DNA of 64,000 nucleotides from Weissella muntiaci (GTDB lineage Bacteria; Bacillota; Bacilli; Lactobacillales; Lactobacillaceae), in contig NZ_SDGZ01000010.1 in NCBI RefSeq assembly GCF_008107635.1, positions 1 to 64,000 on the forward strand. The letters are read 5' to 3'. How positions within the stretch are numbered: position 1 is the first letter of the stretch; the number at the start of each line of letters is the position of its first letter. Positions 1-64,000 of this stretch are shown one piece after another. A model generated the notes under the pieces. That model did no database searches and was not told the origin of the DNA. It saw only the letters and a list, made by a program, of their open reading frames with translations. A program made the translations under genes and the position numbers.

Positions 1-324
1 AACTTCAATGAAATACTTACGAATTTCAGCTCCTTTTGAAGTCCCTGACATTAAGGCAATGTGCTTTGCCATATCCATAGTCATCAGGTAATCTTCAAGT
101 GTTTGCAACTTATCTGGTGCTGATTGATTATAGGGTGTGGTTACGTCCACGCCCTCAAAATCAGTACCTTTAACAAACATTTTCGAGTTCGACCTAAACC
201 AATCACTAAATCTGTAAGATCGCTTAACTTCCAAAGACTTGTACAATTCACGAGCGCTTACTCGTTTTTCATCGCCCTCCTGCTTAACCAAGCCATCTGA
301 CTGTGTTAGAATTAAATCATTCAT
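1..324 (-). CDS. Phage antirepressor, AntA/AntB type (partial, runs off window)
   Basis: About 108 codons are visible on the minus strand and the frame is still open at base 1, so the C-terminus lies outside the window. The reading frame starts at an ATG at 322-324 preceded by a GAAAGGA ribosome binding site. The core, with VSARELYKSL, FSDWFR, an acidic stretch and LTMDMAKHIA-like wording (DYLMTMDMAKHIALMSGT), is the pattern of the AntA/AntB family that phages use to lift repression. It sits downstream of the Cro-like gene on the same strand, as an early lytic-side gene would. The role (inactivating the CI-like repressor at 946-1302) is inferred from family and position. Confidence 0.8.
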   Translation of the reverse strand, partial: MNDLILTQSDGLVKQEGDEKRVSARELYKSLEVKRSYRFSDWFRSNSKMFVKGTDFEGVDVTTPYNQSAPDKLQTLEDYLMTMDMAKHIALMSGTSKGAEIRKYFIEV

Positions 325-369
325 ACGAATGTCCTTTCTGCGATGTCCTACCATCGCATGAGATTATTT

Positions 370-420
370 AAGCCTTTTACTTTGACTTGCTTACAGGTCA
401 AGTGATGGGCTTTTTATTTT
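370..420 (+). terminator. Nested inverted repeat followed by a T run (possible rightward terminator)
   Basis: An outer AAGCC/GGCTT repeat encloses an inner ACTTG/CAAGT repeat and is followed by TTTTTATTTTT on the plus strand. It lies between two leftward early phage genes, so a rightward terminator here would stop antisense transcripts. Its function is unclear. Confidence 0.35.
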
Positions 421-503
421 TGTTTACACATAAAATATCGCCTCATATAACATGAACCTTATTCACTGGTTTAGATAAATCAAGAAAATATTATTGATTT
501 TAT

Positions 504-710
504 TCAAATTACCTCTAAACTATCTCTCAACAAGACATCAACTTTCACATTCAGCTCATCCGCTACCAGTTTTAAATTACGCACATTTGGCGCATAATCA
601 TTCCACTTGCTGATAGAACCGTTTGATAGTCCGACTGTTCTTTCTAATTCTGCAATGGATTTAACACCACGTTTTGTAGCTATCAACTTAATGTTGTCGT
701 AAATCGCCAA
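504..710 (-). CDS. Cro-like XRE-family DNA-binding protein
   Basis: This 68-residue protein is almost entirely one helix-turn-helix domain. The SIAELERTVGLSNGSISKW stretch is the recognition helix region, and a second helix pair ends in VDVLL. It starts at a TTG (708-710) with an AAGGAG ribosome binding site about ten bases upstream. The HTH closely resembles that of the divergent CI-like protein (shared SIA-LER, SNG-I-KW, VD-LL pattern), so both probably read the same TTCTAT operators. It is probably made from the leftward promoter at 895-923, which gives a leader of about 175 bases. Lytic-side (Cro) assignment rests on its size, on lacking a C-terminal extension and on being upstream of the antirepressor. 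Confidence 0.75.
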   Translation of the reverse strand: MAIYDNIKLIATKRGVKSIAELERTVGLSNGSISKWNDYAPNVRNLKLVADELNVKVDVLLRDSLEVI

Positions 711-735
711 TTTTCAACATCTCCTTTCTATTTCC

Positions 736-764
736 TTGACAGTAAATAGAATATATTCTATCAT
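736..764 (+). promoter_or_regulatory. Rightward sigma-A promoter of the phage switch
   Basis: TTGACA at 736-741 and TATCAT at 759-764 are separated by exactly 17 bases, and predicted start is near 771. It points at the CI-like gene, giving a leader of about 175 bases. Its spacer and -10 are covered by the palindrome at 746-761. Confidence 0.6.
746..761. promoter_or_regulatory. Operator-like palindrome O1
   Basis: ATAGAATATATTCTAT is a perfect 16-bp palindrome made of two TTCTAT half-sites. It overlaps the spacer and -10 of the rightward promoter, so a bound dimer would block it. Confidence 0.6.
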
Positions 765-890
765 TAGTACATAGTTAAATAGGGCTATATATATTATATT
801 CGAACATCGATTCCGATGATAAATACCTATAATAAGCCAATTGACTGTACTCGTTGCTCTGCGTTTTATTGTTGTACCCCTAAGTACATA

Positions 891-905
891 TTCTATAATA
901 TAGAA
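891..905. promoter_or_regulatory. Operator-like palindrome O2
   Basis: TTCTATAATATAGAA is a perfect 7-1-7 palindrome using the same TTCTAT half-site as O1. It covers the -10 of the leftward promoter at 895-923. Confidence 0.6.
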
Positions 906-923
906 CGCAAATCTAAAAGTCAA
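895..923 (-). promoter_or_regulatory. Leftward sigma-A promoter of the phage switch
   Basis: On the minus strand TTGACT (918-923) and TATTAT (895-900) have a 17-base spacer, with predicted start near 888. It faces the rightward promoter at 736-764 across about 115 bases between start points and would drive the Cro-like gene and the antirepressor. Confidence 0.6.
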
Positions 924-930
924 CGTTTTA

Positions 931-947
931 TTCTATTTTTATTCTAT
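931..947. promoter_or_regulatory. Two directly repeated operator half-sites at the repressor start codon
   Basis: TTCTAT occurs at 931-936 and again at 942-947, where it runs into the ATG of the CI-like gene. They are direct repeats, not a palindrome, so this would be a weaker or half-occupied site used for autoregulation. This is inference from the shared half-site. Confidence 0.35.
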
Positions 948-1302
948 GAACCCTAAACAAAGAGTCAAAGAACTTCTTTTAAACCCGATAGATTGGGAAG
1001 TTAGATCAATCGCTGCGTTAGAAAGAAAATTGGATATTTCGAACGGAACTATTAACAAGTGGGACCGTGTTGCACCTTCATATGCGTACGCACAGAGTGT
1101 AGCAAATTATTTTGGTGTATCGGTAGATTACCTATTAGGAAATGCAGACGAAAAAAAGCCGACACAAACTGAGCCGACTGAAAAAGATTTGGAGGATGCA
1201 TTTATTGGTGCGGAAGCATATGACGGCAAGCCGATTACTGATCACGATAAAGAGGTAATCAAGGCCTTGATTAAGGGCTATTTGGATACTAAGGAAGGTT
1301 AG
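946..1302 (+). CDS. CI-like phage repressor (XRE family)
   Basis: The 118-residue protein has an N-terminal helix-turn-helix (residues about 15-62, with SIAALERKLDISNG and INKW) and an acidic C-terminal tail of about 50 residues that is too short for an S24 self-cleaving domain. Such truncated repressors are typically paired with an ImmA-type protease, which is the next gene ten bases downstream. There is no Shine-Dalgarno sequence before the ATG at 946: the upstream bases are T-rich and contain operator half-sites. Alignment with the Cro-like paralogue supports this start. Translation may therefore be leaderless or initiated unusually. Confidence 0.75.
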   Translation: MNPKQRVKELLLNPIDWEVRSIAALERKLDISNGTINKWDRVAPSYAYAQSVANYFGVSVDYLLGNADEKKPTQTEPTEKDLEDAFIGAEAYDGKPITDHDKEVIKALIKGYLDTKEG

Positions 1303-1311
1303 ATACTTTAT

Positions 1312-1743
1312 ATGCATTACTTAGATATTGTTAAAAGTACCGGCATTCCTTTGATTTGGTCAGACGAACCGATAGCCTCAAAAGGCCTTTACTTGCCTAA
1401 TGCTAAAATGATTAGTCCTGTTGGTGCGCTATTCGTCCAATCTGATCTATCTGAATCCGAAATAGAAAATGTTGTTTTGCACGAACTCGGACACAAAATC
1501 GATGGCGATATCCTAACCCGTTTAAGTGCGCCACAATTGCATATTATTAATGAATCTAAGGCTAATCGTTTTATGATCCATAAAAAAGCGTCAGAATGGA
1601 TAAATGGTTTTGAAGGTAATTATCCCAATTCGTTAGATGTAGTTGTATTTCTCAAATGGGCTCACTTGCCTTTAAAGCTATATGCAATTGCCGAAGATGA
1701 AATTAAAGATCTGGTTACTCCCAGCGTAGGGAGTTTTCTTTAA
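1312..1743 (+). CDS. ImmA/IrrE-family metalloprotease
   Basis: The 143-residue protein carries the zinc motif HELGH near residue 63, followed about 35 residues later by an NESKANRFM helix whose glutamate is the expected third ligand. This is the arrangement of the ImmA/IrrE (Peptidase_M78) family, whose characterised members cleave an HTH repressor encoded next door after DNA damage. The gene follows the CI-like repressor with a gap of nine bases and is probably co-transcribed with it. Substrate (the CI-like protein) is inferred from position. Confidence 0.85.
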   Translation: MHYLDIVKSTGIPLIWSDEPIASKGLYLPNAKMISPVGALFVQSDLSESEIENVVLHELGHKIDGDILTRLSAPQLHIINESKANRFMIHKKASEWINGFEGNYPNSLDVVVFLKWAHLPLKLYAIAEDEIKDLVTPSVGSFL

Positions 1744-1852
1744 AGTATTCATGTGATTTATTAGACAAAAATAATCATCTGTTTAATTACTCAACCTTTA
1801 TAAAAATATACGTGCAATAATGATCCACGTTAAAAGCTTAGGAGTATTGGAA

Positions 1853-2407
1853 ATGGCGAAACAAAGCACTGAAAATGTTGAGCGTTTGCGAGAAATAGAA
1901 AATCAGATGGACAGAGCTGGGGTCTCCGATCTATTTGGTACAAAAAAAGAAGTAAAAGCACTCCCAACTATTTTAGACGTAGAAGAGACTATCATTTACG
2001 CCACGTCCGGAATAGTTGGAACCGGAACCGTGTTAGTTGTTGTAACTGATAAACGACTTTTATTCGTTGACCGCGGTTTGATTTACGGCACCAATTTCCG
2101 TGAGATTCCTTTCTCAAAAATTAATGCAGTAAACTATTCTACTAGATTACTTTTAGCTGACATCAGCATAGACAACGGAGCCAACACTACGAAAATAGAC
2201 AATGTGAATAAAAAAACCGCACCAATTTTTGTCGATAAGCTTAAGGGTGCCATCGCTTCGTTCCAAGACAATGCTAACAGTCCAGTAAATGCTTCATCTA
2301 GTAATTCACTTGCTGATGAACTCACTAAACTATCTGGTTTAAAAGATGCTGGTATTCTAACCGAAGATGAATTTAATCAGCAAAAAGCTAAATTACTAAA
2401 TAACTAA
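1853..2407 (+). CDS. PH-like and SHOCT domain protein in the lysogeny module
   Basis: The start is placed at ATG 1853 because AGGAG lies eight bases upstream; an ATG at 1820 has no such site. Residues about 30-145 look like a bacterial pleckstrin-homology domain of the YokE type (short beta strands with VLVVVTDKRLLFVDRG and a second strand-rich half). The last 32 residues, with LADELTKLSGLKDAGILTEDEF, match the SHOCT oligomerisation motif. Proteins of this make-up often sit between repressor and integrase in Lactobacillales prophages. No enzymatic function is indicated. A superinfection-exclusion or membrane role is possible but unsupported here. Confidence 0.7.
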   Translation: MAKQSTENVERLREIENQMDRAGVSDLFGTKKEVKALPTILDVEETIIYATSGIVGTGTVLVVVTDKRLLFVDRGLIYGTNFREIPFSKINAVNYSTRLLLADISIDNGANTTKIDNVNKKTAPIFVDKLKGAIASFQDNANSPVNASSSNSLADELTKLSGLKDAGILTEDEFNQQKAKLLNN

Positions 2408-2497
2408 GGGGTGGCAAATCACCACCTCCCTACTTTCTGACTTACTCAAATAGTCATACATAATTCGATGAGGGTCGATATTATGAAAGGCAAGATT

Positions 2498-3643
2498 ATG
2501 AGTATCAAGAAACAAAAAAACGGCAACTACCAAGTAAGAGTGCAATTCACTGACTCACTAGGTAGACGCCGTAATAAAAAGAAAACTGTTGCATCCCTAA
2601 CTCTGGCCAAACGAGCTGAGCGGGAAATTTTAAACGAAGTTGATGCTGGCACATTCAACAAGGTTCATAAAAAGATCACGATGAATGAACTAATTGATAA
2701 GTTCATGCTTGATTATAGCCGAGGTAAACGTAAGGTTACAATAGGTCGGGTCAATAGATTTTTTGAATTGTATGTTTTAACCAATGAATGGTTTAATCAT
2801 GTACAGATTTCAAAAATTGACCGCCCTATTGTTCAAGCTTGGATAGATGAACTTGCTAATAAGCAATCTACCTATAAATCAAACGCTTCTCAATTAAAGC
2901 GTGTATTTGATTTTGCTGTATCTTATGAATACATTGACTCGAATCCATTTGAAAGAGTTCATTATCCAACACCTATTGACAAGCCGAATCGATCTTATCG
3001 AGTTGAAAATTATGATTATGACCAACTTCAAGCATTTATTCATGCTGTGGAAAATAAATTCGCTAAACCAAATCTAGATTATAGAAAATATGTGTATTTG
3101 AGATTGCTCGCTTTTACCGGCATGCGTAGTGGTGAAGCTACAGTTCTTCTATGGTCTGATATTGAGTTCACTGATAGTGGTACAAATATTACCATATCAA
3201 AAACTTTGAGTCGTTACAGAGGGCAAAATTTCAGTATAAATCCTCCTAAAACCGAGGCTGGTAAAAGAGTAGTTATGGTAGACGAGATAACAGCAAGGAC
3301 ATTAAAGACGTGGCGTAATATACAACAACAAGCGTTTATGGCCTCTGGTGTCCGTTCTGACATCGTTTTTACAAGTAAAGACCTTGTCTCATATACAACG
3401 CACTCTTTACCCAGAACATGGTTGTTGTCTGCTATTAAAGGCACAGATATTCCTCAAACCAATATACACGGGCTAAGACATACTTATATAACCTTAGCAG
3501 TTCAAGCAGGCATGGATATTAAAACACTACAAGCCCAAGTCGGACACGATGATATAAACACTACATTAGGCGTTTATGCATCAGTTACAAAAGACATGCG
3601 GGCAAAGACTGTAGATGTATTTACGTCCCTAGTCAATTTTTAA
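2498..3643 (+). CDS. int: Tyrosine integrase of the prophage
   Basis: It catalyses site-specific integration and excision of the phage genome. The N-terminal 60 residues form an arm-binding domain (IKKQKNGNYQVRVQF then basic residues), residues about 65-160 the SAM-like core-binding domain, and the rest the catalytic domain. The catalytic set is visible: R in TGMRSGEA, H and R in HGLRHTYI, H in VGHDDINT and the nucleophile Y in LGVYASV. The start at 2498 (AAAGG seven bases upstream) gives the usual N-terminus; ATG 2483 with GAGGG upstream is an alternative, and 2468 is less likely. The gene ends about 145 bases from the presumed attachment core, the usual position. Confidence 0.93.
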   Translation: MSIKKQKNGNYQVRVQFTDSLGRRRNKKKTVASLTLAKRAEREILNEVDAGTFNKVHKKITMNELIDKFMLDYSRGKRKVTIGRVNRFFELYVLTNEWFNHVQISKIDRPIVQAWIDELANKQSTYKSNASQLKRVFDFAVSYEYIDSNPFERVHYPTPIDKPNRSYRVENYDYDQLQAFIHAVENKFAKPNLDYRKYVYLRLLAFTGMRSGEATVLLWSDIEFTDSGTNITISKTLSRYRGQNFSINPPKTEAGKRVVMVDEITARTLKTWRNIQQQAFMASGVRSDIVFTSKDLVSYTTHSLPRTWLLSAIKGTDIPQTNIHGLRHTYITLAVQAGMDIKTLQAQVGHDDINTTLGVYASVTKDMRAKTVDVFTSLVNF

Positions 3644-3648
3644 TAGGC

Positions 3649-3723
3649 GGGACTCACTTGGGACTCATCAGAATAAAACTCTATGAAACTGTATGAAACT
3701 CTATGAGTCCCGAAAGAGTCCCA
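3649..3723. repeat. Clustered short repeats between int and the attachment core (candidate arm-type sites)
   Basis: Three tandem 10-bp units (AACTCTATGA, AACTGTATGA, AACTCTATGA) occupy 3677-3706. They are flanked by GGGACTCA at 3649-3656 and 3660-3667 and by its complement TGAGTCCC/GAGTCCC at 3704-3711 and 3716-3722. Repeats of this kind next to an integrase gene are candidate arm-type binding sites for its N-terminal domain. The 3660-3668/3703-3711 pair could also fold as a hairpin. Confidence 0.5.
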
Positions 3724-3788
3724 TTTGAACAAAAACGAGTTATACACAAGCTACAAACGTTGATATAAAGGCGTTTGTGTACATAAAA

Positions 3789-3811
3789 AGTCACTTGATT
3801 GCCAAGTGACT
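3789..3811. other. Presumed phage attachment core (9-bp inverted repeat at the phage-host junction)
   Basis: AGTCACTTG and CAAGTGACT are a perfect inverted repeat around a 5-base centre. They sit exactly where homology to an amino acid permease stops (LSMSHLAIK then stop). Inverted core-type sites around a short crossover region are expected for tyrosine recombinases. The matching copy at the other prophage end is outside the window, so the call is inferred. Confidence 0.55.
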
Positions 3812-4009
3812 CATTGACAGTGCTAACATTAAGATACCAAAGCCTGTGATGCCCCACGCTACTAAAGCCGCCCCAGGGGTCGCCGCCCGCGCAACGGTTG
3901 CTGGTAAATCAAAGATTCCGGCACCAATTGACGATGATATCGCCATTGTAACTAACGCAACTAATCCCAGACCCTTAACGCCTGGTCGCGCACTCTTATT
4001 CACTTCCAT
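3791..4009 (-). pseudogene. 5' fragment of an APC-family amino acid permease, interrupted by the prophage
   Basis: Only 72 residues remain. They start normally (AGGTAGAG upstream of ATG 4007-4009) and contain the first two membrane segments with ISSSIGAGIFDLPAT and GFGILMLALS, which is typical of the basic amino acid/polyamine antiporter branch (arginine-ornithine type). Family members are about 450-500 residues long, so about 85 percent is missing. The reading frame ends inside the inverted repeat at 3789-3811, where phage sequence begins. The rest of the gene is expected beyond the far end of the prophage. Its promoter should now read antisense into int. Confidence 0.8.
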
Positions 4010-4204
4010 AATCTCTACCTCTCAAATCAGTTTTTGACAAAAATTGTCAGACAGCTGGACTCTCACTCCTCCTTTATTGTATGGGCCAAGTAAGAAGAAA
4101 GTTTATGTTAAATAAGAACGGATATCTTTTATTGAGGCAAAGCCGTTTATTATCATTCCAGCAAACGTTATAATGAAATAAACAATAATTTTGGAGGCAA
4201 TCGT

Positions 4205-4624
4205 ATGGCTGACATATTCGACAAAATCATTGCAGGTGAAATTCCTGCTTACAAAGTCTATGAAGACGACGATGTACTAGCGTTCCTTGACCTTAGCCAA
4301 GCAACACCTAAGCACACGTTATTAGTTCCTAAGCAACACGTTGCAAATATTTTTGAATTTGATGCTGACCTTGCCGCCCGCGTACTAAGCAAGCTCCCAC
4401 TAGTTGCTCGGGCAATCCAAGCCAGTGATTCTGCGATCTTGGGCATGAACATTATTTCAAATAATGGCGAGATTGCTGGTCAATCTGTCTTTCACTCACA
4501 CTTCCATCTAATCCCTCGCTATCAAGATGATGGAATTGTCCTACCAGCTCCCGATCACAGTAGCCAGTACGATGCGGCCAAGTACACTGCAATGGCTGCT
4601 GAAATTGCGGCTCAGATTAAATAG
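4205..4624 (+). CDS. hit: HIT-family nucleotide-binding hydrolase
   Basis: A 139-residue histidine triad protein of the Hint/protein kinase C inhibitor-like branch, which hydrolyses nucleoside phosphoramidates and related adenylates in the cytoplasm. The motif HSHFHLIPR near residue 97 supplies the three histidines, and the N-terminal FDKIIAGEIPAYKVYED is standard. Start ATG 4205 follows TTTGGAGG at good spacing. The short gene at 4629 follows within five bases and is probably translated from the same mRNA. Confidence 0.92.
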   Translation: MADIFDKIIAGEIPAYKVYEDDDVLAFLDLSQATPKHTLLVPKQHVANIFEFDADLAARVLSKLPLVARAIQASDSAILGMNIISNNGEIAGQSVFHSHFHLIPRYQDDGIVLPAPDHSSQYDAAKYTAMAAEIAAQIK

Positions 4625-4628
4625 CCTT

Positions 4629-4886
4629 ATGAAGAATTACTTTGAGCAATTAAAGCAGACTTGGCTCGACTGGCAAGCAACTTTCAAACACTTGGGGGAT
4701 AGTGTTACTGGCTTGCAAAATGCAGTTGCCAAGCTTGAATCAACTTTACCAGCTGTGGAAAGATTCACGGATGACCTAACTATTAAAAAAGAAAAACTTG
4801 ATTTTAAGAATAAGCCCCACCTTGAACGGATCGCTGAAGCACAAGAGCGTATCGAATTAGAGATGAGCAAATATCGACGGAAATAA
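4629..4886 (+). CDS. Small helical protein downstream of hit
   Basis: This 85-residue protein starts at ATG 4629, just after the hit stop. The open frame reaches back to 4527 inside hit, but that part is a shadow. It is highly charged and predicted helical: LKQTWLDWQATFKHLG, then VAKLESTLPAVERFTDDL and a lysine-rich end. No membrane segment, signal or known motif is visible. A small unknown protein commonly follows hit in lactobacilli. No function can be given. Confidence 0.7.
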   Translation: MKNYFEQLKQTWLDWQATFKHLGDSVTGLQNAVAKLESTLPAVERFTDDLTIKKEKLDFKNKPHLERIAEAQERIELEMSKYRRK

Positions 4887-4890
4887 AAAA

Positions 4891-4928
4891 CGGCTTGAAG
4901 TGTAATTTAACACTCCAAGTCGCTTTTT
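4891..4928. terminator. Bidirectional intrinsic terminator after the hit operon
   Basis: A 13-bp stem (4891-4903 with 4910-4922), with one mismatch, is followed by CTTTTTAA on the plus strand and has an A run on the left. It separates the rightward hit operon from the leftward gene ending at 4927. Confidence 0.8.
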
Positions 4929-6429
4929 AATTTTCAGTTACTCGTTTTTGAAAGAATGGGGTAAATGCACTTGCTGCTAGCAGTAATATTATTGCCGGAA
5001 TCGCATAACTCTCTTGTACTTCCCATAGCAAAACGTAAAACGCTGTTAAAGCAATTGCAGTCAAGTTTAACAAAAGCCATGGTATATTAACTGTTATTTT
5101 ACCCCTGATTAACTTTACCGCGTATGCTAAATTGGCACATAGGATTACGAACAAAGCGCTGTCAGCGAGCCACGCAATCGAGCGAACGTAGTTGTTATAC
5201 CAGCTAAGTTTTGCCTGCCCGATACGACCGGAGAAATAGCCCATACTATATTCCGATGTCCAACCGTATAATACAGCTGTCTTCTTACGATACAAATTCA
5301 ACGTATTGCCCATGCCTTCTTGTTTAACTGTTTTAATAAGATAATCTTTGATATACGCATCTTTTGATGCTTTTGTCGGCTCATGGAAAATAATTGCATT
5401 TGTCTGAGCACTATTTCTACCATCACCTTGATAATTATATGCTGTTAGGAACCATGCTGAAACTGGCAATTCATATTGCTTAGTAAGCGCCGGGTTTGAT
5501 CGATAACCAATATGTTGCGTATAGATATTCATTGCCCCTTTCAAGGCACCAATCATAACAAACATCATGAGACACCAGAGAATCAACTTCAACACCTTTA
5601 ATCGATAAACGAATAATGCCAATCCTGCAATGATCAAATAGGGTAAAAACATATTAGGCCGTGCTAAGATGGTCATCGCAGAAAAGAATAGGAAGAGTAG
5701 TCCATTCAGATACTTATGCTCACCTTGAACTAGACGATTTAGTACAAAAAAGGAAGCTGTCATCGCTACAATTGCGATTTGTTGTGTATAAAGCTCGCTA
5801 AAGAATACTGCCAACATGGGACTCATTAACAATGTGAGCACCAAGAATACATTAAGTGCTTGCCTACCACGAACCTTTTTTACTAAATCAGCCAACATGA
5901 AAATTGTTAGAATCAGTAGGACATTACTAATCGCATTACTTAATAGCTGAAAGTCTTGCAAATTGTGAATCAAATGTAGGCTCATCCAAGGTTTGGCAAG
6001 CAGATATGTAATTGTAACTATATTGATATTATTAGGGAATTGATAGAAGTAATCTTCCCATTGTGGGCTGTTGAATAGCTGATATGCCTGATCTGACACA
6101 ACTGCGCCATCAAAAACCGGTGCAATTCGCAAAAATACTACCGTCCAGATAACCACTGCGACGATTGCAATCAGCAAAATAATACTCAAGCTTTTAGTAG
6201 CAATTAGCTGCGTTTTTTTAAGAAGTGTAAAAATCCCAAAAACAAGTAAGCTCAGTATTAATACATAAATCCCCGGATGCAACACAAGCTTATTAATCGA
6301 TATGTTCTCTTGAAACCAATTTCCAACAGTTACTATTGAGAGCGTCACAATGGTCAAACCAATCAGCACAATCCAGGTCAACACCTGCGACCATATCGTC
6401 TTCTCTCGTTCTAACATCCCATTCATCAT
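4927..6429 (-). CDS. Polytopic membrane protein, possible GT-C type glycosyltransferase
   Basis: About 500 residues with 11-13 hydrophobic segments. An extracytoplasmic loop after the third segment contains DGAVVSDQAYQLF, reminiscent of the acidic loop in lipid-linked-sugar-using GT-C enzymes. A later soluble stretch (about residues 330-400) has VSAWFLTAYNYQGDGRNS. The start is set at ATG 6429, six bases after AGGGAG; ATG 6435 abuts that site and is unlikely. It is the last gene of a leftward block with a GlfT2-like transferase and a TagGH-type exporter, so a role in wall glycopolymer assembly is likely but inferred. No catalytic residue can be fixed. Confidence 0.6.
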   Translation of the reverse strand: MMNGMLEREKTIWSQVLTWIVLIGLTIVTLSIVTVGNWFQENISINKLVLHPGIYVLILSLLVFGIFTLLKKTQLIATKSLSIILLIAIVAVVIWTVVFLRIAPVFDGAVVSDQAYQLFNSPQWEDYFYQFPNNINIVTITYLLAKPWMSLHLIHNLQDFQLLSNAISNVLLILTIFMLADLVKKVRGRQALNVFLVLTLLMSPMLAVFFSELYTQQIAIVAMTASFFVLNRLVQGEHKYLNGLLFLFFSAMTILARPNMFLPYLIIAGLALFVYRLKVLKLILWCLMMFVMIGALKGAMNIYTQHIGYRSNPALTKQYELPVSAWFLTAYNYQGDGRNSAQTNAIIFHEPTKASKDAYIKDYLIKTVKQEGMGNTLNLYRKKTAVLYGWTSEYSMGYFSGRIGQAKLSWYNNYVRSIAWLADSALFVILCANLAYAVKLIRGKITVNIPWLLLNLTAIALTAFYVLLWEVQESYAIPAIILLLAASAFTPFFQKRVTEN

Positions 6430-6557
6430 GAACATCTCCCTAAATTATTCCTTAATAATTTCAAAAATCAACTGGCAACTTGCTTTACACACGTTTTACC
6501 AAACTAATATATATCTTACCATGCAATTAACATCCATGGTCTGCCAAATTCATCTAT

Positions 6558-6596
6558 AAAAAAGCAATCAAAGTCGAAAAGACGGCTATGATTGCT
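6558..6596 (-). terminator. Intrinsic terminator after the YfhO-like gene
   Basis: Minus-strand stem AGCAATCA/TGATTGCT (6589-6596 with 6563-6570) followed by TTTTTTAT. It implies that the gene at 4927-6429 is at least partly transcribed separately. Confidence 0.75.
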
Positions 6597-6657
6597 AAAA
6601 GTCTATATTAATATTTCGAACAGCAAATTGACAACTTTCGAAAATCATCATCATCAA

Positions 6658-8883
6658 TTACGTTCTACGCTTATACTTAATTACATCAACAGCCACAACA
6701 ATAAGTACAATTAAGATTGTTAAACCAACTAAGATTTTTCCAGTCGCATAAAACGGCGGATCAAAGCTCAGAGTAATTGTTTTACCAAACTGATTGGGCT
6801 TTATCGTTGCATTTACCAGCATATCCTTTATTGGTCGATTTAGTTTAGCATTGTCGATGCTATAACCTGGCCACGCCAGTCTAGAGAATACAACTTGAAC
6901 ATCTGTCTGCTTATCCGATGTAACTTTAAATGTAAGCTTGCGATCTGTATTTGAGATCACCTGAACATTTGCTCCATTTGAAGCACCAGTCACACTTCCA
7001 ACTTCGTTAAATGGTGTGTCACGTGATAGAACGTAATTATCCTTATTTTGCTTGCTAATATGCCAGCCAGCTGGTGGATTAGTTAGGAAGCTCCGATAAG
7101 TTTTATTATCAGCTTTATAATTCGCATAATCCGTATTGGTATAAGTTTCGGGCAACGCATTAGCCTGGTAAATAATTACATTGTCAATTGCCAATAAATC
7201 AGCATAATTCTTTTCGAACACAGAATTCGTGCTAAATAGATTATTGACACCTTCAATGGCAGTTGTACCTTCGACATGCGTGAAATTTAGGAAGGACCAG
7301 AAAGCACCAAATGAAACCGGCGTGTAGGCATTAATGGTTTGATGCTTACTAAAATACCAAGTATTGGCAAATAAGTAGTTATTCTTATCTACGTAAGTGC
7401 CCGTTTTCGGTGCCCCAAAGGCCGCCACGCTCCCCTTTACTGCTGGTGTATAATTCTCAGCCTGCTTCTTTGAGTAGATTCCAGGCCAGTTATATTCAAC
7501 CGTATGCTCTGCTGTCAAATTAGGAACAATATCATAATAACGAATTGTCTGTAACCCAGTTACAATCAAGGTCATTCCAACAATTGGCCAAAATAGTTTT
7601 TGTAACAAATTTGCCTTAAACAAGAAAATCAGAACACCGAGAACACCTAATATACCTGCCGCGAGGACAAAACGTTTAGATAACCAAGGTACTTGCGAGA
7701 AGTTCAAGAAGTATCCTGCGACAATGATCGCAAAAAAAGTTCCTAGCCGTCTCTTCGAATACACGAAACCTTGACTTGCATGTGCCATCAAGGCAAAGAA
7801 GATAATCTCGAACACTCCCAAATATGCAAAATTACGATATGGCATTCTAATTGGCCCCATCTGATCAGGTGCCAATAACATTCCAAAATTAAAAATCACT
7901 AGTACAACGATTGGAATAAATAGGGTTGCCTCTTTTAAACGTAATTTGAGTAAAGCTTGTTTAACCTTCGAGAAGTTAATGAACGGCAACAATACAAAAA
8001 CCCAAGCAATATAATTTACATAATTAGTTCCCGATGCAAAAACGGTCATACCGGTCTGCGCCAACGGAAAGAAACTATTTATGAAATCACTAAATGTTGG
8101 TGATCCGAAGTCAGTATTTGCAAAAGTCTGAGCTCGCGTGGTTACCGATCCGGTTAAGATCCCAGGCATGTAAACAGCTAACGTCAACATCAACATTAAA
8201 ATATCAAATAAGAGCACTCGCCTTAACTGTCGCCAATTTCGGGTAAAGAGTACCACCAAGAAATGACTTACCAACAGAATAACCAAGTAAATAACACCAT
8301 AAACATACCCTTGCGTTACCAAGAAAAAGCCAAAAATGAATGGTACGATTATGCTCCAACCATCATGGACATACTTCCGATAAGCCCAGAACGTAAAGAT
8401 GAATAGGACCAAACTCAACAAATCTGTGATCCAACTCGGTGCATCGGTAAAGTGAATGAAACCTACATTTGGTGCCAGAAACCCAGCAATACTACTCCAC
8501 TGTCTGTCAATTTCAAATGATCGACTTAAGAGGTAAACACCAATTGACAAAGCCACCAAAGCAGCAATTTTAACTATTGTCATCGAGAATGTGACATTGG
8601 GCGAAAGGTAAATAAATACTCCTATTAGCCAAGACAAAGGTGAGAACGTCCCCCACTGTCCTTCAGCAATAAAGTTACCGCTCGCATAATAATTCGTACT
8701 AAATACAGGTAATTGTCCATGTAGAATTAAATACCCAGTATGGTACATTTGCCCGACATATCCATTAACCGTATCCGCATATAAATAAAAATTATCATAT
8801 TTAATTAACGGAATCAGTGCCGTAATTAACACGACGATTACCATAATCAATGGATACTTAGTCTTCCTAATAAAATTAATCAT
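6658..8883 (-). CDS. Large polytopic membrane protein, YfhO-like
   Basis: 741 residues with about 12 membrane segments, a periplasm-type soluble domain (about residues 455-690) and a final membrane segment before a basic KYKRRT tail. The first loop, ADTVNGYVGQMYH followed by an aromatic-rich part (SGNFIAEGQWGTFSPLSW), and this overall layout resemble the YfhO family, which modifies teichoic or wall polymers with sugars from undecaprenyl-linked donors. It begins at ATG 8881-8883 with AGGGATAAC upstream, 17 bases from tagG. Family assignment is moderate and substrate is unknown. Confidence 0.6.
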   Translation of the reverse strand: MINFIRKTKYPLIMVIVVLITALIPLIKYDNFYLYADTVNGYVGQMYHTGYLILHGQLPVFSTNYYASGNFIAEGQWGTFSPLSWLIGVFIYLSPNVTFSMTIVKIAALVALSIGVYLLSRSFEIDRQWSSIAGFLAPNVGFIHFTDAPSWITDLLSLVLFIFTFWAYRKYVHDGWSIIVPFIFGFFLVTQGYVYGVIYLVILLVSHFLVVLFTRNWRQLRRVLLFDILMLMLTLAVYMPGILTGSVTTRAQTFANTDFGSPTFSDFINSFFPLAQTGMTVFASGTNYVNYIAWVFVLLPFINFSKVKQALLKLRLKEATLFIPIVVLVIFNFGMLLAPDQMGPIRMPYRNFAYLGVFEIIFFALMAHASQGFVYSKRRLGTFFAIIVAGYFLNFSQVPWLSKRFVLAAGILGVLGVLIFLFKANLLQKLFWPIVGMTLIVTGLQTIRYYDIVPNLTAEHTVEYNWPGIYSKKQAENYTPAVKGSVAAFGAPKTGTYVDKNNYLFANTWYFSKHQTINAYTPVSFGAFWSFLNFTHVEGTTAIEGVNNLFSTNSVFEKNYADLLAIDNVIIYQANALPETYTNTDYANYKADNKTYRSFLTNPPAGWHISKQNKDNYVLSRDTPFNEVGSVTGASNGANVQVISNTDRKLTFKVTSDKQTDVQVVFSRLAWPGYSIDNAKLNRPIKDMLVNATIKPNQFGKTITLSFDPPFYATGKILVGLTILIVLIVVAVDVIKYKRRT

Positions 8884-8900
8884 GTTATCCCTATCGTCTA

Positions 8901-9728
8901 CTAAATGAAATCAATTAATTGATCTTTAAACTTTAAGTAAAGGTGTGTTCCAATAATGGCGAAAATTGCAATTTCCAGCCAGAACATCCCCATAATTGAT
9001 GGTGAATTCCAGAACCACTTCTGATAAAGGAACGTTTCACGCCAACCATTAACAATATAATAAAACGGATTAATCTTCGAACTATAGTAAATAATATTGT
9101 TAAAGAATGTACCTGGTTCCGGTTGAAACAAAATTCCTGACATGAAGAACGTCAATCGTAAGATTTGTCGAATAATCATATCATAGTCAGGAATCAATAT
9201 ATTGATTGTTGCAGAGAAAATTCCCAAAAAGAATAGCATGACCAATGATGCGAAACCGTAATAAATAATTTGCAACCAGAATAAACTAGGATGGAAATTA
9301 CCGGTCAAGAACATTGATAATCCCGCAACAATTGAAATTGAGGCAACCGCTGGGAAAACTTGCACCACTCGGATTGAGGGTAATATTGATACTGGGAATT
9401 TAACATTCCGCACCATGAATATCTGGTCCTGCATTGAGCGAATTGTATCTGAAAAGCCTTGATTTACAAGGTACCATGCCGCAAACCCAACTGACATCCA
9501 TACAAAGTACGGCATTCCCTCAACTGGGGCCTTTGTCCTAAATCCACCACCGAAAATCACAGCATATGTTAAAACTTGAAACAAGGGATCAAGGATCTCC
9601 CACATTGTTCCAAGATACTTATGTGCATTTCGGGCTTGCGTATCATAAATTGCCAGTCTTACCGTCATCCCTAAATTAGTTACTTGTTCTACGGCAAGCC
9701 CCCATATTGACTTAATAACAGTCCACAT
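8901..9728 (-). CDS. tagG: ABC-2 type glycopolymer exporter, membrane subunit (TagG-like)
   Basis: A 275-residue permease with six hydrophobic segments. The N-terminal DTQARNAHKYLGTMWEILDPL is the characteristic amphipathic signature of TagG/Wzm/RfbA polysaccharide exporters. Such proteins form a channel with a TagH-type ATPase and carry lipid-linked polymer to the outer leaflet. The ATPase gene ends six bases upstream, so the pair is translationally close. Start ATG 9726-9728 has GGAGG upstream. The polymer is unknown; the neighbouring GlfT2-like enzyme suggests that it contains galactofuranose. Confidence 0.85.
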   Translation of the reverse strand: MWTVIKSIWGLAVEQVTNLGMTVRLAIYDTQARNAHKYLGTMWEILDPLFQVLTYAVIFGGGFRTKAPVEGMPYFVWMSVGFAAWYLVNQGFSDTIRSMQDQIFMVRNVKFPVSILPSIRVVQVFPAVASISIVAGLSMFLTGNFHPSLFWLQIIYYGFASLVMLFFLGIFSATINILIPDYDMIIRQILRLTFFMSGILFQPEPGTFFNNIIYYSSKINPFYYIVNGWRETFLYQKWFWNSPSIMGMFWLEIAIFAIIGTHLYLKFKDQLIDFI

Positions 9729-9733
9729 TCTTG

Positions 9734-10714
9734 CTAACCTCCATTGACAAAACGATACACGATATATGCCATTAGCAAGATGACAATCAATAATGATCCA
9801 TATAAACTAAATCGGCTAAAGCCTTCAAAGCTACGAGAACGTGTAATCTCACGAATCTCATCATCATCATATCCATCGGTACGTAACGTTTTTTGTAAAT
9901 CATTAATACTAAATGAGCGTTGCTTAGCCTTCTCTACCTCTACATATGCATCACGCTCTTGGACATCCATTTTATCCAAACGTTTAACAAAGGCCGCATA
10001 TTCATCCGCAACTTCCTCAGTAGGTCCGTAATCGAGCATTTCACCATACTGAATCCACATAACTTTATTGGTAAATTTACGAACCTGTTCCAAGTCATGC
10101 GAAACAAAGAAAATCGTTTTACCCTTAGCGATGAATTCCTGAATTTTACCCAACGCTTTATTAGCAAAATTAGAATCACCAACCGACAATGCCTCATCGA
10201 TGATCAAGATATCCGGATCATTGTGGGTCACAATCGAGAATCCTAGCTTTGCGCGCATTCCACTCGAATAATCCTTAACAGGTTGGTCAATGAAATCACC
10301 TAATTCAGAAAAATCAATAATGTCATCCATCATGGCATTGATTTGCTTCATATTATTACGCATCATGATTTGCTTCAGGCGAATGTTCTCACGTCCAGTT
10401 AATTCCCAGTTAAGACCTTCATTAATTGCTACGACACCAATCGTACCGTTCAATGTTAGATTCCCCGATGTTTGCGGAATTACACCACTCAAAATATTAA
10501 GCAACGTTGATTTTCCGGATCCGTTAGTTCCAACAATTCCGACGACATCACCCGTTTCAACTTCAAAACTTAATCCACGCAAAGCCCAAAAATTGGATTC
10601 TGCACGATTACCCTTGAAGACTGACTTCAACTTTTCAGATTGATTGGCATACAAAGAAAAATTCTTTGTGACCCCTTCCGCCTTGGCCATGATTGTTTTT
10701 TTATTATCTGTCAT
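9734..10714 (-). CDS. tagH: ABC exporter ATPase for wall glycopolymer (TagH-like)
   Basis: The nucleotide-binding domain shows Walker A GTNGSGKST, signature YSSGMRAKL, Walker B ILIIDEALSVGD and the switch histidine in FVSHD. The VVGIVGTNGSGKS context and DFSELGDFIDQPVKDYSSG are typical of TagH/Wzt proteins. After residue about 230 a charged linker leads to a single C-terminal membrane segment (LLIVILLMAYIVYRFV) with only a few residues outside, so the long extracellular domain of B. subtilis TagH is absent. ATG 10714 is preferred; a TTG at 10732 and an ATG at 10690 are alternatives because no ribosome binding site stands out. Confidence 0.85.
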   Translation of the reverse strand: MTDNKKTIMAKAEGVTKNFSLYANQSEKLKSVFKGNRAESNFWALRGLSFEVETGDVVGIVGTNGSGKSTLLNILSGVIPQTSGNLTLNGTIGVVAINEGLNWELTGRENIRLKQIMMRNNMKQINAMMDDIIDFSELGDFIDQPVKDYSSGMRAKLGFSIVTHNDPDILIIDEALSVGDSNFANKALGKIQEFIAKGKTIFFVSHDLEQVRKFTNKVMWIQYGEMLDYGPTEEVADEYAAFVKRLDKMDVQERDAYVEVEKAKQRSFSINDLQKTLRTDGYDDDEIREITRSRSFEGFSRFSLYGSLLIVILLMAYIVYRFVNGG

Positions 10715-10818
10715 TTGTTTTCTCGTTTTCAACCATGATTATTTTAATTTTTGATAATTGTACAGAACTCTCAATAAAATTTCAAATCCTTCATATTCTT
10801 CTGATCTAGCACAAATAA

Positions 10819-12615
10819 CTACTTTTTCTCAGCTTGATAATCTAATTTCAAAATATCATCCCACATTTGTTCACTCGTAAGATAGTCAAAATTCTTCAAA
10901 AGACGCCGACGAGTGGCTGGATAAGTGAAAATGAATTTAATTCCATCGCCAGCTAATAGCAACAGATACTTGAGTGTTTTCCAACGGCTGACTTCGGTGA
11001 CAAAACCCTTGTTAGACTTTATATCGTAATAAACGATCTTCCTGAAACCAGCAATATCACGGAAGTGTGCCCGGTGGATAAATTCTTGTTGCACAATTTT
11101 TGTATTGTTCAACGGTAAGAACAATTTATTGAATGTAATCAAACGGCCGAATTTCTTCAATCGGCTTTCATGATCGACTTCGTGACTAATAACTGGCAAC
11201 TCTGCCAGATCAATTTCTTTCAGCGCATTATCCTTAGTCAGTTCCTTAAATACAGGGAACATTGGCTTCAAATTGATACTTTCAACGAAGCGCTCGGCAT
11301 CTAATTTACCAAAATTCTTTAATGCCAAACGCATAACATCGACATAGCCATAACGACCAGAAACAATCTGTTCCAGATAACGCTTTATATATTCAGCAAA
11401 AATAAGTGATTTATGGTTACTGAACAAGGCATTCACGATGAACGGATTCAACGTGTCCAGGTACGTTGTCATCCCTGCCACCTTAGTTAGGAAGCTTTCA
11501 GCATATGCAGCAATTCCATTAGCATAAATAATATTAAAATCATTGATTTGTGTAAACGATGCATCGTCACCTCGTACAAAATATGGTGGCACCAACCGCT
11601 TAGTATACTTAATTGGGAAGGCGCAGAACCACCACCCCATATAGGTTGTGTCAGTGTTCTCACCCAATTCAGTCTTCAAAACATCCCAAGGTGTGATCGT
11701 TTCTGCATTATGAAAGTCTGCTGAAACCCAGCGCTTTGACAGATACGCTCCGCGCTCAATCAAGAAATTAGGATTTTCATCATAGAAGAGTGCTGCTCCA
11801 ACTGCTGTGTTATCTTCAACCGCAAAGCTCAAGATTTGATAAGCACGCTTAATGCTTTCGACTTCTAAGCTTGCATCATCATCCATAAACAGCACATGTG
11901 TGGCCTCGGTATTGTACTTATAATGCAAGAAGCCACGTGTAAAGCCTCCTGAACCACCTGTGTTTTCATTTGGAACGATTTTAACGCCCATCGATTCTTC
12001 TGGTGTAATATTTTGTGAATTATCAACGACGATAAAATCAATCTTATCTGCCCACTCCTCAACATCAAGTAGGTTTTCCTTAATGCGCTTAATTGCTGGG
12101 ATCACATATTCTTTGCGATTAAAGTGGGTAACAGAAATTCCCACCTTGACTGATCTACGCTTTTCGTCGGTTGTACTCCAAGTAAGGTTCGTTACCTTCA
12201 CATCTTCCAAAGCGATTATTTTAGGATACACCAAACCTGTAAACTCAAGTTCATCCGTGATATTAATATCAAATACACTCTGAACTGCTGAACTTAATTC
12301 AATACTCTTTTTCGCAAGCAACTTCTTTGGGTATCCGTAAGAGCTAACGTCTAGCCGGCTTTGGACCACTTCCCACAACTCTACTTCAACTTTTCCGCTT
12401 CCTGCAATTTGCAGACTAGCCGTTTTCAAGCCAACCCGCTTTTGCCATAATGGAATCGAAAATGCATTGTAATATGTATCAAACTGGACATTTGAATACT
12501 TTTGCAAGAACATCTCTGTATCATTGTAATGTACGCTCCCTTCGGTCCGAAGGTACTTTTCAGCCGAGCCGAAAGCTGCGTTCATTGGATAAATAAAGTT
12601 CTGTAAAGTTTCCAT
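10819..12615 (-). CDS. Galactofuranosyltransferase-like glycosyltransferase (GlfT2 family)
   Basis: 598 residues. The first 150 form a beta-sandwich (FQ-like sugar-binding N-terminal domain, FDTYYNAFSIPLWQKR). The GT-A domain follows with VGISVTHFNRKEYV, NENTGGSGGFTRGF, the metal-binding FMDDDASLE and a WWFCAFP loop, then GDDASF as the probable catalytic acid region. This is the GlfT2/GT2 arrangement for UDP-galactofuranose-dependent polymerases. It is the first gene of the leftward export block, with AGGAAATAA before the ATG. The sugar donor is inferred from family and not proven. No UDP-galactopyranose mutase gene is in the window. Confidence 0.8.
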   Translation of the reverse strand: METLQNFIYPMNAAFGSAEKYLRTEGSVHYNDTEMFLQKYSNVQFDTYYNAFSIPLWQKRVGLKTASLQIAGSGKVEVELWEVVQSRLDVSSYGYPKKLLAKKSIELSSAVQSVFDINITDELEFTGLVYPKIIALEDVKVTNLTWSTTDEKRRSVKVGISVTHFNRKEYVIPAIKRIKENLLDVEEWADKIDFIVVDNSQNITPEESMGVKIVPNENTGGSGGFTRGFLHYKYNTEATHVLFMDDDASLEVESIKRAYQILSFAVEDNTAVGAALFYDENPNFLIERGAYLSKRWVSADFHNAETITPWDVLKTELGENTDTTYMGWWFCAFPIKYTKRLVPPYFVRGDDASFTQINDFNIIYANGIAAYAESFLTKVAGMTTYLDTLNPFIVNALFSNHKSLIFAEYIKRYLEQIVSGRYGYVDVMRLALKNFGKLDAERFVESINLKPMFPVFKELTKDNALKEIDLAELPVISHEVDHESRLKKFGRLITFNKLFLPLNNTKIVQQEFIHRAHFRDIAGFRKIVYYDIKSNKGFVTEVSRWKTLKYLLLLAGDGIKFIFTYPATRRRLLKNFDYLTSEQMWDDILKLDYQAEKK

Positions 12616-12995
12616 TTATTTCCTACCCTTTTGCTAATATCCAAACATCATATTAATCTGACGCTTGTTGCCTTACTTTAATAGTTATAGTCCGATCAGC
12701 TAAATGCCGAGCTACCCATCATTGAATTTGTAAATATGCTATTAATTTGCTTAATCAAACATCACCATCCACATTCGCTGACCCGTAATAATTCATTATC
12801 TCCCCATTAACTTAAATAATCCTGCTATATTAAGCCAATTTTAATCTAAATTATCATTTGATTTATGCTCATCATTGCCTAGTAATGGTTACTAGAATAT
12901 TCAATACAGACATTCCATTATATCACGACACTATTGTTACTACAATTTCAGGACGGGTAAGGCCAGTTGTGATCTCTATCGGCGATTATCATATT
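12616..12995. other. Intergenic stretch upstream of the glycopolymer block
   Basis: About 380 A/T-rich bases without a coding frame supported by a ribosome binding site. It must hold the promoter of the leftward block, but no near-consensus -35/-10 pair stands out. No other structure was recognised. Confidence 0.4.
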
Positions 12996-13032
12996 AAAAA
13001 CAGGGTCAGCTTCATTCGCTAACCCTGTTTTT
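12996..13032. terminator. Intrinsic terminator after the TetR operon
   Basis: AAAAACAGGGT and its complement ACCCTGTTTTT enclose a 15-base loop region. The symmetrical A/T flanks allow termination in both directions. It ends the leftward pdxK/thiD-mscL-tetR unit. Confidence 0.8.
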
Positions 13033-13037
13033 ATAAC

Positions 13038-13613
13038 CTAAATAAAAATCGCTCTTTGTCCCATCGCAACAAAGGTTTTAATTTCCTCAGCGTCAATCGT
13101 CAAATTATTACGTTGCCGTTCAGTAATCAACCAAAACATTGGCTGAATGACTTGAGCAACAATTAAATCAAGGTTCTTCGTACGTAGCCGACCCATTTGT
13201 TGTGCCTGGCCAATCATCCACAGAAAGTCACCACTGATCAATGAACCTTGCCCACGCAGTTCAACTGGCAAAAACTCTGGATTTGCATTCATTGCGCTTA
13301 TAAAATTCGCATAACGTGGGTTTTCAATCAATCGCTTGGCATAATTTTCTAATATAATTTTAAAGGCATCATCAAGCGAGTGCTGCGTTAAATCAATTTG
13401 CTCCTGAGCCGCTAGTAGATATTGTAAAGCCTCTTCATACAAACTTCCTAACAGATCGGCCTTATTTTCGAAATATACATAAGTTGTTGCAACTGAGACT
13501 TCCGCAGCTCGTGCTAGCTTAGCCATACTCAAACTACTAATGCCACCCGTTGCAACCAAATCAAATGCCGCCTGCTGTAACGCCAATACCTTCTGGGTAT
13601 CCTTTGTTCGCAT
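13038..13613 (-). CDS. TetR-family transcriptional regulator
   Basis: 191 residues. The N-terminal HTH is clear: ALQQAAFDLVATGGISSLSMAKLA followed by VSVATTYVYFENKADLL, the usual TetR recognition helix and Y-F-K-L block. The C-terminal ligand domain has no assignable specificity. It follows the MscL-like gene by eleven bases and ends the operon, so it may regulate the channel or the kinase. ATG 13611-13613 is preceded by AGGTGG. Confidence 0.85.
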   Translation of the reverse strand: MRTKDTQKVLALQQAAFDLVATGGISSLSMAKLARAAEVSVATTYVYFENKADLLGSLYEEALQYLLAAQEQIDLTQHSLDDAFKIILENYAKRLIENPRYANFISAMNANPEFLPVELRGQGSLISGDFLWMIGQAQQMGRLRTKNLDLIVAQVIQPMFWLITERQRNNLTIDAEEIKTFVAMGQRAIFI

Positions 13614-13624
13614 TATTAAACCAC

Positions 13625-14110
13625 CTACTTCGTTTTACTAATCAGTTCACGTAGCAAGGCATTGGTTTCTTCTTGAGCTTCACGCAACTTTTGCGTTTCA
13701 ACAAACGTTGCATTATAGCCAAATTGTTCCTCCGGGTTACGCGCCCAAACATTATTAAGCAGTTTTACAAAGAAAAAGACTGATCCCGCAATCAATAGCA
13801 TTGATAAGAAGGCTTGAATAAAGCCGGAGATTGGAATCACCTGCCACTTTAGTATATGATCCGATGAAAAGATCAATATACCAAAGAAATTAACGATTCC
13901 CGCAAGGAGGCTCACGAATGACTTAACAACATCTGTAAACGTGTTTCCAACAATTACACCAATTGCAAACCCCATCACCTTATCATTAGTGAGAAATTTC
14001 CTGAAATCAACCACTAACGAATGATGCATCAATGTATCGGTCGCTGTATGCAGATTCTGCATGCTCTTTTCCAATTGATCAAGTCGATTATTATTATTCT
14101 CTGGTTCCAC
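13625..14110 (-). CDS. mscL: MscL-like mechanosensitive channel protein with an N-terminal extension
   Basis: The core FRKFL...VMGFAIGVIVGNTFTDVV followed by SFVSLLAGIV matches the first membrane helix of MscL. A second helix, FIQAFLSMLLIAGSVFFFVKLLNNV, and a charged C-terminal helix ending ETNALLRELI match the rest. Family members are usually 120-150 residues. Here about 35 extra residues with coiled-coil character (RLDQLEKSMQNLHTATDTL) precede the core. The open frame extends to a TTG at 14146 overlapping the upstream kinase, but GTG 14110 after GGAG is the better start. Osmotic safety-valve function is inferred from family. Confidence 0.7.
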   Translation of the reverse strand: MEPENNNNRLDQLEKSMQNLHTATDTLMHHSLVVDFRKFLTNDKVMGFAIGVIVGNTFTDVVKSFVSLLAGIVNFFGILIFSSDHILKWQVIPISGFIQAFLSMLLIAGSVFFFVKLLNNVWARNPEEQFGYNATFVETQKLREAQEETNALLRELISKTK

Positions 14111-14118
14111 TAATCTAT

Positions 14119-14940
14119 TCACTCCATATCTGTTAATAATTGCCAATGATTAATCGGACCATACTGATGTCCCACAGCAATTTCTTTTGCAATCGCACGA
14201 TGGGTTGCAAACTTAGCCGTCTCAATTGCTTGTTTAACTGTTTTCCCTAAAGCCAGTTCAGAAACGATCACTGCCGCAAAGGTATCACCAGTTCCGTTAA
14301 TTCGATCCGTCGCAATATAAGGTGCCTCCAGCCAAAAACTCTCGCCATCCTCTAGTAAAACAAAATCACGGACGAGCGCCTCTGCACCAAAGTTGTCATG
14401 GGGGCCTTTTATGACAACATTCTTAACCCCTAATCCTTGCAGTCGATGGGCTGCTTCAATTTGGTCAGCACTCGAGCCAATCGTCATATCTGCTAAAATT
14501 TGTGCCTCGTAAAAATTGGGCGTAATTACATCCGCCAAGGGGAGTAACTTATCCTTCATCGTCGTTACAGCATCGGGCTCGAGCAAGGTATTGCCATGTT
14601 TGGTCGAAATCACCGGATCAACCACCAGATAACCAAAATCTACCACCTTTAAATTAGCAACAACGTTCTCAATAACCTCAACAGTTCCAAGCATGCCTGT
14701 TTTGGCCGCTCGAATGGCAAAATCGTCCGCAATTGCCTTAAACTGCGCATCAATAAACTCGGTTGGCATTTGATGGGCAGCGGTGATACCGTGTGAATTT
14801 CCCGCAACTGCCGCAGTTAAAATCATCATACCGTATGTGTTCCGTGTAAAAAAGGTGTGTAAATCAGCTGGTCCACCAGCCGACCCATCACTATCATTAC
14901 CAGCAATTGTTACAACTTGCGGAAATTCATTAATTACCAT
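14119..14940 (-). CDS. Pyridoxine/hydroxymethylpyrimidine kinase (PdxK/ThiD family)
   Basis: A ribokinase-fold kinase of about 273 residues. Marks are TIAGNDSDGSAG near the N-terminus, ILTAAVAGNS, VVDPVISTKHGNTLL, DVITPNFYEAQIL, NVVIKGPHDN and the anion-hole/catalytic GTGDTFAA. The GGPADL variant in place of GIQADL is unusual but seen in LAB. It could phosphorylate pyridoxal or hydroxymethylpyrimidine; no thiamine or B6 genes are nearby to decide. ATG 14940 is chosen because CAGGGATGG precedes it; ATG 14961 lies only just after the promoter start. The MscL-like gene begins right after its stop codon. Confidence 0.8.
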   Translation of the reverse strand: MVINEFPQVVTIAGNDSDGSAGGPADLHTFFTRNTYGMMILTAAVAGNSHGITAAHQMPTEFIDAQFKAIADDFAIRAAKTGMLGTVEVIENVVANLKVVDFGYLVVDPVISTKHGNTLLEPDAVTTMKDKLLPLADVITPNFYEAQILADMTIGSSADQIEAAHRLQGLGVKNVVIKGPHDNFGAEALVRDFVLLEDGESFWLEAPYIATDRINGTGDTFAAVIVSELALGKTVKQAIETAKFATHRAIAKEIAVGHQYGPINHWQLLTDME

Positions 14941-14974
14941 TATATGCACCATCCCTGCCATAAAGTCTTAACTT

Positions 14975-15002
14975 ATTATACCGGTTTTTGTTCAGGATTG
15001 AA
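14975..15002 (-). promoter_or_regulatory. Probable promoter of the kinase-mscL-tetR operon
   Basis: On the minus strand a perfect -10 TATAAT (14975-14980) lies 16 bases from TTCAAT (14997-15002). Predicted start is about 28 bases before ATG 14940. Confidence 0.5.
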
Positions 15003-15050
15003 GCCAGTTCTTAATGCCAACTATCGGAGTCCTTACCGTTTTGCCAAAAT

Positions 15051-15080
15051 AAAAAGGCTACTATTTCTAGTAGCCTTTTT
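15051..15080. terminator. Bidirectional terminator after rpsN
   Basis: AAAAAGGCTACTA and TAGTAGCCTTTTT form a perfect 13-bp stem with a 4-base loop. It ends the leftward rpmG-rpsN mRNA. Confidence 0.85.
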
Positions 15081-15132
15081 ATCAAAATGCCACTCAACTA
15101 ATGTTGTGCGACATTTCGACTTCGGTGGTAGA

Positions 15133-15402
15133 TTACCAAGAAGCCTTCTTAACACCAGGGATAAGACCCTTGTGTGCCAATTGACGGAAGTTCAAACGTG
15201 ACATTCCGAACTCACGCATGTAAGCGTGAGGACGTCCGTCAAGCATGTCCCGGTTGTGCATACGTACAGGTGATGCGTTACGTGGCAACTTTGATAGTCC
15301 AACGTAATCACCGGCAGCCTTCAAGGCTGCACGCTTAGCAGCATACTTTTCAACAGTAGCTTCAATCTTCTTTGCCTTAGCGATCTTTGACTTCTTAGCC
15401 AT
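15133..15402 (-). CDS. rpsN: 30S ribosomal protein S14, zinc-free form
   Basis: 89 residues with the S14 C-terminus ([20 protein letters not shown], then [23 protein letters not shown]). The CxxC...CxxC zinc ribbon of the short S14 is absent, so this is the longer cysteine-free paralogue. In Firmicutes such C-minus copies replace the zinc-bearing protein when zinc is low and are often under Zur control. It starts two bases after the rpmG stop and the pair is one operon. Confidence 0.95.
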
Positions 15403-15404
15403 GA

Positions 15405-15554
15405 TTACTTTACCTCCTTGAATGTAGTGACACGACGTAGCTTTGGTGAATACTTCTTCAACTCCAAGCGATCAGGCGTGTTACGACGATTCTTTGAAGT
15501 AAGGTAGATCCGCTCACCAGTTTCGGCAGCTTCTAAAATGATGTTAATGCGCAT
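15405..15554 (-). CDS. rpmG: 50S ribosomal protein L33, cysteine-free form
   Basis: A 49-residue L33, too short for usual open-frame cut-offs. It reads [21 protein letters not shown], then [20 protein letters not shown] and ends FKEVK. The two CxxC pairs of zinc-binding L33 are missing. ATG 15554 is preferred, eight bases after AAGGAG; a second ATG at 15560 is too close to it. It is co-transcribed with the cysteine-free S14. Confidence 0.93.
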
Positions 15555-15578
15555 TAACATAACTCCTTAAATGTATTT

Positions 15579-15634
15579 GTGGTCTCAGACCACGACTAAA
15601 TTAACGACAGAACTAGGCTGAATTCAGCCAGTTC
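15579..15634 (-). promoter_or_regulatory. Structured leader of rpmG-rpsN (two hairpins)
   Basis: GTGGTCTCAGACCAC at 15579-15593 is a perfect 7-1-7 inverted repeat about 25 bases before rpmG. A second near-perfect repeat, centred on GGCTGAATTCAGCC, spans 15610-15634. Neither is followed by a T run, so they look like operator or RNA control elements and not terminators. What binds them is unknown. Confidence 0.45.
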
Positions 15635-15676
15635 ATCATTGGCGTCGTTACAGTAGCTAGTAAATTACAAATATTC

Positions 15677-15705
15677 ATATTACAGGAGCTATAATCATAT
15701 TGCAA
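15677..15705 (-). promoter_or_regulatory. Sigma-A promoter of rpmG-rpsN
   Basis: TTGCAA (15700-15705) and TAATAT (15677-15682) on the minus strand have a 17-base spacer. The leader before rpmG is about 115 bases. Confidence 0.6.
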
Positions 15706-15738
15706 GGGAAAATATAGTATGCGTATTATAAAATTGTG

Positions 15739-17814
15739 TTATTTCTGTTTAGGGTTTAACTTAAATCCATAATAAGTCGCCCCTTTATAACTCTGTTTGG
15801 CCATTTTACCAACTGCATTATATGCCTTGCCCCGTTTACTTTTAGCTGGAAAGGAAATTTCTTCACCTGCTAAAAGCGCTCGAATCTCTTCATCAGTGAA
15901 GGTGTGCCCACTCCAAGTTTTTGCGAAAGAAATTTCTTGCTCATGCCAACGCCCAGTAATCTTTTCAATCGGAACGCGAACTTTAACTGGTTTCGGAGCC
16001 CCTAACAGCATCGTTAATTGTTCCGCATTCGCCACCATGATTGGCAAGTCATGCTCGACAAGTAATGTGATTGACTCAAGGAGCTTCGCTTGAGTTAACT
16101 CAAGTTTACCAACCTGATCCATCATCTCAAATAGTCTTTTGGTTATTTTAGGCGATGCAATCCAAGTATCCTTAACCATCACAGCTGAGACGTTACCTGT
16201 CTCAGTCAATGTCAACTTCCCCTTGCGTTCGTTCAGCATCGCCTTAGTTCCTCGTGCCATTTCAGACAAAGTAGACACACGGGTAGCTCCAGTCCCAACT
16301 TGATGTTGTTCCAAATAAGCCATAATCCACTTCGTACTTGGTTGCTGCGGCTTAGGATTTGCCCCCTCCACCAGTTGTGGTTTGGCACTTGGCCCAAGAG
16401 TATGGTCCTTCGGCTCACCTGTATCACTATCATCATCCAAAGCACCCTTACTATCAAAGATTGCTTTAAAATTTAATTGAATAGTTATGTTAAACGCCGT
16501 TTTAAAACTGGGATAATCGAACAGCTCAGCAGTTACATGATCATAGATATAGTCTTCTGCCAACATTGCTAAATAATTCTTTGCTAACACTTCGTAGATA
16601 GCAGGACCACTCACCCCATACTTTTTCAAGGCGGCTACGCTACTTGGCAAAGTTAAACCAGGCCGATTTGCACCGTGGGATCCGACTGGCTTAACATGCG
16701 TTGATCTTGGCTGTCGATGGGTTAACAATTGCTGATCAACGCCAACTAAAGCTGCAATCCGTTCCGCCAAAGGCGTTAACTCTTTGAACTGTTCTGGGGT
16801 GATCGTGCGATCTTCCGTTCGTGGATATGAGACAATCTGCGCCTCATACATCTTTTGATATGTCGCCAAAATCTCCTTTGAATCATAACCACGTGGGGCC
16901 AAAACGGCTGCTAATCCAGCTAGATCAAGTAATTTTCCCGGCTGCTGGCGCCTCGTCTCATGTCGCTCATTTACAACCCTACTCTCGTGATATTTTTCCA
17001 GGTCAATTTCTGCGGCTGATCGCTCAGCGAAGCGCCAAGGAACGATTTCATCGTTTTTAATCTTTCGCCCGAAAATATGGCCAGCCGGATCAATAAACTT
17101 AACTTCAAAAAAAGGCTTTCGAACGTAATTTTTGATTGCTAACAGCTGTTCATAAATTTTCCATGCAATCACTGACTTCAGCCTTCCCTCGCGGGCAACC
17201 ACCTTAAAACCGGCCTTTTTTGCTGCGGTTGTCGCAATTCGTGTTAATTGCATTGAAGCAAAATCCCAACGATTCCGCCCTTCACCCTTCAGGTATTCGC
17301 CATCTTCATTCATCACTGATACATCACGTAAGTTTAACAGTGCACGCCTGATTTCCTTGGTCGATTCATCTGTGAAATTAGCCCGTAGAACTGTACCAGA
17401 CCACTTAACAGCCTCCAAGGCCTCCCAAGCTAGCAACTCACCTTCTCCTGAAGGATCAGTGTCAGTCGCAATAACAACCGCGTCATAGCCTTGACGAACT
17501 TCTTTGCGTAAATCATCAATAAGTTTCTTCGTCGACTCAAGCTTGCCTGTCCTCAGGTTACGACTTTTTATATAGGTCCGCTCCCAAGAGAAATCACTCA
17601 AGCGCCATGGTAAATACTTGATTTGCCACGACTTATAATGCTTCTGTAGCGTCTCAGGGACCATCTCTTCTGGATCCTTTAAGGTCATCACGTGCCCACG
17701 TAAATTAGTAATCTGATAGGTAAAATCACCAAAGTCACCACTAAGCCCACCTAAGGCCTTTGCAAAATTTTGGGCAGCCGACGGCTTTTCAGTTAATAAC
17801 AAGTATTTTTTCAT
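15739..17814 (-). CDS. topB: DNA topoisomerase III (type IA)
   Basis: 691 residues. The Toprim domain has LLTEKPSAAQNFAKALG at the N-terminus and the metal motif ATDTDPSGEGELLAW near residue 110. The active-site tyrosine lies in VSYPRTEDRTITPEQF. Type IA enzymes relax negative supercoils and decatenate DNA through a 5' phosphotyrosine. ATG 17814 after GAAGGATC is the start; the frame is open to 17856 but that would overlap the preceding gene. No C-terminal zinc fingers are present, which fits TopB. It is separated from plasmid or transposon genes here, so it looks chromosomal. Confidence 0.92.
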   Translation of the reverse strand: MKKYLLLTEKPSAAQNFAKALGGLSGDFGDFTYQITNLRGHVMTLKDPEEMVPETLQKHYKSWQIKYLPWRLSDFSWERTYIKSRNLRTGKLESTKKLIDDLRKEVRQGYDAVVIATDTDPSGEGELLAWEALEAVKWSGTVLRANFTDESTKEIRRALLNLRDVSVMNEDGEYLKGEGRNRWDFASMQLTRIATTAAKKAGFKVVAREGRLKSVIAWKIYEQLLAIKNYVRKPFFEVKFIDPAGHIFGRKIKNDEIVPWRFAERSAAEIDLEKYHESRVVNERHETRRQQPGKLLDLAGLAAVLAPRGYDSKEILATYQKMYEAQIVSYPRTEDRTITPEQFKELTPLAERIAALVGVDQQLLTHRQPRSTHVKPVGSHGANRPGLTLPSSVAALKKYGVSGPAIYEVLAKNYLAMLAEDYIYDHVTAELFDYPSFKTAFNITIQLNFKAIFDSKGALDDDSDTGEPKDHTLGPSAKPQLVEGANPKPQQPSTKWIMAYLEQHQVGTGATRVSTLSEMARGTKAMLNERKGKLTLTETGNVSAVMVKDTWIASPKITKRLFEMMDQVGKLELTQAKLLESITLLVEHDLPIMVANAEQLTMLLGAPKPVKVRVPIEKITGRWHEQEISFAKTWSGHTFTDEEIRALLAGEEISFPAKSKRGKAYNAVGKMAKQSYKGATYYGFKLNPKQK

Positions 17815-17828
17815 CGCGATCCTTCTAT

Positions 17829-18467
17829 TTAAGCCGCTTGCCGCATGTAATACCATGATAAATACATGAATCCAAGCATCAAGCTATCATAACTAAGCAA
17901 GTCCATCAATCCAACTAGCGGCCAATTAAGTAAAATAACACCATACTCGAGTGCATTAAATAGCAAAAATAAGATTGCCATTAATTTCATAACATTCGCC
18001 AGAGAGGTAGCCCCATGATTGGCAACCGCATTACTATACCGCCATAAAGCAACTGCTAAGAACAGATTAACCATTAACGCAACAATGTCACGGACGCTCC
18101 ACGTAACATTAAAAACAGCCCCCTCAACAACCGTTTGTAAAGGCAATAGATAATTCAATCCTGCTAATAGCAGCACGCCAACAAACAACCACATCGTTGC
18201 CCGTTGTAATTTCAAGCTTGCTTCATGCTTATACAGCTGTCGCAATGCCAAAAGCATCATCAAAATCAAGACCATTCCAATTAGTTGAACCGTTTTAAAC
18301 CCAATATTAAAATCTGCATCCTGTGCCATCAAAATTGCAATTGGTGCAGTTGCTGGCTTGTACAAGGGCCAGATAATTCCGCCCACTAAAGGCAATATAA
18401 TTATTAATAAGCTTCCTAGCACGCCTAGCCCAAGTATCCACCGTCTTTGCCACCATTCGTTTTGCAT
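17829..18467 (-). CDS. Membrane protein of unknown function
   Basis: 212 residues with about six hydrophobic segments (LGVLGSLLIIILPLVGGIIW first, then five more) and short loops. It begins with MQNEWWQRR after a GGAGGCAAG site. No family motif was recognised. It lies 14 bases upstream of topB on the same strand and may share its mRNA. The layout could suit a small sensor or transporter-like protein, but nothing in the sequence decides this. Confidence 0.7.
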   Translation of the reverse strand: MQNEWWQRRWILGLGVLGSLLIIILPLVGGIIWPLYKPATAPIAILMAQDADFNIGFKTVQLIGMVLILMMLLALRQLYKHEASLKLQRATMWLFVGVLLLAGLNYLLPLQTVVEGAVFNVTWSVRDIVALMVNLFLAVALWRYSNAVANHGATSLANVMKLMAILFLLFNALEYGVILLNWPLVGLMDLLSYDSLMLGFMYLSWYYMRQAA

Positions 18468-18546
18468 ACTTGCCTCCAGTTTTTACCTGTTAATTTTATC
18501 CTAGAAGTCTATTTTAGCAAAAAAGATCCGCTACAAAAACAAAAAA

Positions 18547-18576
18547 CAAAGGAACACTCTTTGCTGTGTCCCTTTG
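18547..18576 (-). terminator. Intrinsic terminator after pox
   Basis: Minus-strand stem CAAAGGGACAC/GTGTTCCTTTG with one mismatch, followed by TTTTTTGTTTTTG. It ends the pox mRNA. Confidence 0.85.
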
Positions 18577-18594
18577 CAAACTAATTCGATTTAA

Positions 18595-20394
18595 TTAGAA
18601 GCCACCCTGTTGGGCTTCTGCTTGACTGTTTTCAACACCAAATTGATCCAAATAATGGGCAAATGGTTGTAGATCGTCAGCCGCATAGCGTTGCTTAAAG
18701 TCAGCAATCGTCTTGGCATCAAAGCGAGCTGAGTCTAACTCCATTGCTTCAACTGGAATTGGTCGCTCATTTGAAATCCGCGCATCAATCAAAACCGGTT
18801 GTGTCTTTGCAATTTCCTTAGCCTTAGCAAAAACATCTGCTAATTCACTAATCTTTTGAACACGGAAGCCCTGCATGCCAACCGCATCAGCAACCTTAGC
18901 AAAGTTTATATCATTAAACTCGACTCCGATATAACCTGCGTTAGTATCTTCTTGCTCATCTTTGATGAAACCAAACTGTTGGTTTGAGAACACCACATTG
19001 ATAATTGGCAAACCATACTGAACCTGCGTCACGAGATCTTGCATAACCATCGCAGCGCCTCCGTCACCTGATAGCGAGAAGACTTGCTTATCAGGATAAT
19101 TCAACTTGGCAGCGATAGCACCTGGAATTCCAACTCCCATGGTGGCAAATAGGTTTGATGTGAAATGACGATTAGTTGGCTTGAGCAATAGGTGGCGATT
19201 TGCCAACATATTCACATCACCAACGTCCAAAGAGAAGATCGACTCGTCGTTCGTAATAGCGTTCAAAGCATTATAAACTTGGTAAGCTTGTAAGTCACCA
19301 CTAGTCTGATGCTCTAGCTTGTCCAAATAAGCATGCCAATTCTGAATGTTTGCGAGATTAGCTTGCCACCAAGGTGATACTTCCTTAGTTGGTGCCAACT
19401 CAACCAATTTCATCAACGCCTGCTTAGCATCTGCCAGCAAGGCCACGTCTGCGTGATGACGCTTTCCCAGCATAGCAGGGTTGATATCAATCTGCAGGAA
19501 CTTCTTAACATTCTTAAAGGCCTTTGAGACCTCTGCGAACGGATAATTACTACCGATGAATAGAATCACATCAGCTTGTGGTAGTGCATCATTTGCTGGC
19601 TTATGCGCGACTCGGTTAGCCGATCCCAGATAGTGCGGATGGCGATCTGGTAAAATCCCCTTAGCAGGATAAGTACTCAGCATTGGAATCTTCATCTTCT
19701 CTGCAAGGGATGCTAATTCAGTACCCGCACCACGTGTACCAATTCCATAATAGATTAATGGACGTTCAGCCTCTGCTAAGATATCAATCATCTTTTGTGC
19801 ATCGGCTGCGTCAACGTGTTCATAAACTGGCTTTTGGAAGCTATTTGCTGAAGCATACCAACTTTCAGCCGGAATTTCTTGCCATGGCAAATCAACTGGT
19901 ATTTGCACAACGGCTACCCCATTTTGGGCATATGCTCGCCGGATGGCTTCATCAATAATATGTGGTAGTGATGCTGCCGTCATCACAGTTACGTTATAAA
20001 CCGACACATCAGCATAAATTGGATTTTCATTCATTTCCTGGAATGTATCCATGTTCATACCACCAGTACCAAACTGACCGACTAAGGCCAAAACTGGTAC
20101 GTGATCTTCTCGGGCATCATAGAGCCCGTTCAGGAGATGAGTTCCGCCAGGGCCAGCTGAGCCAAAAGCAACACCGATTTTACCTGTCAACTTGGCATCA
20201 GCCGCTGCAGCCATGGCACCGACCTCTTCATGTCGGACCTGTATGTACTTGATGCGATCTTTTTCTTCAAGTAATGCATCCATCGTTGAATTAATCGAAC
20301 CACCTGGAATTCCGTATAAATGATCAACGCCCCATGCTTCAAGGACCTTAACCATTGCGTTCCCAGCCTTAATCATTTCTTGATTGTTCGTCAT
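18595..20394 (-). CDS. pox: Pyruvate oxidase
   Basis: A 599-residue ThDP/FAD enzyme that turns pyruvate, phosphate and O2 into acetyl phosphate, CO2 and H2O2. The ThDP activation glutamate is in RHEEVGAMAAAADAKLTG near residue 57, and AFGSAGPGGTHLLNGLYDA follows. The FAD/central domain has AERPLIYYGIGTRGAG, and the ThDP-Mg motif is GDGGAAMVMQDL ending in SNQQFG. Length and motifs match lactobacillus Pox/SpxB. It is a single-gene unit with its own promoter and a cre-like site, so glucose repression through CcpA is expected. Confidence 0.95.
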   Translation of the reverse strand: MTNNQEMIKAGNAMVKVLEAWGVDHLYGIPGGSINSTMDALLEEKDRIKYIQVRHEEVGAMAAAADAKLTGKIGVAFGSAGPGGTHLLNGLYDAREDHVPVLALVGQFGTGGMNMDTFQEMNENPIYADVSVYNVTVMTAASLPHIIDEAIRRAYAQNGVAVVQIPVDLPWQEIPAESWYASANSFQKPVYEHVDAADAQKMIDILAEAERPLIYYGIGTRGAGTELASLAEKMKIPMLSTYPAKGILPDRHPHYLGSANRVAHKPANDALPQADVILFIGSNYPFAEVSKAFKNVKKFLQIDINPAMLGKRHHADVALLADAKQALMKLVELAPTKEVSPWWQANLANIQNWHAYLDKLEHQTSGDLQAYQVYNALNAITNDESIFSLDVGDVNMLANRHLLLKPTNRHFTSNLFATMGVGIPGAIAAKLNYPDKQVFSLSGDGGAAMVMQDLVTQVQYGLPIINVVFSNQQFGFIKDEQEDTNAGYIGVEFNDINFAKVADAVGMQGFRVQKISELADVFAKAKEIAKTQPVLIDARISNERPIPVEAMELDSARFDAKTIADFKQRYAADDLQPFAHYLDQFGVENSQAEAQQGGF

Positions 20395-20419
20395 CCTTCG
20401 TTCCTCCCAAAAATATTCC

Positions 20420-20434
20420 TGTCAACGCTTTTAT
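20420..20434. promoter_or_regulatory. cre-like catabolite operator of pox
   Basis: On the minus strand ATAAAAGCGTTGACA fits the consensus WTGNAANCGNWNNCW except for one base. It overlaps the -10 and start region of the pox promoter, a position that represses. CcpA is encoded at 37518-38522. Confidence 0.6.
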
Positions 20435-20461
20435 TATAATACTTATTATTTATAAGTGCAA
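20433..20461 (-). promoter_or_regulatory. Sigma-A promoter of pox
   Basis: TTGCAC (20456-20461) and a perfect TATAAT (20433-20438) with a 17-base spacer on the minus strand. Confidence 0.7.
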
Positions 20462-20481
20462 TTCAAATGCTCATTTCGCAT

Positions 20482-20514
20482 AAAAAAACATCCATTAACT
20501 CGTAATGGATGTTT
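20482..20514 (-). terminator. Intrinsic terminator after era
   Basis: A 12-bp stem AAACATCCATTA/TAATGGATGTTT runs straight into a T run on the minus strand. Confidence 0.85.
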
Positions 20515-20521
20515 CTAATCT

Positions 20522-21430
20522 TTAAATGAAATCTGAATCTTCTTTATAGCCATAGGTTTGCAGAGCCTGTGGCTTATCACGCCAGCGTTCCTCAACCTTG
20601 ACCCAAGTCTCCAAGAAGATCTTGTCACCAAGTAAGCGCTCGATATCTCGGCGTGCCCGCGTACCAATTTCTTTAATCATTGAGCCTTGCTTACCAATCA
20701 CAATATTCTTCTGCGTTGGCCGCTCTACAACAATTGTCGCTTGAACATGCAGGTGCTTATCATCTTGACGTTCGATTTTATCAATCACCACTGCGACTGA
20801 ATGTGGTACTTCCTGACGAGTTAGCAACAACACCTTTTCACGGATTAACTCTGCCATAATGAAACGCTCAGGATGATCAGTAATTTGGTCTGCTGGATAA
20901 TACTGTGGTCCAACCTCTAAGCCGTCCATCGCATTCCCCAAAAGTTCATCAACACCATCCCCCTTGAGTGCTGAAATTGGGTAGATATCATTGAATTCCA
21001 TTTGCTGTGAATAATCGGCAATGATTGCTAATAGCTCTTCTGGATGAATTAAGTCAATCTTGTTGATTACAAGATTAACAGGTGTCTCAGTCTCACGAAG
21101 ACGATTAATAATAAAATCATCACCAGCACCACGACGTTGATCAGCATTCACAATGAACCAAACTACATCAGCTTCATGCAAAGCCGACATGGCTGTTCTC
21201 ACCATAAAATCACCCAACGAATTTTGGGGCTTATGAATTCCAGGGGTGTCAAGGAACACAATTTGACCTTCATCAGTTGTATATATTCCTTGAATTTTAT
21301 TACGGGTCGTTTGTGCCTTAGGTGACATGATCGCAATCTTTTCACCGATCATCTTGTTCAACAAGGTTGACTTACCTACGTTAGGTCGTCCAACTAAGGC
21401 AATAAAGCCTGACTTAAATTCTTCGCTCAT
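20522..21430 (-). CDS. era: GTPase Era
   Basis: About 302 residues. G1 [10 protein letters not shown]2 region [12 protein letters not shown]3 FLDTPGIH and G4 NKID are all present, followed by a C-terminal KH domain with [21 protein letters not shown]. Era binds the 3' end of 16S rRNA and is needed for 30S maturation. ATG 21430 is chosen; an upstream TTG at 21460 is in frame but has no ribosome binding site and adds a non-homologous leader. It is the last gene of the leftward rpsU operon. Confidence 0.95.
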
Positions 21431-21461
21431 CTTTAATATCCAATCTGGGAATCCCCACAAC

Positions 21462-21881
21462 TTATCTAGTTAATATCATCTTGATCCACGGCCATACATA
21501 TGGCTCAAAGATTAATGCGCCAATAATGACTGCGAAGCCAACCGCTGCCAAAACTGCACCCGCCGCAACATCCTTGGCGACCTTTGCCAACGTATAATAT
21601 TCGTCACCTACGATTAAATCCACGATTGATTCAACAATCGTATTCACGAATTCCGCCATAATTACAGTAAACACTGCCACAGTCACCCACAACCAATCTG
21701 AGCGACCGAGTCCGACTTTTAAACCAAAAATCAAAACAACAATGGCCGCCAAGAAATGAAAGCGCATGTTACGCTCGCGCACCAATAACTGCCCGATTCC
21801 TTCAAGCGCATGTCCTAGTGCCTGAAGAAAATTTGTGTTCTTTTCAATTTGTGGCGTATGTTCTTTATCTTGTAAGGCCAT
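21462..21881 (-). CDS. dgkA: Diacylglycerol kinase family, undecaprenol kinase
   Basis: About 139 residues with three membrane helices. The family signature is visible: [21 protein letters not shown], then [16 protein letters not shown] with the catalytic glutamate, and [12 protein letters not shown]. Gram-positive homologues phosphorylate undecaprenol for cell-wall lipid carrier recycling. Start ATG 21881 lies within the end of ybeY (overlap of about 17 bases), so translation is coupled. Confidence 0.93.
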
Positions 21882-22347
21882 AGTCATCTAATATCTTTGC
21901 TTGCAGTGCAAAATGCACTCGTTCATCTTCTTCACTCCGCATATGATCATACCCGTTTAGGTGTAGGAAGCCATGCACAATCAAAAAACCAAGTTCGCGT
22001 TCATATGAATGCTCTAAATAGACCGCTTGCTCTGCAATCTTGTCAACTGATACGATAATATCACCAATGTTCTTGGCTAAATCAGCCGCCATTTCCTCGT
22101 CCAGAATGATTGGCAAATCATCACCATCCTCTTCGATGGCAAAAGAAATCACATCAGTTGGCTTGTCCAAGCCACGATATTCTCGATTATATCGTTGAAT
22201 TTCGTCATTATTAACAAAGGTAACAGACATCTCTGTATCATCTGGTAACTCAATATACTTGCCTGCGAAATCGAGCACTTTCTTCGTTAACTCGATATGT
22301 GCTTCGGGAACACCCGCTGTTGTTTGGTCATAAATTGCCAAATCCAT
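21865..22347 (-). CDS. ybeY: Endoribonuclease YbeY (rRNA maturation factor)
   Basis: 160 residues with the zinc motif HGFLHLNGYDH near residue 128 and the upstream DVISFAIEEDG segment. YbeY matures 16S rRNA 3' ends and takes part in ribosome quality control. It follows phoH by four bases and overlaps dgkA, the standard order in lactobacilli. Confidence 0.95.
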   Translation of the reverse strand: MDLAIYDQTTAGVPEAHIELTKKVLDFAGKYIELPDDTEMSVTFVNNDEIQRYNREYRGLDKPTDVISFAIEEDGDDLPIILDEEMAADLAKNIGDIIVSVDKIAEQAVYLEHSYERELGFLIVHGFLHLNGYDHMRSEEDERVHFALQAKILDDYGLTR

Positions 22348-22351
22348 AATC

Positions 22352-23335
22352 TTACGCTTCCTTCTTACTTTCTTGATCTAAATCATATGCATCGTACGCA
22401 TTGATAATTGAACCAACAACGGGATGTCGCACAACATCATCCGCCCCAAACTCAATAAATTCAATATGGTCAACTTGCTTCAAAATAGTCTGTGCCTGAA
22501 TCAGGCCTGATCGCACCTTACCTGGCAGATCAATCTGTGAGATATCACCATTTACGATCATCTGTGATCCGAAACCGAGCCGGGTCAAAAACATTTTCAT
22601 TTGTTGTGGCGTTGTATTTTGGGCCTCATCCAAAATAATGAAGGCATTGTCCAATGTTCGCCCTCGCATATATGCCAGCGGTGCAATTTCAATTGTGCCA
22701 CGGTCCATAAAGCGTTCTGTATGTTCCGAACCAATCAGCATATTCAATGCGTCATAAATTGGTCGTAAATATGGATCAACCTTTTCCTTCAGATCGCCCG
22801 GTAGAAAGCCTAAACTCTCACCTGCCTCAACTGCGGGGCGCGTAATAATGATTCGTTCAACGTCACCACGCTTTAGGGCAGCCAAAGCCATTACAACTGC
22901 TAAATAAGTCTTACCAGTTCCCGCCGGTCCAATGCCAAAGGTAATGTCATTATGGCGGATTGCCTGAACATACCTACGCTGTCCGTAATTTTTTACACGT
23001 ACTGAACGCCCTTTATTATCTCGCAACAAGGTTTCCGTATAGAGGTCGTCAAAATATTCCAACGTCCCCCGTTCACTCATCTTCATCGCTGAAACAACAT
23101 CCGTTGCATTCAGCTTAATACCCTTTTTTATTAAACCGGTTAGTGCTCGAACAATTTCAACCGTCGCCAAAACTGCTGACTCGGCACCACGAACTGTTAA
23201 ATCATCGCCAAAGACTGTGACATCCACTTTCATACCTTCTTCAAGTAAACGTAAATTAGCATCTTGAGCGCCCACTAATCCTATCTCTTGTTCAGCATTT
23301 TCAAATGTATATTTCTTCTCGAATGATCCTGTCAA
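22352..23335 (-). CDS. phoH: PhoH-like ATPase (YbeZ)
   Basis: 327 residues. An N-terminal KH-like region is followed by the ATPase core with Walker A GPAGTGKTYLAVV and Walker B FIILDEAQNTTP, then LTRLGFGSQMIVNGDISQIDL. PhoH/YbeZ works with YbeY on rRNA. The start is TTG 23333-23335 with AAGGGG eight bases upstream. Confidence 0.93.
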   Translation of the reverse strand: MTGSFEKKYTFENAEQEIGLVGAQDANLRLLEEGMKVDVTVFGDDLTVRGAESAVLATVEIVRALTGLIKKGIKLNATDVVSAMKMSERGTLEYFDDLYTETLLRDNKGRSVRVKNYGQRRYVQAIRHNDITFGIGPAGTGKTYLAVVMALAALKRGDVERIIITRPAVEAGESLGFLPGDLKEKVDPYLRPIYDALNMLIGSEHTERFMDRGTIEIAPLAYMRGRTLDNAFIILDEAQNTTPQQMKMFLTRLGFGSQMIVNGDISQIDLPGKVRSGLIQAQTILKQVDHIEFIEFGADDVVRHPVVGSIINAYDAYDLDQESKKEA

Positions 23336-23447
23336 AGTTCTTCCCCTTATCTACTTTAGTCCTTCTATTATACCGCAGACTTCCGGATTCTGGTTTATGT
23401 ATCACAACCAAGGGTAACTTTAAATCCCTGAGCTGTGTAAATATCGC

Positions 23448-23891
23448 TTAATTTAGCAAAGATTGGACTGTTTGGCTCACTAACTTTCCGTCAGCTTTTC
23501 CCTTTACCTTAGGCATCAATGCACCCATGACTTTACCAAGGTCAGCCTTTGAACTTGCTCCAACTTCGGCAATCGTTGCTTTAACGATTTCAGTAACTTC
23601 GTCAGCCGATAATTGCTCAGGTAAGTAACGCTTTAAAACGTCCATTTGCTTTTGAATCTCAACTGCCAAATCGCCACGATCTGCTTCTTCGTAAGCAGTC
23701 TTTTCTTCAACACGTTGCTTCATTTCACGTGACAAAACAGCAATTTCATCATCAGCTGTTAAATCATGACCTAATTTGATTTGTTCATTTGACAAAGATG
23801 CCTTTACCATTCGAACTACTGATAAAGTTTCCTTATCCTTAGCCTTCATTGCCGTTTTCATATCAGCAGTTAATTGTTCCAATAAACTCAT
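23448..23891 (-). CDS. yqeY: GatB/YqeY domain protein
   Basis: 147 residues. [23 protein letters not shown] at the start and the C-terminal tail-domain helices ([22 protein letters not shown]) match the YqeY family, which resembles the tRNA-binding tail of GatB. The molecular role in bacteria is not settled. It follows rpsU and precedes phoH in the conserved order. Confidence 0.92.
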
Positions 23892-23916
23892 TTTGCACTC
23901 TCACTTTCTTGATATA

Positions 23917-23952
23917 AAACAAAACCGGATCATCGCCTAAACGATAATCCGG
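23917..23952 (-). terminator. Hairpin with T run between rpsU and yqeY
   Basis: CCGGATTATCG/CGATGATCCGG with one mismatch, followed by TTTTGTTTT on the minus strand. It probably lowers, but does not abolish, read-through from rpsU into yqeY, since no promoter for yqeY was seen in the 25 bases left. Confidence 0.75.
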
Positions 23953-23964
23953 CTAGAACTGCTC

Positions 23965-24150
23965 TTAGCGGCTCTTCTTGTTCTTACGCTTACGTGCAGC
24001 TTCTGCCTTCAACTTACGTTGGACAGATGGCTTGATGTAATACTCACGCTTACGGTACTCTTGCAAAGTACCATCCTTTGATACACCGCGTTTGAAACGA
24101 CGGAGAGCATCATCAAGAGACTCATTCTTACGAACAACTGTCTTAGCCAT
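23965..24150 (-). CDS. rpsU: 30S ribosomal protein S21
   Basis: 61 residues, reading [21 protein letters not shown], then [21 protein letters not shown], which is the full S21 pattern. First gene of the operon that runs to era. Confidence 0.97.
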
Positions 24151-24215
24151 AATGTTTACCCTCCCTTCCCGTGTTAGTTTTCAACTATATTCGTCGCACA
24201 CTTTATCCTCTAACT

Positions 24216-24243
24216 ATGTTACCAGAATGTCTAACTATGTCAA
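24216..24243 (-). promoter_or_regulatory. Probable promoter of the rpsU operon
   Basis: TTGACA (24238-24243) and TAACAT (24216-24221) with a 16-base spacer on the minus strand, about 65 bases before rpsU. Confidence 0.5.
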
Positions 24244-24301
24244 CGTTTTTATTGAAACCCGTTTCAAACTCAGACATTTAATTAGGTAATTTGTTAATCG
24301 A

Positions 24302-25183
24302 CTATAACTTAGGCTCGAAGAAGCGTCCAAAGGTTCGGTCAATTCGCCAAGCTGAGGCCCACGCTACTGGATCTGCAGCATGAATTGCATCTTGTAGGTC
24401 ATATTGTTCATGTTCTGAAATAACGGTGAACAAAACTTCTTTATTATGATGATTAAACCCACCCTCAGCGTCGTGCACAATTGTAATTCCCCGACGCATT
24501 TTATTTTGCAGCGCATCAACGACTGCTTCACGATTCTCAGTTACAATCATTACCTGCAATTTTTGTTGGCGTGTATACACCAAGTCAATCACACGAGCAT
24601 TTACGACTAAACCAATACCGGTGTACAACGCAAATTCAGGTCCAAATAATAGTCCTGATCCTAACAAAATGAAGAAATTAAAAGTTAAATTAGCGGCCCC
24701 CATCTTCATCCCAGTCCAACGTCGAACTAGAATGCCGATAATATCCAAACCACCGGTTGACAACCCATTACGCAAGGCTAAACCTGTTCCAAATCCATTC
24801 AGAGCGCCACCAAAGATGGCATCAACTAATGGATCTTGAACCCATGGAACTGCTGGTCCATGAAGAACTCGCATCGAAACAGATGCTAGAACGATCGCTA
24901 CTCCCGAAAAGAAAGTAAAGCGGTGTCCAATTTTAAACCAAGAAATAATAAGGAGTGGGATATTTACGATCAAAAAGATTGCATAAACTGGGACAGTCAA
25001 ACCAACCAGCCGGTCAAATAAAGTATTTAACAGCTGTGCCATTCCAGTGAATCCTGAAGAGTAAATATGCCCAGGTGTCCAGAAATAATTCAAGGCAACT
25101 GATGCCGCAACGGCATAAACCATCGCTGCACCAATCCGCGCTGAATACTCATGTTCACCAGAAAACCGATCAAAACGTTCCAT
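24302..25183 (-). CDS. YitT-family membrane protein (first of two)
   Basis: About 293 residues: five or six membrane segments, then a C-terminal DUF2179-like cytoplasmic domain with KLQVMIVTENREAVVDAL and RGITIVHDAEGGF. NYFWTPGHIYSSGFTGMAQLL and GLSTGGLDIIG are the YitT hallmarks. The function of the family is not established. The start is placed at ATG 25183, after the aspS stop and behind GAGG; the longer frame to 25225 overlaps aspS. It is likely transcribed with hisS-aspS. Confidence 0.88.
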   Translation of the reverse strand: MERFDRFSGEHEYSARIGAAMVYAVAASVALNYFWTPGHIYSSGFTGMAQLLNTLFDRLVGLTVPVYAIFLIVNIPLLIISWFKIGHRFTFFSGVAIVLASVSMRVLHGPAVPWVQDPLVDAIFGGALNGFGTGLALRNGLSTGGLDIIGILVRRWTGMKMGAANLTFNFFILLGSGLLFGPEFALYTGIGLVVNARVIDLVYTRQQKLQVMIVTENREAVVDALQNKMRRGITIVHDAEGGFNHHNKEVLFTVISEHEQYDLQDAIHAADPVAWASAWRIDRTFGRFFEPKL

Positions 25184-25187
25184 TTTT

Positions 25188-26993
25188 TTATGCCTCTGCC
25201 ATATTTGGCGCAGAATTCTCTGCATATACTGGCGCAGTTAAGCCAAGTTCGTCTACAACTTGAACTTGAGCCACAGGTAGTGGCGCCTCCGTCATGGGTT
25301 CAGTTGCCTTTGAATTCTTTGGGAAAGCAATCACTTCACGAATGTTATCGCGCCCAGCTAACAACATTGCTAAACGATCAAGACCAAGTGCAATTCCACC
25401 CATTGGAGGGAAGCCATAGGACATCCCTTCCAACAAGAATCCAAAGGCGTTGTGGGCGGCTTCCTTGGTGAAGCCAAGCGCCGCCAGCATCTTCTCCTGT
25501 ACATCCATTCGATGAATACGAATTGAACCAGAACCCAATTCATAGCCGTTTAGGACCAAATCATATGATTGTGCATGTGCTTGATGAGCACCTTCAACTG
25601 TATCAAGCAGGGGTAGATCTTCTTCATTTGGCATCGTAAATGGATGATGAGCTGAAATCCAACGATCCTCTTCTGCTTGATAATCGAATAATGGCCAGTT
25701 AACCACCCAGGCAAACGCCCATTTACTCTCGTCGATTAAATCTAACTCTTTAGCGGTCATTCGACGTAATGCATCTAGCGTTGCCGCTACCACTTCTGCT
25801 TGATCAGCTGCAAATAGAATCAAATCCCCACTCGTAGCGCCTGTTGTACTTAGCAAGGCATCCGCCTTTGCCGTAAGGAACTTCGCAATTGGGCCAGTAA
25901 TGCCTTCATCAGTTACTTTCAACCAAGCAAGACCTTTAGCTCCAAACCGTTCAATATATTGAGCAAGTTTATCAATATCCTTACGTGAATACTTATCCGC
26001 AGCACTTGGCACGACAATTGCTTTTACTTGTCCACCATTTTTAATTGCGTTAGCAAAAACGCCAAATTCGGCATCAGCCATTAAGTCAGATAGGTCTTGC
26101 AATTCCATGTCGAAGCGCATATCTGGCTTATCAGTTCCAAAACGTCGCATTGAGTCAGCGTAGTCCAATGTTGGGATCGTTGTTACATCCAAATCATAGC
26201 CAACAGTCTTACTCATGATGGCCTTAACCCAGTCATTGACCAATGCCATAATTTCGTCTTGCGTCATAAATGACATTTCAACGTCAAGCTGTGTAAATTC
26301 AGGCTGACGATCTCCACGTAAGTCTTCATCACGGAAGGCGCGAGCAACTTGATAATATCGATCAAAACCTGCTCCCATCAATAGTTGCTTGAACAACTGT
26401 GGTGATTGAGGTAGTGCGTAAAATGAACCTGGATAAATGCGCGAAGGCACGAGGTAATCACGTGCACCCTCAGGCGTTGACTTTGCCAAAATTGGGGTCT
26501 CAATATCGATGAAGCCATTGGCATCCAAAAATTCGTGCGTTGCGGCCGTGATCTTTGAACGTGTCAACAAATTTTGTTGCATTTCAGGACGTCGCAAATC
26601 AAGATAACGATACTTTAAACGCATTTCGTCAGACACATTATCCGCGTTATCAATTTCAAATGGTGGCGTCTGAGCCTCCGCCAAGATAATTGCCTCGGTC
26701 ACTTGAATTTCAATTTTACCGGACTTCAGCTTATTATTTTCTTGACCAGCCACTCGTTCTTTAACAACACCTTGGATTTCAACAACATATTCAGCACGCA
26801 TCTTCTCCGCTACGTGTAAGGCGTTTAATGAAAGCTCTTCGGAAAATGCTAACTGTACTAATCCTTCACGATCGCGCAAATCAACGAAGATCAATCCACC
26901 AAAATCGCGGCGCTTTTGTACCCAACCCTGCAATGTAACAGTTTGATCAAGGTATGTTTCATCAATCAATCCTGCATAATTCGTCCGTTTCAT
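25188..26993 (-). CDS. aspS: Aspartate-tRNA ligase
   Basis: 601 residues. An N-terminal OB-fold anticodon-binding domain ([23 protein letters not shown]) precedes the class II core with motif 1 around [19 protein letters not shown], motif 2 [23 protein letters not shown] and motif 3 [13 protein letters not shown], plus the GAD insertion typical of bacterial AspRS. The ATG overlaps the hisS stop by four bases, so translation is coupled. No gatCAB is in the window to tell whether it is discriminating. Confidence 0.97.
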
Positions 26994-28309
26994 TTTTCTG
27001 CCTCATTTTCTGCCAATGCCGGAGCTTCCAATAAGTTTGGTAAATCAGTATATAATTCTGCCAATTTAACTGTAATTTGCTTACCGGTTGCCATATTCTT
27101 CAAATTGGCACTCTGCTCTGCCAATTCTTGCTCGCCAATTGTAATAATGTATTGTGCTTTTAAGCGGTCAGCGGACTTAAACTGTCCCTTCAACTTACGA
27201 TCTTGATAATCACGTTCAGCCGAGTAACCAAAGCTTCGAACTGCCTGTACCATCTGTAAGGCAACAACTTCGGTTCCCGCACCTTGATTAGCAACATAAA
27301 CATCCAATGGTGCCGTCTCTGGTAACGGTGCTTGTGTATTCTCCAACAGCAACATCAAGCGTTCTAGTCCAATTCCAAAACCAACCCCAGACATTTCTGG
27401 ACCGCCAAATTCTTCCACGAGCCCGGCATAACGACCGCCACCAGCGATCGTCGACCAACCTTGGCCAAGTGCCTCGTTTTGTGTCATAACTTCAAAAATC
27501 GTGTGATTATAATAATCTAGTCCACGTACAACATTTGCATCAATCTCATACTCAACCCCAAGGGCATCCAAGAAGACTTGTAGCTGATCCCAACGTTGTT
27601 GTGCATCCTCTGATAGGTAATCAAGAATTGATGGCGCATCGGCGACAAACTGTTGATCTCGTGGATCCTTAGAGTCAAGAACCCGTAGTGGGTTGTTCTC
27701 TAAACGTACTTGTGAATCGGCAGATAACTCGTCATAATGTGGCTTCAAATAGTCAATCAACGCTTGTCGATAGTTCTCACGTGAACTCTGATCGCCCAAA
27801 GAATTTACAGTTACTTTTAGATTCGTGAGTCCCAGGGTTTGAAAGAAATCAACAACCATTGCGATTACTTCTGCATCCAAAGCTGGTGATTCGGAGCCAA
27901 ACGCCTCAACGCCAATTTGATGGAATTGGCGCATCCGGCCTGCTTGTGGGCGCTCGTAACGGAACATCGGTCCAATATAGAACGCCTTGTAAGGCTTTTG
28001 ATGCTCTGGGCCAAATAATTTACTTTCCACAAAAGCACGAACAACTCCAGCTGTTCCTTCAGGTCGTAAAGCAATATGCCGCTCGCCCTTGTCATAGAAA
28101 TCATACATTTCCTTAGTTACAACATCGGATGTATCACCAGCTGAGCGTGAGAATACTTCAAAACTTTCGAACAATGGTGTTCGAATCTCCGAGTATTGAT
28201 AATCTGAGAAAAGCAACCGTGCTGTCTCTTCAACATAGTGCCACTTTGCTGAATCACCAGGCAGTAAATCGGCTGTTCCCTTGGGCTTTTGAAATGTTTG
28301 TTTAGCCAT
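26990..28309 (-). CDS. hisS: Histidine-tRNA ligase
   Basis: About 439 residues. [24 protein letters not shown], motif 2 [20 protein letters not shown], the histidine motif [13 protein letters not shown] and motif 3 [13 protein letters not shown] identify it. The C-terminal anticodon domain ends in a lysine/glutamate-rich tail. ATG 28309 has AAAGGG upstream; ATG 28324 lies just after the leader hairpin and is less likely. It is controlled by the T-box immediately upstream. Confidence 0.96.
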
Positions 28310-28342
28310 AATTTTCCCTTTCAAAATAGTGGTAATACAATC

Positions 28343-28559
28343 AAAAAAGCGCCCTAAATGACAGATAAACTGTCATCAAGGGCGCTTTTCGCGCGGTACC
28401 ACCTTGTTTTGGATCTTTCATGCCGTAACGAGGCGAACGCGCTTTGCAGCGACCTAAGAAGTGTCACCTCACTTACGCCATGATGGGCTTCCACCAATCC
28501 CCATTCGCTGTGCTGACGACCATAAGTTAGCTTCCTTATCGGTTCAAATATCTCTGTAT
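28343..28559 (-). promoter_or_regulatory. T-box leader of hisS-aspS
   Basis: On the minus strand the conserved AAGGTGGTACCGCG lies at about 28391-28405. It is followed by a strong terminator with GCGCCCT/AGGGCGC arms, enclosing GATGACAG/CTGTCAT, and ending in TTTTTT. Upstream are the stem I AG-rich segment and a TTGGTGGAAGCC apical loop. A CAC triplet within GTGACACTTC (near 28461) would be a histidine specifier, but I have not folded stem I. Uncharged tRNA-His should favour read-through. Confidence 0.9.
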
Positions 28560-28588
28560 ATTATCGACTACTATATCCGCTTGGTCAA
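28560..28588 (-). promoter_or_regulatory. Sigma-A promoter of the hisS T-box
   Basis: TTGACC (28583-28588) and GATAAT (28560-28565) with a 17-base spacer, directly after the amidase stop codon. Confidence 0.65.
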
Positions 28589-28589
28589 G

Positions 28590-29480
28590 TTACTTTGCAT
28601 TTTTTTGCAAATCAGAAAAGTAATTATTCAGACCAATTGTAATCTGCTTAGCGATCGTCTCTTGGTAGCTACTCTTTTTGATATAACTAAAATCATGATC
28701 ATCATTAATATAGCCATTTTCCAACAGAATCGCTGGAATCTTATTATCACGCAGGACAAGGTAATTAGCATATTCGACACCCCGATTTTCCAAAGGCATT
28801 TTGGGTGCCATTGCATCGTTGATATATTTAGCCAAAACGTCAGATCCATTATCCTTATGATAATAATATGCCGTAAAACCAGATGCCGTGTTGGCATCCG
28901 GCGAAGAATCGAAGTGAAAGGAAATCTCAGCGTTAGCATCAGCGTTCTCGCCAACCAATGGGATTTTACTAAGATAAACAATCTGATCATTTGTACGTGT
29001 CATCAACACCCGAGCGCCTGTCGCCTCTAGGCTACTTTGAACCTTTTTAGCGAGTTGCAATGTATAAACTTTTTCTTCCTTGCCGCCCGTCGACAATGCT
29101 CCAGAATCCGAACCACCATGGCCGGGGTCTAACACGATTGTGCTTTCCGAAAGCGGTGTAATATTAATCGGCTTAGTCCGATTAACAAGCCAGCTGGCAA
29201 CCCAGCCTTTTGATTCATCTGAACGTCGAACTTCATACCAGCCATTCTGGCGTTGCAAGATCGTCAGATGCTCCCCCTCATTTAGCACACCTTCTGAAAC
29301 GCCGGTTACCCCAGCTGTTTTATGAATTGGAATATTCGGAATCGCCACTGTCACTTGATCTTGATTCAACAAAAGCAAAATCAGAGTAAGGGCTACACCA
29401 AGCATTCCGATTGTTAAAATCAACGGAAGCCAAAAACGATGACCCCACTTAACCAGAATTGAACTGACTTTACGCATCAC
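28590..29480 (-). CDS. Membrane-anchored N-acetylmuramoyl-L-alanine amidase with SH3b domain (LytH-like)
   Basis: About 296 residues. One N-terminal membrane segment (FWLPLILTIGMLGVALTLILLL) is followed by an SH3b domain ending GWVASWLV and an Amidase_3 catalytic domain. Zinc and catalytic residues are visible: DPGHGGSDSGA, the following GKEEKVY glutamate, SFHFDSS and LLENGYIND. It cleaves the amide between muramic acid and the stem peptide. GTG 29480 is preferred, nine bases after AGGAGG; the frame opens at 29516. An amidase of this kind beside hisS is conserved in Bacilli (yrvJ/lytH position). Confidence 0.9.
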   Translation of the reverse strand: MMRKVSSILVKWGHRFWLPLILTIGMLGVALTLILLLLNQDQVTVAIPNIPIHKTAGVTGVSEGVLNEGEHLTILQRQNGWYEVRRSDESKGWVASWLVNRTKPINITPLSESTIVLDPGHGGSDSGALSTGGKEEKVYTLQLAKKVQSSLEATGARVLMTRTNDQIVYLSKIPLVGENADANAEISFHFDSSPDANTASGFTAYYYHKDNGSDVLAKYINDAMAPKMPLENRGVEYANYLVLRDNKIPAILLENGYINDDHDFSYIKKSSYQETIAKQITIGLNNYFSDLQKNAK

Positions 29481-29525
29481 ACTCTTGATCCTCCTTAAAA
29501 AGTCAGTGTTTATCATACCATATTC

Positions 29526-30710
29526 CTACTCTGCACCGTGATTTTGTTGGTTTATATATTGTCGTTGCTGATTAACCAGCCCAGCTAGAACGAATTTCGC
29601 TGGGTCATCTTTAAAATCAATCTCTCGATCAAGTGGACCATTTAGTGCCTGTCCGTAATTTTTCTCATACTGCTCAATCGTCATCTTACGACGCTCCGAC
29701 AGTAATCGTTCAACTTGTTCATTAATCAAACCTTTTTTGAACTCTGCTTGTACAAGGCCTGAGTAGAACTCACCCTCAGCCCCTGAGCCATAGGAGAACA
29801 ATCCAATTCGATAGCCTGCCTTCAGGGTTGCCGAGTTTACCAACAACGATAGCAAGCTGAGATACAGTGATCCAGTATATAAATTACCAATTCGCTTATT
29901 GAAAACCCTTGACGCTTCAAATTCAGCCAACAAGTGTTCTGCATGTTCTGCATTCGCTTCTGGCAAAATATCTTTCAAGGCTTTCAAACCTTGCTTTGTG
30001 TATGGTAAATGAAAAGCAAACGCTTGAAAGTCCGCAATCGTACGTCCAGTTTGTTCCCGGTAACGCTGCCATAATTCCTTAAAAAATTCTCGATAAACAT
30101 CTTGGGAAAAATGACCATCAACTAATGCATCCGTCGCATATACAGGTCGCCAGAAATCCATTAAATCCTGACTCATAAATTGACTATCACGCTCTAAGGT
30201 CATAACCTTGGGGTTTTCAGTAACCAACATCGCCACTGCACCGCCACCTTGCGTCACCTCGCCGGCTGTTGCCAGTCCATATCGGGCGATATCGCTGGCA
30301 ACAACCAGCACCTTCGCCCCTGGATTCAAAGCCACGTAATCACGCGCCTGCATTAAGCCGTATGTTCCAGCATAGCACGCTTGCTTGAGCTCAATCGTAC
30401 GAGCATAACGATTAATACCTAGTAATGTTTGTAGATAAACCGCTCCTGACTTTGAATTATCAATCCCTGACTCAGTCGCAAACATGATCATGCTTATTTC
30501 TGAACGATCTGCTTCTGTCAGCAGTTGATCGGCTGCATTTGCTGCCATGGTAATCACATCTTGACTTGCTGGAATGACAGCCTGCTCGCTTTGTCCAATT
30601 CCAATCAAATATTTATTGGGATCAGTGTCGCGACGTTTTGCGAGTTCAGTTAAATCAATATATTGATTTGGTGAAAAGAAACTTAATTTATCAATTCCAA
30701 CAGCAATCAT
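29526..30710 (-). CDS. mvaS: Hydroxymethylglutaryl-CoA synthase
   Basis: 394 residues. The nucleophilic cysteine is in LKQACYAGTYGLMQA, the general-base glutamate in MFATESGIDNSKSGA and the histidine in AFHLPYTKQG. It condenses acetyl-CoA with acetoacetyl-CoA in the mevalonate route to isopentenyl diphosphate, which Lactobacillales use. The ATG overlaps the coaBC stop by four bases, so the two genes are co-translated; this pairs two CoA-related functions but other mevalonate genes are not in the window. Confidence 0.95.
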   Translation of the reverse strand: MIAVGIDKLSFFSPNQYIDLTELAKRRDTDPNKYLIGIGQSEQAVIPASQDVITMAANAADQLLTEADRSEISMIMFATESGIDNSKSGAVYLQTLLGINRYARTIELKQACYAGTYGLMQARDYVALNPGAKVLVVASDIARYGLATAGEVTQGGGAVAMLVTENPKVMTLERDSQFMSQDLMDFWRPVYATDALVDGHFSQDVYREFFKELWQRYREQTGRTIADFQAFAFHLPYTKQGLKALKDILPEANAEHAEHLLAEFEASRVFNKRIGNLYTGSLYLSLLSLLVNSATLKAGYRIGLFSYGSGAEGEFYSGLVQAEFKKGLINEQVERLLSERRKMTIEQYEKNYGQALNGPLDREIDFKDDPAKFVLAGLVNQQRQYINQQNHGAE

Positions 30711-31915
30711 TTATCTTCCTCCGCAATTTGATCGGCAACTTGGTTCAAGATCTCACGTGCCAATGCTAATTTGTCTTGTAGTGGTAAAACAATTGGCTCG
30801 GCATTCGGGCTGAGCACCGTTACTTGATTAGTATCATGACCAAAGCCAACATTAGGCTTTGAAACGTCATTGGCTAATAGCAAGTCAACATTTTTCTTAA
30901 TTAATTTTTCATGAGCATGCTCAATCAAATCTTCCGTCTCAGCGGCAAAACCAATCAAATACTGATGCGTTTTTTGAGCTCCCAAATCTGCTAGAATATC
31001 CGGATTTTCAACCAAATCGAGTACCAAGTGCTCTTGATTGGGCTGCTTCTTCATTTTTTGGCTTGCTGGCTCTGCAAGCCGATAATCAGATACAGCTGCC
31101 GCCATAACTACAATATCAGTTACTTCAAAACGCTCTGTCAGCGCCGTCTGCATTTCCCTGGCTGAAGCAACTTGGATAACATTTACACCAGCTGGTACTG
31201 AACGAAGACTGGTCGTAATTAATGTCACTTGAGCCCCCGCCTCAGCAGCTGCCTGTGCAAATGCATAACCCATTTTCCCTGATGAACGATTTGAAATATA
31301 ACGTACCGGATCAATTTCCTCGACTGTTCCGCCGGCTGAAATCATGACACGTTTACCCTTTAGTCGCCCATCCTGTTGGTATAAAGCTATTTCCGCCCGA
31401 GCTAGAATTTCCTCTGGCTCTGGCATACGCCCTTTACCAACATAACCTTCTGCTAGGGCACCTTCAGTCGGTTCAACAATAATCACACCATCTGCCTTCA
31501 AAGTTGCAAGATTACGCTGCACAGCCGGATTCTCGAACATGTTTACATTCATCGCTGGCGCAATAATCAGCGGTGTATGCCGAGCCACTATGACCGTCGA
31601 GGCGGCATCATCTGCCAATCCTTGTGCAATCTTAGCAATGATGTTTGCCGTGGCTGGCACAACAAAAATATAATCCGCCCAATCGGCCAAAGCAATATGC
31701 GGAATTACCTCCGAATTATTCGCAAACAAGTCTGTCAGTACTTCTTCATGCGTCAAACCAGCGAAGGTTTTCTCTGTCACAAATTCACGCGCTGAATTAG
31801 TTAAAACAACCCGGACCTGGCTACCAGACTTCATCAATAATCGTGCAAAGACGGCTGCTTTATAAGCCGCAATTCCGCCCGATACAATTAGAACAATCTT
31901 TTTGTTATTAAACAT
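30707..31915 (-). CDS. coaBC: Bifunctional phosphopantothenoylcysteine decarboxylase/phosphopantothenate-cysteine ligase
   Basis: About 402 residues. The CoaC half has IVSGGIAAYKAA, the active-site histidine in HIALADWAD, and PAMNVNM, then GYVGKGRMPEPEEI. The CoaB half has ISAGGTVEEIDPVRYISNRSSGKMG, the conserved dinucleotide-binding start, and NDV before the end. It makes 4'-phosphopantetheine for CoA. ATG 31915 follows GGAGGATG; upstream ATG 31951 has no such site. Confidence 0.95.
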   Translation of the reverse strand: MFNNKKIVLIVSGGIAAYKAAVFARLLMKSGSQVRVVLTNSAREFVTEKTFAGLTHEEVLTDLFANNSEVIPHIALADWADYIFVVPATANIIAKIAQGLADDAASTVIVARHTPLIIAPAMNVNMFENPAVQRNLATLKADGVIIVEPTEGALAEGYVGKGRMPEPEEILARAEIALYQQDGRLKGKRVMISAGGTVEEIDPVRYISNRSSGKMGYAFAQAAAEAGAQVTLITTSLRSVPAGVNVIQVASAREMQTALTERFEVTDIVVMAAAVSDYRLAEPASQKMKKQPNQEHLVLDLVENPDILADLGAQKTHQYLIGFAAETEDLIEHAHEKLIKKNVDLLLANDVSKPNVGFGHDTNQVTVLSPNAEPIVLPLQDKLALAREILNQVADQIAEEDK

Positions 31916-32100
31916 AGTGGCATCCTCCGCGTCATTGCCATTAATGGGCAAATCAACCGCATTTACTTTCTGTTATCCTTAAAAACATATCCTTGGCAAG
32001 AGCCGCACCGGAATGCAACTTCATAAAACAATCATATCCATCATAATTCTCACGAGAAAATTATCTCGTTTACTATTGTAACCCAAATTGCTAAATTGCT
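31916..32100. other. Region upstream of coaBC
   Basis: It should contain the coaBC-mvaS promoter. CGAGAAAATTATCTCG near 32052-32067 is an imperfect inverted repeat. No near-consensus promoter was fixed and no gene is seen. Confidence 0.3.
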
Positions 32101-32330
32101 AAAAAGAAAAAAGGCTCCTTGACGTAAAAACGCCCAAGAACCTTTGACCTTTCCCTTAAAAGTTCACTTTTCAAACCCCCGTTTGCAAAGCCGACCTTTA
32201 TCAGGAATCGTTGTCTTTGTTTATAACAAACTACAATCCTAAAGATCGCAGTTAGATTTCATTACAAATTTCCCCAAAACTCGTTAATCCTATCAACAAA
32301 GAGAACACTTAATAACATTTACATATCCGG
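32101..32330 (-). ncRNA. Candidate leftward small structured RNA ending in an intrinsic terminator
   Basis: The segment has no supported coding frame but is rich in hairpins on the minus strand: AACTGCGATC/GATTGTAGTT (10 pairs allowing G-U), TTTGTT/AACAAA, CAAAC/GTTTG around a G run, and AAAAGT/ACTTTT. It finishes with a terminator, AAGGTTCTTG/CAAGGAGCCTT plus a T run (32101-32144). It lies some 300 bases beyond the Mga-like gene, which has its own T-rich ending near 32404-32420. A 6S-like or other regulatory RNA is possible. It could instead be a long 3' untranslated region. Confidence 0.35.
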
Positions 32331-32441
32331 ATAGAAATGTTTAATCATCTACCTATTCAATGTACTAAACTCATTTAAACGCGTCCATGAGATTTTTTTA
32401 AATTATTTTCAAAAAAAGCGATCTTTTATTCTTAACAGTTG

Positions 32442-33917
32442 TCAAAGCTGATCCCGGGTAATTTCCACGACACGCTTTAAAAATTGTGAAAAAGCGTAAT
32501 CACTTGGTAACTCATTCCATAGAAAGGCCGGTACTTCCTGATTCCAAGTTAAAATTTGGTCTGATACATAGATGTCTGTTTGATCAGATAAATAATCGCA
32601 AATATTGATATTAACCCCTTGAATATTTCCAATTCGCTGATACAGTAACTTGGCCATACCATGATTATCAGCAAAGTCGAAGACAACATTCACAACTGGC
32701 AGCAGCTCCGTTGGGATTAGATAAGTGAAATTCACTAAATAATCGTTAAATAAACCTGCTTCTGCCACCTTTAATGGAAGTCCGTGATCACTGATAATCC
32801 TTTGCATTGCGAATTCAGCAAATATACTTTGAACAGGCAATGAATCCACCTTGATTTGATGATTCTTCCGTGCTACAAACCGAGCATAAGGGAAAAATAG
32901 AACTGACAGGTGCGTTGCAAACAACATGTCATCTAATTCACCTGCTTGCGTTGTTGTGAGTGCAACTTTAAAGAATTCTTGATAACTCTGCTTTAAACTA
33001 TCGTTCATTCCTTTTAACACTTGTTGTGTCTCTTCATCAAAGACCCGTGCGTGATTACCAGGAACTACTCCAGTCGCATAAATCGCCGCAGTTAAGAACC
33101 GTGCCTCAACTTTACGCATATTTTCATTTTCAATCAATTCAGCAACTACATCTAAAATAGCCTGATGAAAATCATCCTCATCAATCGGATTTTTATCATC
33201 AAAAACATAGGTAACATCTTCGGCCGTCGCAAAATTATTCTTCCGAATTCGCAAAAACCAAATTGAAATAGTCAATTTTAATTTCAAGATATTTGTTTGA
33301 CGCATCCGACCACTAAGCTTCTGCGTAACCTTCCGAAAGATTTGATCAACCTGCTGGTCAAACCGATCACTGGTTGCCGAGATCATCAGCAAACCTTTTA
33401 CTGATCGTACAATGCCAAAATAAAAAGAGCGAATGGTTGTTTCAGATCCAATAACTCGGTTGTCCTTCGAGATTCTCAAATTTAATTGCGCAAGATGTTC
33501 GTCTACAATCTGCTTGGCGGCCCGTACAACCGGAATCGAGGTCAAATGACGTTGCGCAAAATCCTCGAGGGATGCAATGCTTTCGTCCACTACTTCACCA
33601 AGATATTGCCAAACAATTGATGCATCCAAATACCTCCGTTGCAACATTTGTCGATCTAAACGTACATCGTGATCAACAACCACCGCCTTTAGCTCATCAT
33701 CATAATTAAACGCATGCTTTGCTGTTGGTTCGAGTTGTTTTATATCGTTACTTAATAACTCATATGTAGATAACACTCGATAACGTGACCAGTCCAGGTC
33801 TTTCATAATTGTCTTAACCGGGACAATTATTTCTGGACGGCTATAAAAATAATCGTTTAGCTGTAACTTTTCATAGTCTTTACGTTCCAAAACCCAAGAA
33901 AAAAGTTCCTCCATCAT
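32442..33917 (-). CDS. Mga/AtxA-like transcriptional regulator
   Basis: 491 residues with no membrane segment. A first HTH region (VKTIMKDLDWSRYRVLSTYELLSNDI) and a second (VRLDRQMLQRRYLDASIVWQYLGEV) match the paired helix-turn-helix of Mga-family virulence/surface regulators, followed by PRD-like helical repeats. No phosphorylatable histidines can be assigned safely. It stands alone, with its own ribosome binding site GAGGGGAG, between a possible small RNA and two tRNA genes. Targets are unknown; the sortase-anchored adhesins at 34638 and 48366 are natural candidates by analogy with streptococcal Mga. Confidence 0.7.
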   Translation of the reverse strand: MMEELFSWVLERKDYEKLQLNDYFYSRPEIIVPVKTIMKDLDWSRYRVLSTYELLSNDIKQLEPTAKHAFNYDDELKAVVVDHDVRLDRQMLQRRYLDASIVWQYLGEVVDESIASLEDFAQRHLTSIPVVRAAKQIVDEHLAQLNLRISKDNRVIGSETTIRSFYFGIVRSVKGLLMISATSDRFDQQVDQIFRKVTQKLSGRMRQTNILKLKLTISIWFLRIRKNNFATAEDVTYVFDDKNPIDEDDFHQAILDVVAELIENENMRKVEARFLTAAIYATGVVPGNHARVFDEETQQVLKGMNDSLKQSYQEFFKVALTTTQAGELDDMLFATHLSVLFFPYARFVARKNHQIKVDSLPVQSIFAEFAMQRIISDHGLPLKVAEAGLFNDYLVNFTYLIPTELLPVVNVVFDFADNHGMAKLLYQRIGNIQGVNINICDYLSDQTDIYVSDQILTWNQEVPAFLWNELPSDYAFSQFLKRVVEITRDQL

Positions 33918-34028
33918 CTACTCTCCCCTCGAAAAATATCAATATATTTATCCGGCAAATACCTTAACTCTCGTATAATATAATAACATATCCTCTAGGC
34001 AATTAGCTTTAGATTGAAATTTGGGCAT

Positions 34029-34057
34029 AAAAAAACAACGCACTTTCGTAACGTTGT
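34029..34057 (-). terminator. Terminator after the tRNA-Asn/tRNA-Gly pair
   Basis: Minus-strand stem ACAACG/CGTTGT with an 11-base loop, then TTTTTTT. Confidence 0.75.
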
Positions 34058-34067
34058 CTGCAATTTA

Positions 34068-34139
34068 AGCGGACGACGGGAATCGAACCCGCATTCCCAG
34101 CTTGGAAGGCTGGAGCACTAGCCATTGTACTACATCCGC
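34068..34139 (-). tRNA. tRNA-Gly (anticodon TCC)
   Basis: 72 bases fold as a standard cloverleaf: acceptor GCGGATG/CGTCCGC, anticodon stem CAGCC/GGCTG-like around CTTCCAA, T arm GCGGG-TTCGATT-CCCGT. CCA is not encoded. It lies four bases after tRNA-Asn. Confidence 0.93.
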
Positions 34140-34143
34140 ATAA

Positions 34144-34216
34144 CTCCGAATGCCGGGCTCGAACCGGCGACAACCTGATTAACAGTCAGGTGCTCTACCA
34201 ACTGAGCTAATTCGGA
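34144..34216 (-). tRNA. tRNA-Asn (anticodon GTT)
   Basis: 73 bases with acceptor TCCGAAT/ATTCGGA, anticodon arm CCTGA-CTGTTAA-TCAGG and T arm GCCGG-TTCGAGC-CCGGC. First of the two-tRNA unit. Confidence 0.95.
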
Positions 34217-34419
34217 ATAACAAGTTGTATTCTACAGGACTTGGATTAAGTATGCAAGACCTAAATGACCTTACAAACTATAAGTCGGCTGTATAATTAC
34301 AATTAATCAATGTTATTATAGTAAAAGGTAGTTTCAAGCATTCCAAAACACTCGTATAAGTATTAGACCTACCACGATAAGCAGTTTATCATATCAATTA
34401 TTGATACAGGAGTTATCTG

Positions 34420-34560
34420 ATGACCAAAGAGATTAAAACCGAAGCAGAAATGCATCAAGAAAACGTAAAAGAAGATCACACAATTCGCAATCTGGCTATT
34501 ATTTCCATTGCAATCGTCTTGCTCGGTGGTATTGGCACCGCATTGGCCGTTTTGCTCTAG
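34420..34560 (+). CDS. Small single-pass membrane protein (46 residues)
   Basis: It begins MTKEIKTEAEMHQENVKED and ends in one hydrophobic helix (LAIISIAIVLLGGIGTALAVLL) right at the stop codon. ATG 34420 follows CAGGAG at eight bases, and a strong terminator lies 15 bases downstream. This signal set makes it a credible gene although it is short. The charged N-terminus should be cytoplasmic with the helix as a C-terminal anchor. Function is unknown. Confidence 0.7.
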   Translation: MTKEIKTEAEMHQENVKEDHTIRNLAIISIAIVLLGGIGTALAVLL

Positions 34561-34573
34561 TCGCATACAATCT

Positions 34574-34621
34574 AAAAAGGTCTAATAAGTTAGCCTCAAC
34601 ACTAACTTATCAGACCTTTTT
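34574..34621. terminator. Strong bidirectional terminator between convergent genes
   Basis: AAAAAGGTCTAATAAGTTAG pairs with a complementary arm at 34602-34621 with one mismatch. It serves the small protein at 34420 and the adhesin at 34638. Confidence 0.9.
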
Positions 34622-34637
34622 TAATTCAATTATTTAT

Positions 34638-35834
34638 CTAATGCTTATTCTTATAGATAAAAGCTGCCGAGACAAGTATTATCATACCTGCGAGCCCCAA
34701 CAACGGCTCCTTCAAGTTACCTAAACTAGGGAGGACACTATTAGTGTCATTATTACCTTGCTTACTTGAAGACTGGCTACTTGAGCCATTCGAGCTACTT
34801 TTTGATGAAGCACTACTGTTGTTTGATGAAGAGCTACTTGAAGAGCTGCTAGATGAACTACTCGAGCCATCTGCACCACCTGAATTAACCGCAACTGGGA
34901 CCTTACCGGATGCAGTTCCAGAATCCGAGCCGTCACCATTTGGATAATTCCAAGTCATTGAGGCCTCGTTTTTAAAGATGGTTGAATCATCGTCAAATAG
35001 GCTTTGATCCGGTACATCCGTATAGAAATCGACGATATACATTTCATTAGTTGCACCAGGAACGTTAATCTTGAAACCGTTACTTCCGTCAGCAACCAAA
35101 TCATAGTCGGTACCCGCCGTCAACTGCTTGACCCGCTTATAAGAACTCATTGCATCATTTGTCCACATACCAGTTGATACAGTCACCGAACTCATATCCA
35201 ACTCCAGACGATCATCAATCATGCTATCCTTGATAACCAAATCTTCGATGTCCCATTCGTTACGGTTAGCGATAATCGTCCAACGAATCCGCTTATTCCC
35301 ATTTTCGTCCGTTTCAATGCTTCCCTTTTTACTTACGTCACGATCAGAAGATCCAACATTGATTGTGATGTCCTTATTTCCGTCTTGTGTTGGAAAAGAG
35401 ATTGTATTCTCTCCGTCAGTAACCTCATCTGGATTCAGTTTCAAAACTAAGTTCAAATATCCATCTAGATTTGTCTTGCCCTCAACAGAATCATTAAAAA
35501 CAACTATCAACTGGTTATTTTCACCGAAGGTTGCTGTTCCAATCTCATTTCCGTCATTATCCAACACCGAGAACTTATCTCCCGGTGTTGTTTTGAACTC
35601 TTTGGGAATATCAATTACCAACTGATCTCCGGCAGAGACTGATTCCGAGCCCATATTAAAAGAATATGTAAGCTTAACACCATGACTGTAAGTGAAATCA
35701 CTCCCATTAGTGATATTAACATCTGTAACATGACTATTATCAAAAGTGCGTGCATTAATTTGCCCGCCACTAAAAACAAACATTGATAAAATCAATGAAA
35801 AGATAAAGCCAATTGCAACCATCTTTTTTTGCAT
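34638..35834 (-). CDS. Sortase-anchored adhesin with serine-rich stalk and atypical LPSLG motif
   Basis: 398 residues. An N-terminal signal segment (FIFSLILSMFVFSGG) is followed by two Ig-like domains of the Cna/SdrG adhesin kind: GDQLVIDIPKEF opens the first and DRDVSKKGSIETDENG leads into the second, which ends NEASMTWNY. A low-complexity stalk of about 45 residues is almost all Ser with some Asn, Lys and Gln. The C-terminus has LPSLG, a hydrophobic segment and a KNKH tail, so it is cell-wall sorted, but with Leu in place of Thr at the fourth position. GTG/TTG starts are not needed: ATG 35834 has a TTGGGGTG site. Confidence 0.8.
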   Translation of the reverse strand: MQKKMVAIGFIFSLILSMFVFSGGQINARTFDNSHVTDVNITNGSDFTYSHGVKLTYSFNMGSESVSAGDQLVIDIPKEFKTTPGDKFSVLDNDGNEIGTATFGENNQLIVVFNDSVEGKTNLDGYLNLVLKLNPDEVTDGENTISFPTQDGNKDITINVGSSDRDVSKKGSIETDENGNKRIRWTIIANRNEWDIEDLVIKDSMIDDRLELDMSSVTVSTGMWTNDAMSSYKRVKQLTAGTDYDLVADGSNGFKINVPGATNEMYIVDFYTDVPDQSLFDDDSTIFKNEASMTWNYPNGDGSDSGTASGKVPVAVNSGGADGSSSSSSSSSSSSSSNNSSASSKSSSNGSSSQSSSKQGNNDTNSVLPSLGNLKEPLLGLAGMIILVSAAFIYKNKH

Positions 35835-36205
35835 ATTTACACCCCAATATAAATTAAATAATTCACAACGTTAAATCTGATATTAAAGCACTTTGATTAC
35901 ATTTTCAAGCCAAAGTCACTATATTCAACGATATTATTTTAGATTACCAGTATAATGGCTGGTATTTATCAGCTAATTCTATGAAAAATTTTTATTTTGA
36001 AGAAAATATACTACACCCAAAATGCCAGTAGCTTACGGACATCAGGTTTGGAAAATACTTTTTATTGATAATTAAATCAAATTTTATTTTCTCAGTTTCA
36101 AATATAATAAACACCTTTCTCACAATCGAGAAACTAATCGCCTTCTCTAAGAGCATATGGCGCTAATTTCTTTGCTTGGGTGGCTTCTGTTTTACCCTTT
36201 TTAAT
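35835..36205. other. Intergenic region upstream of the adhesin
   Basis: About 370 A/T-rich bases without a coding frame that has a ribosome binding site. It should hold the adhesin promoter and any site for the Mga-like regulator. No clear consensus element was recognised. Confidence 0.4.
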
Positions 36206-36210
36206 ACACA

Positions 36211-36248
36211 CAAAAGACCGTTTGAAAATTATTTCAAACGGTCTTTTG
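36211..36248. terminator. Bidirectional terminator after the coiled-coil gene
   Basis: AAAAGACCGTTTGAAA pairs perfectly with its complement around ATTAT and is followed by T-rich DNA on both strands. Confidence 0.85.
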
Positions 36249-36276
36249 ATTTTTCAGTTACTTTCAAACTTCAAGT

Positions 36277-36819
36277 TTAATTACTAGCTGAATTAGCTGC
36301 GTCGCTGGCATACTTCTCAGTATTTTGTGCGTCCTTCAATGCCTTTTGTAACTCTTCATTATTTGAATTAGCCGCTGCTAGTTGCGTTGTTAAGCTATCA
36401 ATTTCTTTTTGCTTAGCATCAACTTCCGCCTGCTTCTCTGCAACCTTTTGGTTACCCTCAGTAATCTTTTGGTTTATTTCAGCAATCTTGCTTTGAATCT
36501 CGGCCTGCCTAGTAGTATTAGCTTGGCTCACCGCCGTGTTGAGCTCATTTTGCTTAGCCGTCAACTGACTTTGCAAACTTGTGATTTGAGCGTTCAAGCT
36601 GGTGACACTACTCTTCGAGCTGCTCAATTCTTGGTTTGCCTGATTATATTTATTTGATAAGTCTTTATTTTTCCCAACAAGTACGTCAATTGATGAACGG
36701 ACATTCGACAGCGCCCCTGAACCGATCCAGTTATTATCTGCCATTGTGCTTCCGCCCACGAAAGCTGCCACAACTGTTACAAGACCAGCAACACCAATTT
36801 TTACATTCTTTGAAATCAT
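36277..36819 (-). CDS. Secreted or membrane-tethered coiled-coil protein
   Basis: 180 residues. The N-terminus (KNVKIGVAGLVTVVAAFVGGSTMA) is a signal peptide or anchor. From about residue 50 to 170 the sequence is a long heptad-like coiled coil rich in Gln, Lys, Ser and Asn (TSLNAQITSLQSQLTAKQNEL and QKVAEKQAEVDAKQKEIDSL). No enzymatic motif is present. ATG follows CGGGGGAC. A cell-envelope scaffold or phage-receptor-like role is possible. The gene stands alone. Confidence 0.75.
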   Translation of the reverse strand: MISKNVKIGVAGLVTVVAAFVGGSTMADNNWIGSGALSNVRSSIDVLVGKNKDLSNKYNQANQELSSSKSSVTSLNAQITSLQSQLTAKQNELNTAVSQANTTRQAEIQSKIAEINQKITEGNQKVAEKQAEVDAKQKEIDSLTTQLAAANSNNEELQKALKDAQNTEKYASDAANSASN

Positions 36820-37072
36820 TTATAGTCCCCCGTATTTCATTCAACTTTATGATAATACAACCCTTACTTTTCTTTAGCAAGTATTTGAACTCTTGTAAAA
36901 AAGACCGATATTTTGCTGATTGAACTAATAAATTGCATAAGGAAGCAATTTCAAGATTTTAATATTGATAGTTGCTTCGATTCTATATTTAAGTACTAGT
37001 GTACCCAAATCCTTACATTCATATCAATTTACATCCCTGCTTGCTGATTGAAGTACATTGCTTGATTAAATG
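36820..37072. other. Intergenic region upstream of the coiled-coil gene
   Basis: About 250 A/T-rich bases. No gene or strong signal recognised. Confidence 0.3.
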
Positions 37073-37107
37073 AAAAAGGCCTTTAAGCAGAAACTTAAAG
37101 ACCTTTT
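37073..37107 (-). terminator. Terminator after tRNA-Ser
   Basis: AAAAGG-CTTTAAG pairs with CTTAAAG-CCTTTT with one mismatch, followed by T residues on the minus strand. Confidence 0.75.
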
Positions 37108-37120
37108 ACACTAATATATA

Positions 37121-37209
37121 AGGAGCCAACGGGATTTGAACCCGTGCACCGACTCAACATCGGCTCGGCGGATTTCGAGTCCGCTGCATTACCACTCTGC
37201 CATAGCTCC
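37121..37209 (-). tRNA. tRNA-Ser (anticodon CGA)
   Basis: 89 bases with a long variable arm (GCCGATG..GTCGGT-like), acceptor GGAGCTA/TGGCTCC, anticodon loop CTCGAAA and T arm ending GGTTCAAATCC. The long variable arm and CGA anticodon give serine. Confidence 0.93.
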
Positions 37210-37277
37210 AAATGGTACTAAGTTAGTATAGCGAAAAATTGCGTTTGCTTCAATACCTTTGTCGTATAAAAGCAAAG

Positions 37278-37320
37278 AAAAAGGATTCAAAATCGAGATA
37301 ATCTCAATCCTGAATCCTTT
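37278..37320 (-). terminator. Terminator after tRNA-Glu
   Basis: AAAGGATTCA/TGAATCCTTT arms enclose a smaller GAGAT/ATCTC stem. T-rich DNA follows on the minus strand. Confidence 0.7.
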
Positions 37321-37331
37321 AAATATCTGTA

Positions 37332-37403
37332 TAGCCCATAAGAGAATCGAACTCTTGTTGCAGGAATGAAAATCCTGTGTCCTAACCACTAGACGAATGG
37401 GCC
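37332..37403 (-). tRNA. tRNA-Glu (anticodon TTC)
   Basis: 72 bases: acceptor GGCCCAT/ATGGGCT, D arm with GTCTAGTGGTTAGGAC, anticodon arm CAGGA-TTTTCAT-TCCTG and T arm AGAG-TTCGATT-CTCT. Confidence 0.94.
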
Positions 37404-37517
37404 AAGAGCTTAACACGTTGTCTTTGCTCTTAACAACAGATATTAATATACCAGCTATTTTTTATTTAGGCAAGCTTTTTTTCAAAAAAGTTTTCCCGTC
37501 TGAAATTGATCCTTAAG

Positions 37518-38522
37518 TTACCCTTTTGTTGAATCACGTTCCACGTAACCGTGTGGCAAAATCACACTCTTAACAGCTAGCTCTTCACGTTCCATCATCT
37601 TGGTCAACATTCGCATTGCAACCGCTCCAAGATCATACATTGGTTGTGTGATTGAAGAAAGTTGTGGTCGTGTGATTGTTGCAAGTTTTGAGTCATTATT
37701 TGTAATAATTTCAAACTCTTCTGGCACACGAACTCCGGCATCAGTCAATCCATTCAACACCCCAGCCGCCATTTCATCGCTAACAACAATTGCCGCCGTT
37801 GCAGAAGTATTGCGAACTTGATCTGCAAGCTTGTATCCACTTTGGTAATCATAACCAGTTGAGAGCACCAAGGCTGGGTCATAATCATAACCAGCAACAG
37901 TCAATGCATTCTTATAACCCATCAACTTATACTCACTATTGATTTCATCCGTCAGTGGCCCAGAAATAAAGCTAATATTCTTATGACCGGCTTTGATTAG
38001 ACGAGCTGTCGCCTCATCAATTGCGGAAACATAATCGATATTTACTGATGGCTGTACACCTGTCCGATCAACTGTCCCAGCTAAGACAAATGGTACATCT
38101 GCACGAACCATTTCTTCACGAACTGCATCACTAATCATGTTACCCATGAAAATGACTCCGTCGACTTGCTTACTAAGTAAGTTATCAATTACTTGGGCCT
38201 CTTTAGTCCCCGCCTCATCAGAGTTTGCCAAGATAATATGATAGTGGTACATTTGCGCAACATCATCAATTCCACGTGCCAATTCCGCAAAATAGTCATC
38301 TGTAACGTCAGGAATTACAACCCCAATTGTCGTTGTCCGACGTGATGCTAGTCCACGAGCGACCGCGTTGGGACGGTACCCCAGACGCTTAATTACCTCT
38401 TCTACCTTTTCTTTTGTTTCTTGTTTTACATTAGCGTTCCCATTTACAACTCGCGAAACCGTTGCCATCGAAACCTTTGCTTCACGGGCAACATCGTAAA
38501 TCGTTACTGTTTGTTTGTCCAT
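37518..38522 (-). CDS. ccpA: Catabolite control protein A
   Basis: 334 residues from ATG 38522 (AAGGGG upstream). The LacI-type HTH (TIYDVAREAKVSMATVSRVVNG) and hinge helix (RPNAVARGLASRR) are standard. The periplasmic-binding-like effector domain and the C-terminal YVERDSTKG match CcpA, the HPr-Ser-P-dependent regulator of carbon use. Divergence from pepQ is the classic lactobacillus layout. Two cre sites in the shared region suggest autoregulation. Confidence 0.95.
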   Translation of the reverse strand: MDKQTVTIYDVAREAKVSMATVSRVVNGNANVKQETKEKVEEVIKRLGYRPNAVARGLASRRTTTIGVVIPDVTDDYFAELARGIDDVAQMYHYHIILANSDEAGTKEAQVIDNLLSKQVDGVIFMGNMISDAVREEMVRADVPFVLAGTVDRTGVQPSVNIDYVSAIDEATARLIKAGHKNISFISGPLTDEINSEYKLMGYKNALTVAGYDYDPALVLSTGYDYQSGYKLADQVRNTSATAAIVVSDEMAAGVLNGLTDAGVRVPEEFEIITNNDSKLATITRPQLSSITQPMYDLGAVAMRMLTKMMEREELAVKSVILPHGYVERDSTKG

Positions 38523-38581
38523 TATTATTCCCCTTTTTTTGATATTTTTCTTATAAATCAAATATCTAAATCATAATAGTA

Positions 38582-38596
38582 TTATAAGCGCTTTCA
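38582..38596. promoter_or_regulatory. cre-like site 1 between ccpA and pepQ
   Basis: TTATAAGCGCTTTCA fits WTGNAANCGNWNNCW with one mismatch. It lies about 60 bases before the ccpA start codon. Confidence 0.55.
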
Positions 38597-38603
38597 GAAA
38601 CAA

Positions 38604-38618
38604 CTGCAACCGCTTACA
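38604..38618. promoter_or_regulatory. cre-like site 2 between ccpA and pepQ
   Basis: CTGCAACCGCTTACA fits the cre consensus at all but the first, weakly conserved, position. Together with site 1 it suggests CcpA control of ccpA, pepQ or both. Confidence 0.65.
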
Positions 38619-38787
38619 ATTCTTTAACCGCATGTTTTCATTAATTTTCAAAAACTAGACTATCATATCACAAATTTCAAACTATGTGAGCGTTTTTTTC
38701 TAAACTAGCGTACAATTATCTATTAACATGAAGTCGGCCAAATGGACTTCTCTTATCATATAACTATTTTCAATGGAGGTTACTTTT

Positions 38788-39888
38788 ATGACGACACAAA
38801 TCGCACAAATTTCTGACTGGTTGAATGAACATCAACTTGATGTGGGTTACTTCTCAGACTACCACTCAATCGCGTACTTGACTGGCTTTGAATCTGATCC
38901 AATTGAACGTACCTTAGCTTTGTTTGTCTTCCCGAATGCCGAACCATTCATCTTTGCCCCAGCACTTGAAGTCGAAGCAGTCAAACAATCTGGCTGGTCA
39001 CACCCCGTTTTCGGTTATCGTGATGGCGAGGATGCTTATGGCTTGATTGCTCAGCATCTTCAAAGCAGTACAAATTCCTTAAAGAATTGGGCAGTTGAGC
39101 AAGGACAACTAACACTTGCTCGCGCTAATGAAGTCAAACGAACAGTTTCAAATGCCGAGTTCGTTGCTGATCTAACTCCATTGATGACTCAACTCCGTCT
39201 CATCAAAACACCTGATGAAATTGCCAAAATGCATCAAGCTGGTCGCGATGTTGATCAAGCATTCGAATTTGGCTTTGCTGCCTTGGCAGAGAATACTACT
39301 GAATTAGCCGTCGCCGCCAAACTTGAATATGAGCTTAAGAAGCAAGGCGTTGTCGGCATGAGCTTTGAATCATTGGTTCAATTTGGTAAGCATGCTGCCG
39401 AGCCTCATGGTGCAACTGGTGATAGCACTTTACATGCGGGTGATCTAGCGCTCTTTGATTTAGGAACACTCTTCGAAGGTTATGTTTCTGATGCAACTCG
39501 TACAGTTGCCTTTAAACAAGTTTCAGATCATCAACGCGATATTTACAATATTGTGCTTGAAGCCCAGCTAGCTGCTCAAGATGCGGTTAAACCTGGAATG
39601 ACTGCTGGCGAGCTTGATTCAATTGCCCGCGATGTGATCACAAAAGCCGGTTACGGTGAATACTTTGTGCACCGTCTCGGTCATGGAATTGGTTCATCTG
39701 TTCATGAGAGTATCCAAATTGCCGGCGGTAACGATTTAATCCTTGAATCTGGTATGGCATTCTCAATCGAACCTGGAATTTATATTCCAGGCGACTTAGG
39801 AATTCGTATCGAAGACTCAATTGTGTTAACAGACACTGGTGCAGACTCGTTTACACATCTTTCAAAAGACTTACGTATTATTGATTAA
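38788..39888 (+). CDS. pepQ: Xaa-Pro dipeptidase PepQ
   Basis: 366 residues from ATG 38788 (TGGAGG upstream; the in-frame ATG at 38773 lies before that site). The pita-bread metal ligands are all present: two aspartates in LFDLGTLFEGYVSDATRTV, the histidine in HRLGHGIGSSVHE, and glutamates in FSIEPGIY and GIRIEDS. It cleaves X-Pro dipeptides in the cytoplasm, a key step in casein peptide use. Confidence 0.95.
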   Translation: MTTQIAQISDWLNEHQLDVGYFSDYHSIAYLTGFESDPIERTLALFVFPNAEPFIFAPALEVEAVKQSGWSHPVFGYRDGEDAYGLIAQHLQSSTNSLKNWAVEQGQLTLARANEVKRTVSNAEFVADLTPLMTQLRLIKTPDEIAKMHQAGRDVDQAFEFGFAALAENTTELAVAAKLEYELKKQGVVGMSFESLVQFGKHAAEPHGATGDSTLHAGDLALFDLGTLFEGYVSDATRTVAFKQVSDHQRDIYNIVLEAQLAAQDAVKPGMTAGELDSIARDVITKAGYGEYFVHRLGHGIGSSVHESIQIAGGNDLILESGMAFSIEPGIYIPGDLGIRIEDSIVLTDTGADSFTHLSKDLRIID

Positions 39889-39891
39889 TAT

Positions 39892-39928
39892 AAAAGACCT
39901 CTTAAAAATTATTTTAAGAGGTCTTTTT
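39892..39928. terminator. Bidirectional terminator between pepQ and the YtxH-like gene
   Basis: AAAAGACCTCTTAAAA pairs perfectly with its complement around a 4-base loop and ends in T residues. Confidence 0.88.
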
Positions 39929-39930
39929 AT

Positions 39931-40434
39931 TTACTTTTCAGTTACTTGTGAGGCAGCCTCAACTGGTTCTGTAATATTGATTAGCTCATCATCATTACCA
40001 TAAATGTCATCTAAAGCATCTGACAACGATTGTTCATCGTTACTATCCATAACAATGTTAATGTCTGCTTCAGCCAAATCTGGTGCCATCTTTTCACGGG
40101 CCTGATCTTTCAAACCATCATAACCTTGCTTGATTTTATCCTTCTTTGCCTGAATTGTCGCCATCAGTGCATCCAACTTCTCTAAAGCTTGGTCACGAGT
40201 ATCACCATAACCCTGCCCTTCAATGAATTCATCTGCTTTATCTAATAAATCGCTGACTTTTTCACCAGCCATTTGCACATGCGGTTCGGCCCAGTCGCGG
40301 GTGTCATTTACGACATTATCAACTTTATTCTTTAATTCATTTTGTTGTTCTGGTGTTAAAGCCTTATAAGCTAGATAACCAGCTGTAGCAGTGGCGGCAC
40401 CTAATGCCAATCCGGTAAATAATCCCTTACCCAT
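39931..40434 (-). CDS. YtxH-like membrane-associated protein
   Basis: 167 residues. An N-terminal hydrophobic, glycine/alanine-rich helix (GLFTGLALGAATATAGYLAYKAL) precedes a long charged helical region (NELKNKVDNVVNDTRDWAEP) and an acidic C-terminus. This is the YtxH arrangement of Gram-positive stress/envelope proteins. It follows the DUF948 (YtxG-like) gene by five bases. In Bacillus the ytxGH pair also lies close to ccpA. Molecular role is unknown. Confidence 0.75.
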   Translation of the reverse strand: MGKGLFTGLALGAATATAGYLAYKALTPEQQNELKNKVDNVVNDTRDWAEPHVQMAGEKVSDLLDKADEFIEGQGYGDTRDQALEKLDALMATIQAKKDKIKQGYDGLKDQAREKMAPDLAEADINIVMDSNDEQSLSDALDDIYGNDDELINITEPVEAASQVTEK

Positions 40435-40439
40435 AATCC

Positions 40440-40841
40440 TTACCTGCTTTCTTTACTTGCTTTGTCTGTTTTCTTTTTTGCTTTACGCATCCCATTGACC
40501 GCCGCGAACACAGCCGCCGCGCCTGTCGTACCACGATGCGATGATTTTGAGCGAAGTTTCGTCGTCACGTTTTGAACGGCATCATTCAAATCCGACACAG
40601 ATGTTCCAACATCAGCGATTGCTTGAAAGGCTGGATCAATCGTTGCGACCTTGCCATTAACATCATTTAGTAAAGTGTTTGCGTTTGCCATAATATCATT
40701 TGCCTCGCGTGCAATAATGTCCACATCACGAGTAACAACTCCTAAGCTTTGCGTTAAGCGCATCATAAAGATTCCCAAGAATATCACAAATAGCATTACA
40801 GCACTCGCAAGAATAATCAATGCAATTCCTCCAGCTGTCAT
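40440..40841 (-). CDS. DUF948 protein (YtxG-like)
   Basis: 133 residues from ATG 40841, which has GGAGGG five bases upstream; the frame opens at 40898 but without such a site. One N-terminal membrane helix (GGIALIILASAVMLFVIFLGIFMM) is followed by an amphipathic helical region that resembles methyl-accepting-protein coiled coils (VVTRDVDIIAREANDIMANA). This is the DUF948 pattern. It probably acts with the YtxH-like partner in the membrane; function unknown. Confidence 0.8.
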   Translation of the reverse strand: MTAGGIALIILASAVMLFVIFLGIFMMRLTQSLGVVTRDVDIIAREANDIMANANTLLNDVNGKVATIDPAFQAIADVGTSVSDLNDAVQNVTTKLRSKSSHRGTTGAAAVFAAVNGMRKAKKKTDKASKESR

Positions 40842-40927
40842 ATCACCCTCCATATCATCTAATGATTTAATTTTAACCGCTTTCATCAATGGTTTCAATA
40901 AAAGCGTTTTCTATTCTAACTCTAAAT

Positions 40928-42739
40928 TTAATTCGCCAATTCAGCAACTAGCGCTTCAAACTGATCTAAACGCTGTTCAAATAGTTTAAATGTCGCCTGC
41001 AAATAGTCTGGTTTTGTCATATCAAGCCCTGCCGCCTTCATAACATCAATTGGGTAAGCTGATGAACCAGCCTTTAAGTATGCCTTGTAATCATCAACGT
41101 CTTTGGCCTGACCATTTAGGATCTTATCACTCATCGCAACCGCGGCCGCGAAGCCAGTACTATACTGATAAACATAGAAGTCGTAATAGAAGTGTGGAAT
41201 CCGTTCCCATTCGTGCGCAATTTCTTCATCAAAAGTTAGTTCCGGTCCATAGTAACGTTGATTAAGTTCTGCGTATGCTTCATTAAGAACTTCTGCTGTT
41301 AAAGGTATCCCCGCAGCATCCTGGATATGCATCCACTGTTCAAATTCTGCAAATTGGGTTTGTCTGAAGACAGTTCCCTTAACTTCATCCAAGAATTGAT
41401 TTAAGATATACGCTCGGATCTTCTTATCTTCGACAGTACCCAATAAGTAATTTGTGAGTAGGTTTTCATTTGTAGTTGATGCGATTTCAGCCAAGAAGAT
41501 CGGATAATCCCCGTAATGATAAGGCTGATTATGGCGTGTGAAATATGAATGTACAGAATGACCCATCTCGTGAACCAACGTGCCTAAATTATTGAGGTTA
41601 TCAATCCAATTCAATAGAATAAACGGATTTGTATCATAAGAGCCACCTGAATAAGCGCCAGATCGCTTCCCTTGATTTTCAACTACATCTATCCAACGAT
41701 GATCAAATGCTTCCTGAACGACTGCGAGATAATCTTCTCCTAAAGGAGCCAATGCCTTCAATGCTTCAGCCTTAGCACCTTCAAAATCAATTTGATAATC
41801 CGGTTCGCCTAAAATTGGCGTATACAAATCGTAAGAGTGCAATTCTTCTACACCAAGCAATTGCTTGCGCAAAGCAATATAACGATGCAACAAAGGTAAC
41901 GCCTTATTAACCTCATTTACCAAATTATCATATACAACCTCCGGCACGTGATTCCGTGCCAGAGCGGCCTCGCGTGCAGAATCGAAATTATGAACTTGTG
42001 CAGTAAAGTTTTGTGCCTTAACATTTCCAACCATTAATGAAGCAAAGGTGTTTTCCAATTCGATGTATGATTCGTAGAATGTTTTAAAGGTTGTCTCTCG
42101 AACTACTCCATTCGTTGATTCAAGTAGGCGGCTGTACACACCATTAGATAATTGAACTACATCACCGTTATCATCAGTCACAGTTCCAAACTTAATATCG
42201 GCGTTATCCAAAATACCGAAAGTTCTTTGTGACGCACCAAAAATGTCGCCCGCGGATGCCAACAATCGTTCCTCATCTGCTGAAAGTAAATGCCCCCGTT
42301 GAGTCAAAATTGCATCAAAATAGTGTTGATAGTCTTTCAGCTCTGGGGTATCTTCAAAAAAGTCCTCCAATGTCTTCTCTGACAGTGATAACACTAATGG
42401 ATCAAAAAACGCAATCGCAGCAGAGACCTTTGCCGCCAATGCCCCGGCCTTTGCATCTAACCCTTGATAAAAATTATTATTAGTATCTTGATCACTTTTC
42501 ATTGATGCATATACATATAGCTTTTCCAAGTCGCGCATCAGACCCAAACCATATTTAAGTGCCATCAACAAACCATTACCAGATGTTGCTGCATTATTAG
42601 CAATCAACTCAGCGCCTGCCAGCCGGTCATCTAAATCATCAAAGGCCGTCTCCCAGGCAGAATCATCTGCGAAAATTGTTGTCAAATCCCAAGTCATACT
42701 TTCTGTTAGATCTGCTCTAGTTGGTAAATTCTTTGCCAT
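40928..42739 (-). CDS. pepF: Oligoendopeptidase F
   Basis: 603 residues. The M3 zinc motif is LVHEMGHSVHSYF near residue 390, with the third ligand glutamate in the following FLAEIASTTNE helix. NQPYHYGDYPIFLAE and the C-terminal HEWERIPHFYYDFYVYQYSTG are diagnostic of PepF. It degrades oligopeptides of about 7-17 residues. GGTGGAG precedes ATG 42739. It is part of the spx-mecA-coiA-pepF neighbourhood also found in Bacillus. Confidence 0.95.
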   Translation of the reverse strand: MAKNLPTRADLTESMTWDLTTIFADDSAWETAFDDLDDRLAGAELIANNAATSGNGLLMALKYGLGLMRDLEKLYVYASMKSDQDTNNNFYQGLDAKAGALAAKVSAAIAFFDPLVLSLSEKTLEDFFEDTPELKDYQHYFDAILTQRGHLLSADEERLLASAGDIFGASQRTFGILDNADIKFGTVTDDNGDVVQLSNGVYSRLLESTNGVVRETTFKTFYESYIELENTFASLMVGNVKAQNFTAQVHNFDSAREAALARNHVPEVVYDNLVNEVNKALPLLHRYIALRKQLLGVEELHSYDLYTPILGEPDYQIDFEGAKAEALKALAPLGEDYLAVVQEAFDHRWIDVVENQGKRSGAYSGGSYDTNPFILLNWIDNLNNLGTLVHEMGHSVHSYFTRHNQPYHYGDYPIFLAEIASTTNENLLTNYLLGTVEDKKIRAYILNQFLDEVKGTVFRQTQFAEFEQWMHIQDAAGIPLTAEVLNEAYAELNQRYYGPELTFDEEIAHEWERIPHFYYDFYVYQYSTGFAAAVAMSDKILNGQAKDVDDYKAYLKAGSSAYPIDVMKAAGLDMTKPDYLQATFKLFEQRLDQFEALVAELAN

Positions 42740-42791
42740 GCTATCTCCACCACTTTCACTATTTCTTTGTATAGTATTATAAGCTAATTTC

Positions 42792-43661
42792 CTAGTGAAA
42801 GCGATCCAACCAACCGGTAAGCGCCTGAATTTTACTAAGGGTATCTGGGAACCACCTTGGGCTACTCTTTAAATAATAAATACCACCACTACACTCGACA
42901 ATCCCATATAGCAACCAAACCTTTAACACATGACTGACATAACACTGCTGATTGACTTCCCTTGATAATAGGGCGTAGTCATCCCAATTATTTAATCTTA
43001 ATTCACTAGTAATCTCCGTTATCGTCATTGAGCTTTTCTCTAACTGCAATAGAATATCTAAATTCATTAACCATGATGGACTCCGTAGATTTTTCGAAGT
43101 CAGCCTAGGTACGTGACACTCCCATGGTATGCCACTCAATACTCTTCTCTGTTGGTATAGCTCCGATATGATTGCTCGCCATTGTCGGTGTCCTCGGCTA
43201 ACCTCCCGTTGCAGGAGATCAGCCTCTTTTCGTAAGCTGTCGAACTGAAAAACGTCACACCACTCCCAAGTTCTGAAAATCAACCGCCCGCCCCGTAATT
43301 CAAAAAGACCTAACGTTTCTCGATATCGCTGACTAAACTTATTCCAAATACAATAACTTCGTTCTTTTGCTCGTAAACGACGCCCAGGAACCCAACACAC
43401 CCGTAAACCCAAACGCTTGTAACCAGATGTCCGCTGCCTAATTACCAACTGGGATATATCTGAACATTGATATTCAATAGCAATCTTTAACGCTCCTTTC
43501 GTGATCAATAAATCTGGACGTTGCTTAATTTCTGCTAACCATTGTTCAAATCGCACATCGAAATCATGTGTTCTAAAATAATCTGCCAATTCTGATTTGC
43601 CCGCTAAGTGCTCAGCTGATTCAGAAAATTTATGACAATCCTCACGCTTTGCCCACTTCAA
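42792..43661 (-). CDS. coiA: Competence protein CoiA-like, N-terminally short
   Basis: 289 residues. The nuclease-like core is present: ADYFRTHDFDVRFEQWLAEI, then KQRPDLLITKGALKIAIEYQCSDI with the D, E and QxS positions of the family, and a long C-terminal helical part. CoiA acts in the processing of transforming DNA with RecA/DprA. The usual first 40-50 residues with a CPxC pair and an HFAH motif are missing: the frame starts at a TTG (43659-43661) after GAGGGAA at KWAKREDCHKF, and an in-frame stop lies 30 bases upstream. Either this is a shortened form or a damaged gene. Confidence 0.75.
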   Translation of the reverse strand: MKWAKREDCHKFSESAEHLAGKSELADYFRTHDFDVRFEQWLAEIKQRPDLLITKGALKIAIEYQCSDISQLVIRQRTSGYKRLGLRVCWVPGRRLRAKERSYCIWNKFSQRYRETLGLFELRGGRLIFRTWEWCDVFQFDSLRKEADLLQREVSRGHRQWRAIISELYQQRRVLSGIPWECHVPRLTSKNLRSPSWLMNLDILLQLEKSSMTITEITSELRLNNWDDYALLSREVNQQCYVSHVLKVWLLYGIVECSGGIYYLKSSPRWFPDTLSKIQALTGWLDRFH

Positions 43662-43742
43662 TAAGATTCCCTCATTTATATCATGCGTTTAACTTTAAAA
43701 CCACTTTAACTAAATAGGACCCATGTTGTTTCAGATATGTAT

Positions 43743-43775
43743 AAAAAAACTCGAACGTAGTTTAACGTCCGAGTT
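43743..43775 (-). terminator. Terminator after mecA
   Basis: AACTCGGACGT/ACGTTCGAGTT with one mismatch, followed by TTTTTTT on the minus strand. It separates mecA from coiA. Confidence 0.85.
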
Positions 43776-43779
43776 CTCT

Positions 43780-44523
43780 TTATTTAAAATATTGATTAAC
43801 TGAAGCCAACGCATGTTCAGCAAAGATCACTTTACCGTGCTCTGTTAATACCTCTGGCGAAATCGGAGTGACCTCACCATATTCTCGTGCTACTGCCATA
43901 ATATCCTGGATATCCGTTTGACGGGTTGCCGTACTAAACAAAAATTCGAGATAATATCGCGCATCCAGCTCATACAAAGTTGTACGTGCGGGGATACTCA
44001 TTGTTGTCTTAGCAAAACCAATTAGATGTTCAAAATCCTCGAACTTCATCATAATATGTGCTGTTGTTTGGGCAACTGTCTTATTCTTAACATCATCCAA
44101 CAATTCATCGACTGCTTCATTCTCTTCCACGGCCATTGTTTGCTTGACGTCTGGATGGGGTGCTTCTTGACCGTCACGATCAAGCAATTGCTCCAATAAG
44201 GCATCTGACACTTCGTCACTAGCGTCGGAAGCATCACGCTGTCCAAGCATCGAGTCCATTACACCATTAACCATATCTCGATCGTTCAAATTCTTCGATA
44301 TGAAAACCTCTAAGCCATTACGGTTAGGAAGGACTTGAAAGGTCACAGCCTCATTATTCTCAAAGTCGTGATCTACATCCACTTCTTCTAAAATACTGTA
44401 AAAGAAATGTTCGATCTCCTCTTGGTTGCCCAGAAGGTCGATCACTGACATACTACGCTCGGCCAAGTCTTCATTTGTAACAACCACCCGAATCGTGTCT
44501 TCATTAATACGTTCCATTTCCAT
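43780..44523 (-). CDS. mecA: Adapter protein MecA
   Basis: 247 residues from ATG 44523, giving the standard MEMERINEDTIRVVV N-terminus. The in-frame GTG at 44532 is less likely. An acidic linker (residues about 90-135) separates the N-terminal substrate-binding part from the C-terminal ClpC-binding domain (MMKFEDFEHLIGFAK and YYLEFLF). MecA delivers ComK/ComX-type factors and Spx to ClpCP. Spx is the next gene upstream. Confidence 0.93.
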   Translation of the reverse strand: MEMERINEDTIRVVVTNEDLAERSMSVIDLLGNQEEIEHFFYSILEEVDVDHDFENNEAVTFQVLPNRNGLEVFISKNLNDRDMVNGVMDSMLGQRDASDASDEVSDALLEQLLDRDGQEAPHPDVKQTMAVEENEAVDELLDDVKNKTVAQTTAHIMMKFEDFEHLIGFAKTTMSIPARTTLYELDARYYLEFLFSTATRQTDIQDIMAVAREYGEVTPISPEVLTEHGKVIFAEHALASVNQYFK

Positions 44524-44609
44524 GATGGGCACACCCCTTTCAGCTTAATTCAGTAAATACTTATTAGTAAGTATAACAAATTTTTAGTAAGTTGGCGTGT
44601 TTATATCCC

Positions 44610-45014
44610 TTAGGCATGCATATCAGCTAAATTGATGAAATCGTTTAGTGCTTCCTGACGAACTGTCCGTGGTAAGAAACAGCGAATTTCGTCCTCATTG
44701 TAACCAACTTGTAAACGTCGATCGTCAACCATCAGTGGTCGCTTCAATAATGTCGGCTCCTTCATTAATAGATCAATTAGCTCACTTAGCTTTAATTCAT
44801 CTAAATTTATATTCAACTTTTGGAATTGATTTGAACGTGTCGAAATTATTTCTTCGGTCCCATCCTCGGTCAACCGCAAAATCATCTTTAACTCATCACG
44901 AGTAAGCGGCTCCTTAAAAATATTACGTTCAATCATTGGGATTTGGTTGGCTTTTAGCCAGGCCAAGGCCTTTCTACATGAAGTACAACTTGGCGATGTG
45001 AAAATAGTGACCAT
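44610..45014 (-). CDS. spx: Redox-responsive regulator Spx
   Basis: 134 residues from ATG 45014 (GGAAGGAG upstream). The ArsC-like fold has the redox pair CTSC near residue 10, and [13 protein letters not shown] at the end. Spx binds the RNA polymerase alpha C-terminal domain under disulfide stress. A glycine-rich [10 protein letters not shown] region matches the family. Its neighbour MecA is a known route to Spx breakdown. Confidence 0.93.
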
Positions 45015-45248
45015 CCGAATACTCCTTCCATTGGTTTTCATTTGCGATTTATAATACTTTTATTATCATGGCAAGTTATGAAGAACCTTTGTCATTTTTG
45101 GCACTATTTTAATTCAAACTTGCGAATAATCAGCATTTTAATCAACGTATTTCCTACCAACTTCAAACATAGATTGGTTAAAGTTCGACTATTAAATATT
45201 CAGATTCTTCGAATAGAATTAAATAATAAACATACGGAGGTATTGACA

Positions 45249-45407
45249 ATGGCTGTCCTAATTCTGTTTATCGCTGTTACATTCATTTCACTTGGTATTA
45301 AAACGCAAATTACGAGTCGTATCGCTTATGGGACATGGCGCCTGTCTATACCACTAATTATTGGTCTGCTCTTGCTTCTCCTTGCCAGCTTTAGTTTTTT
45401 AATTTAA
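45249..45407 (+). CDS. Small two-helix membrane protein (52 residues)
   Basis: It starts at ATG 45249 behind CGGAGG and reads MAVLILFIAVTFISLGIK, a short polar loop (TQITSRIAYGTWRLS) and a second helix of mostly leucine. A longer frame to 45042 has no ribosome binding site. A terminator follows at once. Two hydrophobic helices and clear signals support a real gene. Function unknown. Confidence 0.65.
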   Translation: MAVLILFIAVTFISLGIKTQITSRIAYGTWRLSIPLIIGLLLLLLASFSFLI

Positions 45408-45446
45408 AAAAGGGATCTAACAATTTAAAATTGTCAGATCCCTTTC
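45407..45446. terminator. Bidirectional terminator
   Basis: AGGGATCT-ACAATTT pairs with AAATTGT-AGATCCCT with one mismatch and is flanked by A and T runs. Confidence 0.85.
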
Positions 45447-45457
45447 TCTTGGCTAAA

Positions 45458-46039
45458 TTAAGCTCCTAAAAGCGTCATTAAGCGTTTACGATTAATGATT
45501 AAAATCATTGTAATATCCAGGCTAATCAAATAAATCGGAAAGGCGATTGAAATAAAGTTCCAATCTGTTACTGCGAAAAAAGTTGTGCTAGCAGAAAAGA
45601 TCCCACCCATAAAGAAAATTGGGGTTTCCGTCTCCGGAAACTTCCAAGCCTTATATGCCGTTGGGACGGCCGCTAAACCGTCTGCAAGAATTGAGAACCA
45701 GATTGCCAAAACTGGATTCTTTGTCAACTGCCAAATCACCAATGCAAGGATCGAAACCGCTCCTACAATCAAATCAAAGCGACTAATATCCCAATAGGCA
45801 TCTTTGTTTAAAAATGATGCGATAAAAATTAATAAGGGCATGAATCCCGACATAAATACTGGAATAACTGACCAGGTGACTCCGTTTGAAATTGCTGCCA
45901 ATGTAGCAATCAAAGGTGCAATTGCCCACAATAGCCAAGTGACCTTATTTGGCTGAACCCGCCCTTTTAGGGTCGAATATATATAAAATGAACCGAACGA
46001 AAAGGAAACAACCGCCCCCACTAAAACTAAATATTGCAT
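45458..46039 (-). CDS. Integral membrane protein, PQ-loop-like
   Basis: 193 residues with about six or seven membrane segments. GRVQPNKVTWLLWAIAPLI and ADGLAAVPTAYKAWKFPET look like the two P-containing repeats of PQ-loop/SWEET-type proteins, which suggests a duplicated three-helix unit. GGAGGGG precedes ATG 46039. No substrate can be named. It is followed by a DUF1643 gene on the same strand upstream, and they may be co-transcribed. Confidence 0.55.
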   Translation of the reverse strand: MQYLVLVGAVVSFSFGSFYIYSTLKGRVQPNKVTWLLWAIAPLIATLAAISNGVTWSVIPVFMSGFMPLLIFIASFLNKDAYWDISRFDLIVGAVSILALVIWQLTKNPVLAIWFSILADGLAAVPTAYKAWKFPETETPIFFMGGIFSASTTFFAVTDWNFISIAFPIYLISLDITMILIINRKRLMTLLGA

Positions 46040-46060
46040 TACCCCTCCTTCTTAGATAAC

Positions 46061-46621
46061 CTACTCAAATAACTCCGCGTTTGAATAAGACAGATCATAC
46101 TCAAATCGTTGCGCATCTTTAAATGATAAATACAATGGATGATGTGGATTTCCACTCTTTAATTTAGCATAGCCATAGACGCTCACGTGTTCTTCACGAA
46201 ACAAATCCAAAACCGCATCTCGCCCCCGCAGTAATTGCTGTTGCTTTGGTACGCCCCACGCACCCCAAACTTCAGTAACATGATACTCACGAACGAAGGT
46301 TCTAATTGCCTTAATATTCCCCTCAATCAACCGCTCGTTAAGTGGATCAAGGTCGCTAGCATTCGTTGCTCGTTCGGGGTAAATACTAATTGTTGCCCAA
46401 CCATCATAATCATCTAACATCATCGAACGCCGGATGATCGTATTAACGGTCGCATCACTGACCCCAGCTTGCGCCTTGGACGGATTCATACCGAGGACAA
46501 CCAACATCTTCTCACCATAATGACCAAGAACATAACGATAGGGTTGATAAGTTTTTGGTACGATAAAATTTGGTTCTTGTCCTAATGGATACTTATGATT
46601 TTGTTTCGTGATCTTCGTCAT
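46061..46621 (-). CDS. DUF1643 protein
   Basis: 186 residues, cytoplasmic. LVVLGMNPSKAQAGVSDATVNTI near residue 40, then ATISIYPERATNASDLD and VWGAWGVPK, are the conserved blocks of DUF1643, a family without a proven function that often travels with mobile or accessory genes. ATG 46621 has AAGGAAG six bases upstream; ATG 46627 abuts it. The N/D/GAWG set suggests a nucleotide- or nucleic-acid-acting enzyme, but this is conjecture. Confidence 0.8.
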   Translation of the reverse strand: MTKITKQNHKYPLGQEPNFIVPKTYQPYRYVLGHYGEKMLVVLGMNPSKAQAGVSDATVNTIIRRSMMLDDYDGWATISIYPERATNASDLDPLNERLIEGNIKAIRTFVREYHVTEVWGAWGVPKQQQLLRGRDAVLDLFREEHVSVYGYAKLKSGNPHHPLYLSFKDAQRFEYDLSYSNAELFE

Positions 46622-46793
46622 AATCATCTTCCTTACTACTGCTTCGCTTCATGATAACACATCGCTTCACCTCTGTTATCACGATATTGTAAGCTAAACC
46701 ATATATTTGCGATGAAAGGCTTGCTTCCGCATCCAATTTGATAAATAATGTTATCTATATTCAGGAAACAGTTTTCTTGATTTCCCCAATATT

Positions 46794-46890
46794 GCAGCAA
46801 GCCACTTCAAACTATATCACTACAATTATTCTTCTTTGTCTGGTCAGGCGGGTGAGCATAATTTAAAATGATAGTGGCTTGTTGCTTTTT
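46794..46890 (+). other. Long-loop inverted repeat ending in a T run
   Basis: GCAGCAAGCCACT (46794-46806) pairs with AGTGGCTTGTTGC (46873-46885), with one G-T wobble, around a 66-base loop, and TTTTTTTG follows. No coding frame uses it. It looks like the 3' end of a rightward small RNA or a leader attenuator about 130 bases before the DUF1361 gene. The remaining bases 46622-46793 and 46891-47017 show nothing else clear. Confidence 0.4.
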
Positions 46891-47017
46891 TTGTCAAATT
46901 TCTTTTTCAAAAAGCCTGCAACATTAAGTTTATTCTTAGAAAAGAACATTCAACTTTCCCAGCTAACTAATATCAGCTATACTAAATAATATTTACATTA
47001 AGTTAAGGGGGAACACC

Positions 47018-47656
47018 ATGCAGCCAATCCTTAAAAAACATGCCGCACTTTTAATCAACTTGACTACACTAATACTAATTATTTTTATCTACTACTCTGG
47101 TTCGCGCTACCAATTTCTAATTACTAATCTTGGCTTAGCTTTGATCCCATTCAACCTCAGTCTTATGGCTCGGCGACTTCCCCATAAGTATTTGCAAATC
47201 CCCTTGGCCTTAATCTGGCTAATTTTTTACCCTAATACAACGTATATGCTGACAGACTTTAGTCATTTATCATCAATTGGTACCGGCTTGGCCACACCCT
47301 TTCAGTACTATAATTATTCGATCTTAACTGGTAGCATCATCCTTGCTGTAATCATTGGTTTGATTAGCATGGAGATCATCGTAAACGTCCTGGTTAAGAA
47401 TGTTCTTTTAAAAACCCTTAGTTACACGGTACTTAGTTTTATCTCAGCCTTCGCCATCTATATTGGCCGGTTTATGCGTTTGAACTCTAGTGACTTATTG
47501 CTCAATCCCAGTCGTACACTTCAAGTAATTCTTTCGGCCAACGAAAGAGACTTGCTCATCTTCGTATTTTGCTTTGCACTCTTACAACTATTCTTAATCT
47601 TTATTTTCAAGTTAGCCGTTGACTATGCTACAACTAATTTGAACGAAATCAATTAA
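47018..47656 (+). CDS. DUF1361 membrane protein
   Basis: 212 residues with six or seven hydrophobic segments. NLGLALIPFNLSLMARR, WLIFYPNTTYMLTDFSHL and GRFMRLNSSDLL are the conserved blocks of DUF1361. Function of the family is unknown. ATG 47018 has AAGGGGG at suitable spacing, and a terminator follows, so this is a single-gene unit. Confidence 0.85.
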   Translation: MQPILKKHAALLINLTTLILIIFIYYSGSRYQFLITNLGLALIPFNLSLMARRLPHKYLQIPLALIWLIFYPNTTYMLTDFSHLSSIGTGLATPFQYYNYSILTGSIILAVIIGLISMEIIVNVLVKNVLLKTLSYTVLSFISAFAIYIGRFMRLNSSDLLLNPSRTLQVILSANERDLLIFVFCFALLQLFLIFIFKLAVDYATTNLNEIN

Positions 47657-47663
47657 TATACAT

Positions 47664-47711
47664 AAAAAGAGGCGCAACCATGAACCAATGTTCAAAGTTG
47701 CGCCTCTTTTT
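47664..47711. terminator. Bidirectional terminator after the DUF1361 gene
   Basis: AAAAAGAGGCGCAAC pairs perfectly with GTTGCGCCTCTTTTT. Confidence 0.9.
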
Positions 47712-47720
47712 GAGAGTTAA

Positions 47721-47825
47721 TTAAAACCAGCCGAAAAACAAGCCCATTACAATTAATCCGACCACAATTACGATTAAAAGTAGGCTTGTCATCCAATTTT
47801 CACGATCCCCAAACCAATCTTTCAT
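47721..47825 (-). CDS. Very small membrane protein (34 residues)
   Basis: It reads MKDWFGDRENWMTS and then one hydrophobic helix (LLLIVIVVGLIVMGLFFGWF) to the stop. ATG 47825 follows GGGGGAG, and the convergent terminator at 47664-47711 begins ten bases after the stop. A single-helix protein of this sort, with a charged cytoplasmic start, is credible. Function unknown. Confidence 0.65.
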   Translation of the reverse strand: MKDWFGDRENWMTSLLLIVIVVGLIVMGLFFGWF

Positions 47826-48127
47826 ATGCTCCCCCTATATCAATATCTGTGATTATCATATTCAATCATCGTTACCTATATTACAACAGTTCCGAGTCCA
47901 AGTTGCAAGCGTTTTCAATTAATTGATTTTATCATACTCATACAGAAAAAAAGACACAAAATTAATGTTTGAGATTACGACTCTACTAACTAAAAAAGCA
48001 TCCTTACACTCCTTTAAAATAAAGGTTTGCAAGGATACTTTGGATGCCACCGACAGGAATCGACAAGAATATTCCTACTTAATTATAAATGGGACTCAGA
48101 AACGATTTATAGTAACTATTTAGGACT

Positions 48128-48150
48128 GACCCCGATTCGGGTCTTTTTTT
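48128..48150 (+). terminator. Short rightward terminator
   Basis: GACCC/GGGTC with a 6-base loop followed by seven T. It ends something transcribed from 47830-48127, where I see no good gene; see the tRNA-like remnant reported in the findings. Confidence 0.6.
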
Positions 48151-48253
48151 ATTGTCCTTCAACTTTTTGTCCTGCAATCTTTTTTTTTAATTCTTTAATA
48201 TCTTGGTGACGAAATTTCGATGATTGAGAGTTTGTAGCTTCGATATTACAAAT
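48149..48253 (-). pseudogene. Possible protein remnant or gene with a non-standard start
   Basis: An open frame without ATG, GTG or TTG encodes about 34 protein-like residues including SKFRHQDIKELKKKIAG. It follows a strong AGAGGGGG box whose correct distance falls on an ATT codon. It may be the tail of a decayed gene or a small gene starting at ATT. Low confidence. Confidence 0.2.
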
Positions 48254-48320
48254 ATCTAGCTTCCCCCTCTTCTATGTCTTCCATGGTTCGTACAAGATTT
48301 TTTCGTAATTTATGCTTATG

Positions 48321-48356
48321 AAAAAACACCTAAATGGTGAATACCAATTTAAGTGT
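48321..48356 (-). terminator. Terminator after the thioester adhesin
   Basis: ACACTTAAAT and ATTTAGGTGT arms, then TTTTTT on the minus strand. Confidence 0.8.
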
Positions 48357-48365
48357 CATTTTTAA

Positions 48366-50198
48366 TTATTTAGTCTCTTTTTTAAATGCAAATACTGATA
48401 ATCCGATAATGACAACTAATCCTAGAATACTTAACCATGCCGTAGCTACCATGCCGGTATTTGGTAATTCTGAAACTGCTTTTACATTAACCGTTTGACC
48501 TGAATCGTTAATATCTGCGTGTGTAGCAATAACAGATCCATCAGTTTCTAAATTTTCGAATACAACTAAATCTTTCCCACCGAGATTTGAGGCATCAAAG
48601 TTGAACTCAACATTTACCGATCCATCTACCGCAGTAGCCAAGAATGTTGCAGTTCCAGTTATCTCTTGCCCGTTTATAACCAATGGAGTATTTGTACTCT
48701 TATCCATCAATTTACCACTAACTGTATAACGCTGACCCGGGGTCAGATTTGTATATTCAACTTTATCAACAATCGTAACATTGTTGGTTGCGTCAATGGA
48801 CTTATCCCCGTCCATTTTATCGGTAGCTGTTGTGCGAATCGATGGCATTGTTGGTTGATTTGGCTTAACTGAGACGGTTTGCCCAACATCATTCATGTCT
48901 TCATGAACTGCAACTACACTACCGTTAATCGCCAACTTTTCAAATACAACTAAATCTTTTCCTGCCAGATTAGATGCATCAAAATTGAAGATTACATCAA
49001 CCGTCCCGTTTACAGAGGTGGGAATAAAGTCTTTACTAGTAGTAATTGTTTTTCCATTTACTATTAGCTCCTTACCCGTAGTTTTGTCCATCAAGGTACC
49101 GGTAACTTGATATGATTCCCCTGGAGTTAGATTAGTATAAGAAACACTATCTTTAATTGATACATTATTTGAATGTTCAATATCTTTATCGCCATCAGAA
49201 TTATCCACTGCTGTTGTATGAATCTCTGGTACCGCTGGAACTTCTGTACTCCAGTTAAATGGCGCTTTAGCTACTTCATCTTTTCCAACAGTCTTATCTC
49301 CAATAACGAGGGCCTGTTGTTGACCAGCACTCGGACGATCATACTTCATAAATGTGAACTCTGTTGTTCCACCAGTAGCAATAAGTGTTGCTGAATTTGT
49401 AGCAGTCCCACTTGGAATATTTAAGGTGATTGTTGATGGAACATCAACTTCAGGACCTTCTGTTGAAGAAATATTTGTTGTCTTTCCGTCAACCGTTACC
49501 GTTGCCCCTGATACGTCCTTGTCGAGAGTCAATTTAGCTTTTCCTGTTAAATCGTGTGGAGCAGCCAACTTAAACATTTGCGAATGAGAATCATCCGTTG
49601 ATGTTTTTGTCAAAGTAATGCTTAGATCTTCATCGACCCATTTGCTTAAATTCTCTGTTGCAGCGGCCAATTGAGGGTTCGTGATCGTAAACTTGCTCAT
49701 ATCCTCTGTAGGAATAATTTTATGAACCATCCATTGGGTAGCAGTAAAGGCATCAATGTTGCTTAATGTAGTGACCCCCTGCCCCTTATACACAGTTGTT
49801 CCAATCTCAGTATAGCCAAGCTTCAATAAATTGCTTAACTCTTTCTTTTGGGTGTTTGTTAAGTCATCGACCGGATTAGATTCACCATCTGGGGTCATTT
49901 CACTGAAGTTTAGGCAATATGCTAATGAATTATCCGTTATATTCTTGAATTTTTGTCCATTCCATTCGTTTCCATCCTGATCCTTCGCGAATCCAGTTAT
50001 AATACCATTGTTGTCGATATTAAGATAGCTTCCGCCCGTAGAAATACCATCAGACCATGTGCCATTACTCCAAGTCACAGGTTCAAATTGCTTCGTCCCC
50101 GTTAAGTCGGCGGCACTTACTTTTGCACCAGTTAACGGAGAGATAAGAACTTGAGCCAATACAATCGCTGTTCCGGCTACTCCAAACCACTTTTTCAT
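48366..50198 (-). CDS. LPNTG surface adhesin with an N-terminal thioester domain and two VaFE-like repeats
   Basis: 610 residues from ATG 50198 (GGGAG upstream). A signal peptide ends near VSA-AD. The first globular domain has AYCLNFSE (Cys about 95) and FTATQWMVHK (Gln about 155), the Cys and Gln that form the internal thioester of Gram-positive TED adhesins, which bind covalently to host amines. Two homologous repeats follow (from PEIHTTAVDNSDGD and from PSIRTTATDKMDGD), each ending in GKDLVVFE, the glutamate expected for an intramolecular isopeptide bond. The end is LPNTG, a hydrophobic helix and KKETK, a canonical sortase A signal. The gene is monocistronic. Confidence 0.88.
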   Translation of the reverse strand: MKKWFGVAGTAIVLAQVLISPLTGAKVSAADLTGTKQFEPVTWSNGTWSDGISTGGSYLNIDNNGIITGFAKDQDGNEWNGQKFKNITDNSLAYCLNFSEMTPDGESNPVDDLTNTQKKELSNLLKLGYTEIGTTVYKGQGVTTLSNIDAFTATQWMVHKIIPTEDMSKFTITNPQLAAATENLSKWVDEDLSITLTKTSTDDSHSQMFKLAAPHDLTGKAKLTLDKDVSGATVTVDGKTTNISSTEGPEVDVPSTITLNIPSGTATNSATLIATGGTTEFTFMKYDRPSAGQQQALVIGDKTVGKDEVAKAPFNWSTEVPAVPEIHTTAVDNSDGDKDIEHSNNVSIKDSVSYTNLTPGESYQVTGTLMDKTTGKELIVNGKTITTSKDFIPTSVNGTVDVIFNFDASNLAGKDLVVFEKLAINGSVVAVHEDMNDVGQTVSVKPNQPTMPSIRTTATDKMDGDKSIDATNNVTIVDKVEYTNLTPGQRYTVSGKLMDKSTNTPLVINGQEITGTATFLATAVDGSVNVEFNFDASNLGGKDLVVFENLETDGSVIATHADINDSGQTVNVKAVSELPNTGMVATAWLSILGLVVIIGLSVFAFKKETK

Positions 50199-50395
50199 AA
50201 TAAAACCACTCCCAAAATTATTAGAACGAACGTTCAAACAATATTCTATAACTTAACTGATGCTTAATCAAGCAAAAAAAGACCAGCTAATAATAAATTA
50301 GCCTAGCAACACTTCAATATTCATACTTGATTAAGTGCTAAATTGCATGTACAATTTATTTGTGAAATGTTTAACAATTCCGAAAGGGGATTCAC

Positions 50396-50602
50396 ATGCC
50401 AACTACTACTAAAGAAGAGACGTACTATCGCCTAGCATCAGATATATTGAGGATGAAAATTATCAATGTTCATGCCGCTGTTAAACTAACAGGACTAAGC
50501 AGGGACGAGGTAATCAATTTTGTTATCAAGAATGACTACCTCCGTCTATATGACGAAGTTAATGAGGTGTGGTACAACGAAAGCACCGAGGGACATTGCT
50601 AA
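50396..50602 (+). CDS. Small protein of unknown function, helical
   Basis: 68 residues with no membrane segment. The AAVKLTGLSRDEVINFVIKN stretch looks like a helix-turn-helix-like or short helical hairpin. ATG 50396 follows GAAAGGGG at good spacing and a hairpin terminator follows, so it is probably expressed on its own. It may be a DNA-binding regulator, but the evidence is thin. Confidence 0.6.
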   Translation: MPTTTKEETYYRLASDILRMKIINVHAAVKLTGLSRDEVINFVIKNDYLRLYDEVNEVWYNESTEGHC

Positions 50603-50633
50603 TTATATGTATTGTTCCAAGTCATTCTTAAAT

Positions 50634-50680
50634 CAAAAAACACCTCTAAACGGAAATTGATCTGCTTAGGGGTATTTTGA
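50634..50680 (+). terminator. Terminator after the 68-residue gene
   Basis: ACACCTCTAA/TTAGGGGTAT arms with G-T pairing and a T-rich end. Confidence 0.6.
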
Positions 50681-50795
50681 TATGAAATAAATAAAAAATG
50701 AACTATCTTGCTTTTTTTTCCGTTTAAATCTTACACTCAACATAGGCGAACTTCAGCCAAATTGATTCACCATTCATTTCAATTTGAATAAGTAA

Positions 50796-50815
50796 AACGC
50801 CGACATGTAGGCGTT
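50796..50815 (-). terminator. Terminator after tRNA-Leu
   Basis: AACGCC/GGCGTT stem with an 8-base loop then TTACTT on the minus strand; modest. Confidence 0.5.
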
Positions 50816-50863
50816 TGTGCCTATATATCAGCGTTTGCTCAATTTATTGAAAATGCCCTAGAA

Positions 50864-50947
50864 TGCCGCCGACAGGAATCGAACCTGCACGGGAATAATC
50901 CCACACCGACCTGAACGGTGCGCGTCTGCCAGTTCCGCCACGGCGGC
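50864..50947 (-). tRNA. tRNA-Leu (anticodon CAG)
   Basis: 84 bases with acceptor GCCGCCG/CGGCGGC, anticodon arm CACCG-TTCAGGT-CGGTG, a long variable arm (GTGGGATTATTCCCGT) and T arm CAGG-TTCGATT-CCTG. Confidence 0.94.
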
Positions 50948-51011
50948 TTTAACAACAGTCCTATTCTATCAAAAAATGGAACCGTTGCCTAGTAAAATCT
51001 GACTTACTGAA

Positions 51012-51518
51012 TTAAGCTTTCGTGAAAGCTGCAAAACTATAACTTGCTCGACGCAAATTATAACTTGCATTGGCTCCTTCATAACGCTTCATTGGGAAAT
51101 CGTCTTCTTGTGACCAAGCTTCCCACTGCCCCTTTGTATTCCAAGTTGACAGTAATACTAACTGATGATCATTATTGGTCCGTTGTAGCAAAAACGATGA
51201 CAGACCGCCATGTAAGTTTCCTTGGCTCAAAAATGCTTCATAACGTCTGATGAAGTTATCACGTTCTTGATCGTTCAACGTAATAAAGCTAAACATCAAC
51301 CACCCACGCAATTCTTCATCAGCACCAGCAGATGATAATACCTTGTAAGATGTTGGCATAGCAAAAGCTGATTTCGAATCATCAGTTAACTCAATCAACA
51401 TTCCGCGCAAGTGATCACTATCGTCAATGCTTAAATGAATTGGGCGATCCAAGTGCTTGCTACGAATTTCATTTAAAACTTCTCGTGTACCAAAAGTAGT
51501 ATGAATGTAACGTGTCAT
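51012..51518 (-). CDS. ABM-like (monooxygenase/heme-degrading fold) protein
   Basis: 168 residues. The C-terminal half has WLMFSFITLNDQERDNFIRRYEAF, then VLLSTWNTKGQWEAW, which is the dimeric ferredoxin-like ABM pattern seen in LAB proteins annotated as antibiotic biosynthesis monooxygenase. The N-terminal 65 residues are less conserved. Catalytic residues cannot be named, so enzyme activity is unproven. GGAGG precedes ATG 51518. It has no close operon partner. Confidence 0.6.
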   Translation of the reverse strand: MTRYIHTTFGTREVLNEIRSKHLDRPIHLSIDDSDHLRGMLIELTDDSKSAFAMPTSYKVLSSAGADEELRGWLMFSFITLNDQERDNFIRRYEAFLSQGNLHGGLSSFLLQRTNNDHQLVLLSTWNTKGQWEAWSQEDDFPMKRYEGANASYNLRRASYSFAAFTKA

Positions 51519-51629
51519 AGTAGTACCTCCTACATGTCCTATTGTATATTATAGGCTTTTTCCTTACAAAAAGCAGGCAGATTCTTTTTTTATCTATACT
51601 CTCTTCATGTTTTGCGCATAACTGGCACT

Positions 51630-51660
51630 AAAAAAACTGGGATGAATATTCATCCCAGTT
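51630..51660. terminator. Terminator after the CPBP gene
   Basis: AACTGGGATGAAT/ATTCATCCCAGTT is a perfect 26-bp palindrome, followed by a T run on the minus strand. Confidence 0.88.
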
Positions 51661-51663
51661 TAC

Positions 51664-52425
51664 CTATTTAACATTCAAGGCCATTGCAATTAACATAATC
51701 GCCGCAATACTGTTATTTAGCATGTGTAGCCCGATCGAATACTGAATTTGCTTTGTTTTCTTATAAACAACCGCCAGTACAATTCCCATGCTTGAATATT
51801 GTAAGAATGCAAAAATGTCAAAACCACCATAACCCGCTAAATGGAAGTAACCAAATAGCACACCCGATAGAATCACATTGATCCACCAATTACTACCTTT
51901 AAAGAAATAATTCAGCACTACACCGCGAAAAATGATTTCCTCTAAAAAAGGTGCGACTAATACTGATAACGCAAGAACGAACGCTAATGCGCCAGGTCCC
52001 TGCTTCGCCATCTCTTCCAAGGACTGCTGGTTTTGAGCAACCTCAACACTCCCTTTCAATAAGGTTTGGATAATCCCTAAAACTGCACCAACTCCTAGAA
52101 CCATTAAGTAGCCCCAAAGGATCCAGATGATCTTTTCACCCTGAACACGATGAAAGCCAAAGTTTGGTGAATAAGGTCGGATACCCCATTTAGCAATTAC
52201 CCAAAAGGCGCATGCAGTTAGCACCACCATCATTAGCACACTTGCCGAGATTGGACCAAATGTATTCCGTCCAACGCCACTGATTGATCCAAGAAACTTT
52301 GATGTTAATACACCGAGCAATTGAATGATTACGTCGAAAAACATCCCCACAATAACCCAAATTACCCCAATCAACATCATCTTAATACTACTTTTTTTCA
52401 CGATCTCGCTTCCGTTTCTTCTCAT
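51664..52425 (-). CDS. CPBP-family intramembrane metalloprotease
   Basis: About 250 residues with eight membrane segments. VAPFLEEIIFRGVVLNYFF carries the EExxxR motif, FGYFHLAGY the second and GLHMLNNSIAA the third metal-binding element of the Abi/CAAX-like family. In LAB these often confer bacteriocin immunity or process membrane proteins. The frame starts at ATG 52425 inside the preceding gene; GTG 52401 after GGAAGCGA is an equally good start. Overlap with the small gene upstream implies coupled translation. Confidence 0.85.
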   Translation of the reverse strand: MRRNGSEIVKKSSIKMMLIGVIWVIVGMFFDVIIQLLGVLTSKFLGSISGVGRNTFGPISASVLMMVVLTACAFWVIAKWGIRPYSPNFGFHRVQGEKIIWILWGYLMVLGVGAVLGIIQTLLKGSVEVAQNQQSLEEMAKQGPGALAFVLALSVLVAPFLEEIIFRGVVLNYFFKGSNWWINVILSGVLFGYFHLAGYGGFDIFAFLQYSSMGIVLAVVYKKTKQIQYSIGLHMLNNSIAAIMLIAMALNVK

Positions 52426-52591
52426 TTAGTGTAAGTTTAGTCATGATAACAGAAGTCATGATAAATAGCATCACAATTCCAAAAAAGGTGAGCGTCTTAT
52501 TCCAAGCAAAAGTTGAACTTAACACCATTAGTCCAATAAATAATCCGAATAATACCACCGCAAAAATAATTTGTTGAGCATGCGCCCGCAT
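52388..52591 (-). CDS. Small two-helix membrane protein
   Basis: 67 residues: two hydrophobic helices (IIFAVVLFGLFIGLMVLSS and FFGIVMLFIMTSVIM) and a strongly basic tail (NEKKRKRDREKK) that should stay in the cytoplasm. AAGGGAAC precedes ATG. It lies between a HAD phosphatase and the CPBP protease and overlaps the latter. Possible partner or substrate of the protease, but that is guesswork. Confidence 0.65.
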   Translation of the reverse strand: MRAHAQQIIFAVVLFGLFIGLMVLSSTFAWNKTLTFFGIVMLFIMTSVIMTKLTLNEKKRKRDREKK

Positions 52592-52595
52592 TTGC

Positions 52596-53429
52596 TTAGT
52601 TCCCTTCTAAAACATAGCGTTCAATAATTTCTGCAATTGCGCCTTCATTATTGGTCCGCTTAGTGACTACATCCGCTGCTTCCTGAACTGTCTCAATACC
52701 ATTTGCAACTGAAATGCCTAAACCAGCCGCCCTAATCATTGCAATATCGTTATTGTTGTCACCTACAGCAATGATTTCTTCAGCCTTGATGCCTAGTTTT
52801 TCTCCCAACAGTAACGCCGCCGCACCCTTATCAACACCAGCTTGATTAAATTCGACATAGCGCTGTGATGAAAAGGTTGCTTCGACGGCTGTCTCTCCAA
52901 CCGCTTCGATAACTGCTAATTTAATCTTTTCGCGGGTTGCCGAATTTGGCGACTCAAAAATCACTTTCATGATCGGCTTGTTCATAAGAAAATCAATCTC
53001 AGCATTATCAATCACTTCAAAAGGGACCGCCCGCTCTGCCATATATTTCTCGTCACTGGCTGATAGGTTATAGATATACAACTGATCAATTGTATAGATA
53101 TGGGCATCTACAGTTTCATCAACTAATCCCGCTTTAAAGATTTGGTTCGCCAATTTAAAGTCCATCGCCCGACTTAAGAAAACTTGATTATTTTCATTTT
53201 CAATAATTGCCGCACCATTATATGAAATCACAAACTGGTCAGCCTTGTTATACAGTCCCAACTCTTTCAGTAAGGGTTGTACTGATAGGTATGACCGACC
53301 AGTATTAGGCACAAACTTAAAGCCTTGTGCGCTAGCTACCTTAATTGCGTTAACATTTTTTTCATTAACCGTTCCGTCGTCATTCAACAATGTTTCATCT
53401 AAATCGGAAACTAGTATTTTATAGGCCAT
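52596..53429 (-). CDS. Cof-type HAD phosphatase
   Basis: 277 residues from ATG 53429 (GAGGATG upstream). HAD motif I is LVSDLDETLLNDDG, motif II is in the NTGRSYLS region, the lysine is in GVDKGAAALLLG and motif IV is AVGDNNNDIAMI. The large C2 cap identifies the Cof/YkrA/YidA sugar-phosphate phosphatases. Substrate is unknown; members act on flavin, pyridoxal and sugar phosphates. Confidence 0.9.
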   Translation of the reverse strand: MAYKILVSDLDETLLNDDGTVNEKNVNAIKVASAQGFKFVPNTGRSYLSVQPLLKELGLYNKADQFVISYNGAAIIENENNQVFLSRAMDFKLANQIFKAGLVDETVDAHIYTIDQLYIYNLSASDEKYMAERAVPFEVIDNAEIDFLMNKPIMKVIFESPNSATREKIKLAVIEAVGETAVEATFSSQRYVEFNQAGVDKGAAALLLGEKLGIKAEEIIAVGDNNNDIAMIRAAGLGISVANGIETVQEAADVVTKRTNNEGAIAEIIERYVLEGN

Positions 53430-53681
53430 TAATTCATCCTCGCTTAACATTCTTATTATATTGTACCAAAATATGGCATTTCAACAATTACCATGGGCAT
53501 AAAAAATACCTTTCATATTTATATTATCTTTTTAAAAAAAGCTCGGTCTTTAACATGCTATTTCTCATCAAATGTCAAGAATTGTAATCTCCTTTTTTCT
53601 CCGTTATTATAAATGACAGAGCTTTGATTCTTGCCAGATTTTGGCAAGCGAAGATAAAATTTCAGCGGAAGAAGGACTACC

Positions 53682-54323
53682 ATGGTGATTATCACAGCAG
53701 GTATGATCGGTGTTGGTAAAACAACTCTTACAGAACTAATTTCTACTCATTTAGGAACTGAGGCTTTCTTTGAGCCAGTCGGTGAAAACCCAGTTTTGCC
53801 ACTCTATTATGCCGATCCTAAACAATACGGCTTTCTACTACAAATCTATTTCTTGAATAAGCGATTTGCGATGATCAAAAAAGCTCTTGCTGATGACAAC
53901 AACGTCTTAGATCGCTCAATTTACGAAGATGCTTTGTTTACCAAAGAAAACCATAGTTCAGGTAATATTTCAGATGCTGAGCTTGATGTTTATATGACCC
54001 TGCTTAATAACATGATGGATGAGATTAAGTCTATGCAAAAAGGCCGACCCGATTTGATGGTCTTTGCGGACGCAGATTTCGAAACAATCCTTTATCGTAT
54101 CAAGAAGCGTGGCCGCGACTACGAACAATTTGATGATAATGATGAGCTACGTGCATATTATTTCAAGATGTGGTCAGCTTACAAGCAATGGTTTGAAGAA
54201 TATGACGCTTCACCAAAACTAAAGATTGATCTACAAAAATATGACTTAGAAGATGAAACCAATCGTCAAGCAGTCCTTAATGTTATTGATACCCGCCTTG
54301 CGGAACTAGATGCACAAAATTAA
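53682..54323 (+). CDS. Deoxynucleoside kinase
   Basis: 213 residues. The P-loop AGMIGVGKTTLTEL opens the protein, the DRS motif is in LDRSIYEDALF, and the lid is in RIKKRGRDYEQFDD. This is the dAK/dGK family of lactobacilli, which salvages deoxyadenosine or deoxyguanosine. Substrate preference cannot be set. GAAGGAC precedes ATG 53682; the gene is a single unit ending in a strong terminator. Confidence 0.9.
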   Translation: MVIITAGMIGVGKTTLTELISTHLGTEAFFEPVGENPVLPLYYADPKQYGFLLQIYFLNKRFAMIKKALADDNNVLDRSIYEDALFTKENHSSGNISDAELDVYMTLLNNMMDEIKSMQKGRPDLMVFADADFETILYRIKKRGRDYEQFDDNDELRAYYFKMWSAYKQWFEEYDASPKLKIDLQKYDLEDETNRQAVLNVIDTRLAELDAQN

Positions 54324-54334
54324 GTTAGTTAAAA

Positions 54335-54364
54335 AATACCGAAGCAGTTAACTGCTTCGGTATT
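54335..54364. terminator. Bidirectional terminator between convergent genes
   Basis: AATACCGAAGCAGTT pairs perfectly with AACTGCTTCGGTATT, followed by TTTTATTTTT. Confidence 0.9.
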
Positions 54365-54371
54365 TTTATTT

Positions 54372-55343
54372 TTAATTCACACTGCCGATAAAACTAGGCC
54401 CGTTTGTAGCATCAAAAGAGGCGAACTGGACTTGTCCGGTTTCAAGTGAAACGCCGATGTACAAATTACCACCCAGTGAAATCGCTACGTTGTAACTAGC
54501 TCCTTGGGTGCCCCAGAATAGTAAATCACCTGCTTGTGCACTGCTGGTATCTGTACTAATCGTACTGCTCCCTTCAAGCGCAATCGTTGAGGCAGGTAGT
54601 GTAATTCCAGCTTGTGCAAAGACTTGACTCACGAAGGTCGCCGCCGAGATACCAGTGACTTGTTCATTTGCCATCGTCTGGGCAACACTAACCACGTCGC
54701 TCTTTTCAGCATCCGTTAATGAATTATTGCTATTGCTTTCCCCGGTCGCTACATTTGTCGAGTCATTTGCATCTGGGACATAAATGACCGTCCCTATTTG
54801 TAGCAGACTCAAGTCAGTTTGGTTCGCTGCAACAATATCGTTGACCGTTACACCAAATTGTGTGGCAATTGCTGTTAGCGTATCGCCATCTTGAATGGTC
54901 ACTTGCACAGTATTAGCCGGCTTAACCTGTGGTGTTGTGCTGGCAATCGCCGCACTTTCCGCTGGTGTCACAGGTGCTTCAGATGGCGTTGCCGTTGCCG
55001 CCTCGCTACTGGTTGATTGCGAACTTGCGCTCTTATCAACTGTCACAACAGCGTTATCCGTTTGATCCTTCTCGACAACCATCCCATTTTGTTTGCTTGT
55101 TGCCTTTTTTTCTTGCGATTGTGCAACTTGTGTCGCAGTTCGGACGTTTGTTTTGTCGTCTGCACTGCTAACTTTGGCGAAGGTATTTTTAGTCTGACTA
55201 GTTGCTTCAGTTGCTGGATCGCTTACCTGACCTTCTGCCAACTTTTCAACTGCCGCTTGAACGCCTGGAATTTGCGTGGTTGCTACTACACCAATAGTTC
55301 CGGCAACACCCGCAAAGACCGTTCTCTTTGAAACCTTACCCAT
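54372..55343 (-). CDS. Secreted LysM protein with a catalytically dead NlpC/P60-like domain
   Basis: 323 residues. A signal-like N-terminus (VFAGVAGTIGVVATTQI) and a Ser/Thr/Ala-rich linker lead to one LysM domain (residues about 147-190, GDTLTAIATQFGVTVNDI) and a C-terminal part (about 210-323) that follows the NlpC/P60 outline: FVSQVFAQAGITLP, AGDLLFWG, then NVAISLGG. The nucleophilic Cys of the DCSG motif is Ala (about 234), the catalytic His is Asn (about 285) and the third polar residue is not conserved. It should bind peptidoglycan but not cut it. GGTGGG precedes ATG 55343. Confidence 0.75.
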   Translation of the reverse strand: MGKVSKRTVFAGVAGTIGVVATTQIPGVQAAVEKLAEGQVSDPATEATSQTKNTFAKVSSADDKTNVRTATQVAQSQEKKATSKQNGMVVEKDQTDNAVVTVDKSASSQSTSSEAATATPSEAPVTPAESAAIASTTPQVKPANTVQVTIQDGDTLTAIATQFGVTVNDIVAANQTDLSLLQIGTVIYVPDANDSTNVATGESNSNNSLTDAEKSDVVSVAQTMANEQVTGISAATFVSQVFAQAGITLPASTIALEGSSTISTDTSSAQAGDLLFWGTQGASYNVAISLGGNLYIGVSLETGQVQFASFDATNGPSFIGSVN

Positions 55344-55471
55344 GTTCGTCCCACCTCTTTCATAAAAACAAGTGTCATAAATATAATTGCTAAGATAATT
55401 TTATTATACCTTATGTTCCCATCGGAAACGGTTTGTTCACAATTTTTCCCAATAAAGAACTAATTTAGTAA

Positions 55472-56971
55472 TTATTTAAAAAATTGTGTTGCTGCAATCG
55501 CCTTTTTCCAGCCCAGATATGCGCGTTCACGCTCTTCTGCCTTAGCATACTCTGGCTGACGAACAATCACCTCACTTGCATCAGGTAAGTCGGCAACTGA
55601 TGCCCAATATCCAACACCTAAACCGGCCAAAAAGGCTGCACCTAGCGCTGTTGTTTCAACTTGCTTAGGTCGTGTAACCTCCATTTGTAACAGATCTGCT
55701 TGGAATTGATGCAAATAATCATTAGCCGCACCACCACCATCAATTACCAAGCTTGAAAGGTCAATTGCTGTATCCTCAGCCATAACGGTCAAGACATCCC
55801 GCGTTTGATAGGCCAATGAATCCAAGGTTGCCCGTACAAGATCATTTTTAGTCGTGGCTCGTGTTAATCCAAACATTGCGCCTCGAGCCTGCTGGTCCCA
55901 ATATGGGGCACCTAGTCCAGAAAAAGCAGGTACCAAATAAACCGGTTCAGGATGTTGTTCATAACCGCGTTGTGCCATATCCGAAGTATCTTTGGCTGAT
56001 TTGATCAGATTCAGACCGTCACGTAACCACTGCACAGCCGCACCGGCAACAAAAACCGACCCTTCCAATGCATACCTAACTTCACCATTAATGCTATAGG
56101 CAATTGTCGATAGCAAGCCATTATTGGATTGCGCCACATGATCCCCAGTGTTCATAACAATAAAGGATCCCGTTCCAAAAGTGTTTTTCACATCACCGAC
56201 ATTAAAGGCCTTATGTCCAATCAATGCTGCCTGCTGATCACCAGCAATTCCCGTAATTGGTACCTGAATCCCAAAAAAAGCAAAGTCGGCCGTGTAACCA
56301 AAGTTACTTGATGACTCCTGCACCTTAGGTAACATGGCTCGTGGAATGTCAAATAATTCTAACAATTTATCATCCCAATCCAAGGTATGGATGTTATACA
56401 ACATCGTTCGACTAGCATTTGTCATGTCACTAGCATGGATGGCACCATTCGTTAACTTATACAGCAACCATGTATCGACTGTCCCAAATAGTAGCTCCCC
56501 TGCCTCAGCCTTTTGGCGTGCACCAGGTATATTCTCCAACAACCACATAATTTTAGTTGCTGAAAAATATGCGTCAATCCACAAACCTGTCTTTTCGTGA
56601 ACCAGCTCAGTCAACCCCTGCTTTTTGAGTTCCTCAGCAATCTGACTAGTCTGCTTAGATTGCCAAACAATCGCTGAACTAATCGGCTCACCAGTTTTTC
56701 GGTCCCAAATAATTGTCGTTTCTCTTTGATTAGTAATTCCGATTCCGGCCACTTTATAAGGCGCTACATTTGCTTGAATAACTACCTCTGCCATAACTTG
56801 CCTGGCATCATCCCAAATTTTGGTTGCGTCGTGCTCAACCCAACCGGACTCTCTAAATATTTGTGGTAGCTCTTTTTGGGCAGTTGCGATTGCTGTCCCA
56901 CTGTGATCAAAAAGAATTGCACGCGTGCTAGTTGTGCCTTGATCTAAAGCCATAATATATTGGTCGGTCAT
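55472..56971 (-). CDS. glpK: Glycerol kinase
   Basis: 499 residues of the FGGY family: ALDQGTTSTRAILFD at the start, ITNQRETTIIWD, AGDQQAALIGH, GTGSFIVMNTGD and ALEGSVFVAG. It makes glycerol 3-phosphate from glycerol and ATP. In low-GC Gram-positives HPr phosphorylates a histidine in the YHFYG loop (His232 in enterococcal GlpK); here the aligned stretch is DFAFFG with Ala near position 231. glpO and glpF are not adjacent. AGGGGCC precedes the ATG. Confidence 0.95.
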   Translation of the reverse strand: MTDQYIMALDQGTTSTRAILFDHSGTAIATAQKELPQIFRESGWVEHDATKIWDDARQVMAEVVIQANVAPYKVAGIGITNQRETTIIWDRKTGEPISSAIVWQSKQTSQIAEELKKQGLTELVHEKTGLWIDAYFSATKIMWLLENIPGARQKAEAGELLFGTVDTWLLYKLTNGAIHASDMTNASRTMLYNIHTLDWDDKLLELFDIPRAMLPKVQESSSNFGYTADFAFFGIQVPITGIAGDQQAALIGHKAFNVGDVKNTFGTGSFIVMNTGDHVAQSNNGLLSTIAYSINGEVRYALEGSVFVAGAAVQWLRDGLNLIKSAKDTSDMAQRGYEQHPEPVYLVPAFSGLGAPYWDQQARGAMFGLTRATTKNDLVRATLDSLAYQTRDVLTVMAEDTAIDLSSLVIDGGGAANDYLHQFQADLLQMEVTRPKQVETTALGAAFLAGLGVGYWASVADLPDASEVIVRQPEYAKAEERERAYLGWKKAIAATQFFK

Positions 56972-57023
56972 CTTGGCCCCTCATTTTCGTAATCAATATT
57001 TATAACTATATTTTAGGACACTA

Positions 57024-57052
57024 GTTATATAACCGTCTACTAATTTAAACAA
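57024..57052 (-). promoter_or_regulatory. Probable promoter of glpK
   Basis: TTGTTT (57047-57052) and TATAAC (57024-57029) with a 17-base spacer on the minus strand. Confidence 0.5.
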
Positions 57053-57066
57053 TTCTTGATTATCGA

Positions 57067-57102
57067 CAAAAAAATACCATGATGCTGAAGCATCATGGTA
57101 TC
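57067..57102 (-). terminator. Terminator after the tautomerase gene
   Basis: ATACCATGATGCT/AGCATCATGGTAT perfect stem, then a run of seven T on the minus strand. Confidence 0.88.
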
Positions 57103-57106
57103 CATA

Positions 57107-57292
57107 TTAACCTTCTGAGCGAAGCTTTCCGCCATCCATAAAGCGTTCTGCACGCATCTCATTAACAATCACTTTGATTGCCGAGCGTGGCGCTCCAGTG
57201 TTCTTTTCAACGGCATCAGTAATCTCTTGCATCATTGCTTTAAGTTGCGCATCACTGCGTCCCTCAACAAGTTCTACGTGAATAAATGGCAT
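57107..57292 (-). CDS. 4-oxalocrotonate tautomerase-family protein
   Basis: 61 residues from ATG 57292 (GAGGAG upstream); a longer frame to 57343 overlaps the preceding YitT gene. After Met removal Pro1 (PFIHVELVEGRS) is the catalytic base and Arg11 is present in GRSDAQ. Family members are 58-70 residues and form hexamers. The natural substrate is unknown, as for most bacterial homologues. Confidence 0.9.
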   Translation of the reverse strand: MPFIHVELVEGRSDAQLKAMMQEITDAVEKNTGAPRSAIKVIVNEMRAERFMDGGKLRSEG

Positions 57293-57314
57293 GCTAATCT
57301 CCTCAATTTCTGTA

Positions 57315-58268
57315 TTAGTTTTTAAACTTTTCCGCTTCTTCATCTAAATTCAGTGCTTCTGTAATTTGCGCTTGAGCCGCGATTCGTTCATAACGAATTT
57401 GACTTTGTAAATCTTCATTCCAGAAGTTATTTGAAGTTTCAACGGTGTTAACAATATTAATAAACGCTTCCGGATCAATCGTTTTAGTTAGGATCTCCAT
57501 CTCACGTAATTCATACCGTGACAGGACCATCATCAATGTACTCGATGGCTCTTGGGTATACGCCCCGAAAGATGGCATAATCGTAATTCCGCGTACAACA
57601 CTTTCTTGAAGGGCCTTTGCAACTTCGGAAGAACGTCTTGTCACGATAAAGGCGGTTAACTTCTGGTAGCGAGTATGAATCGAGTCAATCGCAATCGTTG
57701 TAATATAGATTCCAATAATTGTGTACATCGCATTCTGCCAACCAATAAAGGTTCCTGAAATTAAAACAATCGCCCCATTGATGAAGAGTGTGATGAACCC
57801 AATTGACTTACCACTTGCCTTTTGAACAGCAGCTGCAACAATATCCATCCCACCTGTTGAGAAGCCGAACTTAAAGGTGATCCCAATCGCAACTCCCATT
57901 AGCAAACCACCAAACATACCAGCTAAAATTGGCTCCTGATGGACTAAACTGACTTGTGGCAGGAGAATTTGTAAGCCGTTGGCAAAGAAATTCTGTAAGA
58001 AGGACCAAATCGTAAATTCATGTCCAGCCCACTTCCACCCAACAAAGGCAACCGGAATATTAAAGGCCATGATAATCGCCCCTACTTGTAAGTTCCAGCC
58101 GAACATTGCATGAAAGAACAAGGAAATTAACTGGGCGACACCATTAAAGCCTCCCGAGAAAATGTTATTTGGAATATAGAAGAAATTCATTGACATTGCT
58201 ACCAGAAAGGCTGAAACAATGAAGACAATTATTTTGATGCTATATTCGCGTGTACGCGTTTTAGCCAC
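57315..58268 (-). CDS. YitT-family membrane protein (second of two)
   Basis: 317 residues. NFFYIPNNIFSGGFNGVAQLI and GFSTGGMDIVAAAVQ are the YitT membrane signatures, followed by a DUF2179-like cytoplasmic domain (KLTAFIVTRRSSEVAKAL, RGITIMPSFGAY). It starts at GTG 58268 behind GGAGGGTGG. It differs clearly from the copy at 24302-25183, so the two are not a recent duplication. Transport function for the family is suspected, not shown. Confidence 0.88.
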   Translation of the reverse strand: MAKTRTREYSIKIIVFIVSAFLVAMSMNFFYIPNNIFSGGFNGVAQLISLFFHAMFGWNLQVGAIIMAFNIPVAFVGWKWAGHEFTIWSFLQNFFANGLQILLPQVSLVHQEPILAGMFGGLLMGVAIGITFKFGFSTGGMDIVAAAVQKASGKSIGFITLFINGAIVLISGTFIGWQNAMYTIIGIYITTIAIDSIHTRYQKLTAFIVTRRSSEVAKALQESVVRGITIMPSFGAYTQEPSSTLMMVLSRYELREMEILTKTIDPEAFINIVNTVETSNNFWNEDLQSQIRYERIAAQAQITEALNLDEEAEKFKN

Positions 58269-58463
58269 AAGCCACCCTCCATTCTTTTTTAATTATTTCA
58301 TTATCACACATCCAAGCCATTGAAACCAGCACCTTTTATTAATTTATCGGCTAGATTTCACCACCCCAGTAACACCCACCTATAATTAACCAAAACCAGA
58401 TTGCCAATCTTACTACAGCGGCCCATAATTAAACTATCAGATAAGATTAGGTGGAATTCACTA

Positions 58464-58862
58464 ATGAAAAAGATTTATTTCATTTGTACTGGTAATGCTT
58501 GCCGTTCTCAAATTGCCGAAGGTTATGCCAAGACCCTAATGCCGGGCTGGGAGGTCCGTTCCGCCGGTGTTGAAGTTCATGGTTTGAATCCATACGCCGT
58601 TCGGGTTATGGCTGAAGATGGTTTCGACATCTCACAACAAGAATCAAAGTTGATTGATCCAAACTACTTTGTGGCCTGTGATGTCATTGTCACCTTATGT
58701 GGTGACGTCTTGGACAAATGCCCCGTCATTCCAGCAAACCTCACCCACTATCACTGGAATTTGAGTGATCCTGCTAAAACACACGGTGATGATGCTGAGA
58801 TCCTAACGTCATTCCGTAAAACACAGGCTTTAATCAAGGCTCACATTCAAGAAATTATCTAA
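58464..58862 (+). CDS. arsC: Arsenate reductase, thioredoxin-coupled ArsC type
   Basis: 132 residues from ATG 58464 (AGGTGGAA upstream). The low-molecular-weight phosphatase loop CTGNACRS gives the catalytic Cys, and the relay pair is in LCGDVLDKCP, so Cys about 82 and 89 are in place. It reduces As(V) with thioredoxin. No arsR, arsB or acr3 is adjacent, which is unusual and leaves open a protein-phosphatase role. Confidence 0.88.
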   Translation: MKKIYFICTGNACRSQIAEGYAKTLMPGWEVRSAGVEVHGLNPYAVRVMAEDGFDISQQESKLIDPNYFVACDVIVTLCGDVLDKCPVIPANLTHYHWNLSDPAKTHGDDAEILTSFRKTQALIKAHIQEII

Positions 58863-58866
58863 AAAT

Positions 58867-58904
58867 AAATACGCCGAACTCAATACAAAGGTTCGACGTA
58901 TTTT
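58867..58904. terminator. Terminator between arsC and the convergent small gene
   Basis: AATACG-CGAAC/GTTCG-CGTATT with one mismatch and A/T flanks for both directions. Confidence 0.8.
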
Positions 58905-58917
58905 AAGCTGTCGGATA

Positions 58918-59124
58918 TCATTCTACCTTGCTACTCTTTAACTCCTGTAGCTCACGTTTAAGACTTTCAACTTCATCGCTCAACTCCGTCAAGTCCTGTC
59001 TTCTAGTCAACTCGTCACGTAATTCTTGATCAGTCATTTTCGGTAATGTCCGTGAATTGGCTAATCCTTTATCTATTGCAAAATAAATCGTAAGAAACAG
59101 TACCGCCAAAATTATAACCATCAT
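58918..59124 (-). CDS. Small membrane-anchored coiled-coil protein
   Basis: 68 residues from ATG 59124: one membrane helix (MMVIILAVLFLTIYFAIDKG) and a charged helical tail (DQELRDELTRRQDLTELSDEV) with coiled-coil character. The start is set by GGAG eight bases upstream. The longer frame, to 59205, would begin inside the fba terminator. No family recognised; topology resembles small phage-shock-like or divisome accessory proteins. Confidence 0.7.
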   Translation of the reverse strand: MMVIILAVLFLTIYFAIDKGLANSRTLPKMTDQELRDELTRRQDLTELSDEVESLKRELQELKSSKVE

Positions 59125-59196
59125 AAGCGTTTCTCCAAAGTGAACTCCACTAGTCATACCAAACACTGGTATTATCTGATGCTCATCAATAACCAC

Positions 59197-59226
59197 AAAA
59201 AACATTCACCAGACACGGTAAATGTT
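59197..59226 (-). terminator. Terminator after fba
   Basis: AACATTTACC/GGTGAATGTT with one G-T pair, followed by TTTTTT on the minus strand. Confidence 0.8.
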
Positions 59227-59251
59227 AATTAACTTCAAAATAAAAATTCAA

Positions 59252-60121
59252 CTAGGCCTTGTTTGCAGAACCGAAGACGTCGATCCGCTCTTCAATTGCA
59301 GCTTGAATAGCATCAACACCCGGCTTCAATAACTTTCGTGGGTCATAATTCTTTCCCTTTAAGTCTTCATCTGATAGGATGAACTTTCGCAATGCTTCAT
59401 GGAAGGCCCATTGCGCTTCAGAATTAACGTTAACCTTTGCGACACCCAAACGAATTGCTTCTTTGATTTGGTCGTCAGGCACACCTGAGCCACCGTGCAA
59501 AACAAAAGGTAACTTATGACCAGTTGCATTGCCGAGTTCCTTCAAATGATCAAGTGAAAGTCCTTGCCAGTTTTCAGGATAACGACCATGCACATTACCG
59601 ATTCCAGCAGCTAGTAGATCAACACCCAATGCGGCCATTTCCTTTGTCTGATCAACATCAGCAATTTCGCCCATTCCGATAATTCCATCTTCTTCACCAC
59701 CAATTGAGCCAATTTCAGCCTCTAAAGTGATGTCATTCCAATGTGCTGCTGGAACTAACTTTTGCGTCTTCTCCAAATTTTCAGCAAAATCCAACATTGA
59801 TCCATCATACATAATTGATGTAAAGCCATCATGAATAGCTGCCATGGCAGTCTCGAAATCACCATGATCCAAATGCAATGCAACTGGTACAGTGATACCC
59901 ATTGCCTCATCTAGGTTCTTTACCAAATTTGCCACAACTTTAGTACCACCCATATACTTAATTGCACCAACTGAGGCAGCCAACATAATTGGCGCCTGCT
60001 TTGCTTGAGCAGCACGTAAAATTGCTTGTGTCCATTCCAAATTGTTGATATTGAAAGCCCCTAACGCGTAGTGCTCACTGACAGCCTTATTTAACATTTC
60101 TGTTGGATTTACAATTGTCAT
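59252..60121 (-). CDS. fba: Class II fructose-bisphosphate aldolase
   Basis: 289 residues. The zinc ligands are in VALHLDHGDF, LEAEIGSIGGEEDG, GNVHGRYP and VLHGGSGVPDD; the C-terminal KKxx region is replaced by the family's usual ENERIDVFGS. It cleaves fructose 1,6-bisphosphate. Its presence is worth noting because obligately heterofermentative relatives often lack aldolase or use the phosphoketolase route. A HAD nucleotidase gene lies 15 bases upstream and is probably co-transcribed. Confidence 0.94.
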   Translation of the reverse strand: MTIVNPTEMLNKAVSEHYALGAFNINNLEWTQAILRAAQAKQAPIMLAASVGAIKYMGGTKVVANLVKNLDEAMGITVPVALHLDHGDFETAMAAIHDGFTSIMYDGSMLDFAENLEKTQKLVPAAHWNDITLEAEIGSIGGEEDGIIGMGEIADVDQTKEMAALGVDLLAAGIGNVHGRYPENWQGLSLDHLKELGNATGHKLPFVLHGGSGVPDDQIKEAIRLGVAKVNVNSEAQWAFHEALRKFILSDEDLKGKNYDPRKLLKPGVDAIQAAIEERIDVFGSANKA

Positions 60122-60135
60122 TTCTCAAATTCCTC

Positions 60136-60747
60136 TTATTTCATTTCCCAATCGGCAAGTTCCATTGAAGCATCGTCTGCACTCAAGGCATACTTAAAAC
60201 GTGTGTTAACCGACGCGACGGCCGTCCGTGCGTCTAGACTCTCCGATGCGGCCAAATTGGCTACAAGTGTTAGAAAAGCTGGTAATTCACGGTCCCAAGT
60301 TAGACGTTCATCGTAGCCATATTGAATCCAGACCGTTTGATACTTTTCGCTATCCCATTCTGCGGCACCATGATAAGGTCGATCATCAATCAAGATACCA
60401 CCCTTTCCTCGTGCAACATCCTTGGTATGAGCCATAATAACTTTTTTATAAAAAGGACTTGTTGGACCATTACCAAAATGTTCTGTCAGCCACGCTAACT
60501 TATCCGACCAAGAACTCACGTTATTCCAAGGAGCAGTCGTCAAAATGTATAACTCTGCGCGGTCCGCCAGTTCTTGTACACCAGCGACTGCTCCATCAAT
60601 CGGCTCCAAGTTCCGGAAAATTCCTGGAATCTGATCAGGCTTCTCAACACCAAAATCAACAGCCAAATCCGTTGCTCGATTTAGAACTGGTAACGTATTT
60701 ACCAGTGTATTATCCATATCTAAAAAAATATTTAGTTTTTCTGTCAT
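60136..60747 (-). CDS. HAD-superfamily 5'(3')-deoxyribonucleotidase-like protein
   Basis: 203 residues. Motif I FLDMDNTLVNTLP, motif II LTTAPWNN and motif IV ILIDDRPYHGA fit the NT5C/YorS-like branch of small HAD phosphatases. The substrate is probably a deoxyribonucleotide, but this is inferred from family. AAAGGAAG precedes ATG 60747. Co-transcribed with fba. Confidence 0.8.
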   Translation of the reverse strand: MTEKLNIFLDMDNTLVNTLPVLNRATDLAVDFGVEKPDQIPGIFRNLEPIDGAVAGVQELADRAELYILTTAPWNNVSSWSDKLAWLTEHFGNGPTSPFYKKVIMAHTKDVARGKGGILIDDRPYHGAAEWDSEKYQTVWIQYGYDERLTWDRELPAFLTLVANLAASESLDARTAVASVNTRFKYALSADDASMELADWEMK

Positions 60748-61045
60748 ATTTAAAATCTTCCTTTTGCAGGTATACCATTTGAATAAAGTTAGGATACATG
60801 TCCGACAACTCTATCTCAAGGTTGCAAATCGTTCACTCACCATACCTGTTTGTTTGTAAAATTTAACTACATTCAATATTCTAGTGTAAAAAAAGAACAA
60901 AAAGTGCACTAAACATCTGAAAAAACGATAACATTCGAAACATACCGTGCAACATCACAAACTTTTTCATACCTATACCATTCTAAAAGAAATATATTTT
61001 CAGCTTTTCGGAATCTCGACCAATTAACTAAACCCAATTTTTAAG
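60748..61045. other. Intergenic region upstream of the nucleotidase-fba operon
   Basis: About 300 A/T-rich bases with no supported coding frame. It should include the operon promoter; no clear consensus pair was fixed. Confidence 0.35.
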
Positions 61046-61050
61046 CACAC

Positions 61051-61090
61051 AAAAACCCCTCTGCTTGAAATAATTCTATACCAAAGGGGT
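61051..61090 (-). terminator. Terminator after the AraC regulator
   Basis: ACCCCTTTG and CAGAGGGGT arms (one mismatch) then TTTTTG on the minus strand. Confidence 0.75.
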
Positions 61091-61101
61091 CATTTTTATT
61101 T

Positions 61102-61920
61102 TCAGCTTTGCCATTTGCGATAAGTCAATGGGGTCATCCCCATCTCACGTTTAAATATTCGTGCAAAGTATCTGGGATCCGAGAATCCCGATTGAGTCGC
61201 AATTTCACTGATCTTTAAGTTATGTTTATTTAACAACAATCCTTTCGCAAATTTAATGCGTGATTGTAAAATATATTGGGTTGGTGCCATTCCGAGATAG
61301 TCATGGAATAATCTACGTAAATATTGTGGTGAAATAAATAGACTGTCCGATAGATCCGATATTTGAATATCCTCAGCAATGTGCTGACCAACATATTCCG
61401 TAACCGGTACGATATACCGATCGTAATCATCACCACCTGAAAACTTTGCCCGAAAATCTTGATATAAACCAAATTTGATAAAAAATTCATAGGCAAGATT
61501 TGAAATCTGATAACTATTTATCCGACCTTCTTGAACCATGTAAAAAATCCGATCAATAATCTCTGCTTGCTTGCGCCCTTGTTGTACATCTAAGAAGATT
61601 TGTGTTTGATCACCCAAATAATCTGCCAGTTGATTCACGATTGGTCCATGAAAGGTAGCAAAGTTAATCCGCCATTCTTGATCAATTGATACAGACTGAT
61701 AGCGATGCGGTACACCAGGAGCAATTAAAATCCCCATTCCTGGGCGCAATTCAAAACGTTCATCATTTACAAAGAACTCGCCAATACCGCTCTCAGTCTG
61801 CAGCCAATGATAATACGGGAAACCCTTTTGTCGCGCAACTGAATCCTGGTGCCAATTTTTACCCATATCTCGCGGCATCACCGGCAAGTTTTCACTCTCA
61901 ATATTATAAAACGCGCCCAT
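61102..61920 (-). CDS. AraC-family transcriptional regulator
   Basis: 272 residues. An N-terminal cupin-like sensor (MPRDMGKNWHQDSVARQKG, YYHWLQTESGIGEFFV and RPGMGILIAPGVPHRYQSV) precedes two HTH motifs (IQISDLSDSLFISPQYLRRLF and LKISEIATQSGFSDPRYFARI) with the terminal MTPLTYRKW. This is the MsmR/RafR-like design that senses sugars. No sugar transport or hydrolase genes are next to it, so its regulon is unknown. GGAGGAG precedes the ATG. Confidence 0.9.
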   Translation of the reverse strand: MGAFYNIESENLPVMPRDMGKNWHQDSVARQKGFPYYHWLQTESGIGEFFVNDERFELRPGMGILIAPGVPHRYQSVSIDQEWRINFATFHGPIVNQLADYLGDQTQIFLDVQQGRKQAEIIDRIFYMVQEGRINSYQISNLAYEFFIKFGLYQDFRAKFSGGDDYDRYIVPVTEYVGQHIAEDIQISDLSDSLFISPQYLRRLFHDYLGMAPTQYILQSRIKFAKGLLLNKHNLKISEIATQSGFSDPRYFARIFKREMGMTPLTYRKWQS

Positions 61921-62020
61921 TCGTCAGGCTCCTCCTAGTGTACCGTAATTAATTTTATCTTAGCAGACTATCCACTTAAAATAAAGCAATGACAATGTTC
62001 CTTCATTTTCTCGAAAAAAT

Positions 62021-62052
62021 AAAAGACTACCCAATTAATTGGGTAGTCTTTT
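62021..62052. terminator. Bidirectional terminator after rplS
   Basis: AAAAGACTACCCAATT pairs with AATTGGGTAGTCTTTT as a perfect palindrome. Confidence 0.9.
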
Positions 62053-62064
62053 ATTGAATTGATC

Positions 62065-62418
62065 TTAACGACGCTTCTCTGGAATACGAGCAGCCTTACC
62101 ATGTAGGGCACGCAAGTAGTACAACTTAGCGCGACGAACACGACCGTAACGAACAACTTCAATCTTATCAACACGTGGTGAATGGATTGGGAAAGTACGT
62201 TCAACACCAACACCGTTAGAAATCTTACGAACAGTATAAGTAGCTTGGATTCCCGTTCCCTTACGCTTGATTACAACACCTTCGAAAAGTTGCACACGTT
62301 CGCGTGAACCTTCGACAATTCGTGCGTGAACACGAACTGAATCACCAGCACGGAATTCAGGAATGTCCGTACGTAGTTGTGATGCTGTTAGCTTCTCTAG
62401 CAAAGCATTTTGACGCAT
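62065..62418 (-). CDS. rplS: 50S ribosomal protein L19
   Basis: 117 residues, beginning [21 protein letters not shown] and containing [20 protein letters not shown] and [16 protein letters not shown], ending RIPEKRR. The full L19 pattern. Last gene of the rimM-trmD-rplS unit. Confidence 0.97.
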
Positions 62419-62530
62419 AATTTAATCTCCTCTGATAATCATATACCCCTTGGCCAGCGGATTACCGATATATTTTTAGTGAATAAACACTAAAAATAAA
62501 TTTAACATAATTAACTCTTCTAAACAAGTC
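62419..62530 (-). promoter_or_regulatory. trmD-rplS intergenic leader with hairpin (candidate L19 leader)
   Basis: The 112-base gap holds TTTTTAGTG/CACTAAAAA (about 62473-62496) and a G/C-rich stretch (ATCCGCTGGCCAAGGGG) before rplS. L19 leaders are known in this position in Firmicutes, but I cannot confirm the consensus by eye. No terminator is obvious. Confidence 0.4.
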
Positions 62531-63280
62531 TTAATTTTCTGAATCGTGACTGGCCTCTTCATCAACGACTTCTCTCAGTAACTGGCGCTCTTCTTTTGTG
62601 AAGTTATAATGCTCCAGCAAATCTGGTCGTCGCAAATACGTTCTACGTAAGGACTCTTTTTTACGCCAAATCGCAATATTACCGTGGTGTCCACTCATTA
62701 AAACATCTGGAACTAGCATGCCACGAAAATCAGCTGGTCTTGTATATTGTGGATATTCTAGTAGGCCAGTTGAAAATGAATCATCGACAGCCGACATATC
62801 ATCACCCAGCGCATCCTCAAGTAGGCGCACAGTTGCATCAATCACGACCATCGCACCAAGTTCGCCACCAGTCAATACGAAATCTCCCAGCGAGATTTCA
62901 TCGGTTACCAACGTGCGAATTCTTTCGTCATACCCTTCGTAATGTCCAGCAATAAATGTTAGATGCTCTTCCTGAGCCAATTCTTCAGCCATTTTCTGAT
63001 TGAAGGGCTTACCGGCGGGGTCCAATAGGATTACACGACCAAAGTCTCCAGCAGATTCCTTCACATGATCCATTGCATCAAAGATTGGTTGTGGTGTTAG
63101 TAACATCCCCTGTCCGCCCCCATAGACAACATCATCGACATTATTATGGCGGTTATTGGTATAATCGCGGAAATCAACCACATTAAAATCAACCAAGCCA
63201 CGTTCAACAGTTTTACCGATAATCGACTCACGCATGGGCGCAAACATGTTCGGGAAAATACTTAAAACGTCAATTCGCAT
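62531..63280 (-). CDS. trmD: tRNA (guanine-N1-)-methyltransferase TrmD
   Basis: 249 residues. The knotted SPOUT domain has [45 protein letters not shown] and [12 protein letters not shown]. It makes m1G37 in tRNAs. Start ATG overlaps the rimM stop by one base, so translation is coupled. Confidence 0.96.
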
Positions 63281-63786
63281 TAATCAAGTCCCTCCAAGAA
63301 ATTGATTTTCGCCTGTCCTTGCTCCAAATCAATCTCAGTCACCACGTCCGCAATGTATGGAATGTACAATGGATTCTTTCCAGCGCGCTTTACAACCCAA
63401 ACATCATTAGCTGGCAATTCCAGAATTTCGCTAACTTGTCCCAAAACTGACCCATCAGCATTATCAATTACATCCAAGCCCACGATTTCGTGATAGTAAT
63501 ATTCATCATCAGCTAACTCCGTCAGCTGGGCCTCATCAACCATCAAATCACGGCCCTTATACTGTTCAATCAGATTGATGTTTTGCAAATCTTTAAATGA
63601 CAGTAATATGAACTGCTTGTGCGGACGAACAGTTTGAATCGTAACTTCAACCGGCGTCTTCCCGGCAATTACCAAGCTTTGTCCCTTTGTAAATCTTTCT
63701 TCTGGGAAATCTGTTGTAGCAATCACACGGACCTCACCTCTAATGCCATGTGTATTAACAATCGTACCAACCTTATATAAAGCCAT
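63280..63786 (-). CDS. rimM: 16S rRNA processing protein RimM
   Basis: 168 residues from ATG 63786 (GGGAGGG upstream; the frame is open to 63807). [21 protein letters not shown] opens the protein and the PRC-barrel domain has [23 protein letters not shown] and [14 protein letters not shown]. It assists 30S maturation by binding S19. First gene of its operon here, without rpsP next to it. Confidence 0.95.
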
Positions 63787-63841
63787 TGTGCCCTCCCGGC
63801 AATTCAATTCTTAACTAATATAATCTTTTTTTGTCTCTTCA

Positions 63842-63870
63842 ATTATCCAAACATCAAAAACCTTTGTCAA
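63842..63870 (-). promoter_or_regulatory. Sigma-A promoter of rimM-trmD-rplS
   Basis: TTGACA (63865-63870) and GATAAT (63842-63847) with exactly 17 bases between them on the minus strand. The predicted leader is about 50 bases. Confidence 0.75.
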
Positions 63871-63970
63871 TCTTTAAAAAAGTAACAGAGAGTTATGTAC
63901 AAACCTGGTTTAATTTGGTAAAGTAGAAAAATCGTTTCCATTTACAAAGCGATCGAAATTTATGAAGGGG

Positions 63971-63988
63971 CTAGGCTTAAAAGCCTAG
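63971..63988. other. Perfect hairpin near the right edge
   Basis: CTAGGCTT/AAGCCTAG with an AA centre lies 12 bases before the window end; an ATCG/CGAT pair around 63930-63950 precedes it. There is no T run in view. It may belong to the leader of a rightward gene outside the window. Confidence 0.3.
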
Positions 63989-64000
63989 TAAATCGGTATT

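Follow-up and report, generated by a model that had tools for sequence, protein, structure and literature searches.

The left end of the window, by which we mean the whole 64,000-nucleotide stretch analysed here, carries a prophage lysogeny module in which a cro-like and a cI-like gene diverge from a 235-bp intergenic region (711-945; Table 1). The two encoded regulators share 45% identical residues over 51 positions of the HTH region and are, on this comparison, paralogues, a relationship also reflected in a 63-nt inverted repeat in the DNA. In the CI-like protein no peptidase domain was found, Pfam giving only the HTH match in a chain of 118 residues, so that the self-cleaving C-terminal part of lambda-type repressors is missing from it. 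Instead, an HExxH metalloprotease gene lies beside the peptidase-less repressor, as in ImmR/ImmA-type modules; its product carries the sequence HELGH and matches a phage profile, and a Pfam search of it gave no match. A profile search with the CI family returned the Xre-family regulator of ICEBs1 and SinR chains in PDB. Phage records matching positions 500-1750 at the DNA level were not found, and a search of 400-1100 against Rfam gave no RNA family up to E = 5.

Table 1. Features of the lysogeny module, in window coordinates
Feature	Position	Strand	Description
AntA-type antirepressor gene	1-354	-	truncated at contig end; Pfam and profile match
Cro-like HTH gene	504-710	-	68 aa, TTG start; HTH_3 match below Pfam's cut-off; paralogue of the CI-like protein
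P_cI	736-764	+	-35 TTGACA 736-741, 17 bp, -10 TATCAT 759-764; expected start about 771; same position in relatives
Operator in P_cI	746-761		perfect 16-bp palindrome ATAGAATATATTCTAT; core TAGA-N6-TCTA 747-760, in the register common to relatives
Conserved cI leader start	770-781	+	CATAGTTAAATA; motif common to relatives
Doubly transcribed stretch, predicted	771-888	both	leaders complementary over about 118 nt, given both expected starts
5'-terminal hairpin of cro leader, predicted	873-888	-	UGUACUUAGGGGUACA
Palindrome over P_cro -10	891-905		perfect, 15 bp, TTCTATAATATAGAA; half-site order reverse of 746-761
P_cro	895-923	-	-35 TTGACT 923-918, 17 bp, -10 TATTAT 900-895; expected start about 888; same position in relatives
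Candidate operator in P_cro spacer	901-915		TAGAACGCAAATCTA; imperfect, one base longer; register of relatives
Candidate third operator region	922-947		direct TTCTAT half-sites 931-936 and 942-947, over cI leader and start codon
CI-like repressor gene	946-1302	+	118 aa; HTH domain (HTH_3, below Pfam's cut-off) and short C-terminal part
ImmA-like metalloprotease gene	1312-1743	+	HELGH motif; phrog_87 metallo-protease match
PH/SHOCT-domain protein gene	1820-2407		between ImmA-like gene and integrase
Phage integrase gene	2468-3643	+	Pfam match

A sequence-only reading of this DNA had proposed two near-consensus promoters pointing at each other between the two genes, and both were found as given. 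P_cI adjoins cro and reads towards cI, P_cro adjoins cI and reads towards cro, and the expected starts lie about 117 bp apart. Scored with our own sigma-A matrix, they are the top rightward (12.9 bits) and leftward (11.6 bits) matches between the genes; among 2000 dinucleotide shuffles the rightward score was reached in 2, the leftward score in 25 and both in 1. The promoter observation is thus confirmed at the level of motif and score. As judged from the coordinates of the expected starts, the cI leader would measure about 175 nt, the cro leader about 178 nt and their overlap about 118 nt, close to the 175 and 115 nt estimated before. A second leftward promoter-like site (968-941, TTGACT-16-TAGAAT, 11.4 bits) overlaps the start of cI. 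It contains one copy of a 21-nt direct repeat, 903-923 recurring at 948-968.

The layout was followed through related loci. Searches with CI and with Cro as query supplied some (among the matches listed), a DNA pattern modelled on P_cI others, and 15 phage regions were added, picked from records counted at 326 and 95. The 244 loci contained 203 CI-type HTH genes of 90-170 aa, 88 of them with distinct upstream DNA. The limit for 'distinct' (0.75), that for a strong promoter (10.5 bits) and the simple sigma-A matrix, with its base frequencies, were our own choices. A strong promoter towards cI was present in 72 of the 88 relatives and one away from cI in 67. Wherever both were strong (58/88), they faced each other (58/58), with starts 38 to 166 bp apart (median 100). 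In the remaining 30 loci P_cro (14), P_cI (9) or both (7) fell under the 10.5-bit limit. Shuffled regions, ten per region, contained both promoters in 2 of 880 cases. The DNA pattern had supplied 19 loci, which are circular evidence for P_cI and include two of the 58 (L165 and L174); once pattern-derived loci were dropped, two strong facing promoters were seen in 56 of 85 distinct loci. Restricting the set to loci with an HTH-type Cro left 14 pairs, and the top-scoring promoters faced each other in 13 of them. The exception, L105, had two weak promoters, and a later scan of a longer stretch gave a strong P_cI and no strong P_cro. As controls, TP901-1 and lambda were read as back to back; in P2 and 186 the lytic promoters were found and the weak lysogenic ones missed, and a weak promoter elsewhere in the window would therefore escape as well. 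Among the resolved cases of this small-CI family, facing promoters are the rule as far as promoter motifs tell: lytic and lysogenic promoters converge between divergent genes, as in P2 and 186, and do not lie back to back as in lambda and TP901-1.

Two side observations concern this layout. In genome G000, contigs C2, C7, C5 and C8 (L001-L004) carry four CI-family switches of common geometry, with P_cI starting at -175 to -192 and P_cro at -58 to -95 relative to the repressor start, some of them under the limit; other contigs of G000 hold further CI-like matches. In L040 a hairpin noticed by eye (CGTTTAT..ATAAACG, with TTTTTT behind it as read towards cI) lies between the facing promoters and could be an attenuator.

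Half-sites of the type TTCTAT/ATAGAA are enriched in the intergenic region of the window: six occur in 711-945, where 0.5 are expected, and a seventh (942-947) overlaps the ATG of cI. Perfect palindromes with arms of at least 7 bases were seen twice or more in 0.6% of Markov versions of the region and once or more in 9%. The two palindromes proposed to cover the -10 boxes are both perfect, but the one in P_cI spans only three -10 bases (759-761), and the half-site order is opposite, ATAGAA..TTCTAT in 746-761 and TTCTAT..ATAGAA in 891-905. Because of this opposite order they are not copies of one dimer site, and the idea that 891-905 repeats 746-761 was rejected. The register of the family points to 901-915 as candidate operator in the P_cro spacer, imperfect as it is too. 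Likewise, the half-site pair said to abut the repressor start is present, but as a direct repeat whose second member overlaps the ATG. Compared with the P_cI operator, the window's candidate sites agree at 8 (P_cro) and 9 (third site) of 14 positions. Foreign operators did as well at these sites in 34 and 22 of 57 cases; by this measure neither match is better than chance. Within the window, the P_cI operator alone is clear by its sequence; matching operators, which had been claimed for the window itself, appear in the family instead.

Across the 58 resolved switches the P_cI spacer scored 10.6 against its own P_cro spacer and 6.0 against those of others, and 10.5 against its own cI leader and 7.0 against others; neither of the two own-switch values was reached in 5000 permutations. 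In 18 of the 58 switches the own P_cro spacer ranked first and in 35 it was among the top three; in some it ranked low. The leader comparison used the 55 bases before cI, which may include the P_cro spacer where this is close, as in the window. A later analysis separated the P_cro region from the third-site region and counted a match at 10 or more of 14 bases. Both the P_cro site and the third site matched the P_cI operator in 43 of the 58 switches, in 35 of these at a distance of 29-33 bp. When operators were dealt to other switches (200 shuffles), the corresponding means were 5.5 and 3.8 and the maxima 13 and 12. Palindromy of the P_cro spacers is barely above chance (5.9 versus 5.5). Judged by these comparisons, operators in the family are alike across P_cI and P_cro and are regularly spaced. 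As 29-33 bp is about three helical turns, the spacing suggests cooperative binding of the P_cro and third sites on one face of the DNA.

A second prophage region of the same genome (contig C7, locus L006) is 98.9% identical to the window over 328-420 and 93% over 1117-1865, and blastn between the two gave no match from 420 to 1117, between these near-identical flanks. The part that differs is thus one block, made up of cro, the intergenic DNA and the DNA-binding portion of cI. The L006 block, scored as L002, has a strong P_cI at -192; the P_cro facing it, at -95, is weaker and with 9.7 bits falls below the limit. By this alignment, immunity specificity has been exchanged naturally between two prophages that share a genome; that the block changed as a whole is in keeping with operators matched to their own regulators. 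The two contigs share their first 21 bases, so the assembly probably broke at a repeat.

Both leaders begin with fixed elements. At the predicted P_cI start the relatives share the motif YATAG-(1-2 bases)-AAATAAGC, which was defined after the alignment had been inspected. Its loose form was present at 49/70 P_cI starts, at 0/65 P_cro starts and, among further strong promoters of these loci, at 2/50; the strict form gave 25/70, 0/65 and 0/50. The copy at 770-781 is the sole match in the 64 kb, yet 8 of 100 shuffles also contain one. A search of viral contigs that used the motif plus a bare -10 frame and no protein similarity retrieved 52 stretches, 20 of them distinct. A CI-family HTH gene lay 147-255 bp downstream in 16 of these 20 and an opposing promoter of at least 10.5 bits was present in 15. 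Six of the 20 were already in the locus set; among the other 14, a CI-family gene was found in 11. The leader start could thus serve as a DNA signature for finding such switches without protein similarity. A start codon within the motif on the lytic strand was considered and dropped, the needed base being C in 65% of cases. In the literature searched we found no tested function for the motif.

On the opposite strand, the cro leaders of switches with an HTH-type Cro start with a predicted hairpin in 18 of 21 cases (15 with at least 5 pairs), compared with 26% of shuffles, at mean energies of -4.6 versus -1.4 kcal/mol. The excess is weaker in switches with other partners (27/58 versus 32%; -2.0 versus -0.85 kcal/mol). 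These hairpins vary in sequence and loop length; they were tabulated directly because MAFFT failed to line up the arms of the short leaders, the alignment leaving out 4 of the 21 loci (L019, L137, L184 and L241). The conserved cI leader start and the 5' hairpin of cro leaders with an HTH-type Cro are new here. As both elements sit fixed at the start of a leader, a role in promoter escape, RNA stability or RNA pairing is suggested. Where the partner is no HTH_3 paralogue (e.g. L058, L067, L093 and L139), the cro-side leader often starts with GTAAGCTAA..AGCTAA, and TTAGCTAA-like stretches recur directly upstream of the P_cI -35 in some such loci; both are perhaps sites of the other regulator.

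The same DNA can be read in other ways. In a back-to-back switch, cI would be transcribed from the -10 TATAAT at 894-899 (+) and cro from TTAACT-17-TATATT at 778-750 (-), and the facing pair would be due to chance or minor. Such candidates do exist in the window (8.0 and 8.3 bits), and their -10 boxes, too, lie under the palindromes, but both candidates score far below the facing pair. Moreover, the relatives carry a strong promoter at the back-to-back position in only 1 of 88 cases next to cI (null 2/440) and 1 of 72 next to cro (null 0/72), which is near background; we rejected this reading as highly improbable. The rightward promoter might instead mainly produce a separate RNA antisense to the cro leader, with cI expressed from another promoter, for example one used only upon infection. 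The conserved leader start would suit an RNA with a role of its own, and the convergent promoter of the enterococcal plasmid pCF10 yields such an antisense RNA (PMC6540685). Since 764-946 showed no terminator-like site and the relatives conserve no further rightward promoter beside cI, we regard this, too, as quite unlikely.

A more serious alternative accepts the layout as real and takes collision and RNA pairing to be irrelevant: operator binding alone would run the switch, and facing promoters would be a way of fitting in three operators. Operators inside both promoters could indeed suffice. On the other side stand the long overlap, kept throughout the 58 resolved switches, and the conserved elements that start both leaders, whose roles are putative. 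We consider this version a real possibility, somewhat short of even odds. A prophage lysis-lysogeny switch built on two facing sigma-A promoters, as originally proposed, is the best reading of the locus, with a probability of roughly 0.8, and its layout recurs in the relatives.

From the promoters, their layout, its conservation and, in the family, the matching and spacing of operators, all read from the DNA, we infer how this facing-promoter switch might work. In the family, CI would recognise sites that resemble one another, one in each promoter and another in the cI leader, some three turns of the helix upstream of the one in P_cro. By pairing on these last two, it would turn lytic transcription off. 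The cI transcript starts far upstream and would have to cross CI-bound sites, so that it might be tempered by a roadblock, and at high levels CI would shut its own promoter via the site inside P_cI. The Cro-like paralogue would compete for the sites of CI. Polymerases from each promoter would run over the other and cause interference, while leaders complementary over about 118 nt might exert an antisense effect; the two states may hinder one another via interference, antisense RNA or both. As CI has only 118 residues, without a peptidase domain, and its gene precedes an ImmA-like one, loss of CI through proteolysis or the antirepressor is likelier than self-cleavage, and the ImmA-like protease or the antirepressor would probably be the route of induction. 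This reasoning draws on what is generally known of ICEBs1 and on the profile match of the CI family to the ICEBs1 regulator and SinR.

Going further, these loci may represent a large class of Firmicute phage switches in which convergent promoters and exclusion at the RNA level are at the core of the decision and the leader elements are working parts, a proposal that we put forward tentatively and with more doubt than belief. If it were true, polymerase collision and some 100 nt of complementary leader would add bistability to repression by CI and Cro, and both leader elements would govern promoter escape, RNA pairing or how long the RNAs last.

No description of a lysis-lysogeny switch with facing promoters in a phage of Firmicutes turned up in the literature searched, which included few subscription journals and none of the older studies of phages phiadh and mv4. 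Promoters of phiadh were reportedly mapped by Engel et al. in 1998, and phage mv4 of Lactobacillus is said to have been studied by Coddeville et al. in 2007. The rad/tec region of the Lactobacillus gasseri phage phiadh resembles the window in several respects: Rad has 108 residues and a sequence similar by eye to the CI-like protein, and a strong promoter points away from rad at -78 and a weak one towards it at -161. In contrast to the window, its intergenic region measures 436 bp and its rightward -35 is weak. Regulators of the ICEBs1/SinR type match the CI family profile, and the ImmA-like gene after cI adds to the likeness, but ICEBs1 is a conjugative element and the window holds a prophage.

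TP901-1 and lambda share with the window divergent repressor and anti-repressor or cro genes with operators around the promoters, but their promoters lie back to back, as the scan finds for both and as PMC7250872 states for TP901-1. The notion that Firmicute phages mostly follow this arrangement holds for TP901-1, the characterised switch considered here, and fails for the small-CI family, whose promoters, where resolved, face each other. If the facing layout is a family rule, dormancy and waking need another model, with long leaders, a cI gene whose transcription crosses sites bound by its own product, and RNA pairing as a possibility.

The known analogues of the layout, by comparison, are P2/186 and pCF10. 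In pCF10, prgX and prgQ of Enterococcus likewise set a repressor against the operon it represses by convergent promoters (PMC6540685), but this switch has another kind of regulator and governs conjugation under pheromone control. The likeness to coliphages P2 and 186 suggested at the outset is supported by annotated records and by PMC7498355: there, too, the lytic promoter and the lysogenic one converge in the space between diverging genes. The promoters of P2 and 186 are 40-60 bp apart (PMC7498355), compared with about 117 bp in the window, whose overlap is about twice as long. Their second regulator, Cox or Apl, has sites of its own, whereas the window encodes an HTH_3 paralogue of CI, and in the family of the window, unlike in P2 and 186, operators resemble each other across both promoters. 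Finally, pL of 186 is weak and is inhibited by pR through transcriptional interference, with no effect in the reverse direction (PMC7498355), whereas both promoters of the window are near consensus. With this family, the role of convergent transcription becomes testable beyond P2-like phages and pCF10.
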